From Jiella pacifica (lineage in GTDB: Bacteria; Pseudomonadota; Alphaproteobacteria; Rhizobiales; Rhizobiaceae), in assembly GCF_010500815.1 (NCBI RefSeq), contig NZ_JAAAMG010000011.1, positions 1 through 64,000 of the forward strand: a DNA stretch of 64,000 bases. Direction: 5' to 3'. The translations under genes and the position numbers were made by a program. Below, in pieces: positions 1-64,000 of this stretch. Under the pieces are notes generated by a model. That model was not told where the DNA came from and did not search any database. It saw only the letters and a list, made by a program, of their open reading frames with translations. The stretch's first letter is position 1. Each line of letters opens with the position of its first letter.

Positions 1-120
1 CAGGCCGATCTCGACGCCTGGCTCGTCCACTACAACACCGAACGCCCGCACCTCGGCTACCGCAACATGGGCCGTAGGCCAGTCGAAACCGTCATGTCAT
101 TCGTCAGTCAAGAAGCTTAA
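1..120 (+). mobile_element. IS481-type transposase, C-terminal end (cut by window edge)
   Basis: The first 39 codons read in frame to a TAA stop and contain the segment LDAWLVHYNTERPHLGY followed by GRRPVETV, which is the C-terminal signature of IS481-family DDE integrases (rve core). Only the tail lies inside the window, so it cannot be decided whether the element is intact. A plausible right end of the element should lie in the 20-60 bases after the stop, but without the left end no terminal inverted repeat can be defined. It borders lower-G+C accessory DNA. Confidence 0.8.
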
Positions 121-189
121 GTGGACATGTTGCCAGAGCGACGCTATCGGAAGCAAAAGCCACTGTCTTGATAGTTTTCGACGAGCTGA

Positions 190-1056
190 TTAGCGAAGAT
201 CGGCAATCTCAATCACTTTGATCCCAAAGCTGTTTTGCAGCGTACGCAGGTGAGGGGGGAATCGCCGGCCGACAACGAGCAGCACATCGCTCGTATATCG
301 AGAGCTAGTAAGGCCCCGCTCCGCTTCCATCACAGCGCGGTATTTCACACATTGGAAAAGACCACGAGTTAGATCAATGTCGTTCGAAACGCTAGACTTC
401 ACCTCGACAGCGATCAATCGCCGTAGAGATTTGAAGAGCACATCGATCCTGTCACCTGAGGGCAGTGGCGCCTCCTTGGTCGCGCGTGCAGTTAGAGGGA
501 GGTCGATCAAACCTGGATTTACCACAATCCGATCTTTCAATCTCCGGTGTTCTTCGCCTTCGCCGCCGCCGCCGCCTCGTCCTGTTTTTGCTCTATCGAC
601 AATATCGCGAGCCTTGGAGGTAGCAGGCGCCAGCCCGCAGGCCTCAATTACATCTCCCCAATACGGGTACGCGTAGACCTCATGCCAGTACGCATCAAGA
701 TAAGCCCGCTTCATTGCGAGGGAGAGTTTGCGATATTCGCCCATTCTATCAGAAAGAAAGGCTTCGAACCCCTGCCCTGGAAGGCGGCGGTGCTGGTTGA
801 TCACCAATGATTGGATGTGCGGTATATCGCTCCAACCTTGTTTGCGCGACAGTTCGTCTAGCGTTGTTCCAATGCTACCGAGCACATAGTTAAGATTTCG
901 CGGGTTGGGCATTCCCAGCTCGGCCGCAAGCGCCTCATAGTAGATCGGCTGGCGCGATTCGGCTTGCCTTACGAGGATGGGCAGTGCTTTTCGCGCATGT
1001 GATTGGTAGGACTTGCTACCAAACATATTATCGCATTGCGATGAAGTTTCCGTCAC
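190..1056 (-). CDS. Uncharacterised protein with C-terminal PD-(D/E)XK nuclease-like domain
   Basis: The protein has 288 residues. The C-terminal half has a restriction-endonuclease-like layout: a Gly-rich run then GEGEEHRRLK (about 166-174), then GDRIDVLF (D205) and IAVEVK (E218, K220), followed by a helix with GLFQCVKYR (about 232-240). This D...ExK plus downstream Q/K-Y helix pattern is typical of PD-(D/E)XK domains that cut or bind DNA. The N-terminal part (about 15-100) looks like a helical, winged-helix-like region with YYEALAAELGMPNPRNLNY. The chosen GTG start has GAGGT about 8 bases upstream; an internal ATG at 1026 is possible. Base composition is lower in G+C than the core genes, and the gene converges on an IS481 transposase end, so horizontal acquisition is likely. 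The fold is inferred from motifs only; the target and role (defence, repair or mobile-element function) are unknown. Confidence 0.7.
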   Translation of the reverse strand: MTETSSQCDNMFGSKSYQSHARKALPILVRQAESRQPIYYEALAAELGMPNPRNLNYVLGSIGTTLDELSRKQGWSDIPHIQSLVINQHRRLPGQGFEAFLSDRMGEYRKLSLAMKRAYLDAYWHEVYAYPYWGDVIEACGLAPATSKARDIVDRAKTGRGGGGGEGEEHRRLKDRIVVNPGLIDLPLTARATKEAPLPSGDRIDVLFKSLRRLIAVEVKSSVSNDIDLTRGLFQCVKYRAVMEAERGLTSSRYTSDVLLVVGRRFPPHLRTLQNSFGIKVIEIADLR

Positions 1057-1238
1057 GGAATTGACCTCGAACTTGATGGCTTGTCCGCCGCGTTCATGAG
1101 AAACTGTTTACGTATAGAGCCCACTTTCGATATTCTTCGGTTGAAACGGATTCTGCTAGCACCACTCGCCGTTAGATATTATCGTTAGACAAAGGCGCTA
1201 ACTTGCGGGATGTTAGAAGCGATGGGGAATAGCGGCAT

Positions 1239-1826
1239 CTATTCCCAGCGCGCGGCAGCGGCTGCGGCGTAGGCAGCCTCGATGTGTGGCAGCATCAGCG
1301 GCACTCGGTCATGCGTTGTGACCACACCAGGACCGCCGACCATGAACGTTCTGCGAAAGCCCCCGCCAACGGCATTGGCTTGAAGCCAGTACACACCCTC
1401 GTCCCGCCGATCCTGAAGAAAACAGTATCTATTTTCCGGATCGGACAAGATCGTCGCAATTGGGACCTCAACATGCCATTGCTCAAGCGTAAGGATATTA
1501 GGCGGCTCGAAGCTAGGAGCACCAGCCGCAAGCCATACCCGCTGCCCGGGACGATCAGCGGCAAGAGTGCGGGCTCTCACACACTCTGCACTAACGATCG
1601 CATCGTTTGCCGCCTTCACTTCAAAATAAGCATCGAACTCGGGAAGGTAAAAATCCGGCAAGTAGCTCTCGCCACTTGACAAATTAATGCGACCACCTTC
1701 GTAAATGAAGGTTACATCAAGCACTGCAAAGAAGATTGCCCAGCGCGCCTCAGTCCGTGAACGATAGAACATCCCGTCGACTAACGTTTCTATGGAATCT
1801 ATGCTCCGTCCGGGTGGTAATGTCAT
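1239..1826 (-). CDS. Uncharacterised small PD-(D/E)XK nuclease-like protein
   Basis: The 195-residue protein starts with FYRSRTEARWAIFF (E27), continues with a YEGG strand, then SYLPDFYLP (D58) and YFEVK (E69, K71). This E...PD...ExK order is the catalytic skeleton of a PD-(D/E)XK nuclease, resembling stand-alone phage- or plasmid-borne proteins of this type. The C-terminal 100 residues have no motif I recognise and end in an Ala-rich helix. The gene has its own 180-base upstream gap from the other nuclease-like gene and the same orientation. Composition is lower in G+C than the adjacent nadE. Function is not known; motif reading supports the nuclease fold but not activity. Confidence 0.65.
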   Translation of the reverse strand: MTLPPGRSIDSIETLVDGMFYRSRTEARWAIFFAVLDVTFIYEGGRINLSSGESYLPDFYLPEFDAYFEVKAANDAIVSAECVRARTLAADRPGQRVWLAAGAPSFEPPNILTLEQWHVEVPIATILSDPENRYCFLQDRRDEGVYWLQANAVGGGFRRTFMVGGPGVVTTHDRVPLMLPHIEAAYAAAAAARWE

Positions 1827-2085
1827 ACCTATTTATCCTTGATCTACAGGATTCTCGTCTAGTTCAAAATCATTATACAACTCGCCGCCAAAATACTTCC
1901 GAGATCTTACTTGCGGCGAACATTCCTGGAACCGCCCCCCATGCGGCACGCCAACATCTTATACTGAAGACAGGCCACACAGCACTAGCAGCTACACCTT
2001 CTCTTTGCATCAATTTTTTCAGCTTTCGACAATTTTACATGTCACCCTGGATCCGAAAGACGATCCGCGGGCGCCTGCAATATCC

Positions 2086-3759
2086 TCAAGCCCCCTCCCG
2101 AAACCGATTCGTAATCGGATACCTCCGATCGCGCCCGAAATTCTTCCGCGTCACCTTCGTCCCCGGGGCCGACTGCCGCCGCTTGTACTCCGCGATGTAG
2201 AGGAGCCGCTCGATGTGGGCGACGGTGTCCCGGTCGAAGCCGCGCGCCACCAGCTCGTCCACCCCGCCGTCATGCTCGACGAGATGTTCGAGGATGGCGT
2301 CCAACTCATCGTAGGGCGGCAGCGAATCCTCGTCCTTCTGGCCCTCGCGCAGTTCCGCCGAGGGCGGCTTGGTGATGATCCGTTCGGGCACGACCTCGCC
2401 TGACGGGCCGAGGAGGCCCTCCGGCAGGTTCTCGTTGCGCCAGCGGGCGAGGCGGAAGACTTCCGTCTTGTAGAGGTCCTTGATCGGGTTGAAGCCGCCG
2501 TTCATGTCGCCGTAGAGCGTCGCGTAGCCGACGCTCATCTCGCTCTTGTTGCCGGTCGTCACCACCATCGCGCCGAGCTTGTTGGAGATCGCCATCAGGA
2601 TGACGCCGCGGGCGCGGCTCTGGAGGTTTTCTTCGGTGATGCCCGAGGGCGTGCCCTCGAACATCGGGCCGAGCGCCGCCAGGAAGCCCTCGACGGGTTC
2701 GGCGATCGGCACGATGTCGTAGCGCACGCCGAGGGCCTTCGCGCAGGCCGCAGCATCTTCGAGGGAGGTCTCGGCGGTGTAGCGATAGGGCAGCATGATG
2801 CAGTGGACGCGGCTGGCGCCGAGCGCGTCGACGGCGAGCGCCGCGCAGATCGCCGAGTCGATGCCGCCCGAAAGCCCGAGCACCACCGAGCGGAAGCCGT
2901 TCTTGTCGACATAGTCGGCAAGGCCGAGGACAAGGGCGCGCCACATCGCCTCGTCCTCGCCGGGGATCGTCGAGACCCGGCCACCCTCGCAGCGCCAGAC
3001 GCCGTCCGCCCGCACCCAGTCGGTGACGTAGACGCCGGTGCGGAACTGCGGCAGCTGGAAGGCGAGGCTGCGGTCGGCATGAAAGGCGAAGGACGCGCCG
3101 TCGAACAGAAGCTCGTCCTGGCCGCCAATCATGTTGGCATAGACCATCGGCAGATCGGTCTCGATCACCTGTCGCAATACGACCTGGTGCCGGACGTCGA
3201 GCTTGCCGCGATAGAAGGGCGAGCCGTTCGGCACCAGCAGGATTTCCGCCCCCGATTCGGCCAGCGTCTCGCAGACGCCGAGATCGCCCCAGACGTCCTC
3301 GCAGACCGGAATGCCGAGCCTGAGCCCGCGAAAATTCACCGGCCCCGGCATGGGGCCGGCCTGGAACACGCGCTTTTCGTCGAATTCGCCGTAATTCGGC
3401 AGGTCGACCTTCGAGCGCCAGGTGACGATCTCGCCGCCATCGAGGATGGCGACGGCGTTGAACAGCCCCTCTTCGGTCCGCAGCGGACAGCCGATGACGA
3501 CGCCCGGCCCACCGTCGGCGGTGTCCTGCGCCAAGTCTTCCACCGCCGCCATGCAGGCGGCGACGAAGGCCGGCTTCAGGACGAGATCCTCCGGCGGATA
3601 GCCGGCGATGAACAGCTCGGTGAAGAGCACGAGATCGGCGCCGGCCTCTGCGGCCTCGGCGCGGGCCTTCCTTGCCAGCACGAGGTTGCCGTCGATGTCG
3701 CCCACGGCCGGATCGAGCTGCGCCACCGCGAGCTTGAGGCGATCGTTCAACTCGGGCAT
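2086..3759 (-). CDS. nadE: NAD+ synthase, glutamine-hydrolysing
   Basis: It makes NAD+ from deamido-NAD+ with ATP and glutamine, the last step of NAD biosynthesis. The 557-residue protein has an N-terminal nitrilase-type glutaminase domain with the triad E48 (FTELF), K117 (SKVDLPNYGEF) and C153 (IPVCEDVWG), and a C-terminal ATP-pyrophosphatase domain with the P-loop SGGIDS at about 297-302 and TTGNKSEMSVGYATLYGD. Both halves are complete, as in two-domain bacterial NadE. The ATG at 3759 is preferred because GAGGAGGT lies 6 bases upstream; an upstream TTG at 3777 lacks a site. It is divergent from the DUF1003 gene. Confidence 0.95.
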   Translation of the reverse strand: MPELNDRLKLAVAQLDPAVGDIDGNLVLARKARAEAAEAGADLVLFTELFIAGYPPEDLVLKPAFVAACMAAVEDLAQDTADGGPGVVIGCPLRTEEGLFNAVAILDGGEIVTWRSKVDLPNYGEFDEKRVFQAGPMPGPVNFRGLRLGIPVCEDVWGDLGVCETLAESGAEILLVPNGSPFYRGKLDVRHQVVLRQVIETDLPMVYANMIGGQDELLFDGASFAFHADRSLAFQLPQFRTGVYVTDWVRADGVWRCEGGRVSTIPGEDEAMWRALVLGLADYVDKNGFRSVVLGLSGGIDSAICAALAVDALGASRVHCIMLPYRYTAETSLEDAAACAKALGVRYDIVPIAEPVEGFLAALGPMFEGTPSGITEENLQSRARGVILMAISNKLGAMVVTTGNKSEMSVGYATLYGDMNGGFNPIKDLYKTEVFRLARWRNENLPEGLLGPSGEVVPERIITKPPSAELREGQKDEDSLPPYDELDAILEHLVEHDGGVDELVARGFDRDTVAHIERLLYIAEYKRRQSAPGTKVTRKNFGRDRRYPITNRFREGA

Positions 3760-3885
3760 CGGACACCTCCTCGGCAACGCGCCGATTGTCTATGACTGCT
3801 GGCGGTTCAAAAGCCCGCCCGCCGCCAGATAGCAAGAGCCGATGCGGCTATCGCGGCCACGAGCGGCATGGAGAGGGATAAGATC

Positions 3886-4449
3886 ATGGCGACCCATTCT
3901 TCCCACGACAGCGCCGAGCGCTGGTTCGGCCGCCCGGCCGACAGCCTGCCGCCGCGCGAGCGGCGCGTTCTGGAAATGATCGGGCTGCGCCGGCCGATCT
4001 CGACGGAGCTGAAGCCGCGCGGCATCGAAGCCGCCGGGCTGGGAGACCGGATCGCCGACAGGATCGCCGTGATCGGCGGCTCCTGGGGCTTCATCCTGTC
4101 GTTCCTCGCCTTCCTCGTCGTCTGGTCGGTGGTCAACACGCTGCTTTTAAAAAGCGCCGCCTTCGATCCCTATCCCTACATCTTCCTCAACCTCGTCCTG
4201 TCGATGCTGGCGGCGATCCAGGCGCCGATCATCATGATGTCGCAGAACCGGGCGGCAGCGCGCGACCGCCGCGAGGCCAGCCGCGACTACGAGGTCAATC
4301 TCAAGGCGGAGATCGAGATCCTCGGCCTGCACGACAAGCTCGATCGCCTCAAGTACCTTGAAATCTCCGACACGAGACGCCTTTTAGCGGAGATCGCCGA
4401 GCGGCTGGAGCGGATTGAACGGCGCGGCGGCGGGGATGATCCGGCTTGA
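3886..4449 (+). CDS. DUF1003 family membrane protein
   Basis: The 187-residue protein carries the DUF1003 layout: an N-terminal soluble segment, two hydrophobic helices (about 62-88 with GFILSFLAFLVVWSVVN, and about 98-118 with IFLNLVLSMLAAIQAPIIMMS) joined by the FDPYPYIFLN loop, then a basic helix QNRAAARDRREASRDYEVN and a charged coiled-coil tail. This is a widespread bacterial inner-membrane family without an assigned biochemical role. The ATG at 3886 follows GAGAGGG with 8-base spacing; an in-frame ATG at 3868 has no comparable site. Confidence 0.85.
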   Translation: MATHSSHDSAERWFGRPADSLPPRERRVLEMIGLRRPISTELKPRGIEAAGLGDRIADRIAVIGGSWGFILSFLAFLVVWSVVNTLLLKSAAFDPYPYIFLNLVLSMLAAIQAPIIMMSQNRAAARDRREASRDYEVNLKAEIEILGLHDKLDRLKYLEISDTRRLLAEIAERLERIERRGGGDDPA

Positions 4450-4587
4450 CGGTGCGGCGGTCCGGCGTCACAGCGCCCGTGAGCGGCTCATGCTGCCACT
4501 TTCTTGTGCCGCAAAGTTCTGAGACAAGGCGGTTTCGGAACGGCCCGCGGGTGCCGCGGTTGTTGGGTGCACCTGTCGCCTCGGGCG

Positions 4588-5301
4588 ATGAATGCCAGTG
4601 GATACGGAGAAGACGTGTACGAAATCCTGTCCCTGATCGCGCAATTCGGCCCGGTCATCGTTTTGGCGGGTACGTTTTTCGAGGGCGAGGTCTTCGCCAT
4701 CATCGGCGGGTTCCTGGCCTATCGCGGCTCCTACCCGTTCGAGATGATGATCGGGCTCGCCTTTGCCGGCTCGTTCTTCGGCGACCTCGCGGTCTTCCTG
4801 TTCGCCCGCTTCTCCTCGAACCACCGCTGGGTGCGGATCTGGCGGGAAAAGCCCCGCTTTGCCAAGGCCCTGGAGCTGGTCGAGCGCTATCAGGCCTATT
4901 TCGTCATCGTGAACCGCTACGTCTACGGCCTGCGGATGCCGGGACTCGTGGCGCTCGGCATGTCGCGCATCTCGCTGACGCGCTTCCTCATCCTCAATTT
5001 CTTCGGCGCAGCCCTGTGGGCCGGCATCTTCACGACGATCGGCTATGTCTTCGGCTATTCGATCTGGTCGGTCTTCGCCAATCTCCAGGTGTTCGAACAG
5101 GGGGCAATGGTCGTCCTCGGCATCTGCGCGGTGCTTCTGACGGGCTATCTCGGCTGGCGCCAGTGGGGCCCGCTGCTGGTCGCCTGGTGGCGCCGCCGGC
5201 GCGCGGGCGAGGAAGCACAGGAAGAGCGGCAGGGAATGCTGGGCCCGGTTCGCGTCGTCAACCCAGGGCGGCCTCTCCGCGATCGAGGATCAGAGGAATG
5301 A
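4588..5301 (+). CDS. DedA/SNARE-associated (VTT) family membrane protein
   Basis: This is a DedA-type integral membrane protein. It has a re-entrant-like hydrophobic segment near the N-terminus (FGPVIVLAGTFFEGEVFAI), the conserved G-FFGD region (AGSFFGDLAVFLFAR), NRYVYGLRMPG and C-terminal helices. DedA/VTT proteins support membrane homeostasis and undecaprenyl-phosphate or phospholipid flipping. The start is uncertain: ATG 4588 has no visible ribosome site, while GTG 4615 (VYEILSLIAQ) has GGAGA 4 bases upstream and would remove nine residues. The 3' end overlaps the convergent hemerythrin gene by 44 bases. Confidence 0.85.
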   Translation: MNASGYGEDVYEILSLIAQFGPVIVLAGTFFEGEVFAIIGGFLAYRGSYPFEMMIGLAFAGSFFGDLAVFLFARFSSNHRWVRIWREKPRFAKALELVERYQAYFVIVNRYVYGLRMPGLVALGMSRISLTRFLILNFFGAALWAGIFTTIGYVFGYSIWSVFANLQVFEQGAMVVLGICAVLLTGYLGWRQWGPLLVAWWRRRRAGEEAQEERQGMLGPVRVVNPGRPLRDRGSEE

Positions 5302-5842
5302 TCAGGTCCTCCTCGTCGCCGAGATGGCGGACGAGCCGGCGAATCAATCGCTCGCTCGCGCTCTGATAGGCGTCCCGCGTCCGCCGCACGGCGTCGGAGG
5401 CCTCCCCGCCCTCCCCCATCGCCGCCAGAAAGCCGTTCGCCGTCGCCGCGACGCGTTCCAGATCGTGATGGATCGTGACGTGGTCGGCGTCGAGCAGGTC
5501 GAAGCCCCGGGCGAGTCGTGGCTCGGCTGCCTGATAGGTGGGGAAATAATAGCTGTCCTCGATCTGGTGATGGCCCTGCAATTCCTGGAGGAAGAAGCTC
5601 AGCCGCGGCACGAACCAGCGCTTGAAGGGTTCGATCGGGACCTCACCTTCCCGCTCCTGCCGCAGAGCCTCCGCCAAGGCCTGGCCGAGCTCGCGGAACA
5701 TGTCGTGCCGCGACAGCCAGAAGCGCGCCGTGCCCTCGATGTTCGGGTGGCCCTGCCAGGTCTCGCGTGGATATTTCGCCAGGAGAAGCTTCAGGTCTTC
5801 GGGCAGGCCGGGCCTTGCATCGATGTCGAAGGAAACGTCCAT
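5258..5842 (-). CDS. Hemerythrin domain-containing protein
   Basis: The 194-residue soluble protein has the spaced His/acid ligands of a di-iron hemerythrin four-helix bundle: HDMFRELGQAL, HHQIEDSYYFP, DADHVTIHHDLE and HLGDEEDLIIPLI. Such proteins bind O2 or sense and store iron or NO. No DNA-binding or signalling domain is fused. ATG 5842 is preceded by AAGGA with 6-base spacing. The longer reading frame upstream is antisense to the dioxygenase 3' region and was not used. It is the downstream neighbour of the dioxygenase gene, 59 bases away on the same strand. Confidence 0.85.
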   Translation of the reverse strand: MDVSFDIDARPGLPEDLKLLLAKYPRETWQGHPNIEGTARFWLSRHDMFRELGQALAEALRQEREGEVPIEPFKRWFVPRLSFFLQELQGHHQIEDSYYFPTYQAAEPRLARGFDLLDADHVTIHHDLERVAATANGFLAAMGEGGEASDAVRRTRDAYQSASERLIRRLVRHLGDEEDLIIPLILDRGEAALG

Positions 5843-5901
5843 GCGGTCCTTTCGTCGGTCTTTCGAGGATTGGAGGGTGCCCTGCCGGTCCGGCGAACGA
5901 C

Positions 5902-6702
5902 TCACGCCGCCTGTCTGAAGGCGAAGGCCTCCATGGCGAGAACGCCGCAGTCCCGGCTTCGATGCAGCATCGCCGCCGCGGCCCCTTCCCCGGCGGCCCC
6001 GAGCGCGACGTAGAGCGGCATCAGATGCTCGTCGGTCGGATGGTTCTCGCGGGCATAGGGCGCCTTTTCGCGATAGTCGAGCAGGGCGTCCACGTCCCCC
6101 GCCTCCAGCCGCTCGCCCATCCAGTCGGCGAAGCCATCGACCCATACCGGCACCTCGGCCTCTCGCCGGCCGGCGCGAAGGTTCGGAAAGGCCTCGCGCA
6201 GATTGTGGGTCAGCGAGCCGGAGCCGACGACGAGGACGTCCCGGCCCGGCAGGCCGTCCAAGGCGCGGCCGAGCCGGTGATGATAGGCGGCATCCTTCGT
6301 CGGATCGATCGAGACCTCGACGACCGGGATGTCGGCCAGCGGATAGGCCAGGAGCAGCGGCACCCAGGCGCCATGGTCGAACCCGCGGTTCCGCGCCACC
6401 GTCGCCGGAAAGCCCGCCGAAGCCAACGCGGCGACGATGTCCCCCGCCAACGCCGGATCGCCGGGGGCGGCATAGCGCATGGCATAGAGTTCTTTGGCAA
6501 ACCCGCCGAAATCGTAAATCGTCTCGGGCCGCTCGTCGCCGGTGACGGAGACCCTACCCTTCGCCTCGAAATGAGCGCTCGCGACCACGATCGCCCGGGG
6601 CCGCGGCAGGCTCCCCGCCATTTGCCGGAGAAACGCCGTCGCCGGCGTCTCGGCAATGGCGATGTCGGGCGAGCCGTGGGAGATGAACAGCGTCGGCAGC
6701 AT
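5902..6702 (-). CDS. DODA-type class III extradiol dioxygenase
   Basis: This 266-residue protein belongs to the LigB/DODA group of class III extradiol ring-cleavage dioxygenases (E. coli YgiD, plant 4,5-DOPA dioxygenase). The metal and catalytic His positions are visible: ISHGSPDIA near the N-terminus, ASAHFE, GFDHGAWVPL and NHPTDEHLMPLYVALGA near the C-terminus. The substrate is not deducible; a catechol or DOPA is typical. The ATG at 6702 (MLPTLFISHG) has AAGGA at 8-base spacing. The longer frame to 6789 adds 29 residues not expected in the family. Confidence 0.88.
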   Translation of the reverse strand: MLPTLFISHGSPDIAIAETPATAFLRQMAGSLPRPRAIVVASAHFEAKGRVSVTGDERPETIYDFGGFAKELYAMRYAAPGDPALAGDIVAALASAGFPATVARNRGFDHGAWVPLLLAYPLADIPVVEVSIDPTKDAAYHHRLGRALDGLPGRDVLVVGSGSLTHNLREAFPNLRAGRREAEVPVWVDGFADWMGERLEAGDVDALLDYREKAPYARENHPTDEHLMPLYVALGAAGEGAAAAMLHRSRDCGVLAMEAFAFRQAA

Positions 6703-6827
6703 CGGCGGATCCTTCGAAGGAACGAGTTCCCGCAGGATATGCGTTGCCGGCGATGGCGTCAGGCCCGTGGGGCCCGACGCATCGTTCACCGTTTTCCGTC
6801 GTCATCCGCCCCTGCGGAGACGATCGC

Positions 6828-8207
6828 TCAGCCGGCCGCCTTGACCTTCTCCTGCGTCGCCGCGTGGTCCTTCTTCAGGAGCTCGGCAACGAGAAAGGCC
6901 AGTTCCAGTGCCTGATTGGCGTTGAGCCGCGGGTCGCAGTGGGTGTGGTAGCGGTCCGACAGGTCCTCGGCGAGGATCGGACGGGCGCCGCCGGTGCATT
7001 CGGTGACGTCCTTGCCGGTCATCTCGATGTGGATACCGCCCGGATGCGTCCCCTCGGCCCGGTGCACGGCGAAGAACGCTTCCACCTCGGCGAGGATCCG
7101 CTCGAAGGGGCGGGTCTTGTAGTGGTTGAGCGTGATCGTGTTGCCATGCATCGGGTCGCAGGACCAGACGACCTTCTTGCCCTCGCGCTCGACCGCGCGG
7201 ATCAGCTTCGGCAGGCATTCCTCGACCCGCTCGTGGCCGAAGCGGGTGATCAGCGTCAGCCGGCCGGCCTTGTTCTCCGGGTTCAGCCGGTCAATCAGGC
7301 GGATCAGGTCGTCCGGGTCGGAACTCGGCCCGCATTTCAGGCCGAGCGGGTTCTTGATCCCCCGGCAGAATTCGACGTGGGCGTGGTCGAGCTGGCGGGT
7401 GCGGTCGCCGATCCAGATCATGTGGCCGGAGGTCGAATACCAGTCGCCGGAGGTCGAATCGACGCGGGTCATCGCCTCCTCGTAGCCGAGCAGCAGCGCC
7501 TCGTGACTGGTGAAGAAATCGGTCTCGCGCAGCGAGGGATGGTTCTCCGCATCGATGCCGATCGCCCGCATGAAGGCCATGGTCTCGGAGATCTTGTCGG
7601 CGAGCGCGCCGTAGCGTTCGGCCTCCGGGCTGCCGGCGAGATAGCCGAGCATCCACTGGTGGACGTTGTCGAGATTGGCGTATCCGCCCTGGGCGAAGGC
7701 GCGCAGCAGGTTCAGCGTCGCCGCCGACTGCCGGTAGGCCTCGATCTGCCGTTCCGGATTGGGGATGCGCGAGGCGGCGTCGAACTCGATGCCGTTGACG
7801 ATGTCGCCGCGATAGGAGGGCAGGCTCTGCCCATCCTTGGTCTCGGTGTCGGAGGAACGCGGCTTGGCGAACTGCCCGGCGATGCGGCCGACCTTCACCA
7901 CCGGCTGGGCACCGGCAAAGGTGAGCACGATCGCCATCTGCAGGAAGGCGCGGAAGAAGTCGCGGATGTTGTCCGCGCCGTGCTCGGCGAAGCTCTCGGC
8001 GCAATCGCCGCCCTGGAGGAGGAACGCGCGGCCGTTTGCGACTTCGGCCAAAGAGCGCGTCAGCTTGCGCGCCTCACCGGCAAAAACCAGTGGCGGAAAG
8101 CTCGCCAGCCGCTTCTCCGTTTCGGCGAGCGCAACCGGGTCCGGATAGTCGGGCATCTGCATCACGGGCTTCGCGCGCCAGCTCGATGGTGTCCAATCCT
8201 TCGCCAT
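6828..8207 (-). CDS. aroF: 3-deoxy-7-phosphoheptulonate synthase, class II
   Basis: It condenses phosphoenolpyruvate and erythrose-4-phosphate to DAHP, the entry step of the shikimate pathway. The 459-residue length and the motifs [28 protein letters not shown] and [12 protein letters not shown] are those of plant-type (class II, AroA-II) DAHP synthases, with the metal/PEP-binding Cys and His residues present. The ATG follows AGGAGA with about 8-base spacing. The gene seems monocistronic; no aromatic-responsive leader peptide or attenuator was seen in the 225 bases upstream. Symbol use differs between species (aroF, aroG, aroH). Confidence 0.93.
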
Positions 8208-8432
8208 TGCAATCTCTCCTGACCGGGCCAGCCGGTCACTACTCGCCTCGGGTTGTCGTGGGTTTTACCGGTGGGTCGGCCGCCAATTGGGTCCGATCCT
8301 TCCGCTGGCGGGCGTTTAAGCACTTCTTGACGAGTTTGTCATCATGGGCGGCGCGAGACGCACCCTTCGCCATCAGGCGGCGGCTGAAAGAATGCGCAGC
8401 GGAGCTGCGACGACCCTGGAGATCCGCTGAGA

Positions 8433-9251
8433 TCAGCCTCTGATCTCGTCGGTCCAGACCTCGAATCCTGTCAGCGTGTTCTCGCCGAAGGTATGGGTCA
8501 GCGGGACGTCGGCGGCGTCGCGTCCTTGGGCGATCAGGATACGGCCGATTCGCGGCTCGTTGTTGCGCGGATCGAAGGTCCACCAGCGCCCGCCGAGATA
8601 GACCTCCATCCAGGCGGCGAAATCCATTGCCCCGAACGGCGGCGTCTGGCCGATGTCGCTGATGTATCCCGTGCAATAGCGGGTCGGGATGTTCATCGCC
8701 CGGCAGAAGGCGACGGCGAGATGGGTGAAGTCGCGGCAGACGCCGCGGCCTTCCGAATAGGCCTCGGCGGCGGTCTTGGTCGGGCGCGAATGTTCGTAGC
8801 CGAAGGTGATGTGGTTGTGGACGAAGTCGCAGATCGCCTGAACCCGCGCCCATCCCTCCGGCGTCTGGCCGAACAGCCGCCAGGCCTCGTTCGACAGGAG
8901 ATCGCTCTCGCAGTAGCGGCTCGGCAAGAGGAACAGGATGGTCTCCGCCGGCAGGTCCTCGACCCGGTGCTGCATGGCGCCGAAACCCTGCTCGTCGACG
9001 AGGCCACTGTCCTGGATCACCGTGTCGGTGCCCATGACGAAGGTGCCGGCCGGGGCGACGAGGCGGTTGCACCAGTTGCCGAAGCTGTCGCGATAGCTCT
9101 CGATCGGCACGTGCGGGCTGGCCTGCAGATGATCCGGCCGCTCCAGCTGTCCGACCCTTGAATAGTGGACGTTGAGGATGACGATCATCGGCGTCGGCGC
9201 GGGGAATTCGTAAGTCAGCCGGCAACCCAGGTGAATGCGCATCTCGGCCAT
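8433..9251 (-). CDS. Transglutaminase-like family protein
   Basis: The 272-residue protein has the transglutaminase-like core: a short N-terminal beta domain (RIHLGCRLTYEF), a helical part ending in the catalytic Cys motif GRGVCRDFTHLAV (C172), and the WWTFDPRNN strand with the expected Asp (D227). At the position where classical members have HAW, this protein reads DFAAWMEVYL, so the catalytic His seems to be Ala (A212). Conserved RIGRILIAQGRDAADVPL follows. These proteins are usually peptidases or amidases. It is located between DAHP synthase and a GGCT-like gene with roughly 200-base gaps on both sides. Confidence 0.82.
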   Translation of the reverse strand: MAEMRIHLGCRLTYEFPAPTPMIVILNVHYSRVGQLERPDHLQASPHVPIESYRDSFGNWCNRLVAPAGTFVMGTDTVIQDSGLVDEQGFGAMQHRVEDLPAETILFLLPSRYCESDLLSNEAWRLFGQTPEGWARVQAICDFVHNHITFGYEHSRPTKTAAEAYSEGRGVCRDFTHLAVAFCRAMNIPTRYCTGYISDIGQTPPFGAMDFAAWMEVYLGGRWWTFDPRNNEPRIGRILIAQGRDAADVPLTHTFGENTLTGFEVWTDEIRG

Positions 9252-9462
9252 GCTTTCTCGGGTCGTCGACCCGTATCGAGGGCAGCCGCCCGGCTTGCCA
9301 TCGCGGCCGGTGGCGGCCGTCCTGGGGCAATGCCGCGCGAAAGCGTATCACCCACCATGACAGAACGAAGTGCGAATGACGATAGAGCCTTCGTCACAAG
9401 CCTTGGTGGCCGACGAGACATCCCCAAGCGCCGGAACGAGGCGCAGACGCCGCGGCCAGCCC

Positions 9463-10104
9463 TCAGGGCGCGAAGGTCCGGACCCCGCGTCCTGCCACCA
9501 GGCGGTCGAACAGTTCGGCCTCGCCTCCTTCCAGCGCCACCGGCCGCGGATAGAGCGGCGCGGCGCGGTCGGCGAGGAGCCGGGTTTCGAAGCCGTGGGT
9601 TTCCTCGACGAAGCGGCTCAGCCCGCCGTCGCCATAGAGCATCCGAAATCCCTGCATCACCGCGTCGAGATAGCTCTGCAGGATCGCCGACTGCCGGTCC
9701 TCGGCCGTCGCGGTCCCCGCATCCGCCTCGTAGATATAGACCGGAATCCCCGTCAGCGGTGGATTCTCGATCGTCAGGCGGGACGGATCGACGATCCGCC
9801 TGGCATAGCCGGCCTCGCGCTCGTCGACGGCCGGCAGGTGTTCGGCGAGATCGTAGACGACGACGCCGTGGACGCCGGCGCCGTCGTCGGGTTTCACCGA
9901 CAGAAGCGACATCTCCTCGTTCGCCCCCCGCGGCAGCCAGAACCGGCGCCAGCCCGCCGCCTCGGCCCGCCGAATGCCGAGAAACTTGGTGCGCAGCGTC
10001 CGCGGATTGACCAGCGAGCCGTAGCCGAAATAGGCGACGACGCGATTCTGGGCCGCGAGATCGGCGAGCTCTGGGTGGTCCTCGTGGAAGACGTCGTTCT
10101 GCAT
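9463..10104 (-). CDS. Gamma-glutamylcyclotransferase-like protein
   Basis: The 213-residue protein opens with VAYFGYGSLVN, the Y-G-S substrate loop of the GGCT/AIG2 fold, and contains a dispersed beta-barrel with VHGVVVYDL and an acidic DEREAGY segment whose Glu is the probable catalytic acid. Members release 5-oxoproline from gamma-glutamyl peptides or glutathione. The ATG at 10104 lies 7 bases after GAGG. The longer frame to 10440 runs antisense through the neighbouring hydrolase gene and was rejected. Confidence 0.8.
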   Translation of the reverse strand: MQNDVFHEDHPELADLAAQNRVVAYFGYGSLVNPRTLRTKFLGIRRAEAAGWRRFWLPRGANEEMSLLSVKPDDGAGVHGVVVYDLAEHLPAVDEREAGYARRIVDPSRLTIENPPLTGIPVYIYEADAGTATAEDRQSAILQSYLDAVMQGFRMLYGDGGLSRFVEETHGFETRLLADRAAPLYPRPVALEGGEAELFDRLVAGRGVRTFAP

Positions 10105-10330
10105 GTCCGGCCTCACTCGATGCTGCCGCAGCGCCTTTCCTCGAGAGGGTGGCTGCGGCGAAGATCGGACGCGTCCTAGCAAAGCCGCGCGATCGAGGCG
10201 AGCTTGCCGATGCCTCGGCATCCTGCGATCCGCTGCCGCGTCCCGGTCCGCCGGCTGTCCACCGCCCTCGCGCCTCGTCGCGGAGATGGCGTCATGTTGA
10301 CTCGCACGTAAGCGTCGCCACCTTGCCGCC

Positions 10331-11245
10331 ATGGCGGACTTCTCCCCTCTTCCGAACAAGGCTGCTTCCGACGCCTTCTTCCCGGTCAGCCGGCGCGAAC
10401 TGACGGTCGAGGCCGGCGACGGCGTCACCCTTCCCGCCACCCTGTTCCAGGGCGAGGGCCGGGGCCCGGCCGTCCTTGTCTCCGCGGCGGCCGCGGTCGA
10501 GCGGCGCTTCTACCGTGCCTTTGCGACCCATCTCGTCGAACAGGGCGCCAGGGCGGTGCTCACCTACGACTATCGCGGCGTCGGCGAGGCGGCCAAGGCT
10601 TCGAAGGCCCGGACGTTCCGCATGAAGGACTGGGGCGTGATCGACCTTCCGGCCGCCCTCGGCCGGCTCGAAGCCGAGGCCGGGAAAGGCCCGGTCGTCG
10701 GCATCGGCCATTCCTTCGGCGGCGTCGCCCTCGGCCTGTCCGGCGCCTCGGCCCGGTTTACGCGCTATTGCCTCGTCGCCGCGATGAACGGCTATTTCCG
10801 CCGGACGGCAGAGCCGCTCAGCGTCTTTGCCCGGATGAACTTCGCCGGCGTCCCTGCCACCCGCCTGTTCGGACACGTTCCGGCGAGCGTCGGCCTCGGC
10901 ACGGCCCTGACCGGTTCGATCTTCCGGGATTGGGCGCGCTGGTGCCGCAGGCCGGACTTCCTGTTCTCCGATCCCGAGGTTCCCGAGGCGGAACGGTTTT
11001 CCGACGTTCGCATCCCGCTGATGTCGATCGCCTTGACCGACGACCGCTGGGGGACCCGCGAGGCCGTGGCGAAGATGCTGGAGCGCTTCTCCAACGCCGA
11101 GATCGCCGAGGTCTGGCTTTCGCCCGAAGAGGCCGGCCGGCCGATCGGCCACATGGGCTATTTTCGCCGCGAGGTGCGCAGGACGTTGTGGCCCGTCGCC
11201 ACGAAGTACCTGCTCGAAGCGGAGACACCGAGCGCCGGTCCCTGA
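10331..11245 (+). CDS. Alpha/beta hydrolase (COG4757-like)
   Basis: A 304-residue serine hydrolase of the alpha/beta fold. The nucleophile elbow is GIGHSFGG (about 121-128), preceded by TYDYRGVGEA, which is typical of the S33/COG4757 group. The late acid is in ALTDDRWGT and the His in IGHMGYFRRE near the C-terminus, so the triad is complete. The substrate is unknown. No ribosome site stands out before the ATG. It is convergent with the DMT transporter gene, 73 bases apart. Confidence 0.83.
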   Translation: MADFSPLPNKAASDAFFPVSRRELTVEAGDGVTLPATLFQGEGRGPAVLVSAAAAVERRFYRAFATHLVEQGARAVLTYDYRGVGEAAKASKARTFRMKDWGVIDLPAALGRLEAEAGKGPVVGIGHSFGGVALGLSGASARFTRYCLVAAMNGYFRRTAEPLSVFARMNFAGVPATRLFGHVPASVGLGTALTGSIFRDWARWCRRPDFLFSDPEVPEAERFSDVRIPLMSIALTDDRWGTREAVAKMLERFSNAEIAEVWLSPEEAGRPIGHMGYFRREVRRTLWPVATKYLLEAETPSAGP

Positions 11246-11318
11246 GAGGGCCCAAGTCGGCGAAGCCGGCCGATCGCAGCGCTCGCACCGCCGCGAAGGT
11301 CGCCGTCAAGGTCGATCA

Positions 11319-12311
11319 TCATAGCGTCGCCCCGCTGCCACGACCTGTCCCTGTCCGCGCCGCCGGGCGCCAGACCGCCACCGCGCCGGAGACGGCGATC
11401 AGGACGATGCCTGCCGATCCGGCGAGATCTGGCCACGTGCCGAAGAACGATGCGCTCCAGGCCGCGGCGAAGGCGAGATAGGCGTTGTCGAAGACGCCGA
11501 CCACCGGCGTCGGCGCGATCTGATAGGCCCTCGCGACGGCGGTGGCGATCACCACCATGAAGAGCCCCAGAAGGACGATCATCCCCCATTCCGCCATGCC
11601 GAGGGGCAGCCACACGGCGGTGAGAAAAGACGGGCTGCCATGCGCGGCGGCCGCAGGCCCGAAAACGGCTAGGACGGCCAGAGCCGCGGCGGCGGTCAGC
11701 ACCAGGACGAGGTGCAGGTTCAGTGCCATCGCGAAGGCCTCCTCGGCGGCGCAGCGGCTGCGGGTGACGATGGCCGCGAGCGCGTAGCAGGCGGCGGAGA
11801 CGAAGGGCAGAAGCGCCGTCGGCGAAAGATCGGCGACGTCCGGCCGAAGCATGAGGAGGATGCCGACGAAGCCCAGCCCCACCGCCAACCAGCCACGGCG
11901 CCCGAACGGATCGTCCAGGAACCAGGCCGAAAACAGCGCCATCATCAACGGCGCAGTGTAGAGCGCCGCCGCCGCCGTCGGCAGGGGCGTGTCCGCCAGG
12001 GCGACGTAGCAGCAGCCCCACATGGAAGCCAGCAGCAGGCTGCGAAGCGTTACCCACCCCAGCCGTCTCGGCCTGAAGCGGCTCCCCCCGACGAAGGGCA
12101 GGAGGGCCGCAAGCGCCAGGGCTGCAACGACGGAGCGCAGAAGGATCAGTTGCGCCAGCGCCAGTCGGTCGCTCCACAGCTTCACCAGCGCGTCCGACAA
12201 GGACAGCAGCATCACCGCGCCGAGGATCGCCGCGATGCCGGCAATGGTTGCCTGGCGGCCGGAGGAAGCGAAGACGGGGGGCTTGGCGCCACTGGAGAAC
12301 ATGGGTGCCAT
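11319..12311 (-). CDS. DMT superfamily (EamA) transporter
   Basis: The 330-residue protein consists of about ten hydrophobic helices arranged as two EamA repeats of five. The first includes ILGAVMLLSLSDALVKLW and the PLMMALFSAWFLDD...LGFVGILLMLRP end; the second ends AGIVLIAVSGAVAVW. These drug/metabolite exporters export amino acids, nucleobases or metabolites; the substrate cannot be predicted. It is divergent from a LysR regulator with about 66 bases between the starts, which suggests that this regulator controls it. Confidence 0.87.
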   Translation of the reverse strand: MAPMFSSGAKPPVFASSGRQATIAGIAAILGAVMLLSLSDALVKLWSDRLALAQLILLRSVVAALALAALLPFVGGSRFRPRRLGWVTLRSLLLASMWGCCYVALADTPLPTAAAALYTAPLMMALFSAWFLDDPFGRRGWLAVGLGFVGILLMLRPDVADLSPTALLPFVSAACYALAAIVTRSRCAAEEAFAMALNLHLVLVLTAAAALAVLAVFGPAAAAHGSPSFLTAVWLPLGMAEWGMIVLLGLFMVVIATAVARAYQIAPTPVVGVFDNAYLAFAAAWSASFFGTWPDLAGSAGIVLIAVSGAVAVWRPAARTGTGRGSGATL

Positions 12312-12377
12312 TCATCATCGCATCGATCCATGGCACAAACGGCTTCTCGTCGATTTTGCATGACCGGAGGTTATGGA

Positions 12378-13277
12378 TTGTCCCACCGTCCGCTGCCGCC
12401 CCTCGCCACCCTTCGCCCCTTCGAGGCGGCGGCGCGGCACGAGAGCTTCACGCTGGCCGCAGGCGAACTCGGCCTCACCCAGGCGGCCGTCAGCAAGCAG
12501 ATCCGCCTCCTCGAGGCCGATCTCGGCACCAGACTGTTCGAGCGGCGCAACCGCGGCGTCTTCCTCACCGAGGCCGGTCGGCGCTTCGGCCGCACGGTCT
12601 CGTCGGCCTTCGGCGACGTGGCGGCCGATGCTGCCCGTCTGCGCGGCACTTCCCGCGCCGGCGAGGTCGTCCTGTTCTGCCAGCTTTGCGAGGCCTTCTA
12701 CTGGCTGATGCCGCGGCTCTCGGGGTTTCATGCCCGCCATCCGGACATCGCCTTGCGGCTTCAGTCCTCGGTCCGGCCGCTGACGGAGACCTCCGAGCCC
12801 TTCGACGTGGCGATCCAGACGACGGGCCGGGCCGCCGGCGCCCATCCCCTCGCCTTCGCCGCGCGCGACACCGTGTTCCCCGTCTGCGCGCCGAATCTTC
12901 TCGGCGAGGCGACCCCGCCGCTGCCCCTGGCCGCGCTCGGCCGCTATCCGCTCCTCTCGCACCGGGTGGTGCCGCAGGACTGGCTCGACTGGGAGGACTT
13001 CTTCGCCCTCGCGGGCTCGCCGCGCCCATCGGCGGCGGGGATGAGGACCTTCGACAGCTATCCGATCGTCCTCCAGGCGGCGCTGGGCGGACATGGCGTC
13101 GCTCTCGGCTGGGCCCGCACCGTCGAGCAACTTCTCGAAAGCGGCGCGCTCATCCGGCCGTGCCGGGAAGCCGTCGAGCGGCCACAGGAACTCGGTGTCT
13201 ATCTCGATCCCGCCTCTTCGAAACGGCCGGAAACACGCGCGCTCGTCGACTGGCTGCACGACCGGCTCGGTGATTGA
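12378..13277 (+). CDS. LysR-family transcriptional regulator (GcvA-like)
   Basis: The N-terminal winged helix reads LPPLATLRPFEAAARHESFTLAAGELGLTQAAVSKQIRLLE, the standard LysR HTH with linker helix, and is followed by a LysR substrate-binding domain with a PLLSHR...W segment like GcvA-type regulators. The start is chosen as TTG 12378 because GGAGG (12366-12370) sits exactly 7 bases upstream; an ATG at 12360 lies before that site and would add six residues. It is divergent from the DMT exporter, so that gene and itself are its likely targets. Confidence 0.88.
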   Translation: MSHRPLPPLATLRPFEAAARHESFTLAAGELGLTQAAVSKQIRLLEADLGTRLFERRNRGVFLTEAGRRFGRTVSSAFGDVAADAARLRGTSRAGEVVLFCQLCEAFYWLMPRLSGFHARHPDIALRLQSSVRPLTETSEPFDVAIQTTGRAAGAHPLAFAARDTVFPVCAPNLLGEATPPLPLAALGRYPLLSHRVVPQDWLDWEDFFALAGSPRPSAAGMRTFDSYPIVLQAALGGHGVALGWARTVEQLLESGALIRPCREAVERPQELGVYLDPASSKRPETRALVDWLHDRLGD

Positions 13278-13690
13278 GCCACGGTCGGCGACAATCGACG
13301 GCCGATCGGACAAATTTGCATCATCTGCCGCAATTATGCCGCCTCCGCCGGGTTACTCTTCTTGACAGTTGCTGGAGGGGTTCAGCCAACGCACCGGAAT
13401 CGATCGCCGAATAGCGGTCGGCAGCGGAACGTCCGCCTTCGCATGCTGCAGCTTCGGGCGCATTTTCGGGCCACCGCAGGGCGGGCCGGAATTGGCGGAT
13501 GTCACCGCGGCATCCTTCCGAAGGAGCCGCGTCGACGAAACGTGGTGAAGGAAATATCAGCGGGCGAAACGAATTGGTTACCACGTTTCGCCGATGATGA
13601 ATGAACGACTGGCGGGCCGGTTCTAGAGACCGGCTCCGGGCAAAGGGGTCCCTCGCCGGTCGTCGTCACGAAACGGAATGGGGGAAGCGG
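13278..13690. other. Intergenic region with long-spaced inverted repeat
   Basis: No coding signal was found. The region has an 11-base inverted repeat, CGAAACGTGGT at 13536-13546 and its complement at 13580-13590, separated by 33 bases and located 100-155 bases before the DUF2778 gene. A TTGACA hexamer is at about 13362-13367 but no convincing -10 follows at the right spacing. A regulatory role is inferred only from the symmetry. Confidence 0.4.
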
Positions 13691-15250
13691 TTGACCGCGG
13701 AACGCTTTGAGGGGACGCGCCCGAGTGGGCTCGTGCGCATGTCGCGCAACGCCCGACGCCGTGCTTTTTGGGTCGGCGCGGTGGCGATGTCGGTGACGCT
13801 GGGCGTTGCGGTCGTGGAAGCGCCGCAACTCGCCTCGTCCGATTCCGGCGACGGGTCTTCGCGGGGCGGCGTCGCCGCTGCCCGGCCTGCGCCGATGCCG
13901 CTGGCGGCCGAAGGCAACGCTCACCCTGTCCCGCTCGCCGCGGGGCTGCGCTCGCATGTGGCCGAAGAGGACCGCACCTCCCGCCTCTTTTCCCGAACGC
14001 TCGTCGCCACGACCGCCGTCGGCTGGCGCGCCGGCCACGAGCCGGCAGAGCGCGGCGGGCGAGTTTTTCACCCGTCTGAGCAGGTCGCCCAGCGTGACGG
14101 CGCGGATGCTTCCCGCAGCGCCGCGGGCGCGTTCGCCGTCGCGGCCCTGACCGTGCCCCGTCCCGAAGCATCGAAGACGATCTTCCGCTCGATCCCGGAG
14201 AGCCTCGAAACCGAGGTGGCGGCCGAAGCCCAACCGGCGAAGCCTGCGGCACGCCCGGCCGCCAAGGCGGCGGAGGGTTCGAGCCACGACGCCCTCGCCC
14301 GGCTCGCATCCTTCGATCCGAACCCCGCCGCGCGGCAAGGTCTCGAAGACACGGCGCTCGCCGCCTACCAGTCCGCCGACGTTCCCCGTCCATCCCTGCG
14401 CCCCGAAGTCGAAGCCGCCGCCGCCGTCGAAGCGAATGCCGAGGCAACGCTGGACGAGCCCGTCCGGGAGGCCATCGCCGCCGCCATCCCCTTGCCGGCG
14501 GCCCGCCCCGAGACGGCGGCCGGGCAGGAAGTGCGGGTCGCGAGCCTCGAGCCGACCGATGGCCCCGGCCCGCTCGGCACGGTCACCGAAGAAATGACGG
14601 CGCTCGCCGTCCCGCTGCCGGAGCGGCGCCCCGCCTATCAGCCGCCGGTCGTCGCGACGCCGCAGAGGCAGCCCGAGCCGGTCCAGCAGCCCGCCCAGCG
14701 GGCGGCCCCGCAGCGCGCCCCGGCCGTCGCCAGCACCCGGCCGACGTCGCCGGGCGACCGCGACGGCAGTGGCATCGGCGGCTTCTTCGAAAAGCTCTTC
14801 AAGGGCGGCGGCTCGGCCAAGCTTCCCCCCGCCCATCTCGGCGTCGCCGTCTACGACATCTCCGCCCAGACGGTCTATCTGCCCGGCGACGGCAAGCTGG
14901 AGGCCCATTCCGGCCTCGGCCACATGCAGGACAACCCGCGCTACGTCGCCCAGAAGATGCGCGGGCCGACACCGCCCAACGTCTATAACCTGCGGATGCG
15001 CGAGGCGCTGTTCCACGGCGTCGAGGCCATCCGCCTCCTGCCGGCGGACGGGCGCAAGAAATACAACCGCGACGGTCTCCTCGCCCACTCCTACATGTAT
15101 GTCGGCGGCGGCGATCGCTCCCAGTCGAACGGCTGCGTCGTGTTCAAGAACTACGACCGCTTCCTGGCAGCCTTCAAGCGCGGTCACGTCAAGAAGATGA
15201 TCGTCGTGCCGAGCCTCGACGAACTGCCGACCTATATGGCGGCCCTGTAG
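13691..15250 (+). CDS. DUF2778 (Tlde1-type) periplasmic cell-wall protein with long linker
   Basis: The protein has a short basic cytoplasmic head, one membrane helix (FWVGAVAMSVTLGVAVV), a linker of roughly 330 residues rich in Ala, Pro, Arg and Glu, and a C-terminal DUF2778 domain of about 140 residues. In that domain GLGHMQDNP, the HSYMYVGG strand and SNGCVVF give the His and Ser-x-Gly-Cys pair of L,D-transpeptidase-like enzymes, as in the T6SS effector Tlde1. Anchored chromosomal members probably act on the cell's own peptidoglycan. The start is uncertain: TTG 13691 follows GGGGAAG, while ATG 13739 is the first ATG before the helix and lacks a site. No secretion-system or immunity gene is adjacent, which argues against a toxin role. 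Confidence 0.78.
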   Translation: MTAERFEGTRPSGLVRMSRNARRRAFWVGAVAMSVTLGVAVVEAPQLASSDSGDGSSRGGVAAARPAPMPLAAEGNAHPVPLAAGLRSHVAEEDRTSRLFSRTLVATTAVGWRAGHEPAERGGRVFHPSEQVAQRDGADASRSAAGAFAVAALTVPRPEASKTIFRSIPESLETEVAAEAQPAKPAARPAAKAAEGSSHDALARLASFDPNPAARQGLEDTALAAYQSADVPRPSLRPEVEAAAAVEANAEATLDEPVREAIAAAIPLPAARPETAAGQEVRVASLEPTDGPGPLGTVTEEMTALAVPLPERRPAYQPPVVATPQRQPEPVQQPAQRAAPQRAPAVASTRPTSPGDRDGSGIGGFFEKLFKGGGSAKLPPAHLGVAVYDISAQTVYLPGDGKLEAHSGLGHMQDNPRYVAQKMRGPTPPNVYNLRMREALFHGVEAIRLLPADGRKKYNRDGLLAHSYMYVGGGDRSQSNGCVVFKNYDRFLAAFKRGHVKKMIVVPSLDELPTYMAAL

Positions 15251-15564
15251 AGAGAAGGCCTCCGATCCCGCCAACTTTCAGGCGGTCGGCGAGGCACCTC
15301 CAGCTGTGGCCAGACGCAGCTGCCATTGACCCGAACTATCCGCCTTCAAGCAGCGGAACGGCAACGCCCTCGGCGTTGCCGCCGACAGGATTGAATCGGC
15401 CAGGCAGATTCGCAAACGACGCCTGCTGCGCCCACAGAGCATGATCCCGAAAAACGGGAACCGGTTTTCTAAAAAAGATCATGCGCAAACAGAAAGATAG
15501 AGCGCGATGATGAGCAGAGCTCATCTGATCCCGCTCTGACGCGGTGGGCCGAACGGCAATCCGT
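15251..15564. other. Convergent intergenic region holding the palindromic repeat
   Basis: This is the 314-base gap between the convergent DUF2778 and gor genes. Its right third is the interspersed repeat. The left part (15251-15438) shows no coding pattern and no canonical terminator with a T-run. Confidence 0.5.
15439..15538. repeat. Rhizobial-type palindromic intergenic repeat
   Basis: The segment runs from GCATGATCCCGAAAAACGGG through GAACCGGTTTTC, GATCATGCGCAAACA and GATAGAGCGCGATGA to a small palindrome GATGAGCAGAGCTCATC. This is the familiar short interspersed palindromic element found in very many copies between genes of Hyphomicrobiales genomes. It folds into consecutive hairpins (for example ATCCCG...CGGGAA). 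It is located just downstream of the gor stop codon, in the gap between convergent DUF2778 and gor genes, where it may serve as a transcript end or stability element. Confidence 0.75.
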
Positions 15565-16953
15565 TCAGACCCTTTCGCCGCCCTTCACCCGATAGCTCGG
15601 CGTGTACATCGTGACGAGCTCCTCGGCCGCGGTCGGGTGGACGGCCATGGTCGCGTCGAAGGCGTCCTTGGTCAGTCCCGCCTTGACGGTGACGGCGAGG
15701 ATCTGGGCGAGTTCGCCGGCATCGTGGCCGAGGACGTGGGCGCCGAGAACGCGGCGGCTCTTGGCGTCGACGACGAGCTTCATCAGCATCCGCCCATCGC
15801 GGCCCGAAAGCGTGTTCTTCATCGGCCGGAAGGCGGCGCGGTAGATCTCGATCTCGTCGAAGCGCTCCGCTGCGACGCATTCGGTCAGACCGACGACGCC
15901 GAGTTCCGGCTGCGAGAACACCGCCGTCGCGATGGTGTCGTAGTCGGGCTTGGTCGGCCTGTCGTGATAGATGGTCTCGATCAGGCACATCGCCTCGTGG
16001 ATCGCCACCGGCGTCAGCTGCACGCGATGAGTGACGTCGCCGATAGCGTAGATGTTTTCCGCGCTGGTGCGGGAATAGTCGTCGACCTTGATCGCGCCAC
16101 GCGCGTCGAGCGCGACGCCGGCCGCCTCACAGCCGAGGTTTTCGGTGTTGGCCGTCCGGCCGATCGCCAGCATCACCTGGTCGACGACGAAGACCTCGCC
16201 GCTCTTGGCGGTCGCCGCCAGCGTCCCGTCGCCGCGCATGTCGACGCGCTCGAAGGTGTCGCAGCAGTGGACGCGCAGGCCCTTCTTGTCCATCGCCTGA
16301 TGCAGCTCGTGGCGCAGGTCGTCGTCGAAGCCCTGGAGGATTTCCTTGCCGCGATAGACCAGCGTCGTGTCGACCCCGAGGCCATGGAAGATGTTGGCGA
16401 ATTCCACCGCGATGTAGCCGCCGCCGAGGACGGCGATGCGCTTCGGCAGTTCCTTCAGATGAAAGGCTTCCTCCGAGGTGATGCAATGCTCGGCGCCCGG
16501 CATCGCCGGGTGGCGGTTGGGCCGTCCGCCGGTGGCGATGATGATCTTGTCGGCGGTGACGCGCCGGCCATCCTCGATCAGCCGGATCTCGTGCGGCCCT
16601 TCGAGCACCGCCCGATCGGCGAAGATCTCGGCACCGGCCTTGTTCACGTTGGACTGATAGATGCCTTCGAGCCGCTCGATCTCGGCGTCCTTCGCGGCGA
16701 TCAGCTTCGGCCAGTCGAAGCGGGTCTCGCCGACGGTCCAGCCGTAGCCTTGCGCATCCTCGAAGGCTTCGGCGAACTGCGAGGCGTAGACGAAGAGCTT
16801 CTTGGGCACGCAGCCGCGAATGACGCAGGTGCCGCCGAAGCGATATTCCTCGGCGATCGCCACCTTCTTGCCGAGCGACGCGGCGACGCGGGCGGCCCTG
16901 ACGCCGCCGGAGCCGCCGCCGATGACGAAGAGATCGTAGTCATATGCGCTCAT
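15565..16953 (-). CDS. gor: Glutathione-disulfide reductase
   Basis: An NADPH-dependent flavoenzyme that regenerates reduced glutathione in the cytoplasm. The 462 residues show the FAD site VIGGGSGGVRAARVA, the redox disulfide GGTCVIRGCVPKK, the nucleotide motif VLGGGYIAVEFANIF with an Arg further on (LVYRGKE) typical of NADPH use, the second FAD motif IYAIGDVTHR and the dimer-interface catalytic HPTAAEE. Length and motifs match plant/rhizobial-type Gor. The ATG has GAGG 8 bases upstream. It is the third gene of the rpiA-DUF2059-gor unit. Confidence 0.95.
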   Translation of the reverse strand: MSAYDYDLFVIGGGSGGVRAARVAASLGKKVAIAEEYRFGGTCVIRGCVPKKLFVYASQFAEAFEDAQGYGWTVGETRFDWPKLIAAKDAEIERLEGIYQSNVNKAGAEIFADRAVLEGPHEIRLIEDGRRVTADKIIIATGGRPNRHPAMPGAEHCITSEEAFHLKELPKRIAVLGGGYIAVEFANIFHGLGVDTTLVYRGKEILQGFDDDLRHELHQAMDKKGLRVHCCDTFERVDMRGDGTLAATAKSGEVFVVDQVMLAIGRTANTENLGCEAAGVALDARGAIKVDDYSRTSAENIYAIGDVTHRVQLTPVAIHEAMCLIETIYHDRPTKPDYDTIATAVFSQPELGVVGLTECVAAERFDEIEIYRAAFRPMKNTLSGRDGRMLMKLVVDAKSRRVLGAHVLGHDAGELAQILAVTVKAGLTKDAFDATMAVHPTAAEELVTMYTPSYRVKGGERV

Positions 16954-17064
16954 GGCACGCCTCGCTTGATCATCCGGCGGACATTCTTTCCGCGAAAAGC
17001 CCGCGTCCTCGGTAAATCCCGCCCCTCGAACCCGAGAGCCGGCACCGGCTATTACGATGCTCCG

Positions 17065-17082
17065 CCGCGAAACGTTTCGCGG
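17065..17082. promoter_or_regulatory. Perfect 18-bp palindrome upstream of gor
   Basis: CCGCGAAACGTTTCGCGG is a perfect palindrome located 112 bases before the gor start codon, in the 283-base gap after DUF2059. Perfect symmetry of this length suggests a dimeric repressor operator or a short hairpin. The related core AAACGTTTCG also occurs near 17864-17873, before the DUF2059 gene. No regulator can be named. Confidence 0.4.
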
Positions 17083-17236
17083 CTGGACGATGGCGGCGCG
17101 TGCGCGGCGTCACTCTGCGACGGGAGCGCGGCATCACGACCCGACGAGCCGCCTGCCTTCATGCCCTTTCATCGGGCACCGGTCTTGCCGGTGGATCAGC
17201 CGTGCTGCGGACTGGCGCCGCCTCGTGCCGAACGGG

Positions 17237-17824
17237 TCAGTTCTGACCGGCAGGAGCACCTTCCGTCGGCGCTTGCGGCGGCTGCCCGCCATTCATCTGC
17301 CGGAATCCGTCGAAGGCGGCTTGGCGCAGGTCGCGGACGATCCCGCGGCTCCAAAGTTCGGCGGCCTGGAGCATGTTGCGCGTCGCCTGCGGCCCCTGCG
17401 CGAGAAGCTTCTTGCCCGCTTCGGAATCGTAGAAGCCGGCGATCTGGTTCAACTCGTCTTCGCTGAACAGCCGGGCGTAGATCCGCGCCACTTCCGTCTC
17501 GAGGTCGGCGCGGCGCGGTGCGAGGTTCACGGCCGCATCGTCGACCAGATCGGAGATCTTGGTTTCCATGTCGGGTCGGTTGGCGATCAGCTCCGACTTG
17601 ATTTGGGTCGCGGCATTGAGAAGGATTTCGTCGAACTGGTCGGTGGCGTGGATCGCCGCCACGGCGGCACGCGCCGCCTGCAGGTGGCTCTCGCTGATGT
17701 CTTCGCCGGACTGGGTGGCGGGCTGGGCCTCGCCGGACTGTTGGGCCGAGACGGCAGCGGGGCAAAGGAAAATCGCGGCGACGGCGGCAAACGCGCTGCG
17801 GCGCATCGACTGGCTGAAGATCAT
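17237..17824 (-). CDS. DUF2059 family secreted protein
   Basis: The 195-residue protein has a signal peptide (RRSAFAAVAAIFLCPAAVSAQQ) and a mature helical region with IYARLFSEDELNQIAGFYDSEAGKK, the DUF2059 signature, then a Pro/Gln-rich tail. Exported DUF2059 proteins have no assigned function. GGAG is located 11 bases before the ATG, a weak ribosome site. The gene lies between rpiA and gor on the same strand, an arrangement often kept in rhizobia, which suggests co-expression rather than a shared pathway. Confidence 0.83.
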   Translation of the reverse strand: MIFSQSMRRSAFAAVAAIFLCPAAVSAQQSGEAQPATQSGEDISESHLQAARAAVAAIHATDQFDEILLNAATQIKSELIANRPDMETKISDLVDDAAVNLAPRRADLETEVARIYARLFSEDELNQIAGFYDSEAGKKLLAQGPQATRNMLQAAELWSRGIVRDLRQAAFDGFRQMNGGQPPQAPTEGAPAGQN

Positions 17825-18026
17825 CGGTTGATTGACTCCATTGGTTGATCTGCGCCCGGAGCAAACGTTTCGTCCGCCACGGCCGACGCCCCGCTTGCCT
17901 TGCGAAGCCCGGCGAAACGTCGTTCGAGCCTTCGCCAGCGACCTAGCGGCTCAGGCCGAACCGCGCAAGGCGCATCGGAAGGCGTCTCCCCCGTCCGCTC
18001 CGGACCTGCCCCAGGTTCCCGTCGTC

Positions 18027-18722
18027 TTACGCCTTGAGGTGGCGCACGCCATTCGCCGTCGCCACCAGGGCGTCCTTCGAAAGGCCGAGGAACAGGCCGT
18101 GTTCCACGACCCCGGGCACGTCGTGGAGCGCGCGCGACAGCGCTTCTGGATCGGGAATGCGGCCAAAGGATGCATCGAGGATCAAATGGCCGCTGTCGGT
18201 GATGAAAGGCTCCTCGCCGCTGCGCCGCAGCGTCAGATCGCAGGTGAGGCCGAGGCCCTTCGCCTTCTCCTGGATCGCCAGATAGGTGGCGATCATGCCG
18301 AAGCCGTTGATCTCGATCGGCAACGGAAAGGCGCCGAGCGTGTCGACCAGCTTGGTCTCGTCGGCGATCACGATCATCCGTTTGGCGGCGGCCGCGACGA
18401 TCTTTTCGCGCAAGAGCGCGCCGCCGCCGCCCTTGATCAGCCGCAGTTGCGGGTCGATCTCGTCGGCGCCGTCGATGGAGAGATCGAGTTTCGGCATCGT
18501 CTCGAGCGTCGCGGTGGGGATCGCAAGTTCCTGGCACAGCCGCAGGGTCCGCTCGGACGTCGGAACACCGGTCACCTTCATTCCGGCGCGAACCTTCGGG
18601 GCCAGCGCCCGGACGAACGCCTCGGCCGTCGTTCCCGTCCCGATGCCGAGCAGCATGCCGTCCTCGACGAAGGCGAGCGCCGCCTCTCCCGCCGCGCGCT
18701 TCAATTGCTCGATGTCCGCCAT
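18027..18722 (-). CDS. rpiA: Ribose-5-phosphate isomerase A
   Basis: It interconverts ribose-5-phosphate and ribulose-5-phosphate in the pentose phosphate pathway. The 231-residue protein has all RpiA motifs: [13 protein letters not shown] for phosphate binding, [11 protein letters not shown] and [15 protein letters not shown] with the catalytic Asp, Glu and Lys residues. The ATG has AGAGG about 10 bases upstream. It is the first gene of a leftward unit followed by DUF2059 and gor; pentose-phosphate flux supplies the NADPH that Gor uses. Confidence 0.95.
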
Positions 18723-18816
18723 GCCGCAAGTTCCTCTGCCGTTCCGTTCCTTCGTCTAGCAGCCCCGTCGCCGTGCCGATAGGTCACGGAGCCCTTTCGG
18801 CGGGCCGTGGCACGGA

Positions 18817-18841
18817 AAAGGCCGCCTTGAGGGCGGCCTTT
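18817..18841 (-). terminator. Intrinsic-type terminator after wrbA
   Basis: A 10-bp perfect stem (AAAGGCCGCC/GGCGGCCTTT) with a 5-base loop lies 55 bases past the wrbA stop. Read on the minus strand it ends in TTTTCC, so it fits a rho-independent terminator separating wrbA from rpiA. Confidence 0.75.
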
Positions 18842-18895
18842 GAGACTGCCTGGCACGGCGCAGTCCTGCCGCCGGGAGCGGCCCGGAAAGATCGC

Positions 18896-19495
18896 TCAGC
18901 CGGCGATCCTGGCGGCCATTTCGGCGATGTGCTTGCCCTGGAAGCGGGCGCCGCCGAGCTCGATTTCGCTCGGCATGCGCGAGCCGTCGCCAGCGGCGAT
19001 GGTCGTCGCGCCGTAGGGCGAACCGCCGGCGATCTCGTCGAGGGTCATCTGCCCGGCATAGGCATAGGGCAGCCCGACGATCATCAGGCCGTGATGCAGC
19101 AGCGTCTTGTGGACGGACAGCAGCGTCGCCTCGTTGCCGCCGTGCTGGGTCGCCGAGGAAGCGAAGGCGCCGCCGACCTTGCCGACGAGGGCACCCTTCG
19201 CCCAGAGCGGCCCGGTGCGGTCCCAGAAGGCCTGCATCTGCGAGGACATGTTGCCGTAGCGGGTGGGAACGCCGACGATGATCGCGTCGTAATTCGGCAG
19301 ATCCTCGACCTCGCAGACCGGATAGGGGTGATCGGTCTTGAAATGGGCCGCCTGGACGACCTCGGCCGGCGCCGTCTCGGGCACCCGCTTGATGTCGACG
19401 CTCGCGCCAGCGCTTTCGGCGCCTTCGGCGACGGCCTTTGCCATGGTCTCGATGTGGCCGTAGCTGGAATAATAGAGGACGAGAACCTTCGCCAT
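18896..19495 (-). CDS. wrbA: NAD(P)H:quinone oxidoreductase WrbA
   Basis: A 199-residue flavodoxin-like enzyme that reduces quinones by two electrons, limiting redox cycling. FMN-binding elements are [32 protein letters not shown] and [13 protein letters not shown], together with the later PYGATTIA segment of WrbA. The length is that of the family. GGAG lies 9 bases before the ATG. It is a single-gene unit closed by the hairpin at 18817-18841 and is divergent from the CinA-like gene. Confidence 0.95.
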
Positions 19496-19725
19496 CGCTG
19501 AAGCTCCTTTCGCGGTTCGATACCCCGACCATTCGGGGGCTGCAGGGACGACATAGGCGACCCCGGCCGATCTGGCTTGAAGAATTCCCGCGACGCACCG
19601 TCACGTGTCGCGCGACAATGGGGCCGAGGGAGCACGTCGTGCGTCGATTGGGTCCGAGGCGCCCCCTTGCTTTCCGGCGGGGTCTCACACTTATTCTGGA
19701 CGATGTCCCGCAGGAGAAGACTGAA

Positions 19726-20475
19726 ATGCCGCGTGAACCTGTCACGGCCGCGATGCTTGCCATTGGCGACGAACTTCTGTCCGGCCGGACGAAGGACAAG
19801 AACATCGGCCATCTCGCCGACGTCATGACGCTCGCCGGCATCGACCTGAAGGAAGTACGCATCGTCGGCGACGAGCCGCACATGATCGCCGACACGCTGA
19901 ACACGCTCAGGCGCAGCTACGATCTGGTCTTCACCTCCGGCGGCATTGGGCCGACCCATGACGACATCACCGCGGACGCGGTCGCCGCGGCCTTCGGGCT
20001 CCAGGTCATCGAACATCCCGAGGCCGTGGCGCGGCTCGAGGCCAACTACGCGTCCCGCGGAATGGAATTCACGCCGGCGCGCCGGCGGATGAGCCGCACG
20101 CCGCAGGGCGCCAGCCTGATCGACAACCCCGTCTCCGTCGCGCCCGGCTTTCGCCTCGACAACGTCTTCGTCATGGCCGGCGTACCGTCCGTCTTCCAGG
20201 CGATGCTGGCGAGCGTCTTGCCGACGCTGCCGGTCGGCGAGCCGTTGAAGAGCCTCGCCCTCGCCTGTCCCTTCGGCGAAGGCGACATCGGCGATCCTCT
20301 GCGACAGATCGCCAAGGAGCATCCGAACGTCGTGATCGGCTCCTATCCGAAATTCGACGGGACGCGCTATTCGACCGAGATCGTCATCCGGTCACGGGAC
20401 GATGGCGCGATCACGGCGGCGGCCGGTGCCGTGGAAGCCATGCTGGTCGAGACCGAACGAGCCAAGGCCGGCTGA
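19726..20475 (+). CDS. Molybdopterin-binding (CinA N-terminal type) protein
   Basis: The 249-residue protein has the MoCF-binding fold of CinA: AAMLAIGDELLSGRTKDKN at the start and FTSGGIGPTHDDIT in the middle. It lacks the C-terminal nicotinamide-nucleotide amidohydrolase domain of full-length CinA (about 410 residues), so it is the short form common in alphaproteobacteria. ADP-ribose pyrophosphatase activity is known for some CinA-type domains but cannot be inferred here. AGGAGA is 8 bases before the ATG at 19726; the upstream in-frame extension was not used. Confidence 0.88.
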   Translation: MPREPVTAAMLAIGDELLSGRTKDKNIGHLADVMTLAGIDLKEVRIVGDEPHMIADTLNTLRRSYDLVFTSGGIGPTHDDITADAVAAAFGLQVIEHPEAVARLEANYASRGMEFTPARRRMSRTPQGASLIDNPVSVAPGFRLDNVFVMAGVPSVFQAMLASVLPTLPVGEPLKSLALACPFGEGDIGDPLRQIAKEHPNVVIGSYPKFDGTRYSTEIVIRSRDDGAITAAAGAVEAMLVETERAKAG

Positions 20476-20498
20476 AGCTTCTAGGGGCGGGCCCCGGC

Positions 20499-21122
20499 TC
20501 ACACGGGTTTGTCGTTCTCCACCGGCCCGGATGTCTCCAGCCGCTGCCGCGCGCCCTCGGCGAGGATTTTCGCGCTTTCCCGCAAGGTGGCCTCGTCGAC
20601 GCCGTCGCGCGCCGCGGCGGAGATCCCCGCGATGCCCAGCATGACGAAATCGGCGAGCGTCTCCGCCTCGCCGGGAGCGAACGCGGTGATCCGATCGGCA
20701 ACGGTGTCGCGCATCTCGCGCCGCACCCGCGCCGTCATGTCGCTGACGGCCGGGTCGGAGCAATTGATCGTGCCCTCCATCACCAGGCAGGCCCGGCCAC
20801 CCCGATCCCGTGCATAGAGTTCCGCCGCCTTTTCGAACACCGCCGCGATCGCCCGGGCGACGTCTGCCTCGCCGGTGAAACTGTCGACAAGTTGATGTCC
20901 GGTCGTGGAAATAGACAGTTCGACAGCGCGTTCGAACAAATCTCGCTTCGCCCCGAAGGCCGCATAGAGGCTCGGCGGCTTGAGGCCGGTGGCGTCGCAG
21001 AGTTCTGCGATGGTGACCGCGTCGTAGCCCTTTTGCCGAAACAGATCCGTCGCCGCCGCCAACGCCGTCTCGGCGCAGAAGGCGCGTGGGCGGCCCCGTC
21101 CGATTTTTTTTGTATTAGACAC
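20499..21122 (-). CDS. bdcR: TetR-family regulator, BdcR-like
   Basis: The 207-residue protein has a TetR N-terminal HTH, ALAAATDLFRQKGYDAVTIAELCDATGLKPPSLYAAFGAK, and a C-terminal ligand domain with several Cys (GRACLVMEGTINC) as in NemR/BdcR-type regulators. It is divergent from a BdcA-like SDR, the same arrangement as bdcR/bdcA in E. coli, where BdcR represses bdcA. The GTG start has AAGGA about 8 bases upstream. The gene name is inferred from context and family; the regulator itself could also be a NemR-type homologue. Confidence 0.75.
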   Translation of the reverse strand: MSNTKKIGRGRPRAFCAETALAAATDLFRQKGYDAVTIAELCDATGLKPPSLYAAFGAKRDLFERAVELSISTTGHQLVDSFTGEADVARAIAAVFEKAAELYARDRGGRACLVMEGTINCSDPAVSDMTARVRREMRDTVADRITAFAPGEAETLADFVMLGIAGISAAARDGVDEATLRESAKILAEGARQRLETSGPVENDKPV

Positions 21123-21133
21123 TACAATAATCC

Positions 21134-21161
21134 TTGCACTCCCAGTCTCGCCATATATGTA
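21134..21161 (+). promoter_or_regulatory. Likely bdcA promoter
   Basis: TTGCAC at 21134-21139 and TATGTA at 21156-21161 are 16 bases apart, about 33 bases before the bdcA start codon. The divergent gap is only 71 bases, so a BdcR-like repressor binding here would affect both genes. Partial symmetry in the adjacent TTAGACACTACAATAAT (21114-21130) may be the operator. Confidence 0.45.
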
Positions 21162-21193
21162 TCGCTCGCTAAATAAAACAGCGGAGACAGTTC

Positions 21194-21907
21194 ATGACTA
21201 CCCTTTCGGGCAAGAAGGCTCTCGTCCTCGGCGGCAGCCGCGGCATCGGAGCGGCCGTCGTCGAACGGCTGCAGGCCGACGGCGCCGATACGCGCTTCAC
21301 TTATGCCGGATCCGAAGCGGCCGCGCACGCCCTCGCGGAGAAGACCGGGGCGGCGGCGATCCGGGCGGACTCCGCCGACCGCGGCCAGACGATAGCGACC
21401 GTGGAGGCAGCGGGTCCGCTCGACATTCTGGTGATCAATGCTGGTGTCGGCCTTCTCGGCGATCCGCTGGAGCATGAGCCCGACGCCATCGACCGGATGC
21501 TCGACGTCAATGTCCGCAGCCCCTACCACGCGATCGTCACCGCGGCTCGAACCATGAACCGCGGCGGCCGGATCGTCGTGATCGGCTCGGTCAACGGCGA
21601 CCGCATGCCGTTTGCCGGTGGCGCCGGCTACGCCATGACCAAGTCTGCGCTGCAGGGCATGGCGCGGGGCTTTGCCCGCGATTTCGGCGCGCGCGAGATC
21701 ACCGTCAACGTCGTCCAGCCGGGCCCGGTCGATACAGACATGAACCCGGCGGAGGGCCCGATGAAGGATCTGATGCACTCGTTCATGGCGATCAAGCGGC
21801 ACGCCAAGCCGGCGGAAATCGCCGGGATGGTCGCCTATCTCGTCGGGCCGGAGGCGGCGATGGTCACCGGTGCGATGCACACGATCGACGGCGGCTTCGG
21901 CGCCTGA
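21194..21907 (+). CDS. bdcA: SDR family protein BdcA
   Basis: The 237-residue short-chain dehydrogenase/reductase has the cofactor motif LGGSRGIGAAV, the INAGVG strand motif and the catalytic Ser and Lys in IGSVNGDRMP and YAMTKSALQGMARG. Long stretches match E. coli BdcA, for example SVNGDRMP, SALQGMARG, TVNVVQPGP and FVTGAMHTIDG-like MVTGAMHTIDGGFGA. BdcA has been described as binding cyclic-di-GMP and promoting biofilm dispersal; enzymatic activity is debated. GGAGA is 6 bases before the ATG. Confidence 0.87.
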   Translation: MTTLSGKKALVLGGSRGIGAAVVERLQADGADTRFTYAGSEAAAHALAEKTGAAAIRADSADRGQTIATVEAAGPLDILVINAGVGLLGDPLEHEPDAIDRMLDVNVRSPYHAIVTAARTMNRGGRIVVIGSVNGDRMPFAGGAGYAMTKSALQGMARGFARDFGAREITVNVVQPGPVDTDMNPAEGPMKDLMHSFMAIKRHAKPAEIAGMVAYLVGPEAAMVTGAMHTIDGGFGA

Positions 21908-21914
21908 CATATTT

Positions 21915-21944
21915 CGAGCGGCGGCGCATCAGCGCCGCCGCTCG
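21915..21944. terminator. Strong hairpin between convergent bdcA and doxX
   Basis: A 13-bp perfect stem (CGAGCGGCGGCGC and complement) with an ATCA loop begins 8 bases after the bdcA stop. There is no T-run on either side, so it may act as a bidirectional, partly factor-dependent terminator or as a 3' stabiliser. Confidence 0.5.
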
Positions 21945-22007
21945 TATGGCCGTCGACACCGGCATTGCCTCGGGTCGCGGATTGGGCGAGCCGCGAGGCC
22001 GTGCGCA

Positions 22008-22391
22008 TTATCCCCTTCTCGCAGCGTCTGCGCTGAACGCGCCCGCGCCGGCAAAGACGAGGAACAGAAAGATGAAGCAGTAGAGGATCGCCGAATCGCC
22101 GCCGTTGTTCACCGGAAAGAAGTTCTGCGGCGCATGGGCCATCCAGTAGGCCACGGCCATCTCGCCCGAGGCGATGAAGGCGGCGATGCGGGTGAACAGG
22201 CCGATGACGATGAGAAGGCCGGCGACGATCTCGATCAGCCCCGCGACGCCCGAAAGCGACATCAGCTGGGCGCCCGCCATGGCACCGTCCGGGAAGCCGA
22301 GCAGCTTCTGGGTGCCGTGCTCCATGAAGATGAGCCCGGTGACGATGCGCAGCAGCGCGAGGGCGTAGGGCTGGTAGCGATCGAGAGTCAT
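22008..22391 (-). CDS. DoxX family membrane protein
   Basis: The 127-residue protein has four hydrophobic helices with the DoxX features LRIVTGLIFMEHGTQKLLGF, AGLIEIVAGLLIVIGLFTR and the conserved acid/aromatic EMAVAYWMAHAP segment before a last helix. DoxX proteins are small membrane redox-associated proteins (thiosulfate:quinone oxidoreductase subunit or stress-linked relatives). The ATG 22391 (MTLDRYQPYALALL) has AGGGA upstream; the longer frame has no membrane-protein logic. Confidence 0.85.
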   Translation of the reverse strand: MTLDRYQPYALALLRIVTGLIFMEHGTQKLLGFPDGAMAGAQLMSLSGVAGLIEIVAGLLIVIGLFTRIAAFIASGEMAVAYWMAHAPQNFFPVNNGGDSAILYCFIFLFLVFAGAGAFSADAARRG

Positions 22392-22547
22392 GTGTCCGGG
22401 TTCCCTGGGGTTTCGAATGCGCGGCGACCCATAGCCGGCCAAACCCTTTCTTTTCAGTAAAGTCGGGTTGACGAACGGTTTTCCTTTGCAGCCGCTTGTA
22501 CACCCCTCGGGAGGGCCAGATGCGGCTTCATGCCAGAGGGCCGAAGC

Positions 22548-22576
22548 TTGCACTCACTGGCACATTCGATCTATCG
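22548..22576 (+). promoter_or_regulatory. Likely gpt promoter
   Basis: TTGCAC (22548-22553) and CTATCG (22571-22576) are separated by 17 bases, and the predicted transcript start is about 33 bases before the gpt ATG, leaving room for its ribosome site. No purine riboswitch was recognised. Confidence 0.4.
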
Positions 22577-22615
22577 GAGCGCTTCAATTTCGAGATGGAT
22601 GGAAAGAGGCTGGCG

Positions 22616-23116
22616 ATGTCGATGGTGGAAAAGTCGTTTCCGGTCTCCTGGGACCAGTTCCACCGCGATGCGCGCGCCCTCGCCTGGCGCCTCGCCGGGC
22701 TGCGGCAGGAGGAGTGGCGGGCGATCGTCTGCATCACCCGCGGCGGACTGGTGCCGGCGGCGATCGTCTCCCGCGAACTCGGCATTCGGCTGATCGAGAC
22801 GGTCTGCGTCGCCTCTTATCACGAATACAGCGAACAGGGGGAGCTGAAGGTGCTGAAGGAGATCAGCCCGGAGCTCCTGGCCGACGATGGCGACGGCGTC
22901 TTGATCGTCGACGACCTCACCGATACCGGCAAGACCGCTGGCGTGGTCCGAGCGATGCTGCCGAAAGCCCACTTTGCCGCCGTCTACGCCAAGCCGAAGG
23001 GCCGTCCGATGGTCGATACATTCGTCACCGAGGTCAGCCAGGACACCTGGATCTTCTTTCCCTGGGATCTCGGCCTGAGCTTCCAGGCGCCGATCGGGCG
23101 GGGTACCGAGGGCTGA
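22616..23116 (+). CDS. gpt: Xanthine(-guanine) phosphoribosyltransferase
   Basis: It salvages xanthine, guanine or hypoxanthine to nucleotides with PRPP. The 166-residue protein opens with [19 protein letters not shown], contains [19 protein letters not shown], and has the PRPP loop [16 protein letters not shown] plus the C-terminal FFPWDLG typical of Gpt. The ATG at 22616 has GAGG 8 bases upstream and gives the standard Gpt length; the frame extends further upstream without homology. Confidence 0.93.
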
Positions 23117-23180
23117 CATCGCTTCATGCTCGAAGCAGCGGGCAGGACATCAATGGCCCCTGCACCTGCCCCCGTCCGGG

Positions 23181-24317
23181 CTAGGCCGGCACGTCCGCCA
23201 GCCTCACGGTGGCGGTGAACGAAAACCCACCCGGGGTCAGTTCGCGGGCCATTTCGCCGCGCATCTGCCTGAGGACGAGGGTTTCGAGCAGCTCGGTGCC
23301 GAAGCCGAGTTGACCCGCCGTCTGTGCAGCGTCCGGAGGCGCACCGCCGCCGAACCATTCCTCCCACCGAAACGTCATCGCCGTCCGCCCGTCCCGCAGG
23401 GCCTTCTGCCAGCGAACCGCCACTCCGCCCTTCACCTGCGGCGCCAGGGCGCCATGCTTGGTCGCGTTGGTGGCCAGTTCGTGGACGACCATCGCGACGG
23501 AGATGGCGTCGTCCTTGCCGATGAGAACTTCGGGCCCGTCGATCCAGACATTCGTGCCGATGCCGAAATGCTGCAATTCGGCCGTGACGATATCGGCGAA
23601 CAGCGCTCCCTTGCCGTCCCGGTCGGCCAGCAGCGACTGCGTCTTGGCGAGCGAGGCGACGCGTTCGAGAAGATCGTTGCGGATCTCCGATGCGCTCTGG
23701 CCCTCGCGCACCGACAAAAGGATGAGCGCCTGGACCGAAGACAGGGAGTTCTTGATCCGATGCTCCATCTCGCGGGACACCAGGAAGGCCCGCTGCTCCA
23801 GGTGCTTTCGCTGCTTGACCTCCTGCCGGAATGCCAATTCCCCGGCAAGAACCGCCCGAAACTCTTCGAGCTGCAGCCGGTCGGCCTCGGTCCATCGGCG
23901 GGGCGCTCTGTCGAAGACGCAGAAGGCCCCTGCGGTCGAGCCGTCGGGCAAGCCCACGGGCACCCCGAGAAAGGCCCCGATCTCCAGCGAGCGTGAAAAC
24001 GCGCTCCCGGCGAAGCGTGGATCGGCTCGAACGTCGTCGACCGAAAGTGTCAGCTCCGTCTCGATGACGTGCCGGAAAAGGGCCCCCTCCCCGGCGATGA
24101 GGCGCAGGCCGTCGGGACTTGCCGCGTCGGCGCGCGGCGGAAGCCCGGTCTCGCTCTTGAGGATCTGGCGATCGCCGTCGACGATGACGACGAAGCTGCC
24201 GGAAACGCCGAGCATGCGCGCCGCCAACCGGGTCACGCGGTCGATCGCTTCCTCCGGCCCGGCCGCCACCAGATCGGCGACGGAGAGTCTCCACGTCGAA
24301 TGCTCAGGCCGAGACAA
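23181..24317 (-). CDS. GAF-domain sensor histidine kinase, HWE/HisKA_2 type
   Basis: An N-terminal GAF domain (about residues 15-160, with IGAFLGVPVGLPDGSTAGAFCV) is joined by a short coiled coil to an HWE-like kinase core. The phospho-acceptor helix reads REMEHRIKNSLSSVQALI and the ATP lid has VVHELATNATKHGAL, followed by the WEE-type segment FRWEEWFGG and GFGTELLETLV. There is no membrane segment, so it senses a cytoplasmic signal. Start: TTG 24317 with GGAAGGA 6 bases upstream is preferred to a TTG at 24332. No cognate response regulator is adjacent. Confidence 0.88.
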   Translation of the reverse strand: MSRPEHSTWRLSVADLVAAGPEEAIDRVTRLAARMLGVSGSFVVIVDGDRQILKSETGLPPRADAASPDGLRLIAGEGALFRHVIETELTLSVDDVRADPRFAGSAFSRSLEIGAFLGVPVGLPDGSTAGAFCVFDRAPRRWTEADRLQLEEFRAVLAGELAFRQEVKQRKHLEQRAFLVSREMEHRIKNSLSSVQALILLSVREGQSASEIRNDLLERVASLAKTQSLLADRDGKGALFADIVTAELQHFGIGTNVWIDGPEVLIGKDDAISVAMVVHELATNATKHGALAPQVKGGVAVRWQKALRDGRTAMTFRWEEWFGGGAPPDAAQTAGQLGFGTELLETLVLRQMRGEMARELTPGGFSFTATVRLADVPA

Positions 24318-24829
24318 ACACGGTCCTTCCAAAGATCCGGCAATCGACGAACGGGCACCGGCTTCTCATACGGTGCGCGCCGCCATGCTGTTCGGGCGTT
24401 CGCAATGCGAATTGCCTAAATTTCAAGGTAAGATGCTCGGCCGCTGGTTTACAAGGCCTGGCGCAGGCCGTGCGGCAGTTTGTACACACTTTGTCCCGGG
24501 TGTTCCTGCAAAGATGTCACCGCCGCGACATTGACCGTCCGAACAGACTCACCCTACCCTCGACAGTCCAAACGCAAGCTGGCCGGAGCGGTTATCCCCA
24601 GCACCGAGCGCCCGCCGGTGAATCCCGTTGATAACTCATGTGATTCGATAAAACCGGACATATTAAGCTTCGCGAAACCCTCTCGATCCACTATATATGG
24701 GGTTGCGCGACACCGGCACCACAAGATGCGGTCGGCGGCGCGAATCCAGCGAACAGCGTGCGAATCGTCCGTCAACGGATGCGAGGGTCGTGCGCGGCAC
24801 TTTACGACAGCCAATCGAGGACGGGTTTT
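24318..24829. other. Divergent regulatory region between histidine kinase and nrdJ
   Basis: A 512-base gap with no convincing gene. It contains the probable NrdR box and overlapping -10 of nrdJ near 24690. A cobalamin riboswitch was looked for, because nrdJ is B12-dependent, but no B12-box-like element was recognised. Confidence 0.5.
24688..24703 (+). promoter_or_regulatory. NrdR box overlapping nrdJ promoter
   Basis: CCACTATATATGGGGT closely resembles the NrdR operator consensus acaCwAtATaTwGtgt. It covers a TATATA -10 (24692-24697) that lies 17 bases from a weak TTCGCG -35 (24669-24674). A second, much weaker box-like stretch (GGACATATTAAGCT) is centred about 33 bases upstream, the usual three-turn spacing of paired NrdR sites. 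This suggests repression of nrdJ by NrdR when dATP is high. Confidence 0.65.
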
Positions 24830-27800
24830 ATGGGCATGAAGTTCGAGCGCCGCTACACCAAGGCCGGCGAAAGCCCCTACGCTCAGGTCGCCTTTCGCAA
24901 GGCGACGAGCGAGATCAAGAACCCGGACGGTTCGGTCGTCTTCCGGCTGGAGGGGATCGACGTCCCCGAGCAGTTCAGTCAGGTGGCCTCGGACATCCTG
25001 GCGCAGAAATATTTCCGCAAGGCGGGCGTGCCGGCGAAGCTGAGGCGAGTCGAGGAGCACGACGTCCCCTCCTTCCTCTGGCGCTCGATCGCCGACGAAA
25101 AGGCCCTCGCCAAGCTTCCCGAGGATGAGCGCTATGGCTCGGAGATGGACGGGCGCCAGGTCTTCGACCGCCTCGCCGGCACCTGGACCTATTGGGGCTG
25201 GAAGGGCGGCTACTTTGAAACGGAGGAGGACGCCTCCGCCTTCCGCGACGAACTCGTCTACATGCTCGCCACCCAGAAGGTCGCGCCGAACTCGCCCCAG
25301 TGGTTCAACACCGGCCTCCACTGGGCCTATGGCATCGACGGCCCGAGCCAGGGCCACTACTATGTCGACTACCGCTCCGGCCAGCTGACCCGCTCGGCGA
25401 CGTCGTACGAGCACCCGCAGCCCCACGCCTGCTTCATCCAGTCCGTCGCCGACGACCTCGTCAATGACGGCGGCATCATGGATCTGTGGGTGCGCGAGGC
25501 GCGGCTGTTCAAATACGGCTCCGGCACCGGCTCGAACTTCTCCTTCCTGCGCGGCGAGGGCGAGAAGCTCGCCGGCGGCGGCAAGTCGTCAGGCCTGATG
25601 AGCTTCCTGAAGATCGGCGACCGGGCGGCGGGCGCCATCAAATCCGGCGGCACGACGCGGCGCGCGGCCAAGATGGTCGTCGTCGACATCGACCATCCCG
25701 ACATCGAAGCCTACATCAACTGGAAGGTCCGCGAGGAAGAGAAGGTCGCCGCCCTCGTCACCGGTTCGAAGACCGTCGCCAAGCACATGAAGGCGATCCT
25801 GTCGGCCTGCGTGAACTGCGAAGGGTCGGGCGACGACTGCTTCGACCCGATGAAGAACCCGGCGCTGAAGCGCGCCGTCAAGGACGCCAAGAAGGCGCAG
25901 GTGCCGGAGAACTACGCCAAGCGCGTGATCCAGTTCGCGCGTCAGGGCTACACCCAGATCGAATTCCCGGTCTACGACACCGACTGGGATTCGGAAGCCT
26001 ATCTCACCGTATCCGGCCAGAACTCCAACAACTCCGTCTCGCTCACCGACGACTTCCTGCGCGCCGTCGAGAACGACGAGGAGTGGAACCTCATCCGCCG
26101 CACCGACGGCAAGGTCCACAAGACCGTGAAGGCCCGCGAGTTGTGGGAGCAGATCGGCTATGCCGCCTGGGCCTCCGCCGATCCGGGCCTGCACTTCAAC
26201 ACCACGATGAACGATTGGCACACCTGCCCCGAGGCCGGCTCGATCCGCGCGTCGAACCCGTGCTCGGAATACATGTTTCTCGACGACACGGCCTGCAATC
26301 TCGCCTCGCTGAACCTCATCCAGTTCCAGGAGAGCGTGAAGGGCGAGGCCGGCAAGGAGGGCCAGGAAGTCAGGCGCTTCGATACCGCGGCCTTCGAGCA
26401 TGCAGTGCGGATCTGGACCGTCGTCCTCGAGATCTCGGTCCTGATGGCGCAGTTCCCCTCCAAGGAGATCGCCCAGCGCTCCTACGACTACCGCACCCTC
26501 GGCCTCGGCTTCGCCAATATCGGCGGCCTGCTGATGATGTCGGGCATTCCGTACGACTCCAAGGAAGGCCGCGCGATCTGCGGTGCCATCTCGGCGCTGA
26601 TGACCGGCGTCGCCTACAAGACCTCGGCCGAGATGGCCGGCGTCCTGTCGCCCTTCCCGGACTACGAGCGCAACGCCGAAGCGATGCTGCGCGTCATGCG
26701 CAACCATGCCCGCGCCGCCCATGGCATCGCCAATGGCTACGAGGCGCTGGCCGTCGATCCGGTGCCGCTCGACCACGCCTCGCTGAAGGACAAGCGCCTG
26801 TCCGGCCGCGCCAAGGTCGCCTGGACGGAGGCCGTCGAGCTCGGCTCCAAGAACGGCTTCCGCAACGCCCAGGTCTCCGTCATCGCGCCCACCGGCACGA
26901 TCGGCCTGGTCATGGACTGCGACACCACCGGCATCGAGCCCGACTTCGCGCTGGTGAAGTTCAAGAAGCTCGCCGGTGGCGGCTACTTCAAGATCATCAA
27001 CCGCGCGGTGCCCGACGCCCTGCGCACGCTTGGATACTCGGAAAGCCAGATCGCCGAGATCGAGGCTTACGCGGTCGGTCACGGCAATCTCAACCAGGCG
27101 CCGGCGATCAACCCCTCCTCGCTGAAGGCCAAGGGCTTCACCGACGAGATCATCGCGACGCTGAACGCCGCCATGGTCTCGGCCTTCGACATCAAGTTCG
27201 TCTTCAACAAGTTCACGCTGGGCGAGGCGTTCTGCAAGGACGTCCTCGGCTTCACCGACGAACAGCTGAACGACTTCACCTTCGAGATGCTGCCGGCGCT
27301 GGGCTTTTCGCGCAAGGACATCGACGCCGCCAACATCCATGTCTGCGGTGCGATGACCCTCGAGGGAGCACCGTTCCTGAAAGAAGAGCACCTGCCGGTG
27401 TTCGACTGCGCCAATCCCTGCGGGCGGATCGGCAAGCGCTATCTCTCGGTCGACAGCCACATCCGCATGATGGCGGCGGCGCAGCCCTTCATCTCGGGGG
27501 CGATCTCCAAGACCATCAACATGCCGAACGATGCGACGGTGGAAGATTGCACCGCGGCCTACATGCTGTCCTGGAAACTGGCGCTGAAGGCCAACGCGCT
27601 CTACCGCGACGGCTCGAAGCTCTCCCAGCCGCTCAACGCCTCGCTGATCGCCGACGATGAAGACGAGGACGAGACCATCGAGGAGGTCGCCGCCGCTCTG
27701 ATGGCCTCGCCGCCCGCTGCCCAGGCGACGCAGGTCGCCGAGCGGATCGTCGAGCGCATCGTCGAAAAGGTCATCCGGGATCGTGAGAAGCTGCCGAACC

Positions 27801-28747
27801 GGCGCAAGGGCTACACCCAGAAGGCCATCGTCGGCGGTCACAAGGTCTATCTCAGGACCGGCGAGTTCGACGACGGCCGCCTCGGCGAGATCTTTATCGA
27901 CATGCACAAGGAGGGCGCCGCCTTCCGCGCGATGATGAACAACTTCGCCATCGCCATCTCGCTCGGCCTGCAGTTCGGCGTGCCGCTGGAGGAATATGTC
28001 GACGCCTTCACCTTCACCCGATTCGAGCCGGCGGGCATGGTGCAGGGCAACGAGGCGATCAAGAACGCCACCTCGATCCTCGACTACGTCTTCCGCGAGC
28101 TGGCAGTCTCCTATCTCGACCGCCACGACCTCGCCCATGTCCAGCCGGAGGATTTCGGCGCCTCGTCGATCGGCCGCGGGGTCGCCGGCGACAAGCCGGC
28201 GCCGCTGCCGATCTCGTCGGGCATGGTGCGCGGCCAGACGGCGAAGTTCCGCCTCGTCTCCTCGGCCGAGCCCCAGGGATCGGCGAAGGTCGAAGCGCCG
28301 GCGAAGCCCACCCCGGTGACCGCCGCCGCCCGCCCGGCGGCTGCCAACGCCCCGGTGAAGGCGGCCAGCCCGGCGGCCCAACCGACCGCCGCCCGCTCGG
28401 GCGCCACGGTGACGGCCCTCGGCGGCAGCCAGGCCACCGCGTTCAAGCGCAACTACGAGGCCGCCCCGGCCGCCCTCGACATCGAGCCGCTCGACACCCC
28501 GGCCCCCGTCTCAGACACCTCGCCGGCGCAGGGCCTCTTCGACCAGCCGCTCGCCTACGAGGCGACGCCCAAGGACAACGCCAACGTCTCGGAAGCCCCC
28601 AAGGCCACCAGCGCCGAGCGCCGGTCGATCGCGATGATGAAGGGCTACACGGGCGAAAGCTGCTCGGAATGCGGCAACTTCACCATGGTGAGGAACGGCA
28701 CGTGTCTGAAATGCGACACCTGTGGATCGACGAGCGGGTGTAGCTGA
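24830..28747 (+). CDS. nrdJ: Vitamin B12-dependent (class II) ribonucleotide reductase
   Basis: It reduces ribonucleotides to deoxyribonucleotides using adenosylcobalamin, independent of oxygen. The protein has 1305 residues, the long NrdJ form. The catalytic barrel includes [48 protein letters not shown] and, later, the active-site loop region [20 protein letters not shown] variable linker rich in Ala/Pro (about 1150-1250) leads to a C-terminal zinc-ribbon-like Cys cluster [22 protein letters not shown] that re-reduces the active site. ATG 24830 has GAGG 9 bases upstream; a second ATG follows at 24836. It is monocistronic, with a hairpin 18 bases after the stop. Confidence 0.96.
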
Positions 28748-29128
28748 GGGCCATTGCAATGAACGGCAGCGCCCGTGTGGAGAACACCACACGGGCGCTG
28801 CCAAAAGAACAAAACGCGATGATGATACTCCAAAGACACGACCTGCGGGCTTGATGGCATTCGTACGCAGTAGGGAGTGTTGGTACCGCGGCGAAAAGCG
28901 CTTCTCCTGAACCCGACCGATAGCAGAGCCGCTGAGGCATGGATCCCCGACCCTGCGGGCCGAGGATGACGAAGCGTCAGGGGCGCTGCCACTCGCAGGC
29001 GCTCCCCTGCCGCGATGCCTCCGGCACGGCCGCCCTCTCTCCCCATTGTGGGAGAGAAAGTCATTCCCAGGAATTGGGCCGAGCGAAGGCGCTTCGTTGC
29101 GCCGCAGCAGGCGCGGCGGCGGCACGCG
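28748..29128. other. Convergent intergenic region nrdJ/cheB
   Basis: Apart from the nrdJ hairpin, this 381-base gap contains a second small hairpin CTCTCCC...GGGAGAG (about 29035-29056) and no credible coding sequence. Its patchy composition resembles degenerate repeat debris; nothing specific was recognised. Confidence 0.4.
28765..28802 (+). terminator. Long perfect hairpin after nrdJ
   Basis: A 16-bp perfect stem (GGCAGCGCCCGTGTGG and complement) with the 6-base loop AGAACA starts 18 bases past the nrdJ stop. It is followed by AAAAGAAC rather than a T-run, so termination may be hairpin-driven or the structure may protect the very long nrdJ mRNA from 3' decay. Confidence 0.65.
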
Positions 29129-30256
29129 TCAGGAAAGCTTCGTGCGATGCGGCTTGACGAGCGACAGCAGCTCGGCGCCGATCCGGCCGAGCGGCAGGAT
29201 CTGCCCGGCCCCGCCGCGGTCGATCGCTTCCTTCGGCATGCCGAACACCACAGAGGTCTCCTCGTTCTGTGCGATGGTGCGCCCGCCCGCCTGCCGGATC
29301 TCCAGGAGGCCGCGGGCGCCGTCGTCGCCCATGCCGGTCAGGATCGCCGCGACGACGTTCGGACCGCCGCGTTGCGCAGCGGATCGAAACAGGACGTCGA
29401 CCGACGGGCGATGGCGGCAGACGGGCGGCCCGTCGACGACGGCCACGGAATATCGGCTGCCGGCCCGGCGCAGCATCATGTGGTGGTTGCCCGGCGCGAT
29501 CAGCACCTGCCCCGGAAGGGCGAGATCGCCGTCGCGTGCCTCGGCGACCCGCGGCGCGCAGAGACCGTCGAGCCGGCGGGCAAAGGCCTCGATGAACCCC
29601 TCTGGCATGTGCTGGACGACGAGTGTCGCCGGACAGTCGGCCGGCAGCGTGGTGAGAACCGTCGCCAGCGCCTCCGTGCCGCCGGTCGAGGCGCCGAGGC
29701 ATATGACGGCCTCGGTCGATGGAGTGGCCAGCTTCAGCTTCTCCGCCCGCTCCGGCGAGATCGCCGGGATGAGGATGTAGGCGAGGTTCTTGGCCTCCAC
29801 GGACAGCGTCACTGGCCGCGGCTTGCGGGAACGGACACGGGCGTGCGCGGCCGCCTTGGCGACGTCGCAGATGGTCATCGCCGACTCGCGCAGATGTTGC
29901 GCGGTGTGAACCTTCGGCTTGGTGATCACGTCCACGGCGCCGGCCGCGAGCGCCTGCATCATCATGTCGGATCCCTCTTCGGTCAGGCCCGAGCAGATGA
30001 CGACCGGGATCGGCCGCTGGGCCATGATCTTCTTGAGGAAGGTCAGCCCGTCCATCTTCGGCATCTCGATGTCGAGGAAGATCACGTCGGGGATCTCGGC
30101 CCGGATCATTCCGGCAGCGGCATAGGCATCGGGCGCCGAGCCCATGACCGCGATCTCCGGATCACCCGCGAGGATGGCGCCGAGAACCGTCCGGACCGAA
30201 GGGGAATCGTCGACGATCAGGACGCGGATCTTCGCGCGGCTGCGACCGTTCGCCAT
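29129..30256 (-). CDS. cheB: Chemotaxis protein-glutamate methylesterase/deamidase
   Basis: Receiver domain (about 1-125) with the phosphorylated Asp D62 in FLDIEMPKMDG, a linker, and a methylesterase domain (about 180-370) with the triad S190 (GASTGGTEA), H216 (VVQHMP) and D311 (TGMGDDGA). It demethylates or deamidates chemoreceptors when phosphorylated by CheA. The C-terminus has no receptor-tethering peptide that I recognise. ATG with GGGGA upstream, 12 bases after the cheR stop. Last gene of the leftward chemotaxis operon; with no cheD present it may also be the only receptor deamidase encoded here. Confidence 0.94.
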   Translation of the reverse strand: MANGRSRAKIRVLIVDDSPSVRTVLGAILAGDPEIAVMGSAPDAYAAAGMIRAEIPDVIFLDIEMPKMDGLTFLKKIMAQRPIPVVICSGLTEEGSDMMMQALAAGAVDVITKPKVHTAQHLRESAMTICDVAKAAAHARVRSRKPRPVTLSVEAKNLAYILIPAISPERAEKLKLATPSTEAVICLGASTGGTEALATVLTTLPADCPATLVVQHMPEGFIEAFARRLDGLCAPRVAEARDGDLALPGQVLIAPGNHHMMLRRAGSRYSVAVVDGPPVCRHRPSVDVLFRSAAQRGGPNVVAAILTGMGDDGARGLLEIRQAGGRTIAQNEETSVVFGMPKEAIDRGGAGQILPLGRIGAELLSLVKPHRTKLS

Positions 30257-30268
30257 CTTCGTTTCCCC

Positions 30269-31129
30269 CTACTGCTTCTGAAAGACGCCCGATGCGACCT
30301 GGCGGACCGGACCCTCCCGAACGATCATCGATTCGGAATGCCCGACGACCAGGAACCCTCCCGGCCGGACATGGCCCAGGAGACGCTGGACGACGGCTTC
30401 CTGGTCGGCCTTGTCGAAGTAGATCAGGACGTTGCGCAGAAATACGATGTCCACGTCCCGGTCGTAGGGATAGCTCTCGTCCATGAGGTTCATGCGCTCG
30501 AAGAGCACGCGCCTGCGGATCGCCGGAGCGATGCGGACCTGATCGCCCCGCTCCGGGCCGCGACCTCTGAGGATATATCGCTCGGCCAGGCGCTGCGGCA
30601 CCGGAGCGATGGCGCCGAGCGGATAGATCGCCTCGCGGGCCGTCTTGAGGACCGAGGTCGAGATGTCGGTCCCGAGAATGGCGTAGCGAAACAACCGGCC
30701 GCGATCGATCATGTCCTGCAGGATCATCGCGATCGAATAGGCCTCGGCTCCGTTCGAGCTTGCCGCGCTCCAGATCTTCAGGGTGGGCCGCTCCTGCCTG
30801 CGGCGCTGCAGGAGCTCCGGAACCAGTTGCCGTTCCATGAGAACGAGGTGTTCGTCCTCGCGAAAGAAGTCGGTCTTGTTGGTGGTGATGGCGTCGATGA
30901 TGTGCACCATCTCGCCTTCCAGACCGCCTTCGTCGAAGAGGTGCCGGCAATAGGCCGAGAAGCTGCTCTCGCCGATCTGCCGGAACCGCTTGCGCAGCCG
31001 GCTCTCGACCATCAGGCGCTTCTGGACCGTCAGCCTGATCCCGATCGTCTCCCCGACGAGAGCGGAGATCCGATCGAAATCGGCGGCCGCGAGATGATCG
31101 TGGCCGGTGTTCGAGGCAAGGGTGCCCAT
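30269..31129 (-). CDS. cheR: Chemotaxis protein methyltransferase
   Basis: It methylates receptor glutamates with S-adenosylmethionine. The 286-residue protein has the helical N-terminal CheR domain (DFDRISALVGETIGI...RLRKRF) and a SAM-dependent methyltransferase domain with KIWSAASSNGAEAYSIAM, ILGTDISTSVL and VDIVFLRNVLIYFDKADQ. The segment SAASSNGAEAYS carries Asn at the position of the usual Ser-Gly-Glu-E motif (SSGEEPYS), a small deviation. ATG 31129 is chosen from the domain start. It lies 46 bases after cheW. Confidence 0.92.
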   Translation of the reverse strand: MGTLASNTGHDHLAAADFDRISALVGETIGIRLTVQKRLMVESRLRKRFRQIGESSFSAYCRHLFDEGGLEGEMVHIIDAITTNKTDFFREDEHLVLMERQLVPELLQRRRQERPTLKIWSAASSNGAEAYSIAMILQDMIDRGRLFRYAILGTDISTSVLKTAREAIYPLGAIAPVPQRLAERYILRGRGPERGDQVRIAPAIRRRVLFERMNLMDESYPYDRDVDIVFLRNVLIYFDKADQEAVVQRLLGHVRPGGFLVVGHSESMIVREGPVRQVASGVFQKQ

Positions 31130-31175
31130 GGGGATCTGCTTTCTGTATCGTCGGGAAGAGCCGGAGCGGCCGCCG

Positions 31176-31646
31176 TCAGGCGGCGATCGCTCCCTGGGCG
31201 CTGTCGACCGCGTCAAACAGCCGATCGACGTCGAAGACCGTCACGAAGGCGCCGTTGCGCCGGCCGATGCCGGTGATCGCCCCCGCGTTCCAGTTGCCGG
31301 CACCGATCTCGGGAGGCGCCTCCAGCGCCCCCTCGTCGAGAGACGTCACCTCGAAGACCCGGTCGGTCTTCAGGCCGAAGACCGTCTCCCGGCTTCGGCG
31401 CATGATCGTGAGGACGACGATGCGGGTGTTCGTCGTGTCCGTCGTCTCCTCCAATCCGAGCAGACGCCGCGCGTCGACCACGGGAACGCTCGCCCCGCGG
31501 ACGTCGATCATGCCGAGGAGTTCGGCAGGGCTGCGCGGCAGCCTCGAGATCGGCGCGAGATCCAGGATCTCCCGGACCCGGCCGACCGGTGCGGCGAAGA
31601 GATCCTCCGCCACACCGAAAGTGAGATACTGGACGATCTGGTTCAT
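31176..31646 (-). CDS. cheW: Chemotaxis coupling protein CheW (second copy)
   Basis: The 156-residue protein is a single CheW domain: YLTFGVAEDLFAAPVGRVREIL at the start, LLGMIDVRGASVPVVDARRLLGL in the middle and a last strand FVTVFDVDRLF. It links CheA to the receptor array. It follows the receptor gene by 11 bases. The two CheW proteins of this operon differ clearly in sequence, so they are not a recent duplication and may have different positions in the array. Confidence 0.92.
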   Translation of the reverse strand: MNQIVQYLTFGVAEDLFAAPVGRVREILDLAPISRLPRSPAELLGMIDVRGASVPVVDARRLLGLEETTDTTNTRIVVLTIMRRSRETVFGLKTDRVFEVTSLDEGALEAPPEIGAGNWNAGAITGIGRRNGAFVTVFDVDRLFDAVDSAQGAIAA

Positions 31647-31657
31647 GATCGCCCCTA

Positions 31658-33355
31658 TCAGGCAGCCGAACGGCGGGAGAATTCTCCGTCGAGATCGTCG
31701 CCGGCCTCGTGCATGTCGAGATCGAAGCCGCCGCCCTTGCCGTGCATCCGCTCCGACATCTTGCGCAGGGCCCGTTCGGCTTCCGGGGTCACCTTGGACT
31801 TCGTCCGGGTACCCGTCTTGGCCGCGGGGACCGCTTTCGAAGCGCTGCGGGTCGACGGGGCGCCGTCATCCAGCTTGAAATAGCTGATGGCGCCGGCCAA
31901 CTGCTCGGCCTGGCTCGCCAGTTCCTCGGCGGTCGAGGACATTTCCTCGGCGGCCGCGGTGTTCTGCTGGGTGACCTTGTCGAGCTGCTGGATGGCGGAA
32001 TTGACCTGCCCGGCACCGACCGTCTGCTCGCTGCTGGAGGAGGAAATCTCCTCGACGAGCTTTGCCGTGCTCTGGATGTCGGGAACGAGCTTGGCGAGCA
32101 TGTCGCCGGCCTGCTGCGCCGCTCTGACCGTGTTGCCGGACAGGCCGGAGATCTCGGTCGCTGCCGCCTGGCTGCGCTCGGCGAGTTTGCGCACCTCGGA
32201 GGCGACGACCGCAAAGCCGCGGCCGTGCTCGCCGGCCCGTGCGGCTTCGACCGCTGCATTGAGGGCGAGGAGATCGGTCTGGCGGGCGATTTCCTGCACC
32301 ACCATGATCTTTTCGGCGATGGTCTTCATGGCCGCGACGGCACCCGCGACGGCTTCGCCGCTGGCGATGGCGTCGGTCGCCGAACGCTTGGCGATGGCTT
32401 CGGTCTGGGCGGCGTTGTCGGCGCTCTGCTTGATGTTGGCGGCCATCTGTTCCATCGACGCCGAAACTTCTTCGGTGGAGGAGGCCTGCTCCGTCGCACC
32501 CTGCGAAAGCTGCTCGGCCGTCGCCGACATCTCCTCTGAGCCAGACGCGACGTTGCGGGATGCCGAGGCGACGTCGCCGACGACCTCACGCAGCTTCTCG
32601 ACCATGCGGTTCAGCGTCACGAGAACGTCGGAAATCTCGTCGTTCGACTTCACCGCGGCCATCGTCCGCAGATCGCCGCCAGCCACGGTCTCGGCGAGCT
32701 GCTGCGCATTTCGCAGGCCGCGGGAGATCGACAGGATGATCCACAGAGCAGCCAGCGCCGCGAAGACGACCGAGCCGATCAGGATGCCGAAAACGAGGTT
32801 TCTGGCAAACATGTAGAGGTCGGTGTTGGCTTGGTTGGCCTCGTCGAGCTGCTGGTTGTTGAAAGCGACGATCTTGGCGAGAGCCGCCGCCGCCTCCTGC
32901 CGGGAGGCGCGTCCTGCACCGGTCGACATTGCGAAGGCCTGCTCGTTCTGGTTCAGAAGCGCCAGCCGCAGGATCTCGCCGTGATCGACCATGTATTTGT
33001 CGAAGGCTGCGGTGAAGGCATCGACCATCGGCTTGCCCTGCTCGGACGACAAGTCCCGCAGCTCCGCTGCGTCCTCGCGGATGGCGGCGATGTTCTTACT
33101 CATCTCCGTGGTGAGGGTTTTCATGTCCTCATCGCCGGTGGTCAGGATCAGATCGCTTTCCTGGCGGCCGAGGCGGGTGTTCTGGACGCTGATGGCGTTG
33201 GCGATCTGGATCCGGGCGACGTTGCCCTTCACGGCATAATCGAAGGACTCGTTCAGCTTCGACAGATTGTCGGTGGCGATCAACATGCCGCCGGCCGACA
33301 GAGCGATGACGACGACGAAGGTCGCGGCCAGCTTGAGCTTCAGGGTCAGTCTCAT
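31658..33355 (-). CDS. mcp: Methyl-accepting chemotaxis protein
   Basis: The 565-residue receptor has a first membrane helix ([20 protein letters not shown]), a periplasmic four-helix-bundle-like sensor domain, a second membrane helix ([22 protein letters not shown]), a HAMP domain and a long signalling coiled coil with the conserved hairpin tip around [20 protein letters not shown] and VRKLAER. The tail is basic and ends EFSRRSAA without the NWETF-type pentapeptide that tethers CheR/CheB in enterics. ATG 33355 has AAAGG 8 bases upstream. The ligand is unknown. It is the only receptor in the window. Confidence 0.93.
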
Positions 33356-33377
33356 GGGTCTTGCCTTTCGTTGGATC

Positions 33378-33830
33378 TTAAGCCGCTGCGGCGTCGAGGC
33401 CGGCTTCGATGCGGAAGATGCGTTGCATGTCGGGGATGATGACGAAGCCGTCGCCCCGCTTGCCGATGCTGCGGATGAAGGCGGGCGGCCAGCGCATGCC
33501 GACCGCCGGAACCGCCTCCATCGAACCGGCGTCGATTTCGGTGACCTCGTGGACCTTGTCCGCCAGGATGCCCGCAACCAACGGTTCGCCGTCGAGCTCG
33601 AATTCGACGACGACGATGCGGGTGTCCTGGTCCGTCGGCGGTCGCTGCATGCCGAAGACGACCCTGAGGTCCGCCAGCGGCACGACGGTGCCGCGCACGT
33701 TGATGAGGCCGCCGACGAAATCCGGCGCGTTCGGGACCCGGGTGATCGGCACCGTATCGAGGATCTCGCGGACGCTCGTCGCCTCCAGGGCGAAGATCTC
33801 GTCCTGAAGCCGGATGGTCAGGGCATGCAT
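33378..33830 (-). CDS. cheW: Chemotaxis coupling protein CheW (first copy)
   Basis: A single CheW domain of 150 residues: [48 protein letters not shown] and a last [14 protein letters not shown] strand. Two starts are possible: ATG 33830 with GGAGAA 7 bases upstream (chosen), or GTG 33857, which overlaps the cheA stop as GTGA and has GAGGG nearby, adding nine residues. It lies between cheA and the receptor gene, 22 bases before the latter. Confidence 0.92.
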
Positions 33831-33853
33831 GACGGTCTTCTCCGATTTTGCGG

Positions 33854-35809
33854 TCACGCCGCCCTCGCCAGCACGTCGTCGCGCCGGGTTTCTTCGAGCT
33901 TCTGTCCGAAGCCGACGAGGTTCATGACGTCGAGAATGAGGGCGACGGTGCCGTCGCCGAGAATGGTCGCGCCCGAAAAGGTCTTCAGGGTCGAGTGCAG
34001 CCGCGACAGTTGCTTGATGACGGTCTGGTTGTTGCCGATGATCTGATCGACGACGAGCCCGATGCGGATCTGGCCGGACGAGACGATCACCACCTTCTGG
34101 TAGACGTCCGCCTCGCCGTCGGCATGGAAGAGATCGCGCAGCCGCATGAAGGGAACCAGTTCCCCGCGCACGTCGAGGAAGCTGCGCCCGCGCATCTCGC
34201 CGGCATTCTTCGGCAGTTCGATGCACTCCTCGACCGCGGCCAGCGGGATCGTGTAGCGACCGGACCCGACCCGGACGAGCAGCCCGTCGATGATCGCCAG
34301 CGTCAGCGGCAGCCGCAGGGTGACCTCGGTGCCGTAACCGGGCTCGCTGGCAAGGTCGACGGAGCCGCGCAGCCCCTCGATCGTGCCCTTGACGACGTCC
34401 ATGCCGACGCCGCGCCCGGACAGGGAGGTGACGGATCGGGACGTGGAGAAGCCGGCCTCGAAGATCAGGCGATTGACGTCCGCCTCCCCAAGCACCGCGC
34501 CCGGAGCGATCAACCCGCTCGCCTCGGCCTTGGCGCGGATGCGCGCCGTGTCGAGACCGGCGCCGTCGTCGGCGATGGTGACGGCGACTTCCGCCCCGCG
34601 ATGGGCCGCCGAGAGCCGCAGCGTCGCCGTGTCGCCTTTCCCGCTCGCCCGTCGCTCCGCGCTTGGCTCGATGCCGTGGTCCATGGCGTTGCGGATGAGA
34701 TGGACCAAGGGGTCGGCAAGCTGCTCGATGACGGTCTTGTCGAGTTCGGTCTCCTCGCCGCTCGTCACCAGGGTCACCTGCTTGCCGAGGTCCCGCGAGA
34801 GATCGTGGACGAGGCGGCGGAAGCGGCCGAACAGCGTCCCGATCGGCACCATCCGCGTGCCCATCGTGGTGTCACGCAGACTGGAAGTCAGCCGTTCGAT
34901 GTCCTCCGCGATGCTGACCAGAGCCGGATCGTGCCGGCTGACGGCGAGCTGGCTGAGGCGCGCCTGGGCGATGACGAGCTCGCCCACCCGGTCCATCAGC
35001 TCGTCCAGCCGCTCGGCCGGAACCCGCAGGGTCGCCGTCTTGTCCTTCTGTGCCGAACTGGAGGCATCGCTCTCCGGCTCGCACCGCAGGACTTCGCTCG
35101 CCCTGGCAGCTTGCGGGGGTGCTTCCTCGGCAGTGGCATTTTCTTGCTTGCCGCCGTCGCTCCGCTCGATCGTCAGTTCCATATCGTCGCGGATGAACAG
35201 GAACACGTCCTCGATCGCCGGCAGCTCGACCGCTCCATCGATTCTGACGGCCCAGCCGAGATAGAGGAAGTCGGGGTCGATCTCGCCGACCGGAGCGACT
35301 GGCACCGACCGGTCGAGGATCTCGCAGGCGCCGAGGGACTGCATCTCCGCGAAGAGGAGCTTGGGATTGGTGCCATGAATCAATGCATTGTCCGGCAGGC
35401 GAAAGCTCACCAACCAGTCGGATCCGTTCGGAGCCGGAGCCGATATCGCCTCTGCCAGCGCTCGGAGTATCGCGGCACCTTTTTGGGGATCGACGGCAGA
35501 CTCGTCCGCGATCAGCGCGGCGACATGATCCTTGGCCCGAAGGGCCGCGGCGACGAGAGGCGCCGTCGCGGCAGCTTCGCCTTTGCGGACCTTGTCGAAC
35601 GCGGTTTCGAAGTCGTGGATGAAGGAAGAGACCGCCGTGAAGCCGAACATTGCGCCCGACCCCTTCAGCGTGTGGAGCGCCCGGAACGCCGAGGACACGA
35701 GGTCGCCGTCGTCAGGACGCTTCTCGAGGTCGAGGAGCGACTGTTCGAGGATCTCCAGAAGGCCTGCCGCCTCGTGCCTGAAAGTCTCGGCTGGATCGGT
35801 GCTGGTCAT
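33854..35809 (-). CDS. cheA: Chemotaxis histidine kinase
   Basis: The 651-residue protein has the Hpt domain with H46 in FRALHTLKGSGAMFGF, a P2-like regulatory region (about 130-215, ending DVFLFIRDD), a dimerisation domain beginning LRVPAERLDELMDRVGELVIAQ, the HATPase domain with N-box HLIRNAMDHGIE, G1 DDGAGLD and G2 GRGVGMDVV, and a C-terminal CheW-like domain. All kinase motifs are intact. The start overlaps the cheY stop as ATGA, so translation is coupled. It phosphorylates CheY and CheB in response to the receptor. Confidence 0.95.
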   Translation of the reverse strand: MTSTDPAETFRHEAAGLLEILEQSLLDLEKRPDDGDLVSSAFRALHTLKGSGAMFGFTAVSSFIHDFETAFDKVRKGEAAATAPLVAAALRAKDHVAALIADESAVDPQKGAAILRALAEAISAPAPNGSDWLVSFRLPDNALIHGTNPKLLFAEMQSLGACEILDRSVPVAPVGEIDPDFLYLGWAVRIDGAVELPAIEDVFLFIRDDMELTIERSDGGKQENATAEEAPPQAARASEVLRCEPESDASSSAQKDKTATLRVPAERLDELMDRVGELVIAQARLSQLAVSRHDPALVSIAEDIERLTSSLRDTTMGTRMVPIGTLFGRFRRLVHDLSRDLGKQVTLVTSGEETELDKTVIEQLADPLVHLIRNAMDHGIEPSAERRASGKGDTATLRLSAAHRGAEVAVTIADDGAGLDTARIRAKAEASGLIAPGAVLGEADVNRLIFEAGFSTSRSVTSLSGRGVGMDVVKGTIEGLRGSVDLASEPGYGTEVTLRLPLTLAIIDGLLVRVGSGRYTIPLAAVEECIELPKNAGEMRGRSFLDVRGELVPFMRLRDLFHADGEADVYQKVVIVSSGQIRIGLVVDQIIGNNQTVIKQLSRLHSTLKTFSGATILGDGTVALILDVMNLVGFGQKLEETRRDDVLARAA

Positions 35810-36171
35810 GCGCTCGCCACCGTCCGGACCTCGGCGAGAAGCTGATCCGGCTGTAAGGGCTTCACCATCCGCCCGGTGGCGCCTGCTTGCTTGGCCTGTT
35901 CTTTGACCGCGGCGCTCGGGTCCGTCGTGAGAAAAACGATGGGCACACCGCTTGCCGTCTCGGCGCGGTACTTCCGGATGAAGGTCAGTCCGTCCATGAC
36001 CGGCATGTTCAGGTCGATGGCGACGGCGTGGACCTTGTTTGCAAGCGCCTTGGTCAGCGCCTCGGACCCGTCAGCGGCTTCGAGACCCTGGCAGCCGGCG
36101 CTTTTCAGCGTCAGCCCGACGACCTGCCGTGCCGAGGGCGAGTCGTCGATCATGAGAATGCTCTTGGGCAT
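35806..36171 (-). CDS. cheY: CheY-like response regulator
   Basis: A 121-residue stand-alone receiver domain: acidic pair D9-D10 (LMIDDSPSARQ), phospho-acceptor D53 (AIDLNMPVMDG), T82/T83 (FLTTDPS) and K104 (GRMVKPLQPDQ). It is the first gene of the operon and the likely output of CheA. ATG 36171 has AAAGG 7 bases upstream. No flagellar or pilus gene is in the window, so whether it acts on a motor cannot be told. Confidence 0.93.
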   Translation of the reverse strand: MPKSILMIDDSPSARQVVGLTLKSAGCQGLEAADGSEALTKALANKVHAVAIDLNMPVMDGLTFIRKYRAETASGVPIVFLTTDPSAAVKEQAKQAGATGRMVKPLQPDQLLAEVRTVASA

Positions 36172-36292
36172 GCTTGGCCTTTCGATGAGGGAGGGAAACA
36201 TGCCACTGCTTCGTGCATGCAGATGCCCCTTTGGTGTCCCCAAAGGGATAAGCAGTAGAATCGGAAGTGAAGCAGACAGTCAGCAAGACGGG

Positions 36293-36315
36293 ATAGATCG
36301 ACGAATGCGATCTAT
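36293..36315. promoter_or_regulatory. Inverted repeat upstream of the che operon
   Basis: ATAGATCG (36293-36300) and its exact complement CGATCTAT (36308-36315) are separated by 7 bases, 122 bases before the cheY start codon. The position and symmetry suit an operator for a dimeric regulator of the operon. Confidence 0.4.
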
Positions 36316-36570
36316 TTTCAGTGACAATTTACCGTTGAGCCGATTAACACATCATGAAACGACATCTTCGAGCCGATAAATCTAAATTCGTGAATTAATG
36401 TATTTATGAAAGACAAACTATATGTACTTTTTGCTTTACATATCGAATTTCGATGCATGGAACGCAATCGAACTGTCCGCCCGTTCATTTCGAGCCGGCT
36501 GAGAAAAAGGGCTGTTCGTAGGCGCTCCGAACGCGGCCGCAACGCGCTGCCCGCGCACGCAACCTTCGAT

Positions 36571-36693
36571 CGCAACCACCGCGTCTTCTCGAACGTGAAG
36601 CGCTGGGCGCTCGGCACCTTCCACGGCTTCCGCGAGAAGCACATGGACGCCTCCCTTGACGCGTTCGTCTTCCGCTGGAACCGAAGGCGCTCG
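36571..36693 (+). pseudogene. IS1595-family transposase remnant
   Basis: One frame encodes NHRVFSNVKRWALGTFHG followed by REKHMDASLDAFVFRWNRRRS, which matches the C-terminal end of IS1595 (ISXO2-type DDE) transposases, where H-S-N-LKRW-GTYHG-R-KHL-YLDEF-FRWNRR is conserved. The upstream catalytic part and the final residues are missing, and the flanking frame is not recognisable, so this is a decayed fragment. It marks a former insertion between the che operon and the cupin gene. Confidence 0.8.
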
Positions 36694-36951
36694 CTCCTGT
36701 CGGTGTCTATCAGCGCGGGGTTTCGGCGCCGATCGGCGTGATGGTCGTCGAACATTTTGAGGCTGGCAGGGTCGACATGCGCCGCCGATTGACACTCGAA
36801 CGGAAGCCTTGAGAGGCTAAGCGCGGCAGCCGGGGCGGAGCGTTGCGGCAAGGGGAAAGGACGCGCCCTCTTCCGGAACGATGCGCAAGGCTTTTGCCGA
36901 AGCTCGCTTGGGGATACGATCAGCGCGTTACCGCCCGACGAGGAGGCCTCG

Positions 36952-37437
36952 ATGACCGACCACAGCCACGCCGACGAACCCCGCTGGAAACACGATGGCG
37001 TGCGCGTCATCAAGGGGGACAAGCTGGACGCCAACACCGCCCAGACCCCGGGCATGTTCCGCCAGGCGGCGATCAACCACGCCCGGGTCGGCGCCCAGAA
37101 GATCTGGGCCGGGACGGTGACGATCGCGCCGGACGCCAAGACCGGCGTGCACCATCACGGCGAGCTGGAAAGCGTCATCTTCGTCCTGCGCGGCAAGGCC
37201 CGGATGCGCTGGGGCGAGCGGCTGGAATTCGTCGCCGAGGCGGAGCCCGGCGACTTCATCTTCGTGCCGCCCTTCGTGCCCCATCAGGAGATCAACGCCG
37301 ATCCCGGCGCGCCGCTCGAATGCGTGCTGGTGCGCTCCGACAACGAGGCGGTGGTGGTCAACATCACCGATGTCGATCCGGTCGAAAAGCCCGAGGCGGT
37401 CTATTGGGTCGATCCGATCCACAAGCATCCGGAGTGA
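36952..37437 (+). CDS. Cupin domain protein
   Basis: The 161-residue protein is a single cupin. Motif 1 is seen in TGVHHHGELESVIFVLRG and motif 2 in GDFIFVPPFVPHQEIN; the HHH...E and later H residues can bind a metal. Cupins of this kind are small isomerases, dioxygenases or sensors; the substrate is not evident. GAGGAGG is 5 bases before the ATG. It seems to be a single-gene unit. Confidence 0.85.
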   Translation: MTDHSHADEPRWKHDGVRVIKGDKLDANTAQTPGMFRQAAINHARVGAQKIWAGTVTIAPDAKTGVHHHGELESVIFVLRGKARMRWGERLEFVAEAEPGDFIFVPPFVPHQEINADPGAPLECVLVRSDNEAVVVNITDVDPVEKPEAVYWVDPIHKHPE

Positions 37438-37485
37438 GCGATCAGCCGCCCTCGGAGCCGTCCCTCAACCCGTTCGTGACCTAAG

Positions 37486-37956
37486 TCATGCCGGGTCGAT
37501 CGTATCACGAAACGTCTCGATTTCGCTCTCCAGCCGATCCGCAAGCCTCCGACCTGCGGCCACTGCGTTGCCCGCATCCGAGACCCTGAAATTGTTGTAG
37601 TTCTTTCGGGCAACATGGCGGAACCTGCGCGTTTCATCGATCGCCTCGGCGAGATCCGCCGTGATGATCGCCGGCCGCCGCCCGGGAAACTCGCGAGCCA
37701 CGCGCCTGATGAGATCAGCGTGATAGCTCGGCCCCGAAGGCTTCTCCTCGCTCAGAATATCGAGGATGCGCTCCAGAGCGCCTTCGAGCGAGGTGTGGCC
37801 GGACTGCATGGCCTGCAAGAAGGCCATGCGATTGCGATAAGGGTCGAAGCCGTTTCCCTCGAGGTTCCCGGCCTCGTAGAGCCTGCACGCCATGTTGAAA
37901 TGATGCGCCGCGCTTCGGATGTCGTCCGATACGTCGAGCCAGCGCGCATCCCTCAT
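37486..37956 (-). CDS. HepT-like HEPN toxin (altered motif)
   Basis: The 156-residue helical protein has the layout of HepT-like RNase/toxin partners of MNT antitoxins: DVSDDIRSAAHHF at the start, a long middle with GHTSLEGALERIL, and the end helix LAEAIDETRRFRHVARKNYNNF. HEPN toxins carry an R-x4-6-H motif, often R-x4-H-x-Y; here the matching residues are R113, K118 and Y120, so the His is Lys. Activity may therefore be lost or altered. The start overlaps the MNT gene stop as ATGA, a typical translational coupling. The family is inferred from motifs and context. Confidence 0.68.
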   Translation of the reverse strand: MRDARWLDVSDDIRSAAHHFNMACRLYEAGNLEGNGFDPYRNRMAFLQAMQSGHTSLEGALERILDILSEEKPSGPSYHADLIRRVAREFPGRRPAIITADLAEAIDETRRFRHVARKNYNNFRVSDAGNAVAAGRRLADRLESEIETFRDTIDPA

Positions 37957-38279
37957 GAGACCACCGTTCCTTCCGCCTCGATTCGCGAACGGAACCTGCC
38001 CTCCGTCATCGATAGAGGAAGGATGTCGCAAGGCAGCCGATGGCGATTGCAGGCCGCTTCGGCGAGACGCCACGCCTCCCCTTCGGCCGCAGATGGAAAA
38101 TCGAGAATGAGGTCGACGTCGCTGTCATAGCGCATTGCCCCCCGTGCCGCCGATCCGTACAGAATGTATCGACCGCCAAGACGCCGGGCATGGTCGCCCA
38201 GTTCCGCGACAACCGCGGCAACCGCCACTGATCGGCGCGCCGCTTCCTCGCTCTTTCGCTCCGCAACGGTGACGATCAT
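37953..38279 (-). CDS. MntA-like minimal nucleotidyltransferase antitoxin
   Basis: The 108-residue protein has the minimal nucleotidyltransferase motif YGSAARGAMRYDSDVDLILDF (G42-S43, D54, D56), the same GS-x-ARG-xn-SD-x-D signature found in MntA antitoxins, which neutralise HepT by adding AMP to it. GAGG is 6 bases before the ATG. It precedes and overlaps the HepT-like gene, which is the normal order in many MNT/HEPN modules. The module is next to IS remains, consistent with mobility. Confidence 0.8.
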   Translation of the reverse strand: MIVTVAERKSEEAARRSVAVAAVVAELGDHARRLGGRYILYGSAARGAMRYDSDVDLILDFPSAAEGEAWRLAEAACNRHRLPCDILPLSMTEGRFRSRIEAEGTVVS

Positions 38280-38354
38280 CCGCGACCTCTTCTGCCGTCG
38301 ATCTCAGGGCGGCTCCTATAAATAAGCCCAGCACCGTGGAAGCGCCACCATCCC

Positions 38355-39371
38355 TCACCGCCAGCCCATCGCCGGCGCGACATGCGTCAGGATCGCCTCG
38401 ATCACATGGGCGTTGTAGGCGACGCCGAGTTGGTTCGGCACGGTCAGGAGCAGCGTGTCGGCCTCGGCGATTGCCTCGTCGCCTTTCAGCTCCTCGACAA
38501 GCCTGTCGGGCTCTGCAGCGTAGGAGCGCCCGAAGATCGCCCGCATATTGTCGATGACGCCGATCTGGTCGCCATCCTTGCCGCGGCCGAAATAGGCCCG
38601 GTCCTCGTTGCTCACCAGTGGGAAGATCGAGCGCGAGACCGAGACGCGCGGCTCGCGCTGATGGCCGGCCGCCGCGAAGGCCTCGCGGTAGCGGCGGATC
38701 TGTTTCGCCTGCTGGACGTGGAACGGCTCGCCGGTCTCGTCCTCCTTCAGGGTCGAACTCTGCAGATTCATGCCCCGCTCAGCCGCCCAGACTGCCGTGG
38801 CGTTGGAGGCCGAGCCCCACCAGATCCGCTCGCGCAGCCCTTCCGAATAGGGCTCGATGCGCAGGAGCCCCGGCGGGTTGGGAAACATCGGCCGCGGGCT
38901 CGGCTTGGCGAAGCCCTCGCCCTTCAGGACGTCGAGGAACACCTCGGCATGCCGCCGTCCCATGTCGGCGTCGCTCTCGCCTTCGGCGGGCGCATAGCCG
39001 AAATGGCGCCAGCCCTCGATCACCTGCTCGGGCGAGCCGCGCGAGATGCCGAGTTGCAGCCGCCCGCCGGAGATGAGGTCCGCCGCGCCCGCGTCCTCGG
39101 CCATGTAGAGCGGGTTTTCGTAGCGCATGTCGATGACGCCGGTGCCGATCTCGATGCGGCTCGTCTTCGCGCCGACGGCGGCGAGCAGCGGAAACGGCGA
39201 TGCCAGCTGGCGGGCGAAATGGTGGACGCGAAAATAGGCGCCGTCGGCGCCGAGTTCCTCGGCCGCGACGGCGAGATCGATCGACTGCAGCAGCGTGTCG
39301 GCGGCCGACTGCGTCCCCGATCGCGGCGACGGCGTCCAATGCCCGAAGGAGAGAAAGCCGATCTTCTTCAT
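38355..39371 (-). CDS. LLM class flavin-dependent oxidoreductase
   Basis: A 338-residue bacterial luciferase-like monooxygenase: TIM-barrel start [34 protein letters not shown] and [18 protein letters not shown] are characteristic of this F420/FMN enzyme group. The substrate is unknown. The ATG at 39371 has GGGGA about 8 bases upstream; the longer frame runs into the gap antisense to the SulP leader and was not used. Confidence 0.88.
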
Positions 39372-39671
39372 GGTGATGGTCCCCAATGCGTCTTCGCAGA
39401 AGTCTTCGGATCGATGCAGGACTTCGGACTGCCGGGCGCCGGCGTCAAGCAGGTCGGGGCGTGCCGGATGGTGACGGCCTGTTCGCCGATTGCGCCGAAT
39501 GGCGGCGGTAAAGTCTGCGCCCTTGATCTCGCAGCTGCGAAATGGCATCAGCAGCTGACGCAAGGACCCATTCGATTGGGTGGCTACGCCGGGCGCCCAT
39601 CCCCCGGCCAACTCCAGACCGCCTCGTCCCATCCGATGGGCGATCCGATTTTCCCGCGTGATCATAAAAAC
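39372..39671. other. Divergent gap between LLM oxidoreductase and sulP
   Basis: A 300-base non-coding stretch. I saw no convincing promoter pair, operator symmetry or structured RNA in it. Confidence 0.35.
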
Positions 39672-41153
39672 ATGAACCTTGAAACACTCCGCCACGAGTG
39701 GTTCGGCAACGTGCGTGGAGACCTGCTCTCCGGCCTCGTCGTCGCCCTCGCGCTGATTCCCGAAGCCATCGCCTTTTCCATCATCGCCGGCGTCGATCCG
39801 AAGATCGGCCTCTACGCGTCCTTCTCGATCGCCGTCCTCATCGCCTTCGTCGGCGGCCGGCCCGGCATGATTTCCGCCGCGACGGCAGCGACCGCCGTGC
39901 TGATGGTCACGCTGGTGCGCGAGCACGGCCTCCAATATCTCCTCGCGGCTACGGTGCTCGCCGGGCTTCTGCAGATCGCCGCCGGGTTCCTGAAGCTCGG
40001 CAACGCCATGCAGTTCGTCTCGCGCTCGGTGATGACGGGCTTCGTCAACGCCCTGGCGATCCTGATCTTCATGGCGCAGGTGCCCGAACTGATCGGCGTG
40101 CCGTCGATGACCTATGTGATGGTCGCCCTCGGCCTTGCCATCATCTACCTCTTTCCGCGCATCACCACGGCCGTTCCCTCGCCGCTGATCGCCATCCTCG
40201 TCGTCACGGCGATCTCGCTCGCCTTCGGCATGGATCTGCGGGTCGTCGGCGACATGGGCGAGCTACCCTCGGAACTGCCGGTGTTCCTGCTGCCCGACGT
40301 GCCGTTCAACCTCGAGACGCTGTTGATCATCCTGCCCTATTCAGCGGGCGTCGCTGCGGTTGGCCTGTTGGAATCCCTGATGACGGCGCAGATCGTCGAC
40401 GATCTGACCGACACCGGGTCCGACAAGAACCGCGAATGTGTCGGCCAAGGCATCGCCAACACCGTTACCGGCTTCTTCGGCGGCATGGCCGGCTGCGCGA
40501 TGATCGGCCAGTCGATGATCAACGTGAAGTCCGGCGGGCGCGGGCGTCTGTCGACCTTCGCCGCCGGCATCTTCCTGTTGTTCCTCATTCTCGTCCTCGG
40601 CGATTTCGTCGCCATCATCCCGATGGCGGCGCTCGTCGCGGTGATGATCATGGTGTCGATCGGCACCTTCTCCTGGTCGTCGATCGTCAATCTGCGCAGC
40701 AATCCCCGCCGCTCGTCGGTCGTCATGCTGGCGACGGTGGTGACGGTGGTCTGGACGCACAATCTGGCGATCGGCGTCCTCGTCGGCGTCATGCTGTCGG
40801 GTGTCTTCTTCGCCTCGAAGGTGGCGCAGATCTTCCGGGTCACCTCGACGCTCTCCGAGGACGGGCTGACCCGGACCTACCGCGTCGAAGGCCAGGTCTT
40901 CTTTGCCTCATCGGACAGGTTCGCCTCGGCCTTCGACTTCAAGGAAGCGGTCGAAAAGGTCGTCATCGACGTCACGTCGGCCCATATCTGGGATCTGTCG
41001 GGGGTCGCGGCGCTCGATCGAGCCGTGCTGAAGTTCCGCCGCGAGGGCGCCGAAGTGGAGCTGAAGGGTCTCAACGAGGCGAGCGCGACGATCGTCGACC
41101 GGCTGGCGATCCACGACAAGCCGGGCGCGCTCGACCAGCTCTCGGCGCATTAG
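39672..41153 (+). CDS. SulP family anion transporter
   Basis: The 493-residue protein has about 12-14 hydrophobic segments of the SulP fold, starting [26 protein letters not shown], with the conserved [15 protein letters not shown] region, and a C-terminal STAS-like domain (about 400-493, [20 protein letters not shown]). SulP members carry sulfate, bicarbonate or other anions. No clear ribosome site precedes the ATG. The downstream universal stress gene begins 10 bases after the stop, a pairing seen in several bacteria. Confidence 0.92.
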
Positions 41154-41163
41154 GGAGGCGAAG

Positions 41164-42018
41164 ATGACCAGAATTTTGGCCTGCGTGGACGGATCGACCT
41201 ATGCCGAAAGCGTCTGCGATCATGCCGCATGGGCGGCGGAGCGGCTCGGCGTGCCGGTCGATCTCGTCCATGCCCTCGGCCGTCGGGAGACGTCGAGCCG
41301 GGCGATCGATTTTTCCGGCAATCTGGAATTCGGCGAGCGCGAAGCGCTTCTCGCCGAATTGTCGGAGCTCGACGAGAAGAAGTCGAAGGTGTCGGTCCGG
41401 CGCGGCCGGCTGCTGCTCGATCAGGCGGGGGCCCGCGTGAAGGAACGCGGCGCAGCCAAGGTCGAAAAGCATCTGCGCAACGGCGACGTCGCCGATGCGA
41501 TCTCCGACATGGAGGCCGAGGCGCGCCTCGTCGTCATCGGCAAGCGCGGCGAGGCCGCCGATTTCGCCAAGGGCCATCTCGGCTCCAATCTGGAGCGGGT
41601 GATCCGGGCAAGCTCCAAGCCGGTGCTGGTCGCCTCGCGCGCCTTCCGGCCGATCCGGCGCTTCCTGGTGGCCTTCGACGGCGGCCGCAGTTCGGGCACG
41701 ATCGTCGAGAAGCTGGCGGCGAGCCCTCTGCTGACGGGCGTTCCGTGCAAACTCTTCATGGTCGGCGAGCCGACGGGCGACGCCGGCGAGCGCCTTGGCG
41801 AGGCCCAGCGACAGCTCAAGGCGGCCGGCTACGAGGTGACGGTGAAGACGGCGAGCGGCGATGCCGACGAGCGGATCGCCAAGCGCGTCGGTCAGGACGG
41901 GATCGATCTTCTGGTGATGGGCGCCTACGGCCATTCGCGCATCCGCCGGCTCATCGTCGGCAGCACCACGACGCAGATCATCCAGTCCTGCGCCATCCCC
42001 GTTCTAGTCATTCGCTGA
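41164..42018 (+). CDS. Tandem universal stress protein (two UspA domains)
   Basis: The 284-residue protein has two UspA folds. The first begins TRILACVDGSTYAESVCDHAAWAAERL; the second begins FLVAFDGGRSSGTIVEKLA and ends with the ATP-binding GAYGHSRIRRLIVGSTTTQII, while the first domain has a shorter KRGEAADFAKGHLGSNLERV version. The GGAGG site is 6 bases before the ATG. It is translated with the SulP gene and may regulate or protect that transporter. Confidence 0.88.
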   Translation: MTRILACVDGSTYAESVCDHAAWAAERLGVPVDLVHALGRRETSSRAIDFSGNLEFGEREALLAELSELDEKKSKVSVRRGRLLLDQAGARVKERGAAKVEKHLRNGDVADAISDMEAEARLVVIGKRGEAADFAKGHLGSNLERVIRASSKPVLVASRAFRPIRRFLVAFDGGRSSGTIVEKLAASPLLTGVPCKLFMVGEPTGDAGERLGEAQRQLKAAGYEVTVKTASGDADERIAKRVGQDGIDLLVMGAYGHSRIRRLIVGSTTTQIIQSCAIPVLVIR

Positions 42019-42136
42019 GGCGCACGGAGACCTTGCGGCCTCGGTGCGGAGGAACGCCCCGAAGCTGCAGTGCCGTTTCGATTGAGCTTCGGTCACCCCG
42101 CGTGCTAGGGGCGGTTTCCCTTCGAAACCGGCACCC

Positions 42137-42880
42137 ATGACAATCGATATCATCCTCTTTCTCGTCGCCGCGGCCTTCCTCGCCGGCTATGTCGACGCGG
42201 TGGCCGGCGGCGGCGGGCTGATCACCATTCCCGCATTGCTTCTCGCGGGCCTCGACCCGCTGACGGCGCTCGGCACCAACAAGGTGCAGTCGCTGTTCGG
42301 CTCGGGCTCGGCGACGATCGCCTATGCCGCAAAGGGGCACATGAACCTCAGGGAACAGGCGCCGGTGGCCGTCCTGTCCTTTGCCGGCGCGTGTCTCGGC
42401 GCGCTCGGGGCGCGGATCCTGCCGACGGAGATTCTCGAAACCGGCCTGCCCTTCCTCTTGATCGCCGTCGCGCTGTTCTTCGCGCTCAAACCCGGCATGT
42501 CCGACATCGACGCGGAACGGCGCCTCTCGCCGGCAGTCTTCGCCTTCACGCTGGTGCCGCTGATCGGCGCCTATGACGGGCTGTTCGGGCCCGGCACCGG
42601 CTCGTTCTTCATGCTGGCCTTCGTCGCTCTCGCCGGCTACGGCGTCCTCAAGGCGACGGCGCATACGAAGCTCCTCAACTTCGCCTCCAATCTCGGCGGC
42701 TTCGCCGTCTTCGCGCTCGCCGGTTCGGTGATCTGGAAGCTCGGCCTGATGATGGGCGTCGCACAATTCGTCGGCGCAAGGCTCGGCGCGATGACGGCCA
42801 TGCGCTTCGGCGCGAGGTTCATCCGCCCGCTGCTCGTCGTCGTCTGCCTGGCGCTGGCCATCAAGCTCCTCTGGCAGTAG
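42137..42880 (+). CDS. TSUP family (TauE/SafE) membrane transporter
   Basis: The 247-residue protein has about eight hydrophobic helices and the duplicated TauE/SafE motif: [23 protein letters not shown] with [13 protein letters not shown] in the first half and [20 protein letters not shown] with the TKLLNFASN segment in the second. The family exports sulfite or sulfonates. Together with SulP it hints at sulfur-anion traffic, but the two are not clearly in one operon (118-base gap after usp). Confidence 0.87.
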
Positions 42881-42909
42881 GCCGGGGAGCACAGAAGAGG
42901 GAGCGGCCC

Positions 42910-44394
42910 ATGGGCAGGACACCGGCGATCATGCTGCAGGGGACAGGGTCCGACGTCGGCAAGTCGGTGCTCGTCGCCGGCCTCTGCCGGCTGTTTGCTA
43001 ATCGCGGCCTCGCCGTGCGCCCGTTCAAACCGCAGAACATGTCGAACAACGCCGCCGTCGCGATGATCCCCGGCTCGGGGGAATTCGGCGAGATCGGCCG
43101 GGCGCAATGGCTGCAGGCGCTGGCCTGCCGGATCCCGCCGACCACCGACATGAACCCGGTGCTGCTCAAGCCGCAGTCGGAGACCGGCAGCCAGATCGTC
43201 GTGGCCGGCAAGGTGGCGGGCGCCGCCAAGGGCCGCGAATATCAGGCGCTGAAGGCGCGGTTTCTCGACACGGTGCTCGCAAGCTTCGAGCGGCTGTCGG
43301 GCGAGGCCGATCTCGTCGTCGTCGAGGGCGCCGGCTCGGCCGCCGAGATCAACCTGCGCCAGAACGACATCGCCAATATGGGCTTTGCGACGGCCGCGAA
43401 TGTCCCGGTGATCCTCGTCGGCGACATCGACCGCGGCGGCGTCATCGCCTCGCTCGTCGGCACCCACGCGATCCTGCCGGAGAGCGACCGGGCGATGGTG
43501 AAGGCCTATCTGATCAACCGCTTTCGCGGCGACCCGTCGTTGTTCGACGAAGGACTGACCGCGATCACCCGCTTCACCGGCTGGGAAAGTCTCGGCGTCG
43601 TCCCACATCTTGCCGCCGCAGCCCGCCTGCCGGCGGAAGATTCCGTCGCACTGGAGCGGCCCGGTGTTGCCGCCACGAAAACGGCGCGGCTGAAGGTCGC
43701 GGTGCCGGTCATCGGCCGGATCGCCAATTTCGACGATCTCGATCCCCTGAAGGCCGAGCCCGACATCGCGGTCGTCTTCGTGCGTCCCGGCGAGCGGCTG
43801 CCCGAGGGAGCCAAGCTCGTCGTTCTGCCGGGATCGAAGTCGACCATCGGCGACCTTGCAACCCTCAGGGCGAACGGCTGGGACCGCGACATTGCCGCCC
43901 ATGTCGCCCGCGGCGGTCATGTCGTCGGCCTTTGCGGCGGCTACCAGATGCTCGGCAACACGGTGCGGGACCCGGACGGGATCGAGGGCGAGGAGCGCGC
44001 GGCGGAGGGGCTCGGGCTGCTCGACGTCGAGACGGTCATGCAACCGGAAAAGACCGTTCGCCCCGGCCGGGCAACGACGCCGGGCGGACTCTCGCTCGAA
44101 GGCTACGAGATCCATCTGGGCAAGACGAGCGGGCCGGACTGCGCGCGTCCGGTGGCGATCTTGGATGGCGCGCCGGATGGGGCGACGTCGCGTGACGGGC
44201 ACATCTCGGGCACCTATCTCCACGGCCTGTTCGGGGCCGACGAATTCCGCCGGGCGTTCCTCGCGCGGTTCGGGGTCGCCGGCGGGGAGACCGGATACGG
44301 TCAGTCCGTGGAGGCGGCGCTCGACGAGATCGCGGACGCTCTCGAACGGGTCATCGATGTTGAACGGCTGATGGCGATCGCGGCGGGGCGATGA
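42910..44394 (+). CDS. cobQ: Cobyric acid synthase
   Basis: It amidates four carboxylates of adenosylcobyrinic a,c-diamide with glutamine and ATP in cobalamin synthesis. The 494-residue protein has the N-terminal dethiobiotin-synthetase-like domain ([42 protein letters not shown]) and a C-terminal class I glutaminase domain with the Cys in [12 protein letters not shown] and the His in [15 protein letters not shown] is 7 bases before the ATG. It is the only cob gene here, but it supports cofactor supply for nrdJ. Confidence 0.95.
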
Positions 44395-44490
44395 GCGCTG
44401 CATATGTCCGCAGCGGGACGGACCGAGGATATGAAGGCGTCAAAGACGCCCACCCTCGGCCACAATGCATGCTGCAGCCGAATTTCGCCC

Positions 44491-45024
44491 TCAGCCGTGG
44501 AACGCCGTCTTCAAAAGGTCGATCTGCTGGCCGACCGGGTTGTTCGCCTCGGTTCCAGGCTCGTCGGGGCCGCCGGTTCCATAGATTTCCCGGTCGAGCA
44601 TGGCGATGCGCCGTTCGAGCTTGATCGCCCGTTCGACGAGGTCGCGGAAGCGCTCCGGCAGTTGGCCATATTGCGGCGACTCCTTTGCCGAGCCGAGACC
44701 TTCCAGGCGCACCTTGACCTTTTCAGCCTCGACCTGGCTGCGCGACATGTCGCCCTGATTGGCCGCGCGTTGCAGCAGCAGCCATGAGGCGACCTGCATC
44801 AGACGCGTGGTCAATCGCATCGATTCGGCGGCATAGAGCGTCGCACCCGCCCGGTCGAGACGCTTCGCCTCGGCCCGGCCCTCGCCGTCGAGATAGCCGG
44901 CCGTCTCGTCGACCATCGCCATGCCCTCGTTGAAGAGCGGCTGAAACGATCGCGAGAACGCCAGGTGCTCGGCGAGCTTGACGGTCCGGTCGTCTTCACG
45001 CGAATCTGTCATCTGAGGTGCCAT
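44491..45024 (-). CDS. DUF1465 family protein
   Basis: The 177-residue helical protein matches DUF1465, a family almost confined to alphaproteobacteria: FNEGMAMVDETAGYLDGEGR, then YAAESMRLTTRLMQVASWLLLQRA and a C-terminal helix RFRDLVERAIKLERRIAMLD. The role is not established. It is preceded by the palindrome at 45149-45162 and lies downstream of the candidate sRNA on the same strand. Convergent with cobQ (96-base gap). Confidence 0.85.
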   Translation of the reverse strand: MAPQMTDSREDDRTVKLAEHLAFSRSFQPLFNEGMAMVDETAGYLDGEGRAEAKRLDRAGATLYAAESMRLTTRLMQVASWLLLQRAANQGDMSRSQVEAEKVKVRLEGLGSAKESPQYGQLPERFRDLVERAIKLERRIAMLDREIYGTGGPDEPGTEANNPVGQQIDLLKTAFHG

Positions 45025-45148
45025 CGCCTAGCGCCAACTCCTGCCTGCCTGCCGGATGAATCACAACGAAGGCAACATGTAATGCCTTGTCGCCGGGCCA
45101 AAGTGCTGCGGCTTGGCCGCCGAAGCAAGCCATGCCGGTAGCTTTTCC

Positions 45149-45162
45149 TTAACCTCGGTTAA
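45149..45162. promoter_or_regulatory. TTAACC palindrome upstream of DUF1465
   Basis: TTAACCTCGGTTAA is an inverted repeat with a 2-base centre, 125 bases before the DUF1465 start. It resembles a CtrA-type site (two TTAA elements) but the spacing is 6 rather than the usual 7 bases, so a CtrA assignment is only a possibility. Confidence 0.4.
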
Positions 45163-45185
45163 TACCCACAATCCGGGCGCAGGGC

Positions 45186-45214
45186 AAAAAAAAGAGCCGT
45201 TGGAAAACGGCTCT
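45186..45214 (-). terminator. Intrinsic terminator on the minus strand
   Basis: Read on the minus strand this is a 9-bp stem AGAGCCGTT/AACGGCTCT with a TTCC loop followed immediately by eight T residues. It is a textbook rho-independent terminator. The nearest minus-strand gene upstream would be antisense to the quinone oxidoreductase, so it must end an independent short transcript. Confidence 0.88.
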
Positions 45215-45305
45215 CAGGAGTTTCAACAGGGAGGCGTCAGACGGTGCGGAAAACCGCGCCGCCTATCCAGCGAACTGGACTGAATTCAGTGATACCTTCG
45301 AAACC
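45186..45305 (-). ncRNA. Candidate trans-acting small RNA (anti-Shine-Dalgarno type)
   Basis: On the minus strand a hairpin at 45242-45261 (8-bp stem with a UUUU loop) is followed by an unstructured linker containing CGCCUCCC and AAACUCCUG, and then by the intrinsic terminator at 45186-45214. This layout, about 100-120 nucleotides with exposed CU-rich anti-ribosome-site motifs, is typical of alphaproteobacterial trans-acting sRNAs such as the suhB/EcpR1 group; membership in that family was not tested. The 5' end is approximate since no promoter was clearly identified. The two CU-rich boxes could pair with GGAGG sites of mRNAs. Confidence 0.6.
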
Positions 45306-45412
45306 TTACCCAGCCCTTAACGGCAGCTTCTCATCGCAAGAATTCCTCTACCTTTGGTTCGGCGGGCCGGGATTTGAGGCTTGAAGGCAAGCGAGACGAA
45401 AGAGGATCGGAC

Positions 45413-46420
45413 ATGGTGGCGGACCGTGAAATGCGCGTTGTGGAAATCGGCGAGCCAGGCGGACCAGAGGCGCTGCGCATCGCCAAGCGCGACGTGCCGA
45501 CACCGGGCGAAGGTGAGATCCTGATCGAAGTCGGTGCCGCGGGCGTCAACCGGCCCGACGTCATGCAGCGCCAGGGCCTTTACCCCCCGCCCCCCGGCGC
45601 CCCCGAATGGCCCGGCCTGGAAGTCGCGGGCCGCGTCGCGAGGCTCGGCGACGGGGCAACGCGTTTTTCCGAAGGCGATCGGGTCATGGCCCTCGTTGCC
45701 GGCGGCGGCTACGCCGACTTCGTCGTGGTGGCAGAAGCCAACGCCCTGATGGTGCCCACGGCGCTGAGCCTCGTCGAAGCAGCCGGCTTTCCGGAGACCT
45801 TCTTCACCGTCTGGCACAACGTCTTCCAGCGCGGCGGCCTGAAGGCCGGCGAGACGTTCCTCGTCCATGGCGGAACGTCGGGTATCGGCACGACGGCGAT
45901 CCAGCTGGCTCATGCCTTCGGAGCGAGAGTCTTCGCGACGGCCGGCAGCGACGACAAGTGCCGCGCCGCCGAACGGCTCGGCGCGGACGGCTGCATCAAC
46001 TACAAGGACGCCGACTTCGTCGCAGCGTTGAAGGAGGCGACCGGCGGCAAGGGCATCGACATTACCCTCGACATGATCGGGGGGGACTACGCCGCCCGCA
46101 ACGTCGAAGTGGCGGCGGAAGATGGCAGGATCGTCCAGATCGCAGTCCAGAAAGGTGCCAAGGCCGAAATCGACCTGTTCAAGATCATGCGCAAGCGGCT
46201 GACGCTCACCGGCTCGACGCTGCGCAACCGGCCGGTCGAATTCAAGGCACAAATCGCCGAGGAACTCTCCACGCACGTCCTGCCTTTGATCGAGAGCGGC
46301 AAGGTCAAGCCGCTGATCGACCGGACCTACCCGTTGGGAGCGGCAGCCGATGCCCACCGACACATGGACGACGACCATATCGGCAAGATCGTCCTGACCA
46401 CCGGGCGCGGCGACGCCTAG
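45413..46420 (+). CDS. NAD(P)H-quinone oxidoreductase (PIG3/zeta-crystallin type)
   Basis: The 335-residue protein is a zinc-free medium-chain dehydrogenase: EVGAAGVNRPDVMQRQGLYPPPPG, PGLEVAGRV, the nucleotide motif VHGGTSGIGTTAIQLAHAFGA, and a C-terminal PLIDRTYPLG...AHRHMDDDHIGKIVLT end. PPPPGAP and the overall pattern fit the PIG3/TP53I3-like branch. It reduces quinones with NADPH. ATG 45413 has AGAGGA 6 bases upstream; the frame is open further upstream but without a site. Confidence 0.9.
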   Translation: MVADREMRVVEIGEPGGPEALRIAKRDVPTPGEGEILIEVGAAGVNRPDVMQRQGLYPPPPGAPEWPGLEVAGRVARLGDGATRFSEGDRVMALVAGGGYADFVVVAEANALMVPTALSLVEAAGFPETFFTVWHNVFQRGGLKAGETFLVHGGTSGIGTTAIQLAHAFGARVFATAGSDDKCRAAERLGADGCINYKDADFVAALKEATGGKGIDITLDMIGGDYAARNVEVAAEDGRIVQIAVQKGAKAEIDLFKIMRKRLTLTGSTLRNRPVEFKAQIAEELSTHVLPLIESGKVKPLIDRTYPLGAAADAHRHMDDDHIGKIVLTTGRGDA

Positions 46421-46813
46421 CGTTTCGACCGGCGCAATTCGCCCTCTGCCGACGAGACGACTTCTCTCGTGCCGCCGCCTCGTGGCGCCGTATCCGAAAT
46501 GGTGCCACGAGACCGGTCGGCCGGCCGCGTCGCCATGGTGAGGGTCATCCTCGTGCTGCTCGCAATGCCGAAGCGCGAGACGCGCGGAGCCTTCGACATC
46601 GGCTTCGAAGCGTCTCGGTATTCGTGCTCTCCAGGCTGTCGGTTCTCGTCACTTGCATGTGAATCGATGCAGGAACGTGGACTTGGGATGCGTCGCCCCG
46701 TCTTTTCCTTGCGCTGACATCGTGAACGATTTATATCGAACGCGATTTCCCGGACATCCTGAGATGATCCACGGCCTGCCCTCCCCGGACAGGCGAACAG
46801 GAGGATTTTATCC
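46421..46813. other. Intergenic region with qor-side hairpin and trcR promoter
   Basis: A 393-base gap. A hairpin at 46479-46511 (11-bp stem with one wobble pair) lies 58 bases after the quinone oxidoreductase stop without a T-run. The right end carries the trcR promoter. An 82-codon frame in the middle has no ribosome site or recognisable product and was not called. Confidence 0.5.
46709..46737 (+). promoter_or_regulatory. trcR promoter
   Basis: TTGCGC at 46709-46714 and TATATC at 46732-46737 are separated by exactly 17 bases. The predicted start lies about 70 bases before the trcR ATG, leaving a leader with a strong AGGAGG site. Confidence 0.6.
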
Positions 46814-47521
46814 ATGGCCCAGCAATTGTTGATGCCGAAGGCGACCGCCGTCTGGCTGGTCGACAATACCTCGCTCTCCTTCGAGCAGATCGCCGACTTC
46901 TGCACCATGCACCCGCTCGAGGTGAAGGCGATTGCCGACGGAGAATCCGCGCAGGGCATCAAGGGCCTCGATCCGATCATGACCGGCCAGCTTAATCGCG
47001 ACGAGATCGAGCGCGGCGAGAAGGACATCAAGCACAAGCTGAAGCTGGCGCCGCCGAAGGTCCGGGTGCCCGAATCGAAGCGCAAGGGCCCGCGCTACAC
47101 GCCGGTTTCCAAGCGCCAGGACCGGCCGAACGCCATCCTCTGGCTGGTGCGCAACCATCCCGAACTCAAGGACGCGCAGATCTCGCGTCTCGTCGGCACG
47201 ACCAAGAACACCATCGAGCAGATCCGCGAACGCACCCACTGGAACTCGGCCAATCTGACGCCGATGGACCCGGTCACCCTCGGCCTCTGCTCGCAGATCG
47301 ATCTCGATCTGGAGGTCGAGAAGGCGACGCGGGACATGCCGCCGCGCGCCGAGGACCTCGCCGAGGAAGAGCGCCTTCTCTCCGCCGCTCAGACCCAGAA
47401 CTGGTCGCCGCTGGAGCGCTCGTCCAACGAAGACGACGAAATCGACGAGGCCGCGGTCTTCGCCAAGCTCTCCTCCATGCGCCGCGAGGAGCCGGAAGAG
47501 GACGAGGACGACCGGCGCTGA
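46814..47521 (+). CDS. trcR: Cell-cycle transcriptional regulator TrcR (DUF1013)
   Basis: The 235-residue protein is a full DUF1013 member: MPKATAVWLVDNTSLSFEQIADFC, then PRYTPVSKRQDRPNAILWLVRNHPEL and ISRLVGTTKNTIEQIRERTHWN, with two HTH-like segments and an acidic tail. In alphaproteobacteria this conserved, usually essential protein associates with RNA polymerase and the cell-cycle programme. AGGAGG lies 9 bases upstream. It is monocistronic with its own promoter and terminator. Confidence 0.93.
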   Translation: MAQQLLMPKATAVWLVDNTSLSFEQIADFCTMHPLEVKAIADGESAQGIKGLDPIMTGQLNRDEIERGEKDIKHKLKLAPPKVRVPESKRKGPRYTPVSKRQDRPNAILWLVRNHPELKDAQISRLVGTTKNTIEQIRERTHWNSANLTPMDPVTLGLCSQIDLDLEVEKATRDMPPRAEDLAEEERLLSAAQTQNWSPLERSSNEDDEIDEAAVFAKLSSMRREEPEEDEDDRR

Positions 47522-47568
47522 GCCTCGCTCACGCCATCCACCGAGCCTTTGCCGGCAGCGATTTTCAG

Positions 47569-47596
47569 CGCCGCGTCCATAAAAGTGGGCGCGGCG
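47569..47596 (+). terminator. Hairpin after trcR
   Basis: An 11-bp stem (CGCCGCGTCCA with TGGGCGCGGCG, one wobble) and a TAAAAG loop begin 48 bases past trcR, followed by the T-rich TTCTGGTTTCTC. It is in the gap to the convergent cytochrome gene and probably ends trcR transcription. Confidence 0.55.
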
Positions 47597-47657
47597 TTCT
47601 GGTTTCTCGGAAGCTGCGAAGCGGCTTGGCTGCGCTTCGCTGCGTGCCGCCCGTCTC

Positions 47658-48584
47658 TTATTCTCCGCCCCCCGGAGGCACGGCCTTCAGATAGGCGGCG
47701 ATCGCCTCGCGGTCGCTCGCGGGCAGCTTGGCGATGTTTTCCTGCACCTCGACCATCGAACCGCCGACCGAATCGAAGTCCGGAGTGAAGCCGCTTTCCA
47801 GATAATAGGCGATGTCCTCGGCCGACCACGAGCCGATGCCGGCCTTCGACGGCGTGATGTTCGGGACGTTGCCCTTCCCCTCGGGGTTGGGTGCACCGGC
47901 AAGCCACTGGTCCGTCTGGAGACCGCCCGCCCCCCAGAAGCTGCGGGGCGTGTGGCATTCGCCGCAATGGCCGGGGCCCTCGACGAGATACTGGCCGGCA
48001 CGGGCCACTTCCGGGGCATCCTGCGGCAGGTCGATCGCCGGCGAGCCGTCACCGAGGAACACCAGTTTCCACAGCCCGAGCGCCGGTCGGATGTTGAAGG
48101 GAAAGTCGAGCTCGTTTGCCGGCGCCACGCCCTTGACCGGCGGCAACGTCTTCAGGAAGGCCCAAAGGTCGGCAACGTCCTGCTTCGTCATTCGGACATA
48201 GGAGGTGTAGGGGAAGGCCGGGTAGAGGTGCCGGCCTTCGGGGTCGACGCCGCGCTGCAGGGCGTCGGCGAAGTCGGCAAGGCTCCAGCGCCCGATCCCG
48301 TCTTCCTCATCCGGCGAAATGTTGGGTGCGTGGAACGTGCCGAAGCGGGTGGGCAGCGGGTCGCCACCGGCCAGCTTCAGCCGCTCCTCGCCCTTCGCCT
48401 TCGAGGGCGCGTGGCAGGAGACGCAGCCGCCGGCCCAGAAGAGGCGCTCGCCGCGTGTCGCCTCGCCGCTGCCTTCGGCGGCGATCTGCTCTGCATCGAG
48501 CCGGTCGGGCCTGGCGAGGGCGTAGAGCGCAGCGGCGGCGACCAACACGACGATGATCAGGGAGATCAGGATTTTCTTCAGCAT
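47658..48584 (-). CDS. Diheme cytochrome c
   Basis: The 308-residue protein has one N-terminal membrane anchor (ILISLIIVVLVAAAALYAL) and two heme c sites, GGCVSCHAPS (about residue 54) and HCGECHTPR (about 209), with Met-containing segments downstream (YVRMTKQD; GGSMVEVQ) as likely sixth ligands. Anchored diheme cytochromes usually carry electrons for a membrane-bound dehydrogenase, but no dehydrogenase subunit is adjacent. Its partner is therefore encoded elsewhere. Confidence 0.88.
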   Translation of the reverse strand: MLKKILISLIIVVLVAAAALYALARPDRLDAEQIAAEGSGEATRGERLFWAGGCVSCHAPSKAKGEERLKLAGGDPLPTRFGTFHAPNISPDEEDGIGRWSLADFADALQRGVDPEGRHLYPAFPYTSYVRMTKQDVADLWAFLKTLPPVKGVAPANELDFPFNIRPALGLWKLVFLGDGSPAIDLPQDAPEVARAGQYLVEGPGHCGECHTPRSFWGAGGLQTDQWLAGAPNPEGKGNVPNITPSKAGIGSWSAEDIAYYLESGFTPDFDSVGGSMVEVQENIAKLPASDREAIAAYLKAVPPGGGE

Positions 48585-48751
48585 CGCAACGCCTCTTACC
48601 CGGCCCGCTCAAAGCCGGCGGGGGAGGATTGCGGGGCCGGGCGCGAACCGTCAAGCCGGCTGAAGCTCGTCCCGGCGCTCCGGGCGGCGGGTCGCGACCG
48701 GCCGCAGAGCCGGCCGCCGCCGAGACTGGCGGCGCGCCGGTCGGCTTATCG

Positions 48752-48910
48752 TCAGATGCGGCCGAGCAGGAGAAGGATCAGCACCACCACCAGCACGAGG
48801 CCGAGGATGCCGGAGGGACCGTAGCCCCAGCCTCCCGAATATCCCCATGTCGGCAGCGCGCCGACGAGGAGCAGGATGACGATGATGAGGAGGATCGTAC
48901 CGAGGCTCAT
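48752..48910 (-). CDS. DUF3309 mini-protein
   Basis: The 52-residue protein reads MSLGTILLIIVILLLVGALP, then TWGYSGGWGYGPSG and a second hydrophobic helix ending LLLLGRI. This is the DUF3309 pattern: two short membrane helices around a W-G-YGPSG loop. The function is unknown. AAGGA is located 8 bases before the ATG. Confidence 0.85.
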   Translation of the reverse strand: MSLGTILLIIVILLLVGALPTWGYSGGWGYGPSGILGLVLVVVLILLLLGRI

Positions 48911-49015
48911 GGCGCGTTTCCTTCGCCGTTGTTGTGATGCCTCACAAACCGTTGAACGAGAATTGCGTTCCCTTCGGCTCCATCGGCTTGGTTAACATTT
49001 CGCCACGACTTGGAC

Positions 49016-49189
49016 TCATGCCGGCCCGAATCCTCCGATCGCCACGAAGACCGCGATCATCACGAAGATGATCCCGAGGACGAGCGTCGGCCGATACCCC
49101 CACTGCCGGGAATAGGGCCATGTCGGCATCGCGGCGATCAGCGCCAGAAAGACGATGACAACGACGATCGGGCCATATCCCACGTCCAT
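49016..49189 (-). CDS. DUF3309-like mini-protein, divergent paralogue
   Basis: The 57-residue protein has the same plan as its neighbour: VVVIVFLALIAAMPTWPYSRQWGYRPTLVLGIIFVMIAVFVAIGG, with the PTWPYSRQWGY loop closer to the canonical DUF3309 sequence but a different C-terminus. GGGAGA lies 6 bases before the ATG at 49189. The two mini-protein genes are 105 bases apart on one strand and probably arose by duplication. Confidence 0.8.
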   Translation of the reverse strand: MDVGYGPIVVVIVFLALIAAMPTWPYSRQWGYRPTLVLGIIFVMIAVFVAIGGFGPA

Positions 49190-49340
49190 TTGCACTCTCC
49201 CGTTTTTTGATCCGCCCGCCTGCGGCCGAGCTGCGGATGGGCACACCCAATCCACGGGCGTCGCAACACGCGGCATGCCGCGTCCGCGGCCATTCCGTCA
49301 ACGATATGGGCGACACACCGTTCGCATCCATTCCTCGAGT

Positions 49341-49376
49341 TTAATAGTTGCATCCTATTAAGTAGCATCCTATTAA
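49341..49376. promoter_or_regulatory. Repeat operator upstream of marR
   Basis: GCATCCTATTAA occurs twice (49350-49361 and 49365-49376) as direct repeats 15 bases apart, and TTAATAG at 49341-49347 is the exact complement of the CTATTAA in the first copy, giving an inverted repeat with a 7-base centre. The block lies directly before the marR start and is a strong candidate operator for MarR autoregulation of the efflux operon. Confidence 0.65.
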
Positions 49377-49383
49377 TTTGGCT

Positions 49384-49869
49384 ATGACACAGGATGCATC
49401 GCTCCAGTTCGACCTGACGACCAATCTTTTGAGGATCGGCCGGATCTGGCGCAAACACGTACGCGCCCATATCGACGCCCATGGAATCTCGGAGGCCTGC
49501 GCCCATCCGCTGGTGGCGATCGGCCGCCTCGGCGACGGCGTGCGCCAGGGCCCGGTGGCCGAGGAGGTCGGCATGGAGGGCCCGTCTCTCGTCCGGCTTC
49601 TCGACCAGCTATGCGAATGCGGCCTCGTCGAGCGACGCGAAGACCCGGCCGATCGCCGCGCCAAGACGCTGTGGCTGACCGAGCGTGGCCGCAACGTGAT
49701 GGCCAGCATCGAGGCCGATCTGGTCGCCTTGCGAGCCCAGGTTCTGGACACCGTTCCGCGGGAGGACATCGAGGCGACGCTTCGCGTCTTCGCCGCCTTC
49801 AAGGCCTATCAGCCACCGTTGGGGGAGGACGACTCGGGGGCGACGGGAAAACTCGAAGAGACGCCCTGA
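49384..49869 (+). CDS. MarR-family transcriptional regulator
   Basis: The 161-residue protein has the MarR winged helix: LGDGVRQGPVAEEVGMEGPSLVRLLDQLCECGLVERREDPADRRAKTLWLTERG, with the RR-D-RR wing. No Shine-Dalgarno site is seen and the operator repeats run to within 7 bases of the ATG, so the mRNA may be leaderless or nearly so. Its stop overlaps the start of the FUSC gene by one base (TGATG). It probably controls the four-gene efflux operon in response to an aromatic or phenolic ligand. Confidence 0.9.
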   Translation: MTQDASLQFDLTTNLLRIGRIWRKHVRAHIDAHGISEACAHPLVAIGRLGDGVRQGPVAEEVGMEGPSLVRLLDQLCECGLVERREDPADRRAKTLWLTERGRNVMASIEADLVALRAQVLDTVPREDIEATLRVFAAFKAYQPPLGEDDSGATGKLEETP

Positions 49870-51947
49870 TGTCAGCCCTTCCCCTGCCCAGCGGGCGGGA
49901 GTGGATCTTCGCGGCGAAGACCTTCGCCGCGTCCATGCTCGCCCTCTACATCGCGCTCGCCGCCGGTCTGCCTCGACCCTATTGGGCGATGGCGACGGTG
50001 TTCATCGTCGCCAATCCGCTTGCCGGCGCGACCCGCTCGAAGGCGCTCTACCGGGCGCTCGGAACGGTGTTCGGCGCCTCCGCGGCGGTGTTCTTCACGC
50101 CGCTCTTCGTCGGCGAGCCGATCGTCCTCAGTGCCGTCGTCGCCATCTGGACGGGCGGCATGCTGTTCGTCTCCTTCCTCGACCGCTCGCCACGCTCCTA
50201 CATGCTGATGCTGTCGGGCTACACGCTGCCGCTGATCGCCCTGCCGACGGTGGGCGATCCTTCGACGGTCTTCGACGTTGCCTTGGCGCGGTCCGAGGAG
50301 ATCATCCTCGGCATCACCTGCACCAGCCTCGTCAGCGCTCTCGTCCTGCCCCAGAGCCTCGGGGCGGTCGTGGCGGGCCGCGTCGACGGCTGGCTGGGCG
50401 ATGCGGGCTCGTGGATCCGCGACGTGCTCGGCGGCAACGGCGATGCGCGGCTCGGCGAGACGATGAAGCTCGCGCCGGACCTCCGGGCCGTCGACCAGTT
50501 GATCGGACAGTTGCGCTACGACCCGGAGATGGCGGCCGTCGTGCGCAGCGCCCGCGAACTGCGCGGCCGGCTGGTGATGCTGCCGGCGCTCCTGTCCTCC
50601 CTCGCCGACCGCCTGGCCGCGATCAGCAACGAGACCGGAAGGCTGCCGCCGGAGCTCGAGGTCCTGTGCTGGGAACTCGACGCCTGGGTGGCGAGCAGGG
50701 GCGAAGCCCATCGCAACGGCAGCCGACGGCTCGCAGGCCGGATTGCCGACCTTCGCAATCGCTCCGCGGGGGGCGGCGACTGGAACGCGCTACTGCGCCA
50801 CAGCGCCTTGGCGCGACTTTCGGAGGTCGTCGATCTGTGGAGCGACTGCGTCACGTTGAAAACACAGATCCTCGCCGGACGCAGGGCCGAGCGGCGGCCG
50901 TCCCTGCGGCTCGCCAACGTCGCCGCCGAGGTGCCGCATTACGACCACGGCATGATGGCCTTTGCCGCCGGCTCGGCGATCCTCTGCCTGTTCTGCGCCT
51001 CGCTGATCTGGATCTATTCGGGCTGGGACCAGGGCGCCGGTTTCGTGCTCATCGCAGCGGTCGCCGGCGCGTTCTTCGCATCGCTCGACAACCCGCTGCC
51101 GCAACTCAAGCAGATGGCCGTCCTGACGACGCTCGGTTGCATCGTCGCCGGCATCTACGTTTTCGGCGTCCTGCCGCAGGTCACCACCTTCACCGGGCTC
51201 GTCGTCGTCTTCGCCCCGGTCTATCTCGCTCTGCCGATCCTCATCGCCCGGCCGAAGACGATGTTCATCGGGCTGCTCCTCGCGGTCAACAGTGCGACGC
51301 TGATGACGCTGCAGGAGGTCTATGCAGCGGATTTCACCCTCTTCGTCAACGGCGCGATCGCCGCCGTCCTCGGCGTGGTCTTCGTCATCGTCTGGACGAT
51401 CCTGACGCGGCCATTCGGCTCGGCGCTGGCGGCCCGGCGTCTCGAAGCCCAGGGGTGGAGCGAAATCGCCTCGCTAGCCGACGGGAGAAGCCGGGCTGCC
51501 GCGCCGGTCTTCGCCGGCCGCTTCTTCGACCGGCTCGGCCAACTCGTGCCACGCCTCGGCCCCGATGCGGCGGACAAGAGCGCCGAAGCTTTCGCGGAAA
51601 TGCGCGTCGGCCTCAACGTTCTCGACCTCAGGGAGGCCGTCAGGCGGCTGCAAGGGCCGCAAAAGGCCGAAGTGGCGGCGGTGCTTTCCGGTGTCGCCCG
51701 GCTCTTTCGGCAAAAGGCCGCGGATGCGTCGACGGCTTCGGCCGAGGCCGATCTTCTCGCGCATATCGACGCGGCGCTCGGCGCCTTCGGCGAACCTGCC
51801 GCCGGGCCGGGCGACGGGCGACGGGCGCTGCAGGCGCTGATCGGACTCAGGCGGGCGCTTTACGCCGCCGCGCCGCCGCCCTCCCCGCCCGACCGGCCGG
51901 CTCTCGCGCGGCCTGTCGAAGCCGACTTCGCCATCGCGGCGGAATAG
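49869..51947 (+). CDS. FUSC family efflux protein (AaeB-like)
   Basis: The 692-residue protein has two clusters of about six membrane helices (first about residues 15-160, second about 355-500) with cytoplasmic regions between and after, the FUSC/AaeB layout. The first set includes GLPRPYWAMATVFIVANPLAGATRSKALYR. AaeB works with the membrane-fusion protein AaeA to expel aromatic carboxylic acids. Translation is coupled to marR. Confidence 0.9.
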   Translation: MSALPLPSGREWIFAAKTFAASMLALYIALAAGLPRPYWAMATVFIVANPLAGATRSKALYRALGTVFGASAAVFFTPLFVGEPIVLSAVVAIWTGGMLFVSFLDRSPRSYMLMLSGYTLPLIALPTVGDPSTVFDVALARSEEIILGITCTSLVSALVLPQSLGAVVAGRVDGWLGDAGSWIRDVLGGNGDARLGETMKLAPDLRAVDQLIGQLRYDPEMAAVVRSARELRGRLVMLPALLSSLADRLAAISNETGRLPPELEVLCWELDAWVASRGEAHRNGSRRLAGRIADLRNRSAGGGDWNALLRHSALARLSEVVDLWSDCVTLKTQILAGRRAERRPSLRLANVAAEVPHYDHGMMAFAAGSAILCLFCASLIWIYSGWDQGAGFVLIAAVAGAFFASLDNPLPQLKQMAVLTTLGCIVAGIYVFGVLPQVTTFTGLVVVFAPVYLALPILIARPKTMFIGLLLAVNSATLMTLQEVYAADFTLFVNGAIAAVLGVVFVIVWTILTRPFGSALAARRLEAQGWSEIASLADGRSRAAAPVFAGRFFDRLGQLVPRLGPDAADKSAEAFAEMRVGLNVLDLREAVRRLQGPQKAEVAAVLSGVARLFRQKAADASTASAEADLLAHIDAALGAFGEPAAGPGDGRRALQALIGLRRALYAAAPPPSPPDRPALARPVEADFAIAAE

Positions 51948-51956
51948 GAGTTTCAA

Positions 51957-52166
51957 ATGATCGGTGATTTCTCGATCTTCGGGGTCTTCGTCCCGAGGCT
52001 CCTCGTCCTGCTTCTCGCATCCTATGGGGTGCTCTTGCTTCTCAAGAAGGTCCTCGCCCGCCTCGGCGTCTATCGCCTCGTCTGGCATCCGGCGCTGTTC
52101 GACCTCTCGATCTTCATCATCCTCGCCGCCACGGCGGCGAACGTCGCTGAATGGTATCCGTCATGA
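51957..52166 (+). CDS. DUF1656 small membrane protein (AaeX-like)
   Basis: The 69-residue protein has two membrane helices (VPRLLVLLLASYGVLLLLKKVL and LFDLSIFIILAATAANV) joined by YRLVWHPALF, the DUF1656 signature. It is regularly encoded between FUSC and HlyD-type genes in Aae efflux operons. Its stop overlaps the next start as ATGA. Confidence 0.88.
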   Translation: MIGDFSIFGVFVPRLLVLLLASYGVLLLLKKVLARLGVYRLVWHPALFDLSIFIILAATAANVAEWYPS

Positions 52167-53113
52167 TCGCCCGCTTTTCCCGGCTGCTCAAAGCCGCTTT
52201 CACCCTCACCCTCTTCGCCGTCGCGCTCGCCGTCGGCTGGAATTTCTGGCAGGGCTACATGCAGACGCCATGGACCCGCGACGGGCACGTGCGCGCCGAC
52301 GTCGTCTCCATCGCCCCGGACGTCGCGGGTCCGGTCGCGGCGGTGCTGGTCTCCGACAACCAGACGGTCGAGAAGGGCGACGTCCTCGTGCGCATCGACC
52401 CGGAGCGGTTCCAGATCGCTCTCGACCTCGCCGACGCCACGCTGAAGGACCGGTCGGCCTCTCTCGACCAGGCCAGGCGCGACGCCGAGCGCTACCACCG
52501 GCTGAAGAACGGCCCGGCGGTCTCCCAACAGAATATCGAGCAGGCGGATCTCGCCGTCGAGCAGGCCTCTGCCGCCTATGACGAGGCGAAGGCGAACCGG
52601 GACCTCGCCGCCCTCAATCTGGCTCGGACCGAGGTGCGCGCGCCGGTCAACGGCGTGGTCAGCAATCTGTCGCTCAATCCCGGCGACTACGTCTCGAGCG
52701 GCGCCGGCGTCCTGGCGCTGATCGACACCGACACGCTGAGGGTCGAGGGTTATTTCGAGGAGAACCAGTTGCCGCGGATCGCCGTCGGCGATGCAGTCTC
52801 CGTCGAACTGATGGGGCACCCGCAAACGCTGCGCGGCCATGTCGAAAGCATCGCCGCCGGCATCGAGGACCGCGAGCGCACCAATGGCTCGAACCTCCTC
52901 GCTAACGTCACGCCGACCTTCTCCTGGGTGCGGCTGGCCCAGCGCGTGCCGGTGCGCGTCGCACTCGACGACGTGCCGGCGGGAACGCGGCTCGTCGCCG
53001 GACTGACCGCCACCGTCAGCGTCCATCCGCGCCGTGGCGGCGGCGCTCCCGCCGACGCCTCCGCCGCAGAGCCCGCGACGGCGCGGCCTGCCGCGGTCGA
53101 ACCGGCCGGTTGA
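52163..53113 (+). CDS. HlyD-family membrane fusion protein (AaeA-like)
   Basis: The 316-residue periplasmic adaptor has an N-terminal membrane anchor, the lipoyl half-motifs [34 protein letters not shown] and [23 protein letters not shown], an alpha-helical hairpin between them and a beta-barrel. The ATG 52163 overlaps the DUF1656 stop; ATG 52151 is four codons upstream. Pairs with the FUSC protein to form an Aae-type exporter. An outer-membrane channel is not encoded here. Confidence 0.9.
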
Positions 53114-53277
53114 TCGGGCCGTTGGGCAACCAGCTCTCCTCCCGCCCGCTTCGCCCGTTGCGGCAAGATCGCGCCGTCACGGTTCCGTCACGCCCGCCGG
53201 CGAGAATTGACAAGCGGTGGGGAACGCGCCACCTCGAAGCCGATGCTTTTGATTTTCCTCCGACGAGGACCGACGCG

Positions 53278-54546
53278 ATGACCATCCAGACGCCGATCGA
53301 CGCCATCGAGGCAGACCCAGCGCCGCGGCGCGCGACCGTCGGCGTCGATGTCGGCGGAGTGCTGGTCGGCGGCGGCGCGCCGGTGGTCGTGCAGTCGATG
53401 ACCAACACCGACACTGCCGATATCGACGCCACCGTCGCGCAGGTCGCTGCGCTGTCGAAGGCCGGCTCGGAAATCGTCCGCATCACCGTCGACCGGGACG
53501 AATCCGCCGCGGCCGTTCCGAAGGTGCGCGAGCGGCTGGAGCGCCTGGGCATGAACGTGCCTTTGGTCGGCGACTTCCACTATATCGGCCACAAGCTTCT
53601 CGCCGATCACCCGGCCTGCGCCGAGGCCCTGGCGAAATATCGCATCAATCCCGGGAACGTCGGCTTCAGGGACAAGCGGGACAAGCAGTTCTCCGACATC
53701 GTGGAAATGGCGATCCGCTACGACAAGCCGGTGCGCATCGGCGTCAACTGGGGCTCGCTCGACCAGGAACTGCTGACCCGGCTGATGGACGCCAACAACG
53801 CCTCGCCCAAGCCCCGTTCGGCGCGGGCCGTGACGCGCGAGGCGATCATCCAGTCGGCGCTGCTCTCGGCCGCTCTCGCCGAGGAGATCGGCCTGCCGAA
53901 GACCAAGATCATCCTGTCGGCCAAGGTCAGCCAGGTGCAGGACCTCATCGCCGTCTATCGCGACCTGTCGCGCCGCACCGATCATGCCCTGCATCTCGGC
54001 CTCACCGAGGCGGGCATGGGCTCGAAGGGCATCGTCGCCTCCTCCGCCGCCATGGGCATCCTGCTCCAGGACGGCATCGGCGACACGATCCGCGTCTCGC
54101 TGACGCCGGAGCCGGGCGGCGATCGCACCAAGGAGGTGCAGGTCGCCCAGGAATTGCTGCAGACGATGGGCTTTCGACAGTTCATCCCCGTCGTCGCCGC
54201 CTGCCCCGGCTGCGGCCGAACCACCTCGACGGTGTTCCAGGAACTCGCCGAGAAGATCCAGAACGACATCCGTGTCAACATGCCGGTGTGGCGGGAAAAA
54301 TATCCGGGCGTCGAGGCGCTGAACGTCGCGGTGATGGGCTGCATCGTCAACGGTCCCGGCGAATCCAAGCACGCCGACATCGGCATCTCGCTCCCAGGCA
54401 CCGGCGAGACGCCCGCAGCCCCCGTATTCGTCGACGGCAAGAAGTCGGTGACGCTGCGCGGGCCGAACATCGCCGCGGAGTTCCAGGCGATGGTCGCCGA
54501 CTACATCGAGCGGCGGTTCGGCCAAGGGCGCAGCGCTGCCGAATGA
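53278..54546 (+). CDS. ispG: 4-hydroxy-3-methylbut-2-enyl diphosphate synthase
   Basis: The penultimate MEP-pathway enzyme, which makes HMBPP from the cyclodiphosphate MEcPP using a [4Fe-4S] cluster. The 422-residue protein starts its barrel with [13 protein letters not shown], has RINPGNVGF and GVNWGSL, and shows three cluster cysteines in CPGCGRTTS and [15 protein letters not shown], plus the Glu of NGPGE as the fourth ligand. GAGGA lies about 8 bases before the ATG. The stop overlaps the following gene start as ATGA. Confidence 0.95.
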
Positions 54547-55577
54547 GGGCATCGCGAACCGTCCCTGGTCCGGGTGTCGCCGATTGCGGCGACGCAGCAT
54601 CGCTTCCAGGGGCGTCACGCGCTGTGTTGCGGCTCCTTCTCTCGCTTGCCATCGTGCTCGGCGCGGCACCTCTCGCGGCAGCGGACCCACCACGGACGAC
54701 CGAGAATGCCGCGATCGCCATGCCGGCCCTTGCCTATCCGCCTTCGCCGCCGCGTTTCGGCGCGACCGACGCGATGTCCGGCGCCGCCGAGGCCAAGGAT
54801 GACGACGAGCCGCCGGTGCGACGCATCTGCCGCCTGATCGCCGAAAACGCCGATGCCGTCGGCATGCCCCCCTCCTTCTTCGCCCGGCTGATCTGGAAGG
54901 AGAGCCGTTTCGATGCGGAAGCGCGCTCGCCGGTGGGCGCACAGGGCATCGCCCAGTTCATGCCCTACACCGCTGCCGAGCGCGGCCTATCCGATCCCTA
55001 CGACAGCGCCGAGGCGATCCGCCATTCGGCGCTCTATCTCGCAGATCTCAGATCCGAACTCGGCAATTGGGGCCTCGCCGCCGCCGCCTACAATGGCGGG
55101 ATCAACCGGGTGAAGCGCTGGATCGCCATCGGCGGTCGGTTGCCTTCCGAAACGGAAGACTACGTCGCCGCGATCACCTTCCGCCCCGCCGTCTGGTTCC
55201 AGGAAGACGGTCGCGAGATCGAGCCCCGACCGCTCGAAGAAGACAAGGAGTTCGGCCAGTCCTGCGAGCGGCTGCCGATCATCGAGAGCCGCTCCGTCTT
55301 CGCCTCGCTCGATACGGGAGCGCCGATGAAGCCGTGGGGCGTCCAGATCGCCGGCAACCCCAGCCAATCCGTGGCGATGGCGATGTTTCGACGGGTGCAG
55401 TCGCAGGTCCCGAAGCTGCTCGGCGGCAAGGCGCCGCTGGTCCTGCGCGAACGGGCGCCGGGCCTTGGACGCATCTGGGCCGTGCGCATCGGCGCCGACA
55501 GCCGGGCGGAGGCGAATCAGTTCTGCATCAAGCTGAAGGGCGCCGGAGCCTCCTGCATCGTGATGAAGAACCGCTGA
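54543..55577 (+). CDS. Lytic transglycosylase with SPOR-like domain
   Basis: The 344-residue protein has a signal peptide ([19 protein letters not shown]), an SLT domain with the catalytic Glu in LIWKESRFD followed by [13 protein letters not shown] and AAAAYNGG, and a C-terminal SPOR-like domain (about 265-344, WGVQIAGN...[25 protein letters not shown]) that binds denuded septal glycan. It thus cleaves peptidoglycan, probably at the division site. The start ATG overlaps the ispG stop, linking isoprenoid (undecaprenyl precursor) synthesis and wall remodelling in one mRNA. Confidence 0.9.
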
Positions 55578-55707
55578 CACCACCCAGCAAGAACGCAGGC
55601 GGACACGTTCCGGGGAGCACGCCGCGGTCTGCCAATCCAGGCCGAGGCCGAAGGCTCCCCGAACGTCGCGATGCGAAACCCGCAAGCATCGGGGATGCCT
55701 CTTCAAA

Positions 55708-58700
55708 TCAGTCCGACAGGACTTCCCGCAGTCGGTTCGCATCGATGCTGGAAATTTCGGAGGCCGGCTCAGGGTCCGCCTTCATCTGCTGCTCGAGATC
55801 GTCCGAGCCGACTCCGCCCCGCGCGGCCAGAATTTCTTCATAGATCCCGATCAGATCTTCCGCCTGATCCGACGCTTGGCGCATGTTCACGCTCGCTGCG
55901 GGCGACTTCAGATAACGCCGCGGATCGCGGTCGATCTCCTGCAGCGCCTTCATCAGGCCCTCCGGGCTGGAAACGTCGATCCTGAAGCCGTTCTGGCCTT
56001 CGACGACGTCCTCTCCGATCGCCCCCCGGTCCGAGGCGATCACCCAGCAGCCGCACATCAGTGCTTCTCGGGTCACCAGGCCGTAGGCTTCCGGCCACAC
56101 CGAAGGCGCGACGAGCACGTCGAATTCGGCATAGAGCTCGGCCACCTTGCTCTGCGGCACCTTCGGGCGGATGTCGAGTTCGGTCGTGCCGAGCCGGCCT
56201 TGGCGGCGGGTTCCCGCGGCCATGGCGTGATCGATGAAGACGAAGCGCAGGTTCTTGAACTCTCCGCTCAAGAGAGCCCGCTGAATCAAATGATAGCCCT
56301 TGTGCCTCGCCAGCCCACCGATGAAGCCGAGGCGAACCTTGCCGTCGGGCGAGGGAATGCGCGGCGCCGGGATGATATCCGAGCCGCCGTTCGGCACCGC
56401 CACGGCGTTGTGGACGCCGGCGCTGCGATAGACCTCGGCGAAGGCTTCCGAGACCGCCATCACTTTCTCCGCTCCGAGCAGACATTCGCGCAGTTGCATG
56501 CGCGTCGAGAACTGTTCGGGCGGTATCCGGCCGAGCTGCGACGCAGGATTGGCGTGGTCGTAGAGAACGATCTGGTCGTCCTTGCCGAGCAGGAACTGCT
56601 CGTCGGAAATCCACCAGCCGTCATGGGCCGTCACCACGTAGGGGATGCCACGGCGCCGCGCTTCGAGCACCACCGCCGCCGTCAGCCGCTGGATGCAATG
56701 GAAGTGGATGATGTCGGGCTGGCAGACGTCGAGATAGTCGCTGAAGACCTTCGCCATCTTCTCGTCGTAGACGATCCGGTCGATATCCGGCAGATCCGGC
56801 GTGGTGACGCCGACGACACGGACCCCGTCCGCAGCGTGACTGGAGACCTTATAGGCTTCGCTGCCACCTTCGATGGAGCAGAACACCTCGAAGGCGAATT
56901 CGTCCGAATGGTTTGCGGCGAAATGCCTGACATTGTCGTGGACGACGCGCGTCGCGCCACCGAGCGCCTGGGGCGGATAGAAGACGTTGACGACGAGGAC
57001 GCGCTTGCGCTTGTCCGGCGCCGGCAGACTCGCCGAGCGAATGATCTCGGTGATGTTCTTGGCCATGGCCGGGATGCCGTATTGCTTCAGCGCCTTTTCC
57101 CGCGCCTTCGCACCGATGGCAGCCCGCAACTCCGGCTGCCGGATGAGCCGGTCGAGTGCTTCGGTCCATTCCTTCGGGGTGCGGGCAATGATCCCGTCGA
57201 CGCCGTCCTCGATCACCTCCTCGTAGAGCGCCGTGTCGCTGACGATCGACGGGATCCCGAGCATCGCCGCTTCCAGCCACTTGATCTCGCTCTTCACGTC
57301 GGTCGTGGCCGCAGGCTTCAGAACGGCGAGATTGATATCTGCGGCAGAAAGCGCCGACCAGAACTGATGGACGTCCCAAACCGGCGGCAACATCACCAGG
57401 TTGTCCGGGTATTCGCCGAGCTTCTTGCCCGGCGTCATATAGCCGGCAAGGACGATGGAGACCTTGTCGCCGTACTTCCTGGCCATGGCGACGAGCGCCG
57501 GCTCGACCAATTCCTGGAAGTCCTGCTTGTGGGCCTTCGTCCCCGATCCGTAGAAGATCGTGACCTGCTCCTTGGTCTGCACCATCGTATGGCCGACATG
57601 CTGGGCGTGCGGGCTGTGCAGCGCATTCGCGTGGACGAAAGTGGGCTTGTCCGCGCCCGCCACCCCTTGAACGTACCGGACCAGGGGCTTGGTGGAGACC
57701 AGCGCGTTCTCGCAATATTTCAGGGCTGAGCGGAACAACGGCACGCCAAGCGCCAGACCGTCATGTTCTTTCTGGGTAAACTGGGCGTCGTAGGATTCAA
57801 GCGCCGGCGGAAAGTACTCCGAATCGAATATGAGGTCGTCGACCTCATAGAATGTCGCGCATCCGACTTCGCGCGCCTTCTCGATCGCGCGGATCATCTC
57901 GTAATAGGACGGCACCCGGAAAAAGATCACGGCGTCGAAGCAATGGACCTTTTCGAGGAACCGGTCGAGGTTGTCCTTGAAATCGAACGACTCCACGACG
58001 AAGCCGGCCGCCTTCAGCTGTTCGATCTTCTGGTCGATCCGGTAGAAGCGGCATTGGGGCAGATCGAAATTGCCCATCAGTGCGACCGTGCGGACGTAGC
58101 GCTTTTCCGCCGTGCTCTCCGGACGCAGCAGTTCGTGGATGGCGTCGCAATCGCTTTCGATCCGACGCTGGGCCTCGGCAAGACGCCCGTCGCTCGCCTC
58201 GGCATTGGCGAGCAGCCAGGACGACGTCAGGAACCGCGGCGCGAGATCGTGGAAGCGACGCCTCAGCCCGAGATCGGCCGGAAAGCGTTCGATGCCGTCC
58301 TTCAATGTCTTGAGGGCCGCAAACTGATCACCGACCTGTTCGGCGCAATGCGCCAGATTGATGTAGGTCCAGATGTTCGAATCGCTGGTCTGGGTCAGCC
58401 TCTCATAGATTTCCGCAGCCTCGAGGTAGCATTTGCGACGCAGCAGGCAGTCGGCATAGTGGCGCAGCGCCGGCGCGAAGTCCGGCACCCGCTGCAGGAT
58501 CTTCTGATAGGCGGTCAGCGCCTGGTCGTCCTTGCCCTCCAACACGAGGCGGTCCGCGATCAGAACAAGCAGCGGCGCGTGGCGCGTCTCGATCGCGACC
58601 GGCGTGGCGTTGTTCACCATCACCTCGTTCATCAGCAGACCGAACCGATCGACGTATCTGCTCGTGGCGTCCGATCCTGCGAAAGACGGAAGTTCGAGCG

Positions 58701-59643
58701 ACGGCAGCCCCCGCACGCCCGGGCCGAGCAGACTCTCGAGCCACAGCCGCCGGTTCGGCCAGTGATTTGCCGCGATCCCTTCCTTCAGGTAATGGCGATA
58801 GATGTCCGAGGGCGCCGGCGAGGTGACTTCCTTGGCATAGGTCTCGACATAGAAGCTCGGCTCGAAGTCGTAGCCTTCCCGGATGGTCGCGACGTCGTCG
58901 ATTCCCACCGATACGAAATGCTTCAGCGCGGCTTCCTTATCGAAGCTCTTTTGGCGCGCGCGCAATGATTTGCTTGAGTAATAATAGTATTCCGCGTCAA
59001 ACTTGCTCAGCAAGGCCGGGCTGATGTCGCTGGAAAGAAGCCGCTGCTCCAAGGGGCCGGTCGGGCTTGACCCCGCCGGAGCGGCCAGCAGCGCCACCGG
59101 CTTGAGCGGCGCGTCCCTGCCGTGACGCTCCCGATGATATTGGACGATTTCCTCTTCGCTCGGGATCGGCGCCGCGATTGCTCGCAGTTCCTCCGCCACG
59201 TGAGGCGACGAGGGGTCGATCATGTAGGCTTCGCGATAGGCTGCGACGGCTTCGGTGCGCTTGCCCTGGATCTTCAGGGCGTGGCCGAGTTGCAGATGCG
59301 TGTCGGCCTTGTCGCCGCGCAGCTTGAGCGCCCGCCGGTAGGCGTCCTCCGCCCGAGACGCGAAGCCCTGCTCCTTCAGGGCGTGACCGTACTGGACCCA
59401 CACCGATTCGAGCTTCGGATTGCGGCGCAGGGCTTCCCCGTAGGCTTTCTGGGCATCGTGCCAGCGGCGCTCGGCATTCGCCTTGTCGCCGGCCTTGATC
59501 AGCGGGCGCGCACCGCTCAGCAACGTCGCGGTCTTCGACAGTGCGCTCCACTCGCCGTTGGGCCGCCGCTCGCCCGATCCATCTTGCCGCGGCTTGAAAG
59601 GACGAAGCAGACGATCGAACGAGGAAGAAGAACCCTTGGTCAT
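55708..59643 (-). CDS. TPR-containing double GT4 glycosyltransferase
   Basis: A 1311-residue protein. Order: TPR repeats (about 50-165), a region with two FD-x-Y...HYL-G repeats (about 210-310), a second TPR-like stretch (about 345-480), a first GT-B/GT4 module (about 520-895; EVDDLIFDSEYF, FYGSGTKAHKQDF, SEIKWLEAAMLGIPSIVSD) and a second GT4 module (about 900-1290; NVFYPPQALGGATRVVHD, GFIGGLARHKGYHL, then the E-x7-E motif in PEAYGLVTREALMCG). The ATG 59643 follows GTGGA; a GTG at 59658 overlaps the upstream stop. It probably adds two sugars to a surface polysaccharide. Confidence 0.88.
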   Translation of the reverse strand: MTKGSSSSFDRLLRPFKPRQDGSGERRPNGEWSALSKTATLLSGARPLIKAGDKANAERRWHDAQKAYGEALRRNPKLESVWVQYGHALKEQGFASRAEDAYRRALKLRGDKADTHLQLGHALKIQGKRTEAVAAYREAYMIDPSSPHVAEELRAIAAPIPSEEEIVQYHRERHGRDAPLKPVALLAAPAGSSPTGPLEQRLLSSDISPALLSKFDAEYYYYSSKSLRARQKSFDKEAALKHFVSVGIDDVATIREGYDFEPSFYVETYAKEVTSPAPSDIYRHYLKEGIAANHWPNRRLWLESLLGPGVRGLPSLELPSFAGSDATSRYVDRFGLLMNEVMVNNATPVAIETRHAPLLVLIADRLVLEGKDDQALTAYQKILQRVPDFAPALRHYADCLLRRKCYLEAAEIYERLTQTSDSNIWTYINLAHCAEQVGDQFAALKTLKDGIERFPADLGLRRRFHDLAPRFLTSSWLLANAEASDGRLAEAQRRIESDCDAIHELLRPESTAEKRYVRTVALMGNFDLPQCRFYRIDQKIEQLKAAGFVVESFDFKDNLDRFLEKVHCFDAVIFFRVPSYYEMIRAIEKAREVGCATFYEVDDLIFDSEYFPPALESYDAQFTQKEHDGLALGVPLFRSALKYCENALVSTKPLVRYVQGVAGADKPTFVHANALHSPHAQHVGHTMVQTKEQVTIFYGSGTKAHKQDFQELVEPALVAMARKYGDKVSIVLAGYMTPGKKLGEYPDNLVMLPPVWDVHQFWSALSAADINLAVLKPAATTDVKSEIKWLEAAMLGIPSIVSDTALYEEVIEDGVDGIIARTPKEWTEALDRLIRQPELRAAIGAKAREKALKQYGIPAMAKNITEIIRSASLPAPDKRKRVLVVNVFYPPQALGGATRVVHDNVRHFAANHSDEFAFEVFCSIEGGSEAYKVSSHAADGVRVVGVTTPDLPDIDRIVYDEKMAKVFSDYLDVCQPDIIHFHCIQRLTAAVVLEARRRGIPYVVTAHDGWWISDEQFLLGKDDQIVLYDHANPASQLGRIPPEQFSTRMQLRECLLGAEKVMAVSEAFAEVYRSAGVHNAVAVPNGGSDIIPAPRIPSPDGKVRLGFIGGLARHKGYHLIQRALLSGEFKNLRFVFIDHAMAAGTRRQGRLGTTELDIRPKVPQSKVAELYAEFDVLVAPSVWPEAYGLVTREALMCGCWVIASDRGAIGEDVVEGQNGFRIDVSSPEGLMKALQEIDRDPRRYLKSPAASVNMRQASDQAEDLIGIYEEILAARGGVGSDDLEQQMKADPEPASEISSIDANRLREVLSD

Positions 59644-59650
59644 AAATCCA

Positions 59651-62083
59651 CTACTCACAGGCTACGGTCGATTTGGCGCTCTCGGTGCCGGCCCGCCGCG
59701 CGCGGGAGGTGAGCCGAATGAACTCGAGGGCACGTTGCGGGGCGGGAAACGAGATCAATCTATATGGTAACGTAGCGTCAATCCATATCGGACTGATCGT
59801 GGGATCGCGAGAGAATACTTCGGCTCCCCAACGGGTTTCGACGAGGGCTCTCTCTCGTCCGCCACGTGCGGCGCGCTCGGCATCGAGGTGATCGAGGCCG
59901 CGCGATTTCGATTCGTAGTGCAGCAACGTCACGTCCGGCGACCAGAGTATGTCTCGGCCCGCTGCGCGCAACCGCAGGCACAGGTCGATGTCGCTGTAGC
60001 CGATCGGAAGCCCGATCGCATCGAACCCGTCCAGTTCGAGGAAATCGGCCCGGCGCAGTGCCATGAAAGCCCCCGTCACCGCGCCGACGCGTCGCGTCTT
60101 CGACCAGCGTCCGGACGGGCCCGGGGCATCGCGGGCTTCGAAGAGGCCGTCATGGATGACTGACCCCTTCCAGCCGAACAGGACCCCGGCATGTTGCATC
60201 GTCTCGTCCGGATAAAGCAGTTTGGCGCCGACCGCACCGACACTGTCGCGCGCCAGGAGGCCACGAAGCATTTCGTCCCAGGCGGAGCTTAGCATTCGCA
60301 TGTCGTCGTTGGCGAACACTAAGATCGGCGTATCGCTCGTCGCCGCAGCCAGATTGTTGATATGCGACCAGTTGAACGGCCCGTCGTCCCGCAAGATGCG
60401 CACGCCCTTGCGGCCGGCGAGCGCTTCGAGGCCACCGAGATCCGATCTCGCCGTCGTGGCGTTGTCGACGATCAGGATGCGCAAAGCTTCGGGACGGCTC
60501 GCCTTGGCGAACAGGCTGTCGACGAAGCCGGCGCAGTCTTCGGCGTTGTCGCGGGTGGGAACGATGACGGTGATCTGTTCGCGCGGCAAGCCGGCCTGCC
60601 ATTCGAGATGCAGCGGCTCGCCATCCGTCCCGCCCGACACCGCGACGCGCTCGCGAAGGCCGCAAAGCCGCAGATGTCGCTCGACCGCCTGGCGATGGTC
60701 CGGCAGGGCGTTCCGCCGGGCGATATTGCGGGCGTTCTCATCGCCCTCGAAGGCCACGAGCGGATAAGGGACGTGGCCGGGCGAAGCGTCGGCCCGCACA
60801 GCGGCGAGCAGGAGAGCCGACGGCTTTGGCAGTGGCGCAGCGTCGTCTCCGTCGAGGTCGAGACGGTCGAAGGTCGCCTTTCGCACCGCGATGGCCTCGC
60901 CCCAGCTGTTCTCCTGAAGCAGCATCTCGGGATCGAGCCCGCCGCGGGCCTCGAAGCTGGAGGGCTCTCCCTCGCCCGGCACCACCCATTCTTCGTCGAA
61001 GGTCAAGACGTCGGCCTGGCTCCCGGCAAAACCGGCGGCCAACCAGGCCAGACAGTGCCGATGCATCGCCGCGCCGGGTGGGAGGAAGACGACGGCATCC
61101 GTTTCAACCTCCCGGACGAGGTCGAGGACCGCCGTTCGGCCGGATCCTTCGCGTGCGGCCGGAACCGCTTCGAGGCGGTCATCCGTGCGGGCGAGCCTTT
61201 CGACAGCGACGAGAAGCGTCGGCTCGACGTTGAGGACCACAGCCCGCCAGCGCGTCGCCGACTGGCCGACGATGGAGGCGAGGAGGCGGTGCAGGGCGCT
61301 CGCGTCGAGACCACTTGCATCTGCGACAACGAACAGATGCGGCAATTCAGAGGGAAGATCGAGCGAGGCCGGCGACGGGACGTCGAAGATCTGGCGGAAG
61401 TGACGATAGGCCTTGGCGGGAAAAGCGGTCAGGCTCGAGATATCGGGAAGCGCGGCGCCGATCTCGGCCAGCTTGCGACGCATCGCCTCGATCTCGGCAG
61501 CCATGGAAAGCATCGTCTCGAGGCCGTGGCCCGTCGTTTGCGCGGAGATGCCGCGCAGCTGCTCGTCGACATCCCCGGCCTGGACGAGTTCCCAGCTCGC
61601 ATGGCGGTTCGCGGGGTCCAGGGCGAGAACCCGTCGATAGGCCGCCAGGGCCTCCGACCGGCGGCCGGCCAGTTTCAGCGCGTGCCCGACCTGCAAATGG
61701 ATGTCCGCATCGTCGGGACGATCCTCAAGTGCGCTTTCATACCAGCGCAATGCTGCGTCGAGGACGCCGGCGTCCTTATACATGTTGCCGCATTGAACCT
61801 TGAGATTCGTCCGGCCCGGATCGATTCTCAGCGCGGCCTCATAGGCGTGCGCCGCACTGACAGAATCGCCTGCGTCCCTCAGCTTGTCGGCGCGCAGGAC
61901 ATGGGGGGCGGCCCGTCCCCTCGCCGCCAGCCAACGGACGGGATTGGCGCCAAATGTCGTGGCCGCGCCTTTCAGGGCCGGCCCGTCCGCTCGATCACGA
62001 CGGTCGTCCTTCGTGCCGACCGGACGCATGGTGGACGCCGAACGAACGATCCGTCGCAGGGGCGGCATGAGACGTCCGAACAT
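59651..62083 (-). CDS. TPR-containing GT2 glycosyltransferase (rhamnosyltransferase-like)
   Basis: The 810-residue protein has TPR units (about 65-165; YKDAGVLDAALRWYESALE, GHALKLAGRRSEALAAYRRVL), a divergent middle domain (about 245-470) that resembles a degenerate GT2 half, and a C-terminal GT2 domain (about 505-760) with TVIVPTRDNAEDC, the DxD-like FANDDMRML, QHAGVLFGWKGSVIHDG, GAFMALRRADF and YSDIDLCLRLRAAG. This end matches O-antigen rhamnosyltransferases. ATG 62083 is chosen; a TTG directly before it has AAGGA 8 bases upstream. It is followed at once by the GT4 gene. Confidence 0.87.
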   Translation of the reverse strand: MFGRLMPPLRRIVRSASTMRPVGTKDDRRDRADGPALKGAATTFGANPVRWLAARGRAAPHVLRADKLRDAGDSVSAAHAYEAALRIDPGRTNLKVQCGNMYKDAGVLDAALRWYESALEDRPDDADIHLQVGHALKLAGRRSEALAAYRRVLALDPANRHASWELVQAGDVDEQLRGISAQTTGHGLETMLSMAAEIEAMRRKLAEIGAALPDISSLTAFPAKAYRHFRQIFDVPSPASLDLPSELPHLFVVADASGLDASALHRLLASIVGQSATRWRAVVLNVEPTLLVAVERLARTDDRLEAVPAAREGSGRTAVLDLVREVETDAVVFLPPGAAMHRHCLAWLAAGFAGSQADVLTFDEEWVVPGEGEPSSFEARGGLDPEMLLQENSWGEAIAVRKATFDRLDLDGDDAAPLPKPSALLLAAVRADASPGHVPYPLVAFEGDENARNIARRNALPDHRQAVERHLRLCGLRERVAVSGGTDGEPLHLEWQAGLPREQITVIVPTRDNAEDCAGFVDSLFAKASRPEALRILIVDNATTARSDLGGLEALAGRKGVRILRDDGPFNWSHINNLAAATSDTPILVFANDDMRMLSSAWDEMLRGLLARDSVGAVGAKLLYPDETMQHAGVLFGWKGSVIHDGLFEARDAPGPSGRWSKTRRVGAVTGAFMALRRADFLELDGFDAIGLPIGYSDIDLCLRLRAAGRDILWSPDVTLLHYESKSRGLDHLDAERAARGGRERALVETRWGAEVFSRDPTISPIWIDATLPYRLISFPAPQRALEFIRLTSRARRAGTESAKSTVACE

Positions 62084-62169
62084 CAAGTCGGAATTCCTTC
62101 AAACGAACTCGCAAGACCGATCGGTTCCCCCCCGTCCCGGTCGGCAACACTTCAAACCATGCCGCGATG

Positions 62170-63051
62170 TCAGCTTGCCCCGTCCAGCGCCACGAGGCAG
62201 CGATCGATGCCGCTCTGCCAGGGTGGCAGGTCATGCCGAAACACCGCTTGAAACTTCCGCGTATCGAGCCGGGAGTTCGACGGCCGTTGGGCCGGCGTCG
62301 GATAGTCGGCGGTGGGGATGGGCTCGACGGCGGCGGACGCCCCACCTCGGCTCTTCGAGCGCTCGAAGATCGCCTCGGCGAAGCCCGCCCAGGTGGTCTC
62401 TCCCCCGGCCACCATATGATAGACCCCCGACCATGCCCCGTCCGGCTCGGCCAAGGCATGTTCGCAGACGGCCAGAACCCCGGCCGCGATGTCCGGCCCG
62501 TAGGTCGGCGTCCCGTGTTGGTCCGCGACCACCCTGAGGACGTCGCGGTCCTTGCCGACCCGCAACATGGTCTTGAGAAAATTGTTGCCGTAGGGGCTGA
62601 AGACCCATGCTGTGCGAAGCACCACCGCCTTCGGATTGGCCGCCAGCACGCGCTTTTCCCCCTCCAGCTTGCTGGCGCCGTAGACGCCCGTCGGTCCGGT
62701 CTCGTCGGTCTCGACATAGGGGGCGTCCTTGTCGCCCGAAAAGACGTAGTCGGTAGAGATGTGGACGATCGGAATGGCTGCCGCAGCCGCAGCGGCGGCG
62801 ACGTTCTCGGCCCCGGCCGCATTCACTGCATAGGCTGCCTCGCGATCGCTCTCGGCCTTGTCGACAGCCGTATAGGCCGCCGGATTGACGACGACGTCAG
62901 GCCGGACCTTCGCGATCGCGGCGTCGATCGAGGCGCGATCCGTCAGATCGAGCTCCGGCCGACCGAGACAGACGACCTCCCGCCCTTCATCGGCAAGATC
63001 GGCGAGACAACGGGCGACTTGGCCGTCGCGGCCGGTTACCAGGATACGCAT
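62170..63051 (-). CDS. rfbD: dTDP-4-dehydrorhamnose reductase
   Basis: Last step of dTDP-L-rhamnose synthesis, NAD(P)H-dependent. The 293-residue extended SDR has the cofactor motif VTGRDGQVARCL, VVNPAAYTAVDKAE, the Ser/Thr-Tyr-Lys site in HISTDYVFSGDKDAPYVE and VYGASKLEGE. GAGGT lies 6 bases before ATG 63051. It is 26 bases downstream of rfbB and precedes the GT2 gene, so the donor sugar and its transferase are made together. Confidence 0.94.
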   Translation of the reverse strand: MRILVTGRDGQVARCLADLADEGREVVCLGRPELDLTDRASIDAAIAKVRPDVVVNPAAYTAVDKAESDREAAYAVNAAGAENVAAAAAAAAIPIVHISTDYVFSGDKDAPYVETDETGPTGVYGASKLEGEKRVLAANPKAVVLRTAWVFSPYGNNFLKTMLRVGKDRDVLRVVADQHGTPTYGPDIAAGVLAVCEHALAEPDGAWSGVYHMVAGGETTWAGFAEAIFERSKSRGGASAAVEPIPTADYPTPAQRPSNSRLDTRKFQAVFRHDLPPWQSGIDRCLVALDGAS

Positions 63052-63077
63052 CGTCGGACCTCTTCGCTCATCAAGCC

Positions 63078-64000
63078 TCAGGCCTTGCCGAGACGTTGGC
63101 CGGAATAGCGCTCGCGCAAGGGGCGCCACCAGGCTTCGTTGTCGAGGAACCAGGCGATCGTCTTTTCCAGGCCGGTGTCGAACGTCTCCTCGGCCTTCCA
63201 GCCGAGCTCTTCCTCGAGCCGCGTCGCGTCGATGGCATAGCGCAGGTCGTGGCCGGGGCGGTCGGTGACGAAGGCGATCTGCTCGCGCCGGCTGCGGCCG
63301 TCGTCGCGCGGCGCCAGGCGGTCGAGCGTATCGCAGATGGTATGGACGACATCGAGATTGGACCGCTCGTTGCGCCCGCCGACATTGTAGGAGCGGCCCG
63401 GCTCACCGCCCGTCGCGATCATCTCGAGCGCCCGCGCGTGGTCCTCGACATACAGCCAGTCGCGGACGTTCTCGCCGCGTCCGTAGACCGGCAGGTCGTT
63501 GCCATGCAGCCCGTTGAGGATCATCAGCGGAATGAGCTTCTCCGGAAAATGGTACGGCCCGTAGTTGTTCGAGCAATTGGAAAGGACGACCGGCAGCTTG
63601 TAGGTATGGTGCCAGGCCATGGCGAGGTGATCGGACGCAGCTTTCGACGCCGAATAAGGCGAAGACGGGGCGTAGGGCGTTTCCTCGGTGAACAGGCCGC
63701 CCTCGAGCGGCAGGTCGCCATAGACCTCGTCGGTCGAGACATGGTGGAAGCGGAACGCGTCGCGTCGCTCGCCGGCCAGCTCCGACCAGTAGCTGCGCAC
63801 CGCCTCCAGGAGGTCGAAGGTGCCGACCACGTTGGTCTGGATGAACTCGCCCGGCCCGTCGATCGACCGGTCGACATGGCTTTCGGCCGCCAGATGCATG
63901 ACCACGTCGATCTCGTTGTCGCGCAGGAGCTGCCCGATCGCCTCGCGGTCGCGGATGTCGACCCTGGCGAACTGGTAGCGCGGATCGTTGGAGATCGGCT
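63078..64000 (-). CDS. rfbB: dTDP-glucose 4,6-dehydratase (5' end beyond window)
   Basis: The visible 306 codons cover the C-terminal part of RfbB/Rml[29 protein letters not shown], the YxxxK site in [27 protein letters not shown] and a C-terminal [11 protein letters not shown] segment. It makes dTDP-4-keto-6-deoxyglucose. The reading frame is open to the window end and lacks the N-terminal cofactor motif, so the gene starts outside. rfbA and rfbC are expected nearby but not seen. Confidence 0.94.

Follow-up and report, generated by a model that had tools for sequence, protein, structure and literature searches.

The element described here lies on the minus strand of a 64,000-nucleotide stretch of DNA from Jiella pacifica (hereafter the window), in the gap between two genes identified by protein matches (Table 1). 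Downstream and co-directional is a homologue of rcdA, a DUF1465 gene, whose start lies 162 nt beyond the RNA; upstream is a divergent zinc-type quinone oxidoreductase gene, followed by a gene for TrcR, which Pfam names transcriptional cell cycle regulator. A first-pass annotation of this DNA had placed an orphan small RNA (sRNA) between the DUF1465 and quinone oxidoreductase genes, with no minus-strand gene upstream of it, and the neighbours identified here bear this out. The identity of the downstream gene as rcdA and the CtrA-type site ahead of the RNA were absent from that annotation. In alphaproteobacteria, the cell cycle is under the master regulator CtrA. RcdA takes part in the proteolysis of CtrA by ClpXP, according to the available portions of three papers (PMC8959179, PMC4433202, PMC2877005).

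Table 1. Features in and around the gap between the rcdA and oxidoreductase genes (window coordinates).
Feature	Position	Strand	Basis
rcdA homologue (DUF1465)	44491..45024	-	Pfam DUF1465, E 5.5e-53; PDB 3ctw (RcdA), E 1.5e-30
TTAACCGAGGTTAA, TTAA repeat with 6-nt spacing	45149..45162	-	lies in the gap that contains a second, perfect CtrA site before rcdA in many Rhizobiaceae relatives
Intrinsic terminator, eight U	45186..45215	-	stem and U run; covariation
Predicted sRNA transcript, BjrC1505 family, ~96 nt	45187..45282	-	RF02356 and R1 matches
Single-stranded linker GACGCCUCCCUGUUGAAACUCCU, putative anti-ribosome-site core	45216..45238	-	96-nt fold; conservation
Hairpin 2, UUUU loop, diverged in the window's lineage	45239..45264	-	fold and alignment
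Hairpin 1 (GUCCAG UUCG CUGGAU)	45265..45280	-	fold; the family's first stem covaries
-10-like hexamer TATCAC (putative)	45289..45294	-	inferred from majority letters in 115 loci
CtrA-type site TTAAGGGCTGGGTAA (TTAA-N7-TTAA, one mismatch: TTAA-N7-GTAA)	45306..45320	-	motif scan
Zinc-type quinone oxidoreductase, divergent neighbour	45413..46420	+	Pfam ADH_zinc_N, ADH_N
TrcR, beyond the oxidoreductase	46814..47521	+	PF06242, E 1.1e-67

Folded from its predicted start, the 96-nt transcript reaches -39.5 kcal/mol (z -4.45), which was equalled by 1 of 200 shuffles; a 142-nt fold that includes the promoter part gives z -3.28 and leaves the linker partly paired. The linker contains GCCUCCCUGUU and CUCC, and both are unpaired in the 96-nt minimum-energy fold, as expected from the exposed anti-ribosome-site motifs that the first-pass annotation had described. 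The textbook intrinsic terminator that it reported on the minus strand is also present, with ten stem pairs counted at 45215-45192 where it had given nine; five of the pairs are G-C, the loop is of 4 nt, and eight T follow to 45186. The terminator pattern alone is not rare: between positions 40000 and 50000 a scan counted 8 sites, where 5.9 (sd 2.3) would be expected. The second hairpin, formerly put at 45242-45261, is better drawn as 45264-45239, and a further hairpin (45280-45265) has to be added to the inventory.

The Rfam family BjrC1505 (RF02356) matches 45327-45187 on the minus strand over the full length of its model (1-140), with 50.3 bits and an E-value of 1.8e-6 in the 64-kb window. 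This is 0.3 bits above the gathering score of 50, the Rfam limit for membership, so that the scan with Rfam covariance models suggested in the first-pass annotation did name a family. The match is one of two that the gathering scan of the window returned, and the only RF02356 match in the source genome. On the plus strand, at 39561-39613, the window also contains a riboswitch-type sul1 RNA (RF03058; 54.8 bits against a cut-off of 36.2).

The family is widely distributed. Of 150 genomes sampled from the order, 129 have an RF02356 match at E<=0.01, in 108 of them above the cut-off; none of 14 control genomes has one. Within the window's family, 92 of 101 genomes were matched at E<=0.1, 57 of them above the cut-off, and 1 of the 14 controls was matched at this lax limit; seven of the nine family genomes that lack a match are 2.0 Mb or smaller. 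The order scan gave 134 places, from which 129 loci in 127 genomes were fetched (those of G037 and G089 and the second copies in G024, G049 and G119 are not among them). The filter was passed by 119 of the loci; 88 were aligned, and the other 31 were omitted by eye, mainly as near-duplicates. On a structure drawn by hand from the 88 aligned rows, which comprises hairpin 1 (helices 1 and 2), hairpin 2 and the terminator, 16 of 20 base pairs change on both sides and 95.2% of cells pair; none of 500 shuffles reaches any of five measures, and slid structures pair in 35-52%. The linker core is near-invariant in the same alignment. Its GCCUCC(C) motif, found in 118 of the 129 loci, has a mean unpaired probability of 0.86 (below 0.5 at two loci, 0.88 in the window). 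The comparison across Hyphomicrobiales that the first-pass annotation had also proposed supports its reading as an sRNA, in the hairpins as well as in the linker.

The commonest hairpin 2 across the order is GAGUGG CUCCUGU CCACUC. The window lacks this form: its stem is a different one with UUUU as the loop, and the CUCCUG is lost, with the linker kept. Other BjrC1505 members also vary at hairpin 2, so the window RNA is a variant and is not thereby excluded from the family. Judged by its sequence and fold, the window element is a divergent member of the known sRNA family BjrC1505; its expression and its control by CtrA are predictions. At three loci of one genus in the window's family (L158, L160 and L170, in G136, G069 and G105), the hairpin-2 loop reads UUGGAG instead of CUCCUGU, which puts GGAG where other members carry CUCC.

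A second covariance model, R1, was built from the 88 sequences, the window included, on the same hand-drawn structure; it describes the transcript alone and is promoter-free. Its sole match at E<=1 in the source genome is 45282-45187, with 70.3 bits, a score obtained with the window in the training set (n=88). RF02356 has no match in 21 genomes of the order; rcdA is also absent in 9 of them and present in 12, implying that the RNA and rcdA tend to be lost together. R1 recovered the RNA upstream of rcdA in four of these 12 (L072, L105, L098 and L106; E<=6e-5) and gave weak matches in three (L099, L100 and L101; E 0.007-0.03) and none in five. Beyond the order, 19 of 140 sampled genomes were matched.

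The full CtrA motif is TTAA-N7-TTAA, as stated in the available text of PMC4287350. In the window, TTAAGGGCTGGGTAA is the sole site with at most one mismatch on its strand between rcdA and the oxidoreductase gene; over all 64 kb, the minus strand has three such sites, none of them perfect. In 121 of the 129 RF02356 loci (those that pass a length filter), the first 44 nt of the match have a mean z of -0.37, against -4.92 for the remainder, of which 97.5% lie below -2. This 5' part of the Rfam model behaves as promoter rather than as RNA, and the model appears to start about 44 nt early. Counted from the start of the box, positions 26-31 in 115 loci most often read T, A, T, A/T, A and T (47-69% each; at the fourth, A equals T at 33%), an AT-rich -10-like hexamer 11 nt past the second TTAA. 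The box itself is perfect in 46 of the 129 loci and has one mismatch in 70, which makes 116 within one mismatch and 13 without, where dinucleotide shuffles lead one to expect 1.4 perfect and 14.8 within one mismatch. Alternative spacers of 3-12 nt give 0-6 perfect sites and 15-45 within one mismatch in the same loci. The box starts 5-10 nt into the RF02356 match in 91 of the 116.

Because RF02356 spans the box positions, these counts are partly circular, and the box was retested with the promoter-free R1 in named loci chosen by their RcdA protein. The sample, the best 80 of 575 relatives, consists of close kin, so that its counts are not independent events. R1 found the RNA upstream of rcdA in 78 of these best 80 of 575 loci, all except L233 and L265. 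Of the 78 loci, 57 have a perfect box and 76 have one within one mismatch; in 72 of these 76 it starts 36-38 nt ahead of the RNA. Three of four control windows in the same 78 loci give no box; the fourth (+110 to +135), which lies over a second box, gives 26. Counted from the terminator, the first box is within one mismatch in 72 of the best 80 of 575 loci; this differs from 76 of 78 because the anchors differ, one being the terminator text and the other the RNA model. A second perfect N7 box stands between the terminator and rcdA in 69 of these 80. In L233 only the second box was found, with the RNA unmatched by R1, and in Aureimonas altamirensis (L265), which has no RNA match, the 600 nt before rcdA hold no box within one mismatch.

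Within the best 80 of 575, a set that may leave out records from genomes very close to the window's own, the nearest named RcdA relatives are those of Fulvimarina sp. NAT173 (85%) and Aurantimonas aggregata (78%). Five of the six closest named relatives (L220, L221, L223, L224 and L225) carry a first box with one mismatch, and the sixth, L222, carries one with two; an N7 second box within one mismatch was not found in the window's close-relative group. CtrA control is therefore well supported in relatives and only probable in the window, where the box mismatch and the lost CUCCUG loop make it less certain.

The linkage of the RNA to rcdA is close. The gene lies on the same strand less than 900 nt downstream in 117 of the 129 RF02356 loci and 1179 nt downstream in one more, and the oxidoreductase gene is upstream in most of them. 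The RNA is also kept where rcdA was not detected, at six loci in five genomes of the order (twice in G017, and in G131, G050, G121 and G120); all six boxes are within one mismatch and three are perfect. Outside the order, two RNA copies occur in G150, in which rcdA was not found; their boxes are perfect and lie 41 and 55 nt before the match. In G190, a copy that also has a perfect box is separated from rcdA by about 41 kb. The second copy in G097 (L213) has no box. A box within one mismatch is missing from 7 of the 21 class hits besides the window; five of the 7 belong to another RNA type. The viral contigs checked for RcdA relatives yielded no confirmed one.

Some side observations were made at these loci. 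The two BjrC1505 copies of G017 (L177 and L214), which have perfect CtrA boxes and no detected rcdA, show drift at the end of the linker, in CCCUGUU. L374, L375, L376, L380 and L385 carry an sRNA of another type, with the hairpin ACGUCUCCCAGACGU or near variants of it, then GAAGCCUCCCUG and a terminator, and no CtrA box. In G243, an alphaR8 (suhB) match of 57 bits (L361, contig C10, 876-949) lies about 1.2 kb upstream of rcdA.

Published work on Sinorhizobium meliloti bears on this arrangement. ChIP-seq showed that CtrA binds the rcdA promoter region in this species, and depletion of CtrA left rcdA unchanged, according to the available part of PMC4433202, in the main text of which the terms sRNA, small RNA and non-coding do not occur. 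CtrA sites before rcdA were described previously and assigned to rcdA (passages of PMC3616915 and PMC2877005), and a start site was not classed as that of an sRNA when a co-directional start codon lay within 300 nt (passages of PMC3616915). For agrobacteria, the accessible text of PMC10469942 describes multiple start sites for rcdA, with a CtrA site at a greater upstream distance than the one in Caulobacter. In S. meliloti Ak57 (L112), the gap opens with a perfect box, followed by a diverged RNA and a terminator; another perfect box then precedes rcdA. The RNA, matched by R1 with 43.5 bits (E 6.9e-7) and by RF02356 with only 27.2 bits, starts 276 nt before the rcdA start codon. An overlooked sRNA promoter is a candidate that would fit the published data from S. 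meliloti and agrobacteria, although Ak57 is not the strain of those papers and the second CtrA site, nearer rcdA, means that the sRNA promoter is not the sole explanation. The Ak57 record (CP090106.1, 3077883-3084368) is titled plasmid pSymB; at 3.7 Mb, with rcdA and rpmE, it looks like a mislabelled chromosome.

The RNA might instead be the 5' leader or attenuator of rcdA, made as part of one CtrA-driven transcript that the hairpin ends in most cases and that yields rcdA mRNA by read-through. The common strand, the short distance in the window and in 117 of 129 loci, the concurrent absence of rcdA from 9 of the 21 order genomes that lack RF02356, and the CtrA sites and multiple start sites credited to rcdA in the available parts of PMC3616915, PMC2877005 and PMC10469942 are all as a leader would predict. 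The persistence of RNA and box without rcdA in the order and in G150, and far from it in G190, argues otherwise, as does the second perfect box in 69 of the best 80 of 575 named loci, which gives rcdA a candidate promoter of its own. The RNA is probably not only an rcdA leader, and we regard that explanation as unlikely. A little less likely again is a family sRNA whose TTAA sites are ordinary promoter sequence or serve another regulator, with no control by CtrA. The mismatch in the window and the 13 loci without a box are in keeping with it; in the open literature that was searched, no passage found mentions CtrA dependence of BjrC1505. It does not predict that the N7 spacing should stand out among spacers of 3-12 nt, that 72 of 76 boxes in the best 80 of 575 loci should lie 36-38 nt before the RNA, or that CtrA should be found by ChIP-seq at the S. 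meliloti rcdA promoter region (available part of PMC4433202), which is where the RNA lies in Ak57.

The first-pass annotation was right to see an alphaproteobacterial sRNA with an exposed linker and a terminator, but its tentative assignment to the suhB/EcpR1 group fails. A CCUCCCU core is common to the window RNA and the alphaR8/MmgR (suhB) and SorY/SorX families, and both models match it weakly, suhB (RF00519; MmgR/alphaR8) with 24.1 bits and SorY with 30.0 bits. These scores are far under the cut-offs of 41 and 111, and the genome has its own suhB/MmgR copy (L092; G000:C56:60348-60426, 65.3 bits, above the cut-off), at which R1 finds nothing at E<=1, so that membership in either family is very improbable. 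In a class-wide SorY scan, the RNAs upstream of rcdA in G206, G261 and G286 fit R1 better, and that in G243 is alphaR8. EcpR1 adjoins rpmG and has two stem-loops, according to extracts from PMC12403871, unlike the window RNA with its rcdA and oxidoreductase neighbours; no family named EcpR1 was among the Rfam matches up to E 1 in the stretch, and Rfam may hold no EcpR1 model. The locus could, finally, be a bare terminator or chance hairpin with no expressed RNA, given that nearby terminators are about as numerous as chance predicts and that the sRNA is known from sequence; covariation and conservation render this almost inconceivable.

We therefore consider it likely that the element is a CtrA-linked, trans-acting BjrC1505-type sRNA that blocks ribosome sites and has a promoter to itself. 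An sRNA of about 96 nt would be transcribed from a promoter whose CtrA site, present across Hyphomicrobiales and in some genomes outside the order, usually lies 36-38 nt ahead of the RNA and through which phosphorylated CtrA would most likely activate it in a cell-cycle-dependent manner. Transcription would stop at the U run of its own terminator, and Hfq binding is probable by analogy. The exposed GACGCCUCCCUGUU linker would then pair in trans with ribosome-binding sites of the GGGAGG type, and translation would be blocked. Caulobacter SisA, which represses its targets via a 10-mer (available text of PMC12559287), is the model for this linker mechanism. Computation shows the family match, the covariation, the open linker, the near-fixed box distance, the rcdA linkage and, in several genomes, the persistence without rcdA; transcription, activation by CtrA, repression, the identity of targets and the -10 element are inferred.

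A scan of the own genome found CAGGGAGG-N2-12-ATG at 37 sites and the pattern in reverse at 4, an excess that may only reflect strong ribosome sites. Of 30 such sites that were fetched, 21 precede open frames of at least 100 aa and 9 precede frames below 60 aa. Among 10 hand-picked from the 30, Pfam identified four solute-binding or NMT1-like proteins (L347, L351, L335 and L352). Solute-binding genes at CAGGGAGG sites are a lead suggested by sequence, not a target list.

In a broader and more tentative proposal, which we hold to be possible though somewhat doubtful, BjrC1505 would be an RNA arm of the CtrA circuit, perhaps older than Hyphomicrobiales, and the CtrA site credited to rcdA would really, or also, be the promoter of the RNA. 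The RNA would be made when CtrA is active and would repress mRNAs whose GGGAGG sites are strong, for instance those for solute uptake, so that division would be linked to nutrient uptake. The RNA promoter would then help to explain why CtrA binds in S. meliloti with no response of rcdA mRNA, and start-site maps would have filed the RNA as an rcdA leader, since fewer than 300 nt separate its start from rcdA there. This puzzle becomes testable, with BjrC1505 as a candidate explanation. What is new here is the conserved CtrA-type promoter and the linkage to rcdA, by which an orphan family gains a testable place in the cell-cycle circuit; with a conserved sRNA behind a CtrA-site promoter, the circuit would have an additional, widespread output in the form of RNA.

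Several known systems resemble the one proposed. The alphaR8 RNAs (MmgR, SisA-D) are likewise short sRNAs with an anti-Shine-Dalgarno core, but they have other hairpins and mostly adjoin an N-formylglutamate amidohydrolase gene (available text of PMC12559287). SorY and SorX of Rhodobacter share the CCUCCCUGUU linker and terminator; in G171, the 120 nt ahead of the SorY- and SorX-type matches contain no CtrA box with one mismatch or fewer. EcpR1 of S. meliloti is a rhizobial sRNA that acts on cell-cycle genes and pairs via a stem-loop (parts of PMC7143759). CcnA of Caulobacter, an ncRNA with a CtrA box in its promoter, is tied to the CtrA circuit, as is proposed here, but it is 182 nt long and lies at the replication origin (parts of PMC8959179). 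BjrC1505 itself agrees with the window RNA in the full-length match, the linker, the terminator and the place beside rcdA, and differs from it in hairpin 2, which is replaced in the window with loss of the CUCCUG loop. Work attributed to Madhugiri in 2012 is said to have found BjrC1505 expressed in Bradyrhizobium, at a lower level in nodules.
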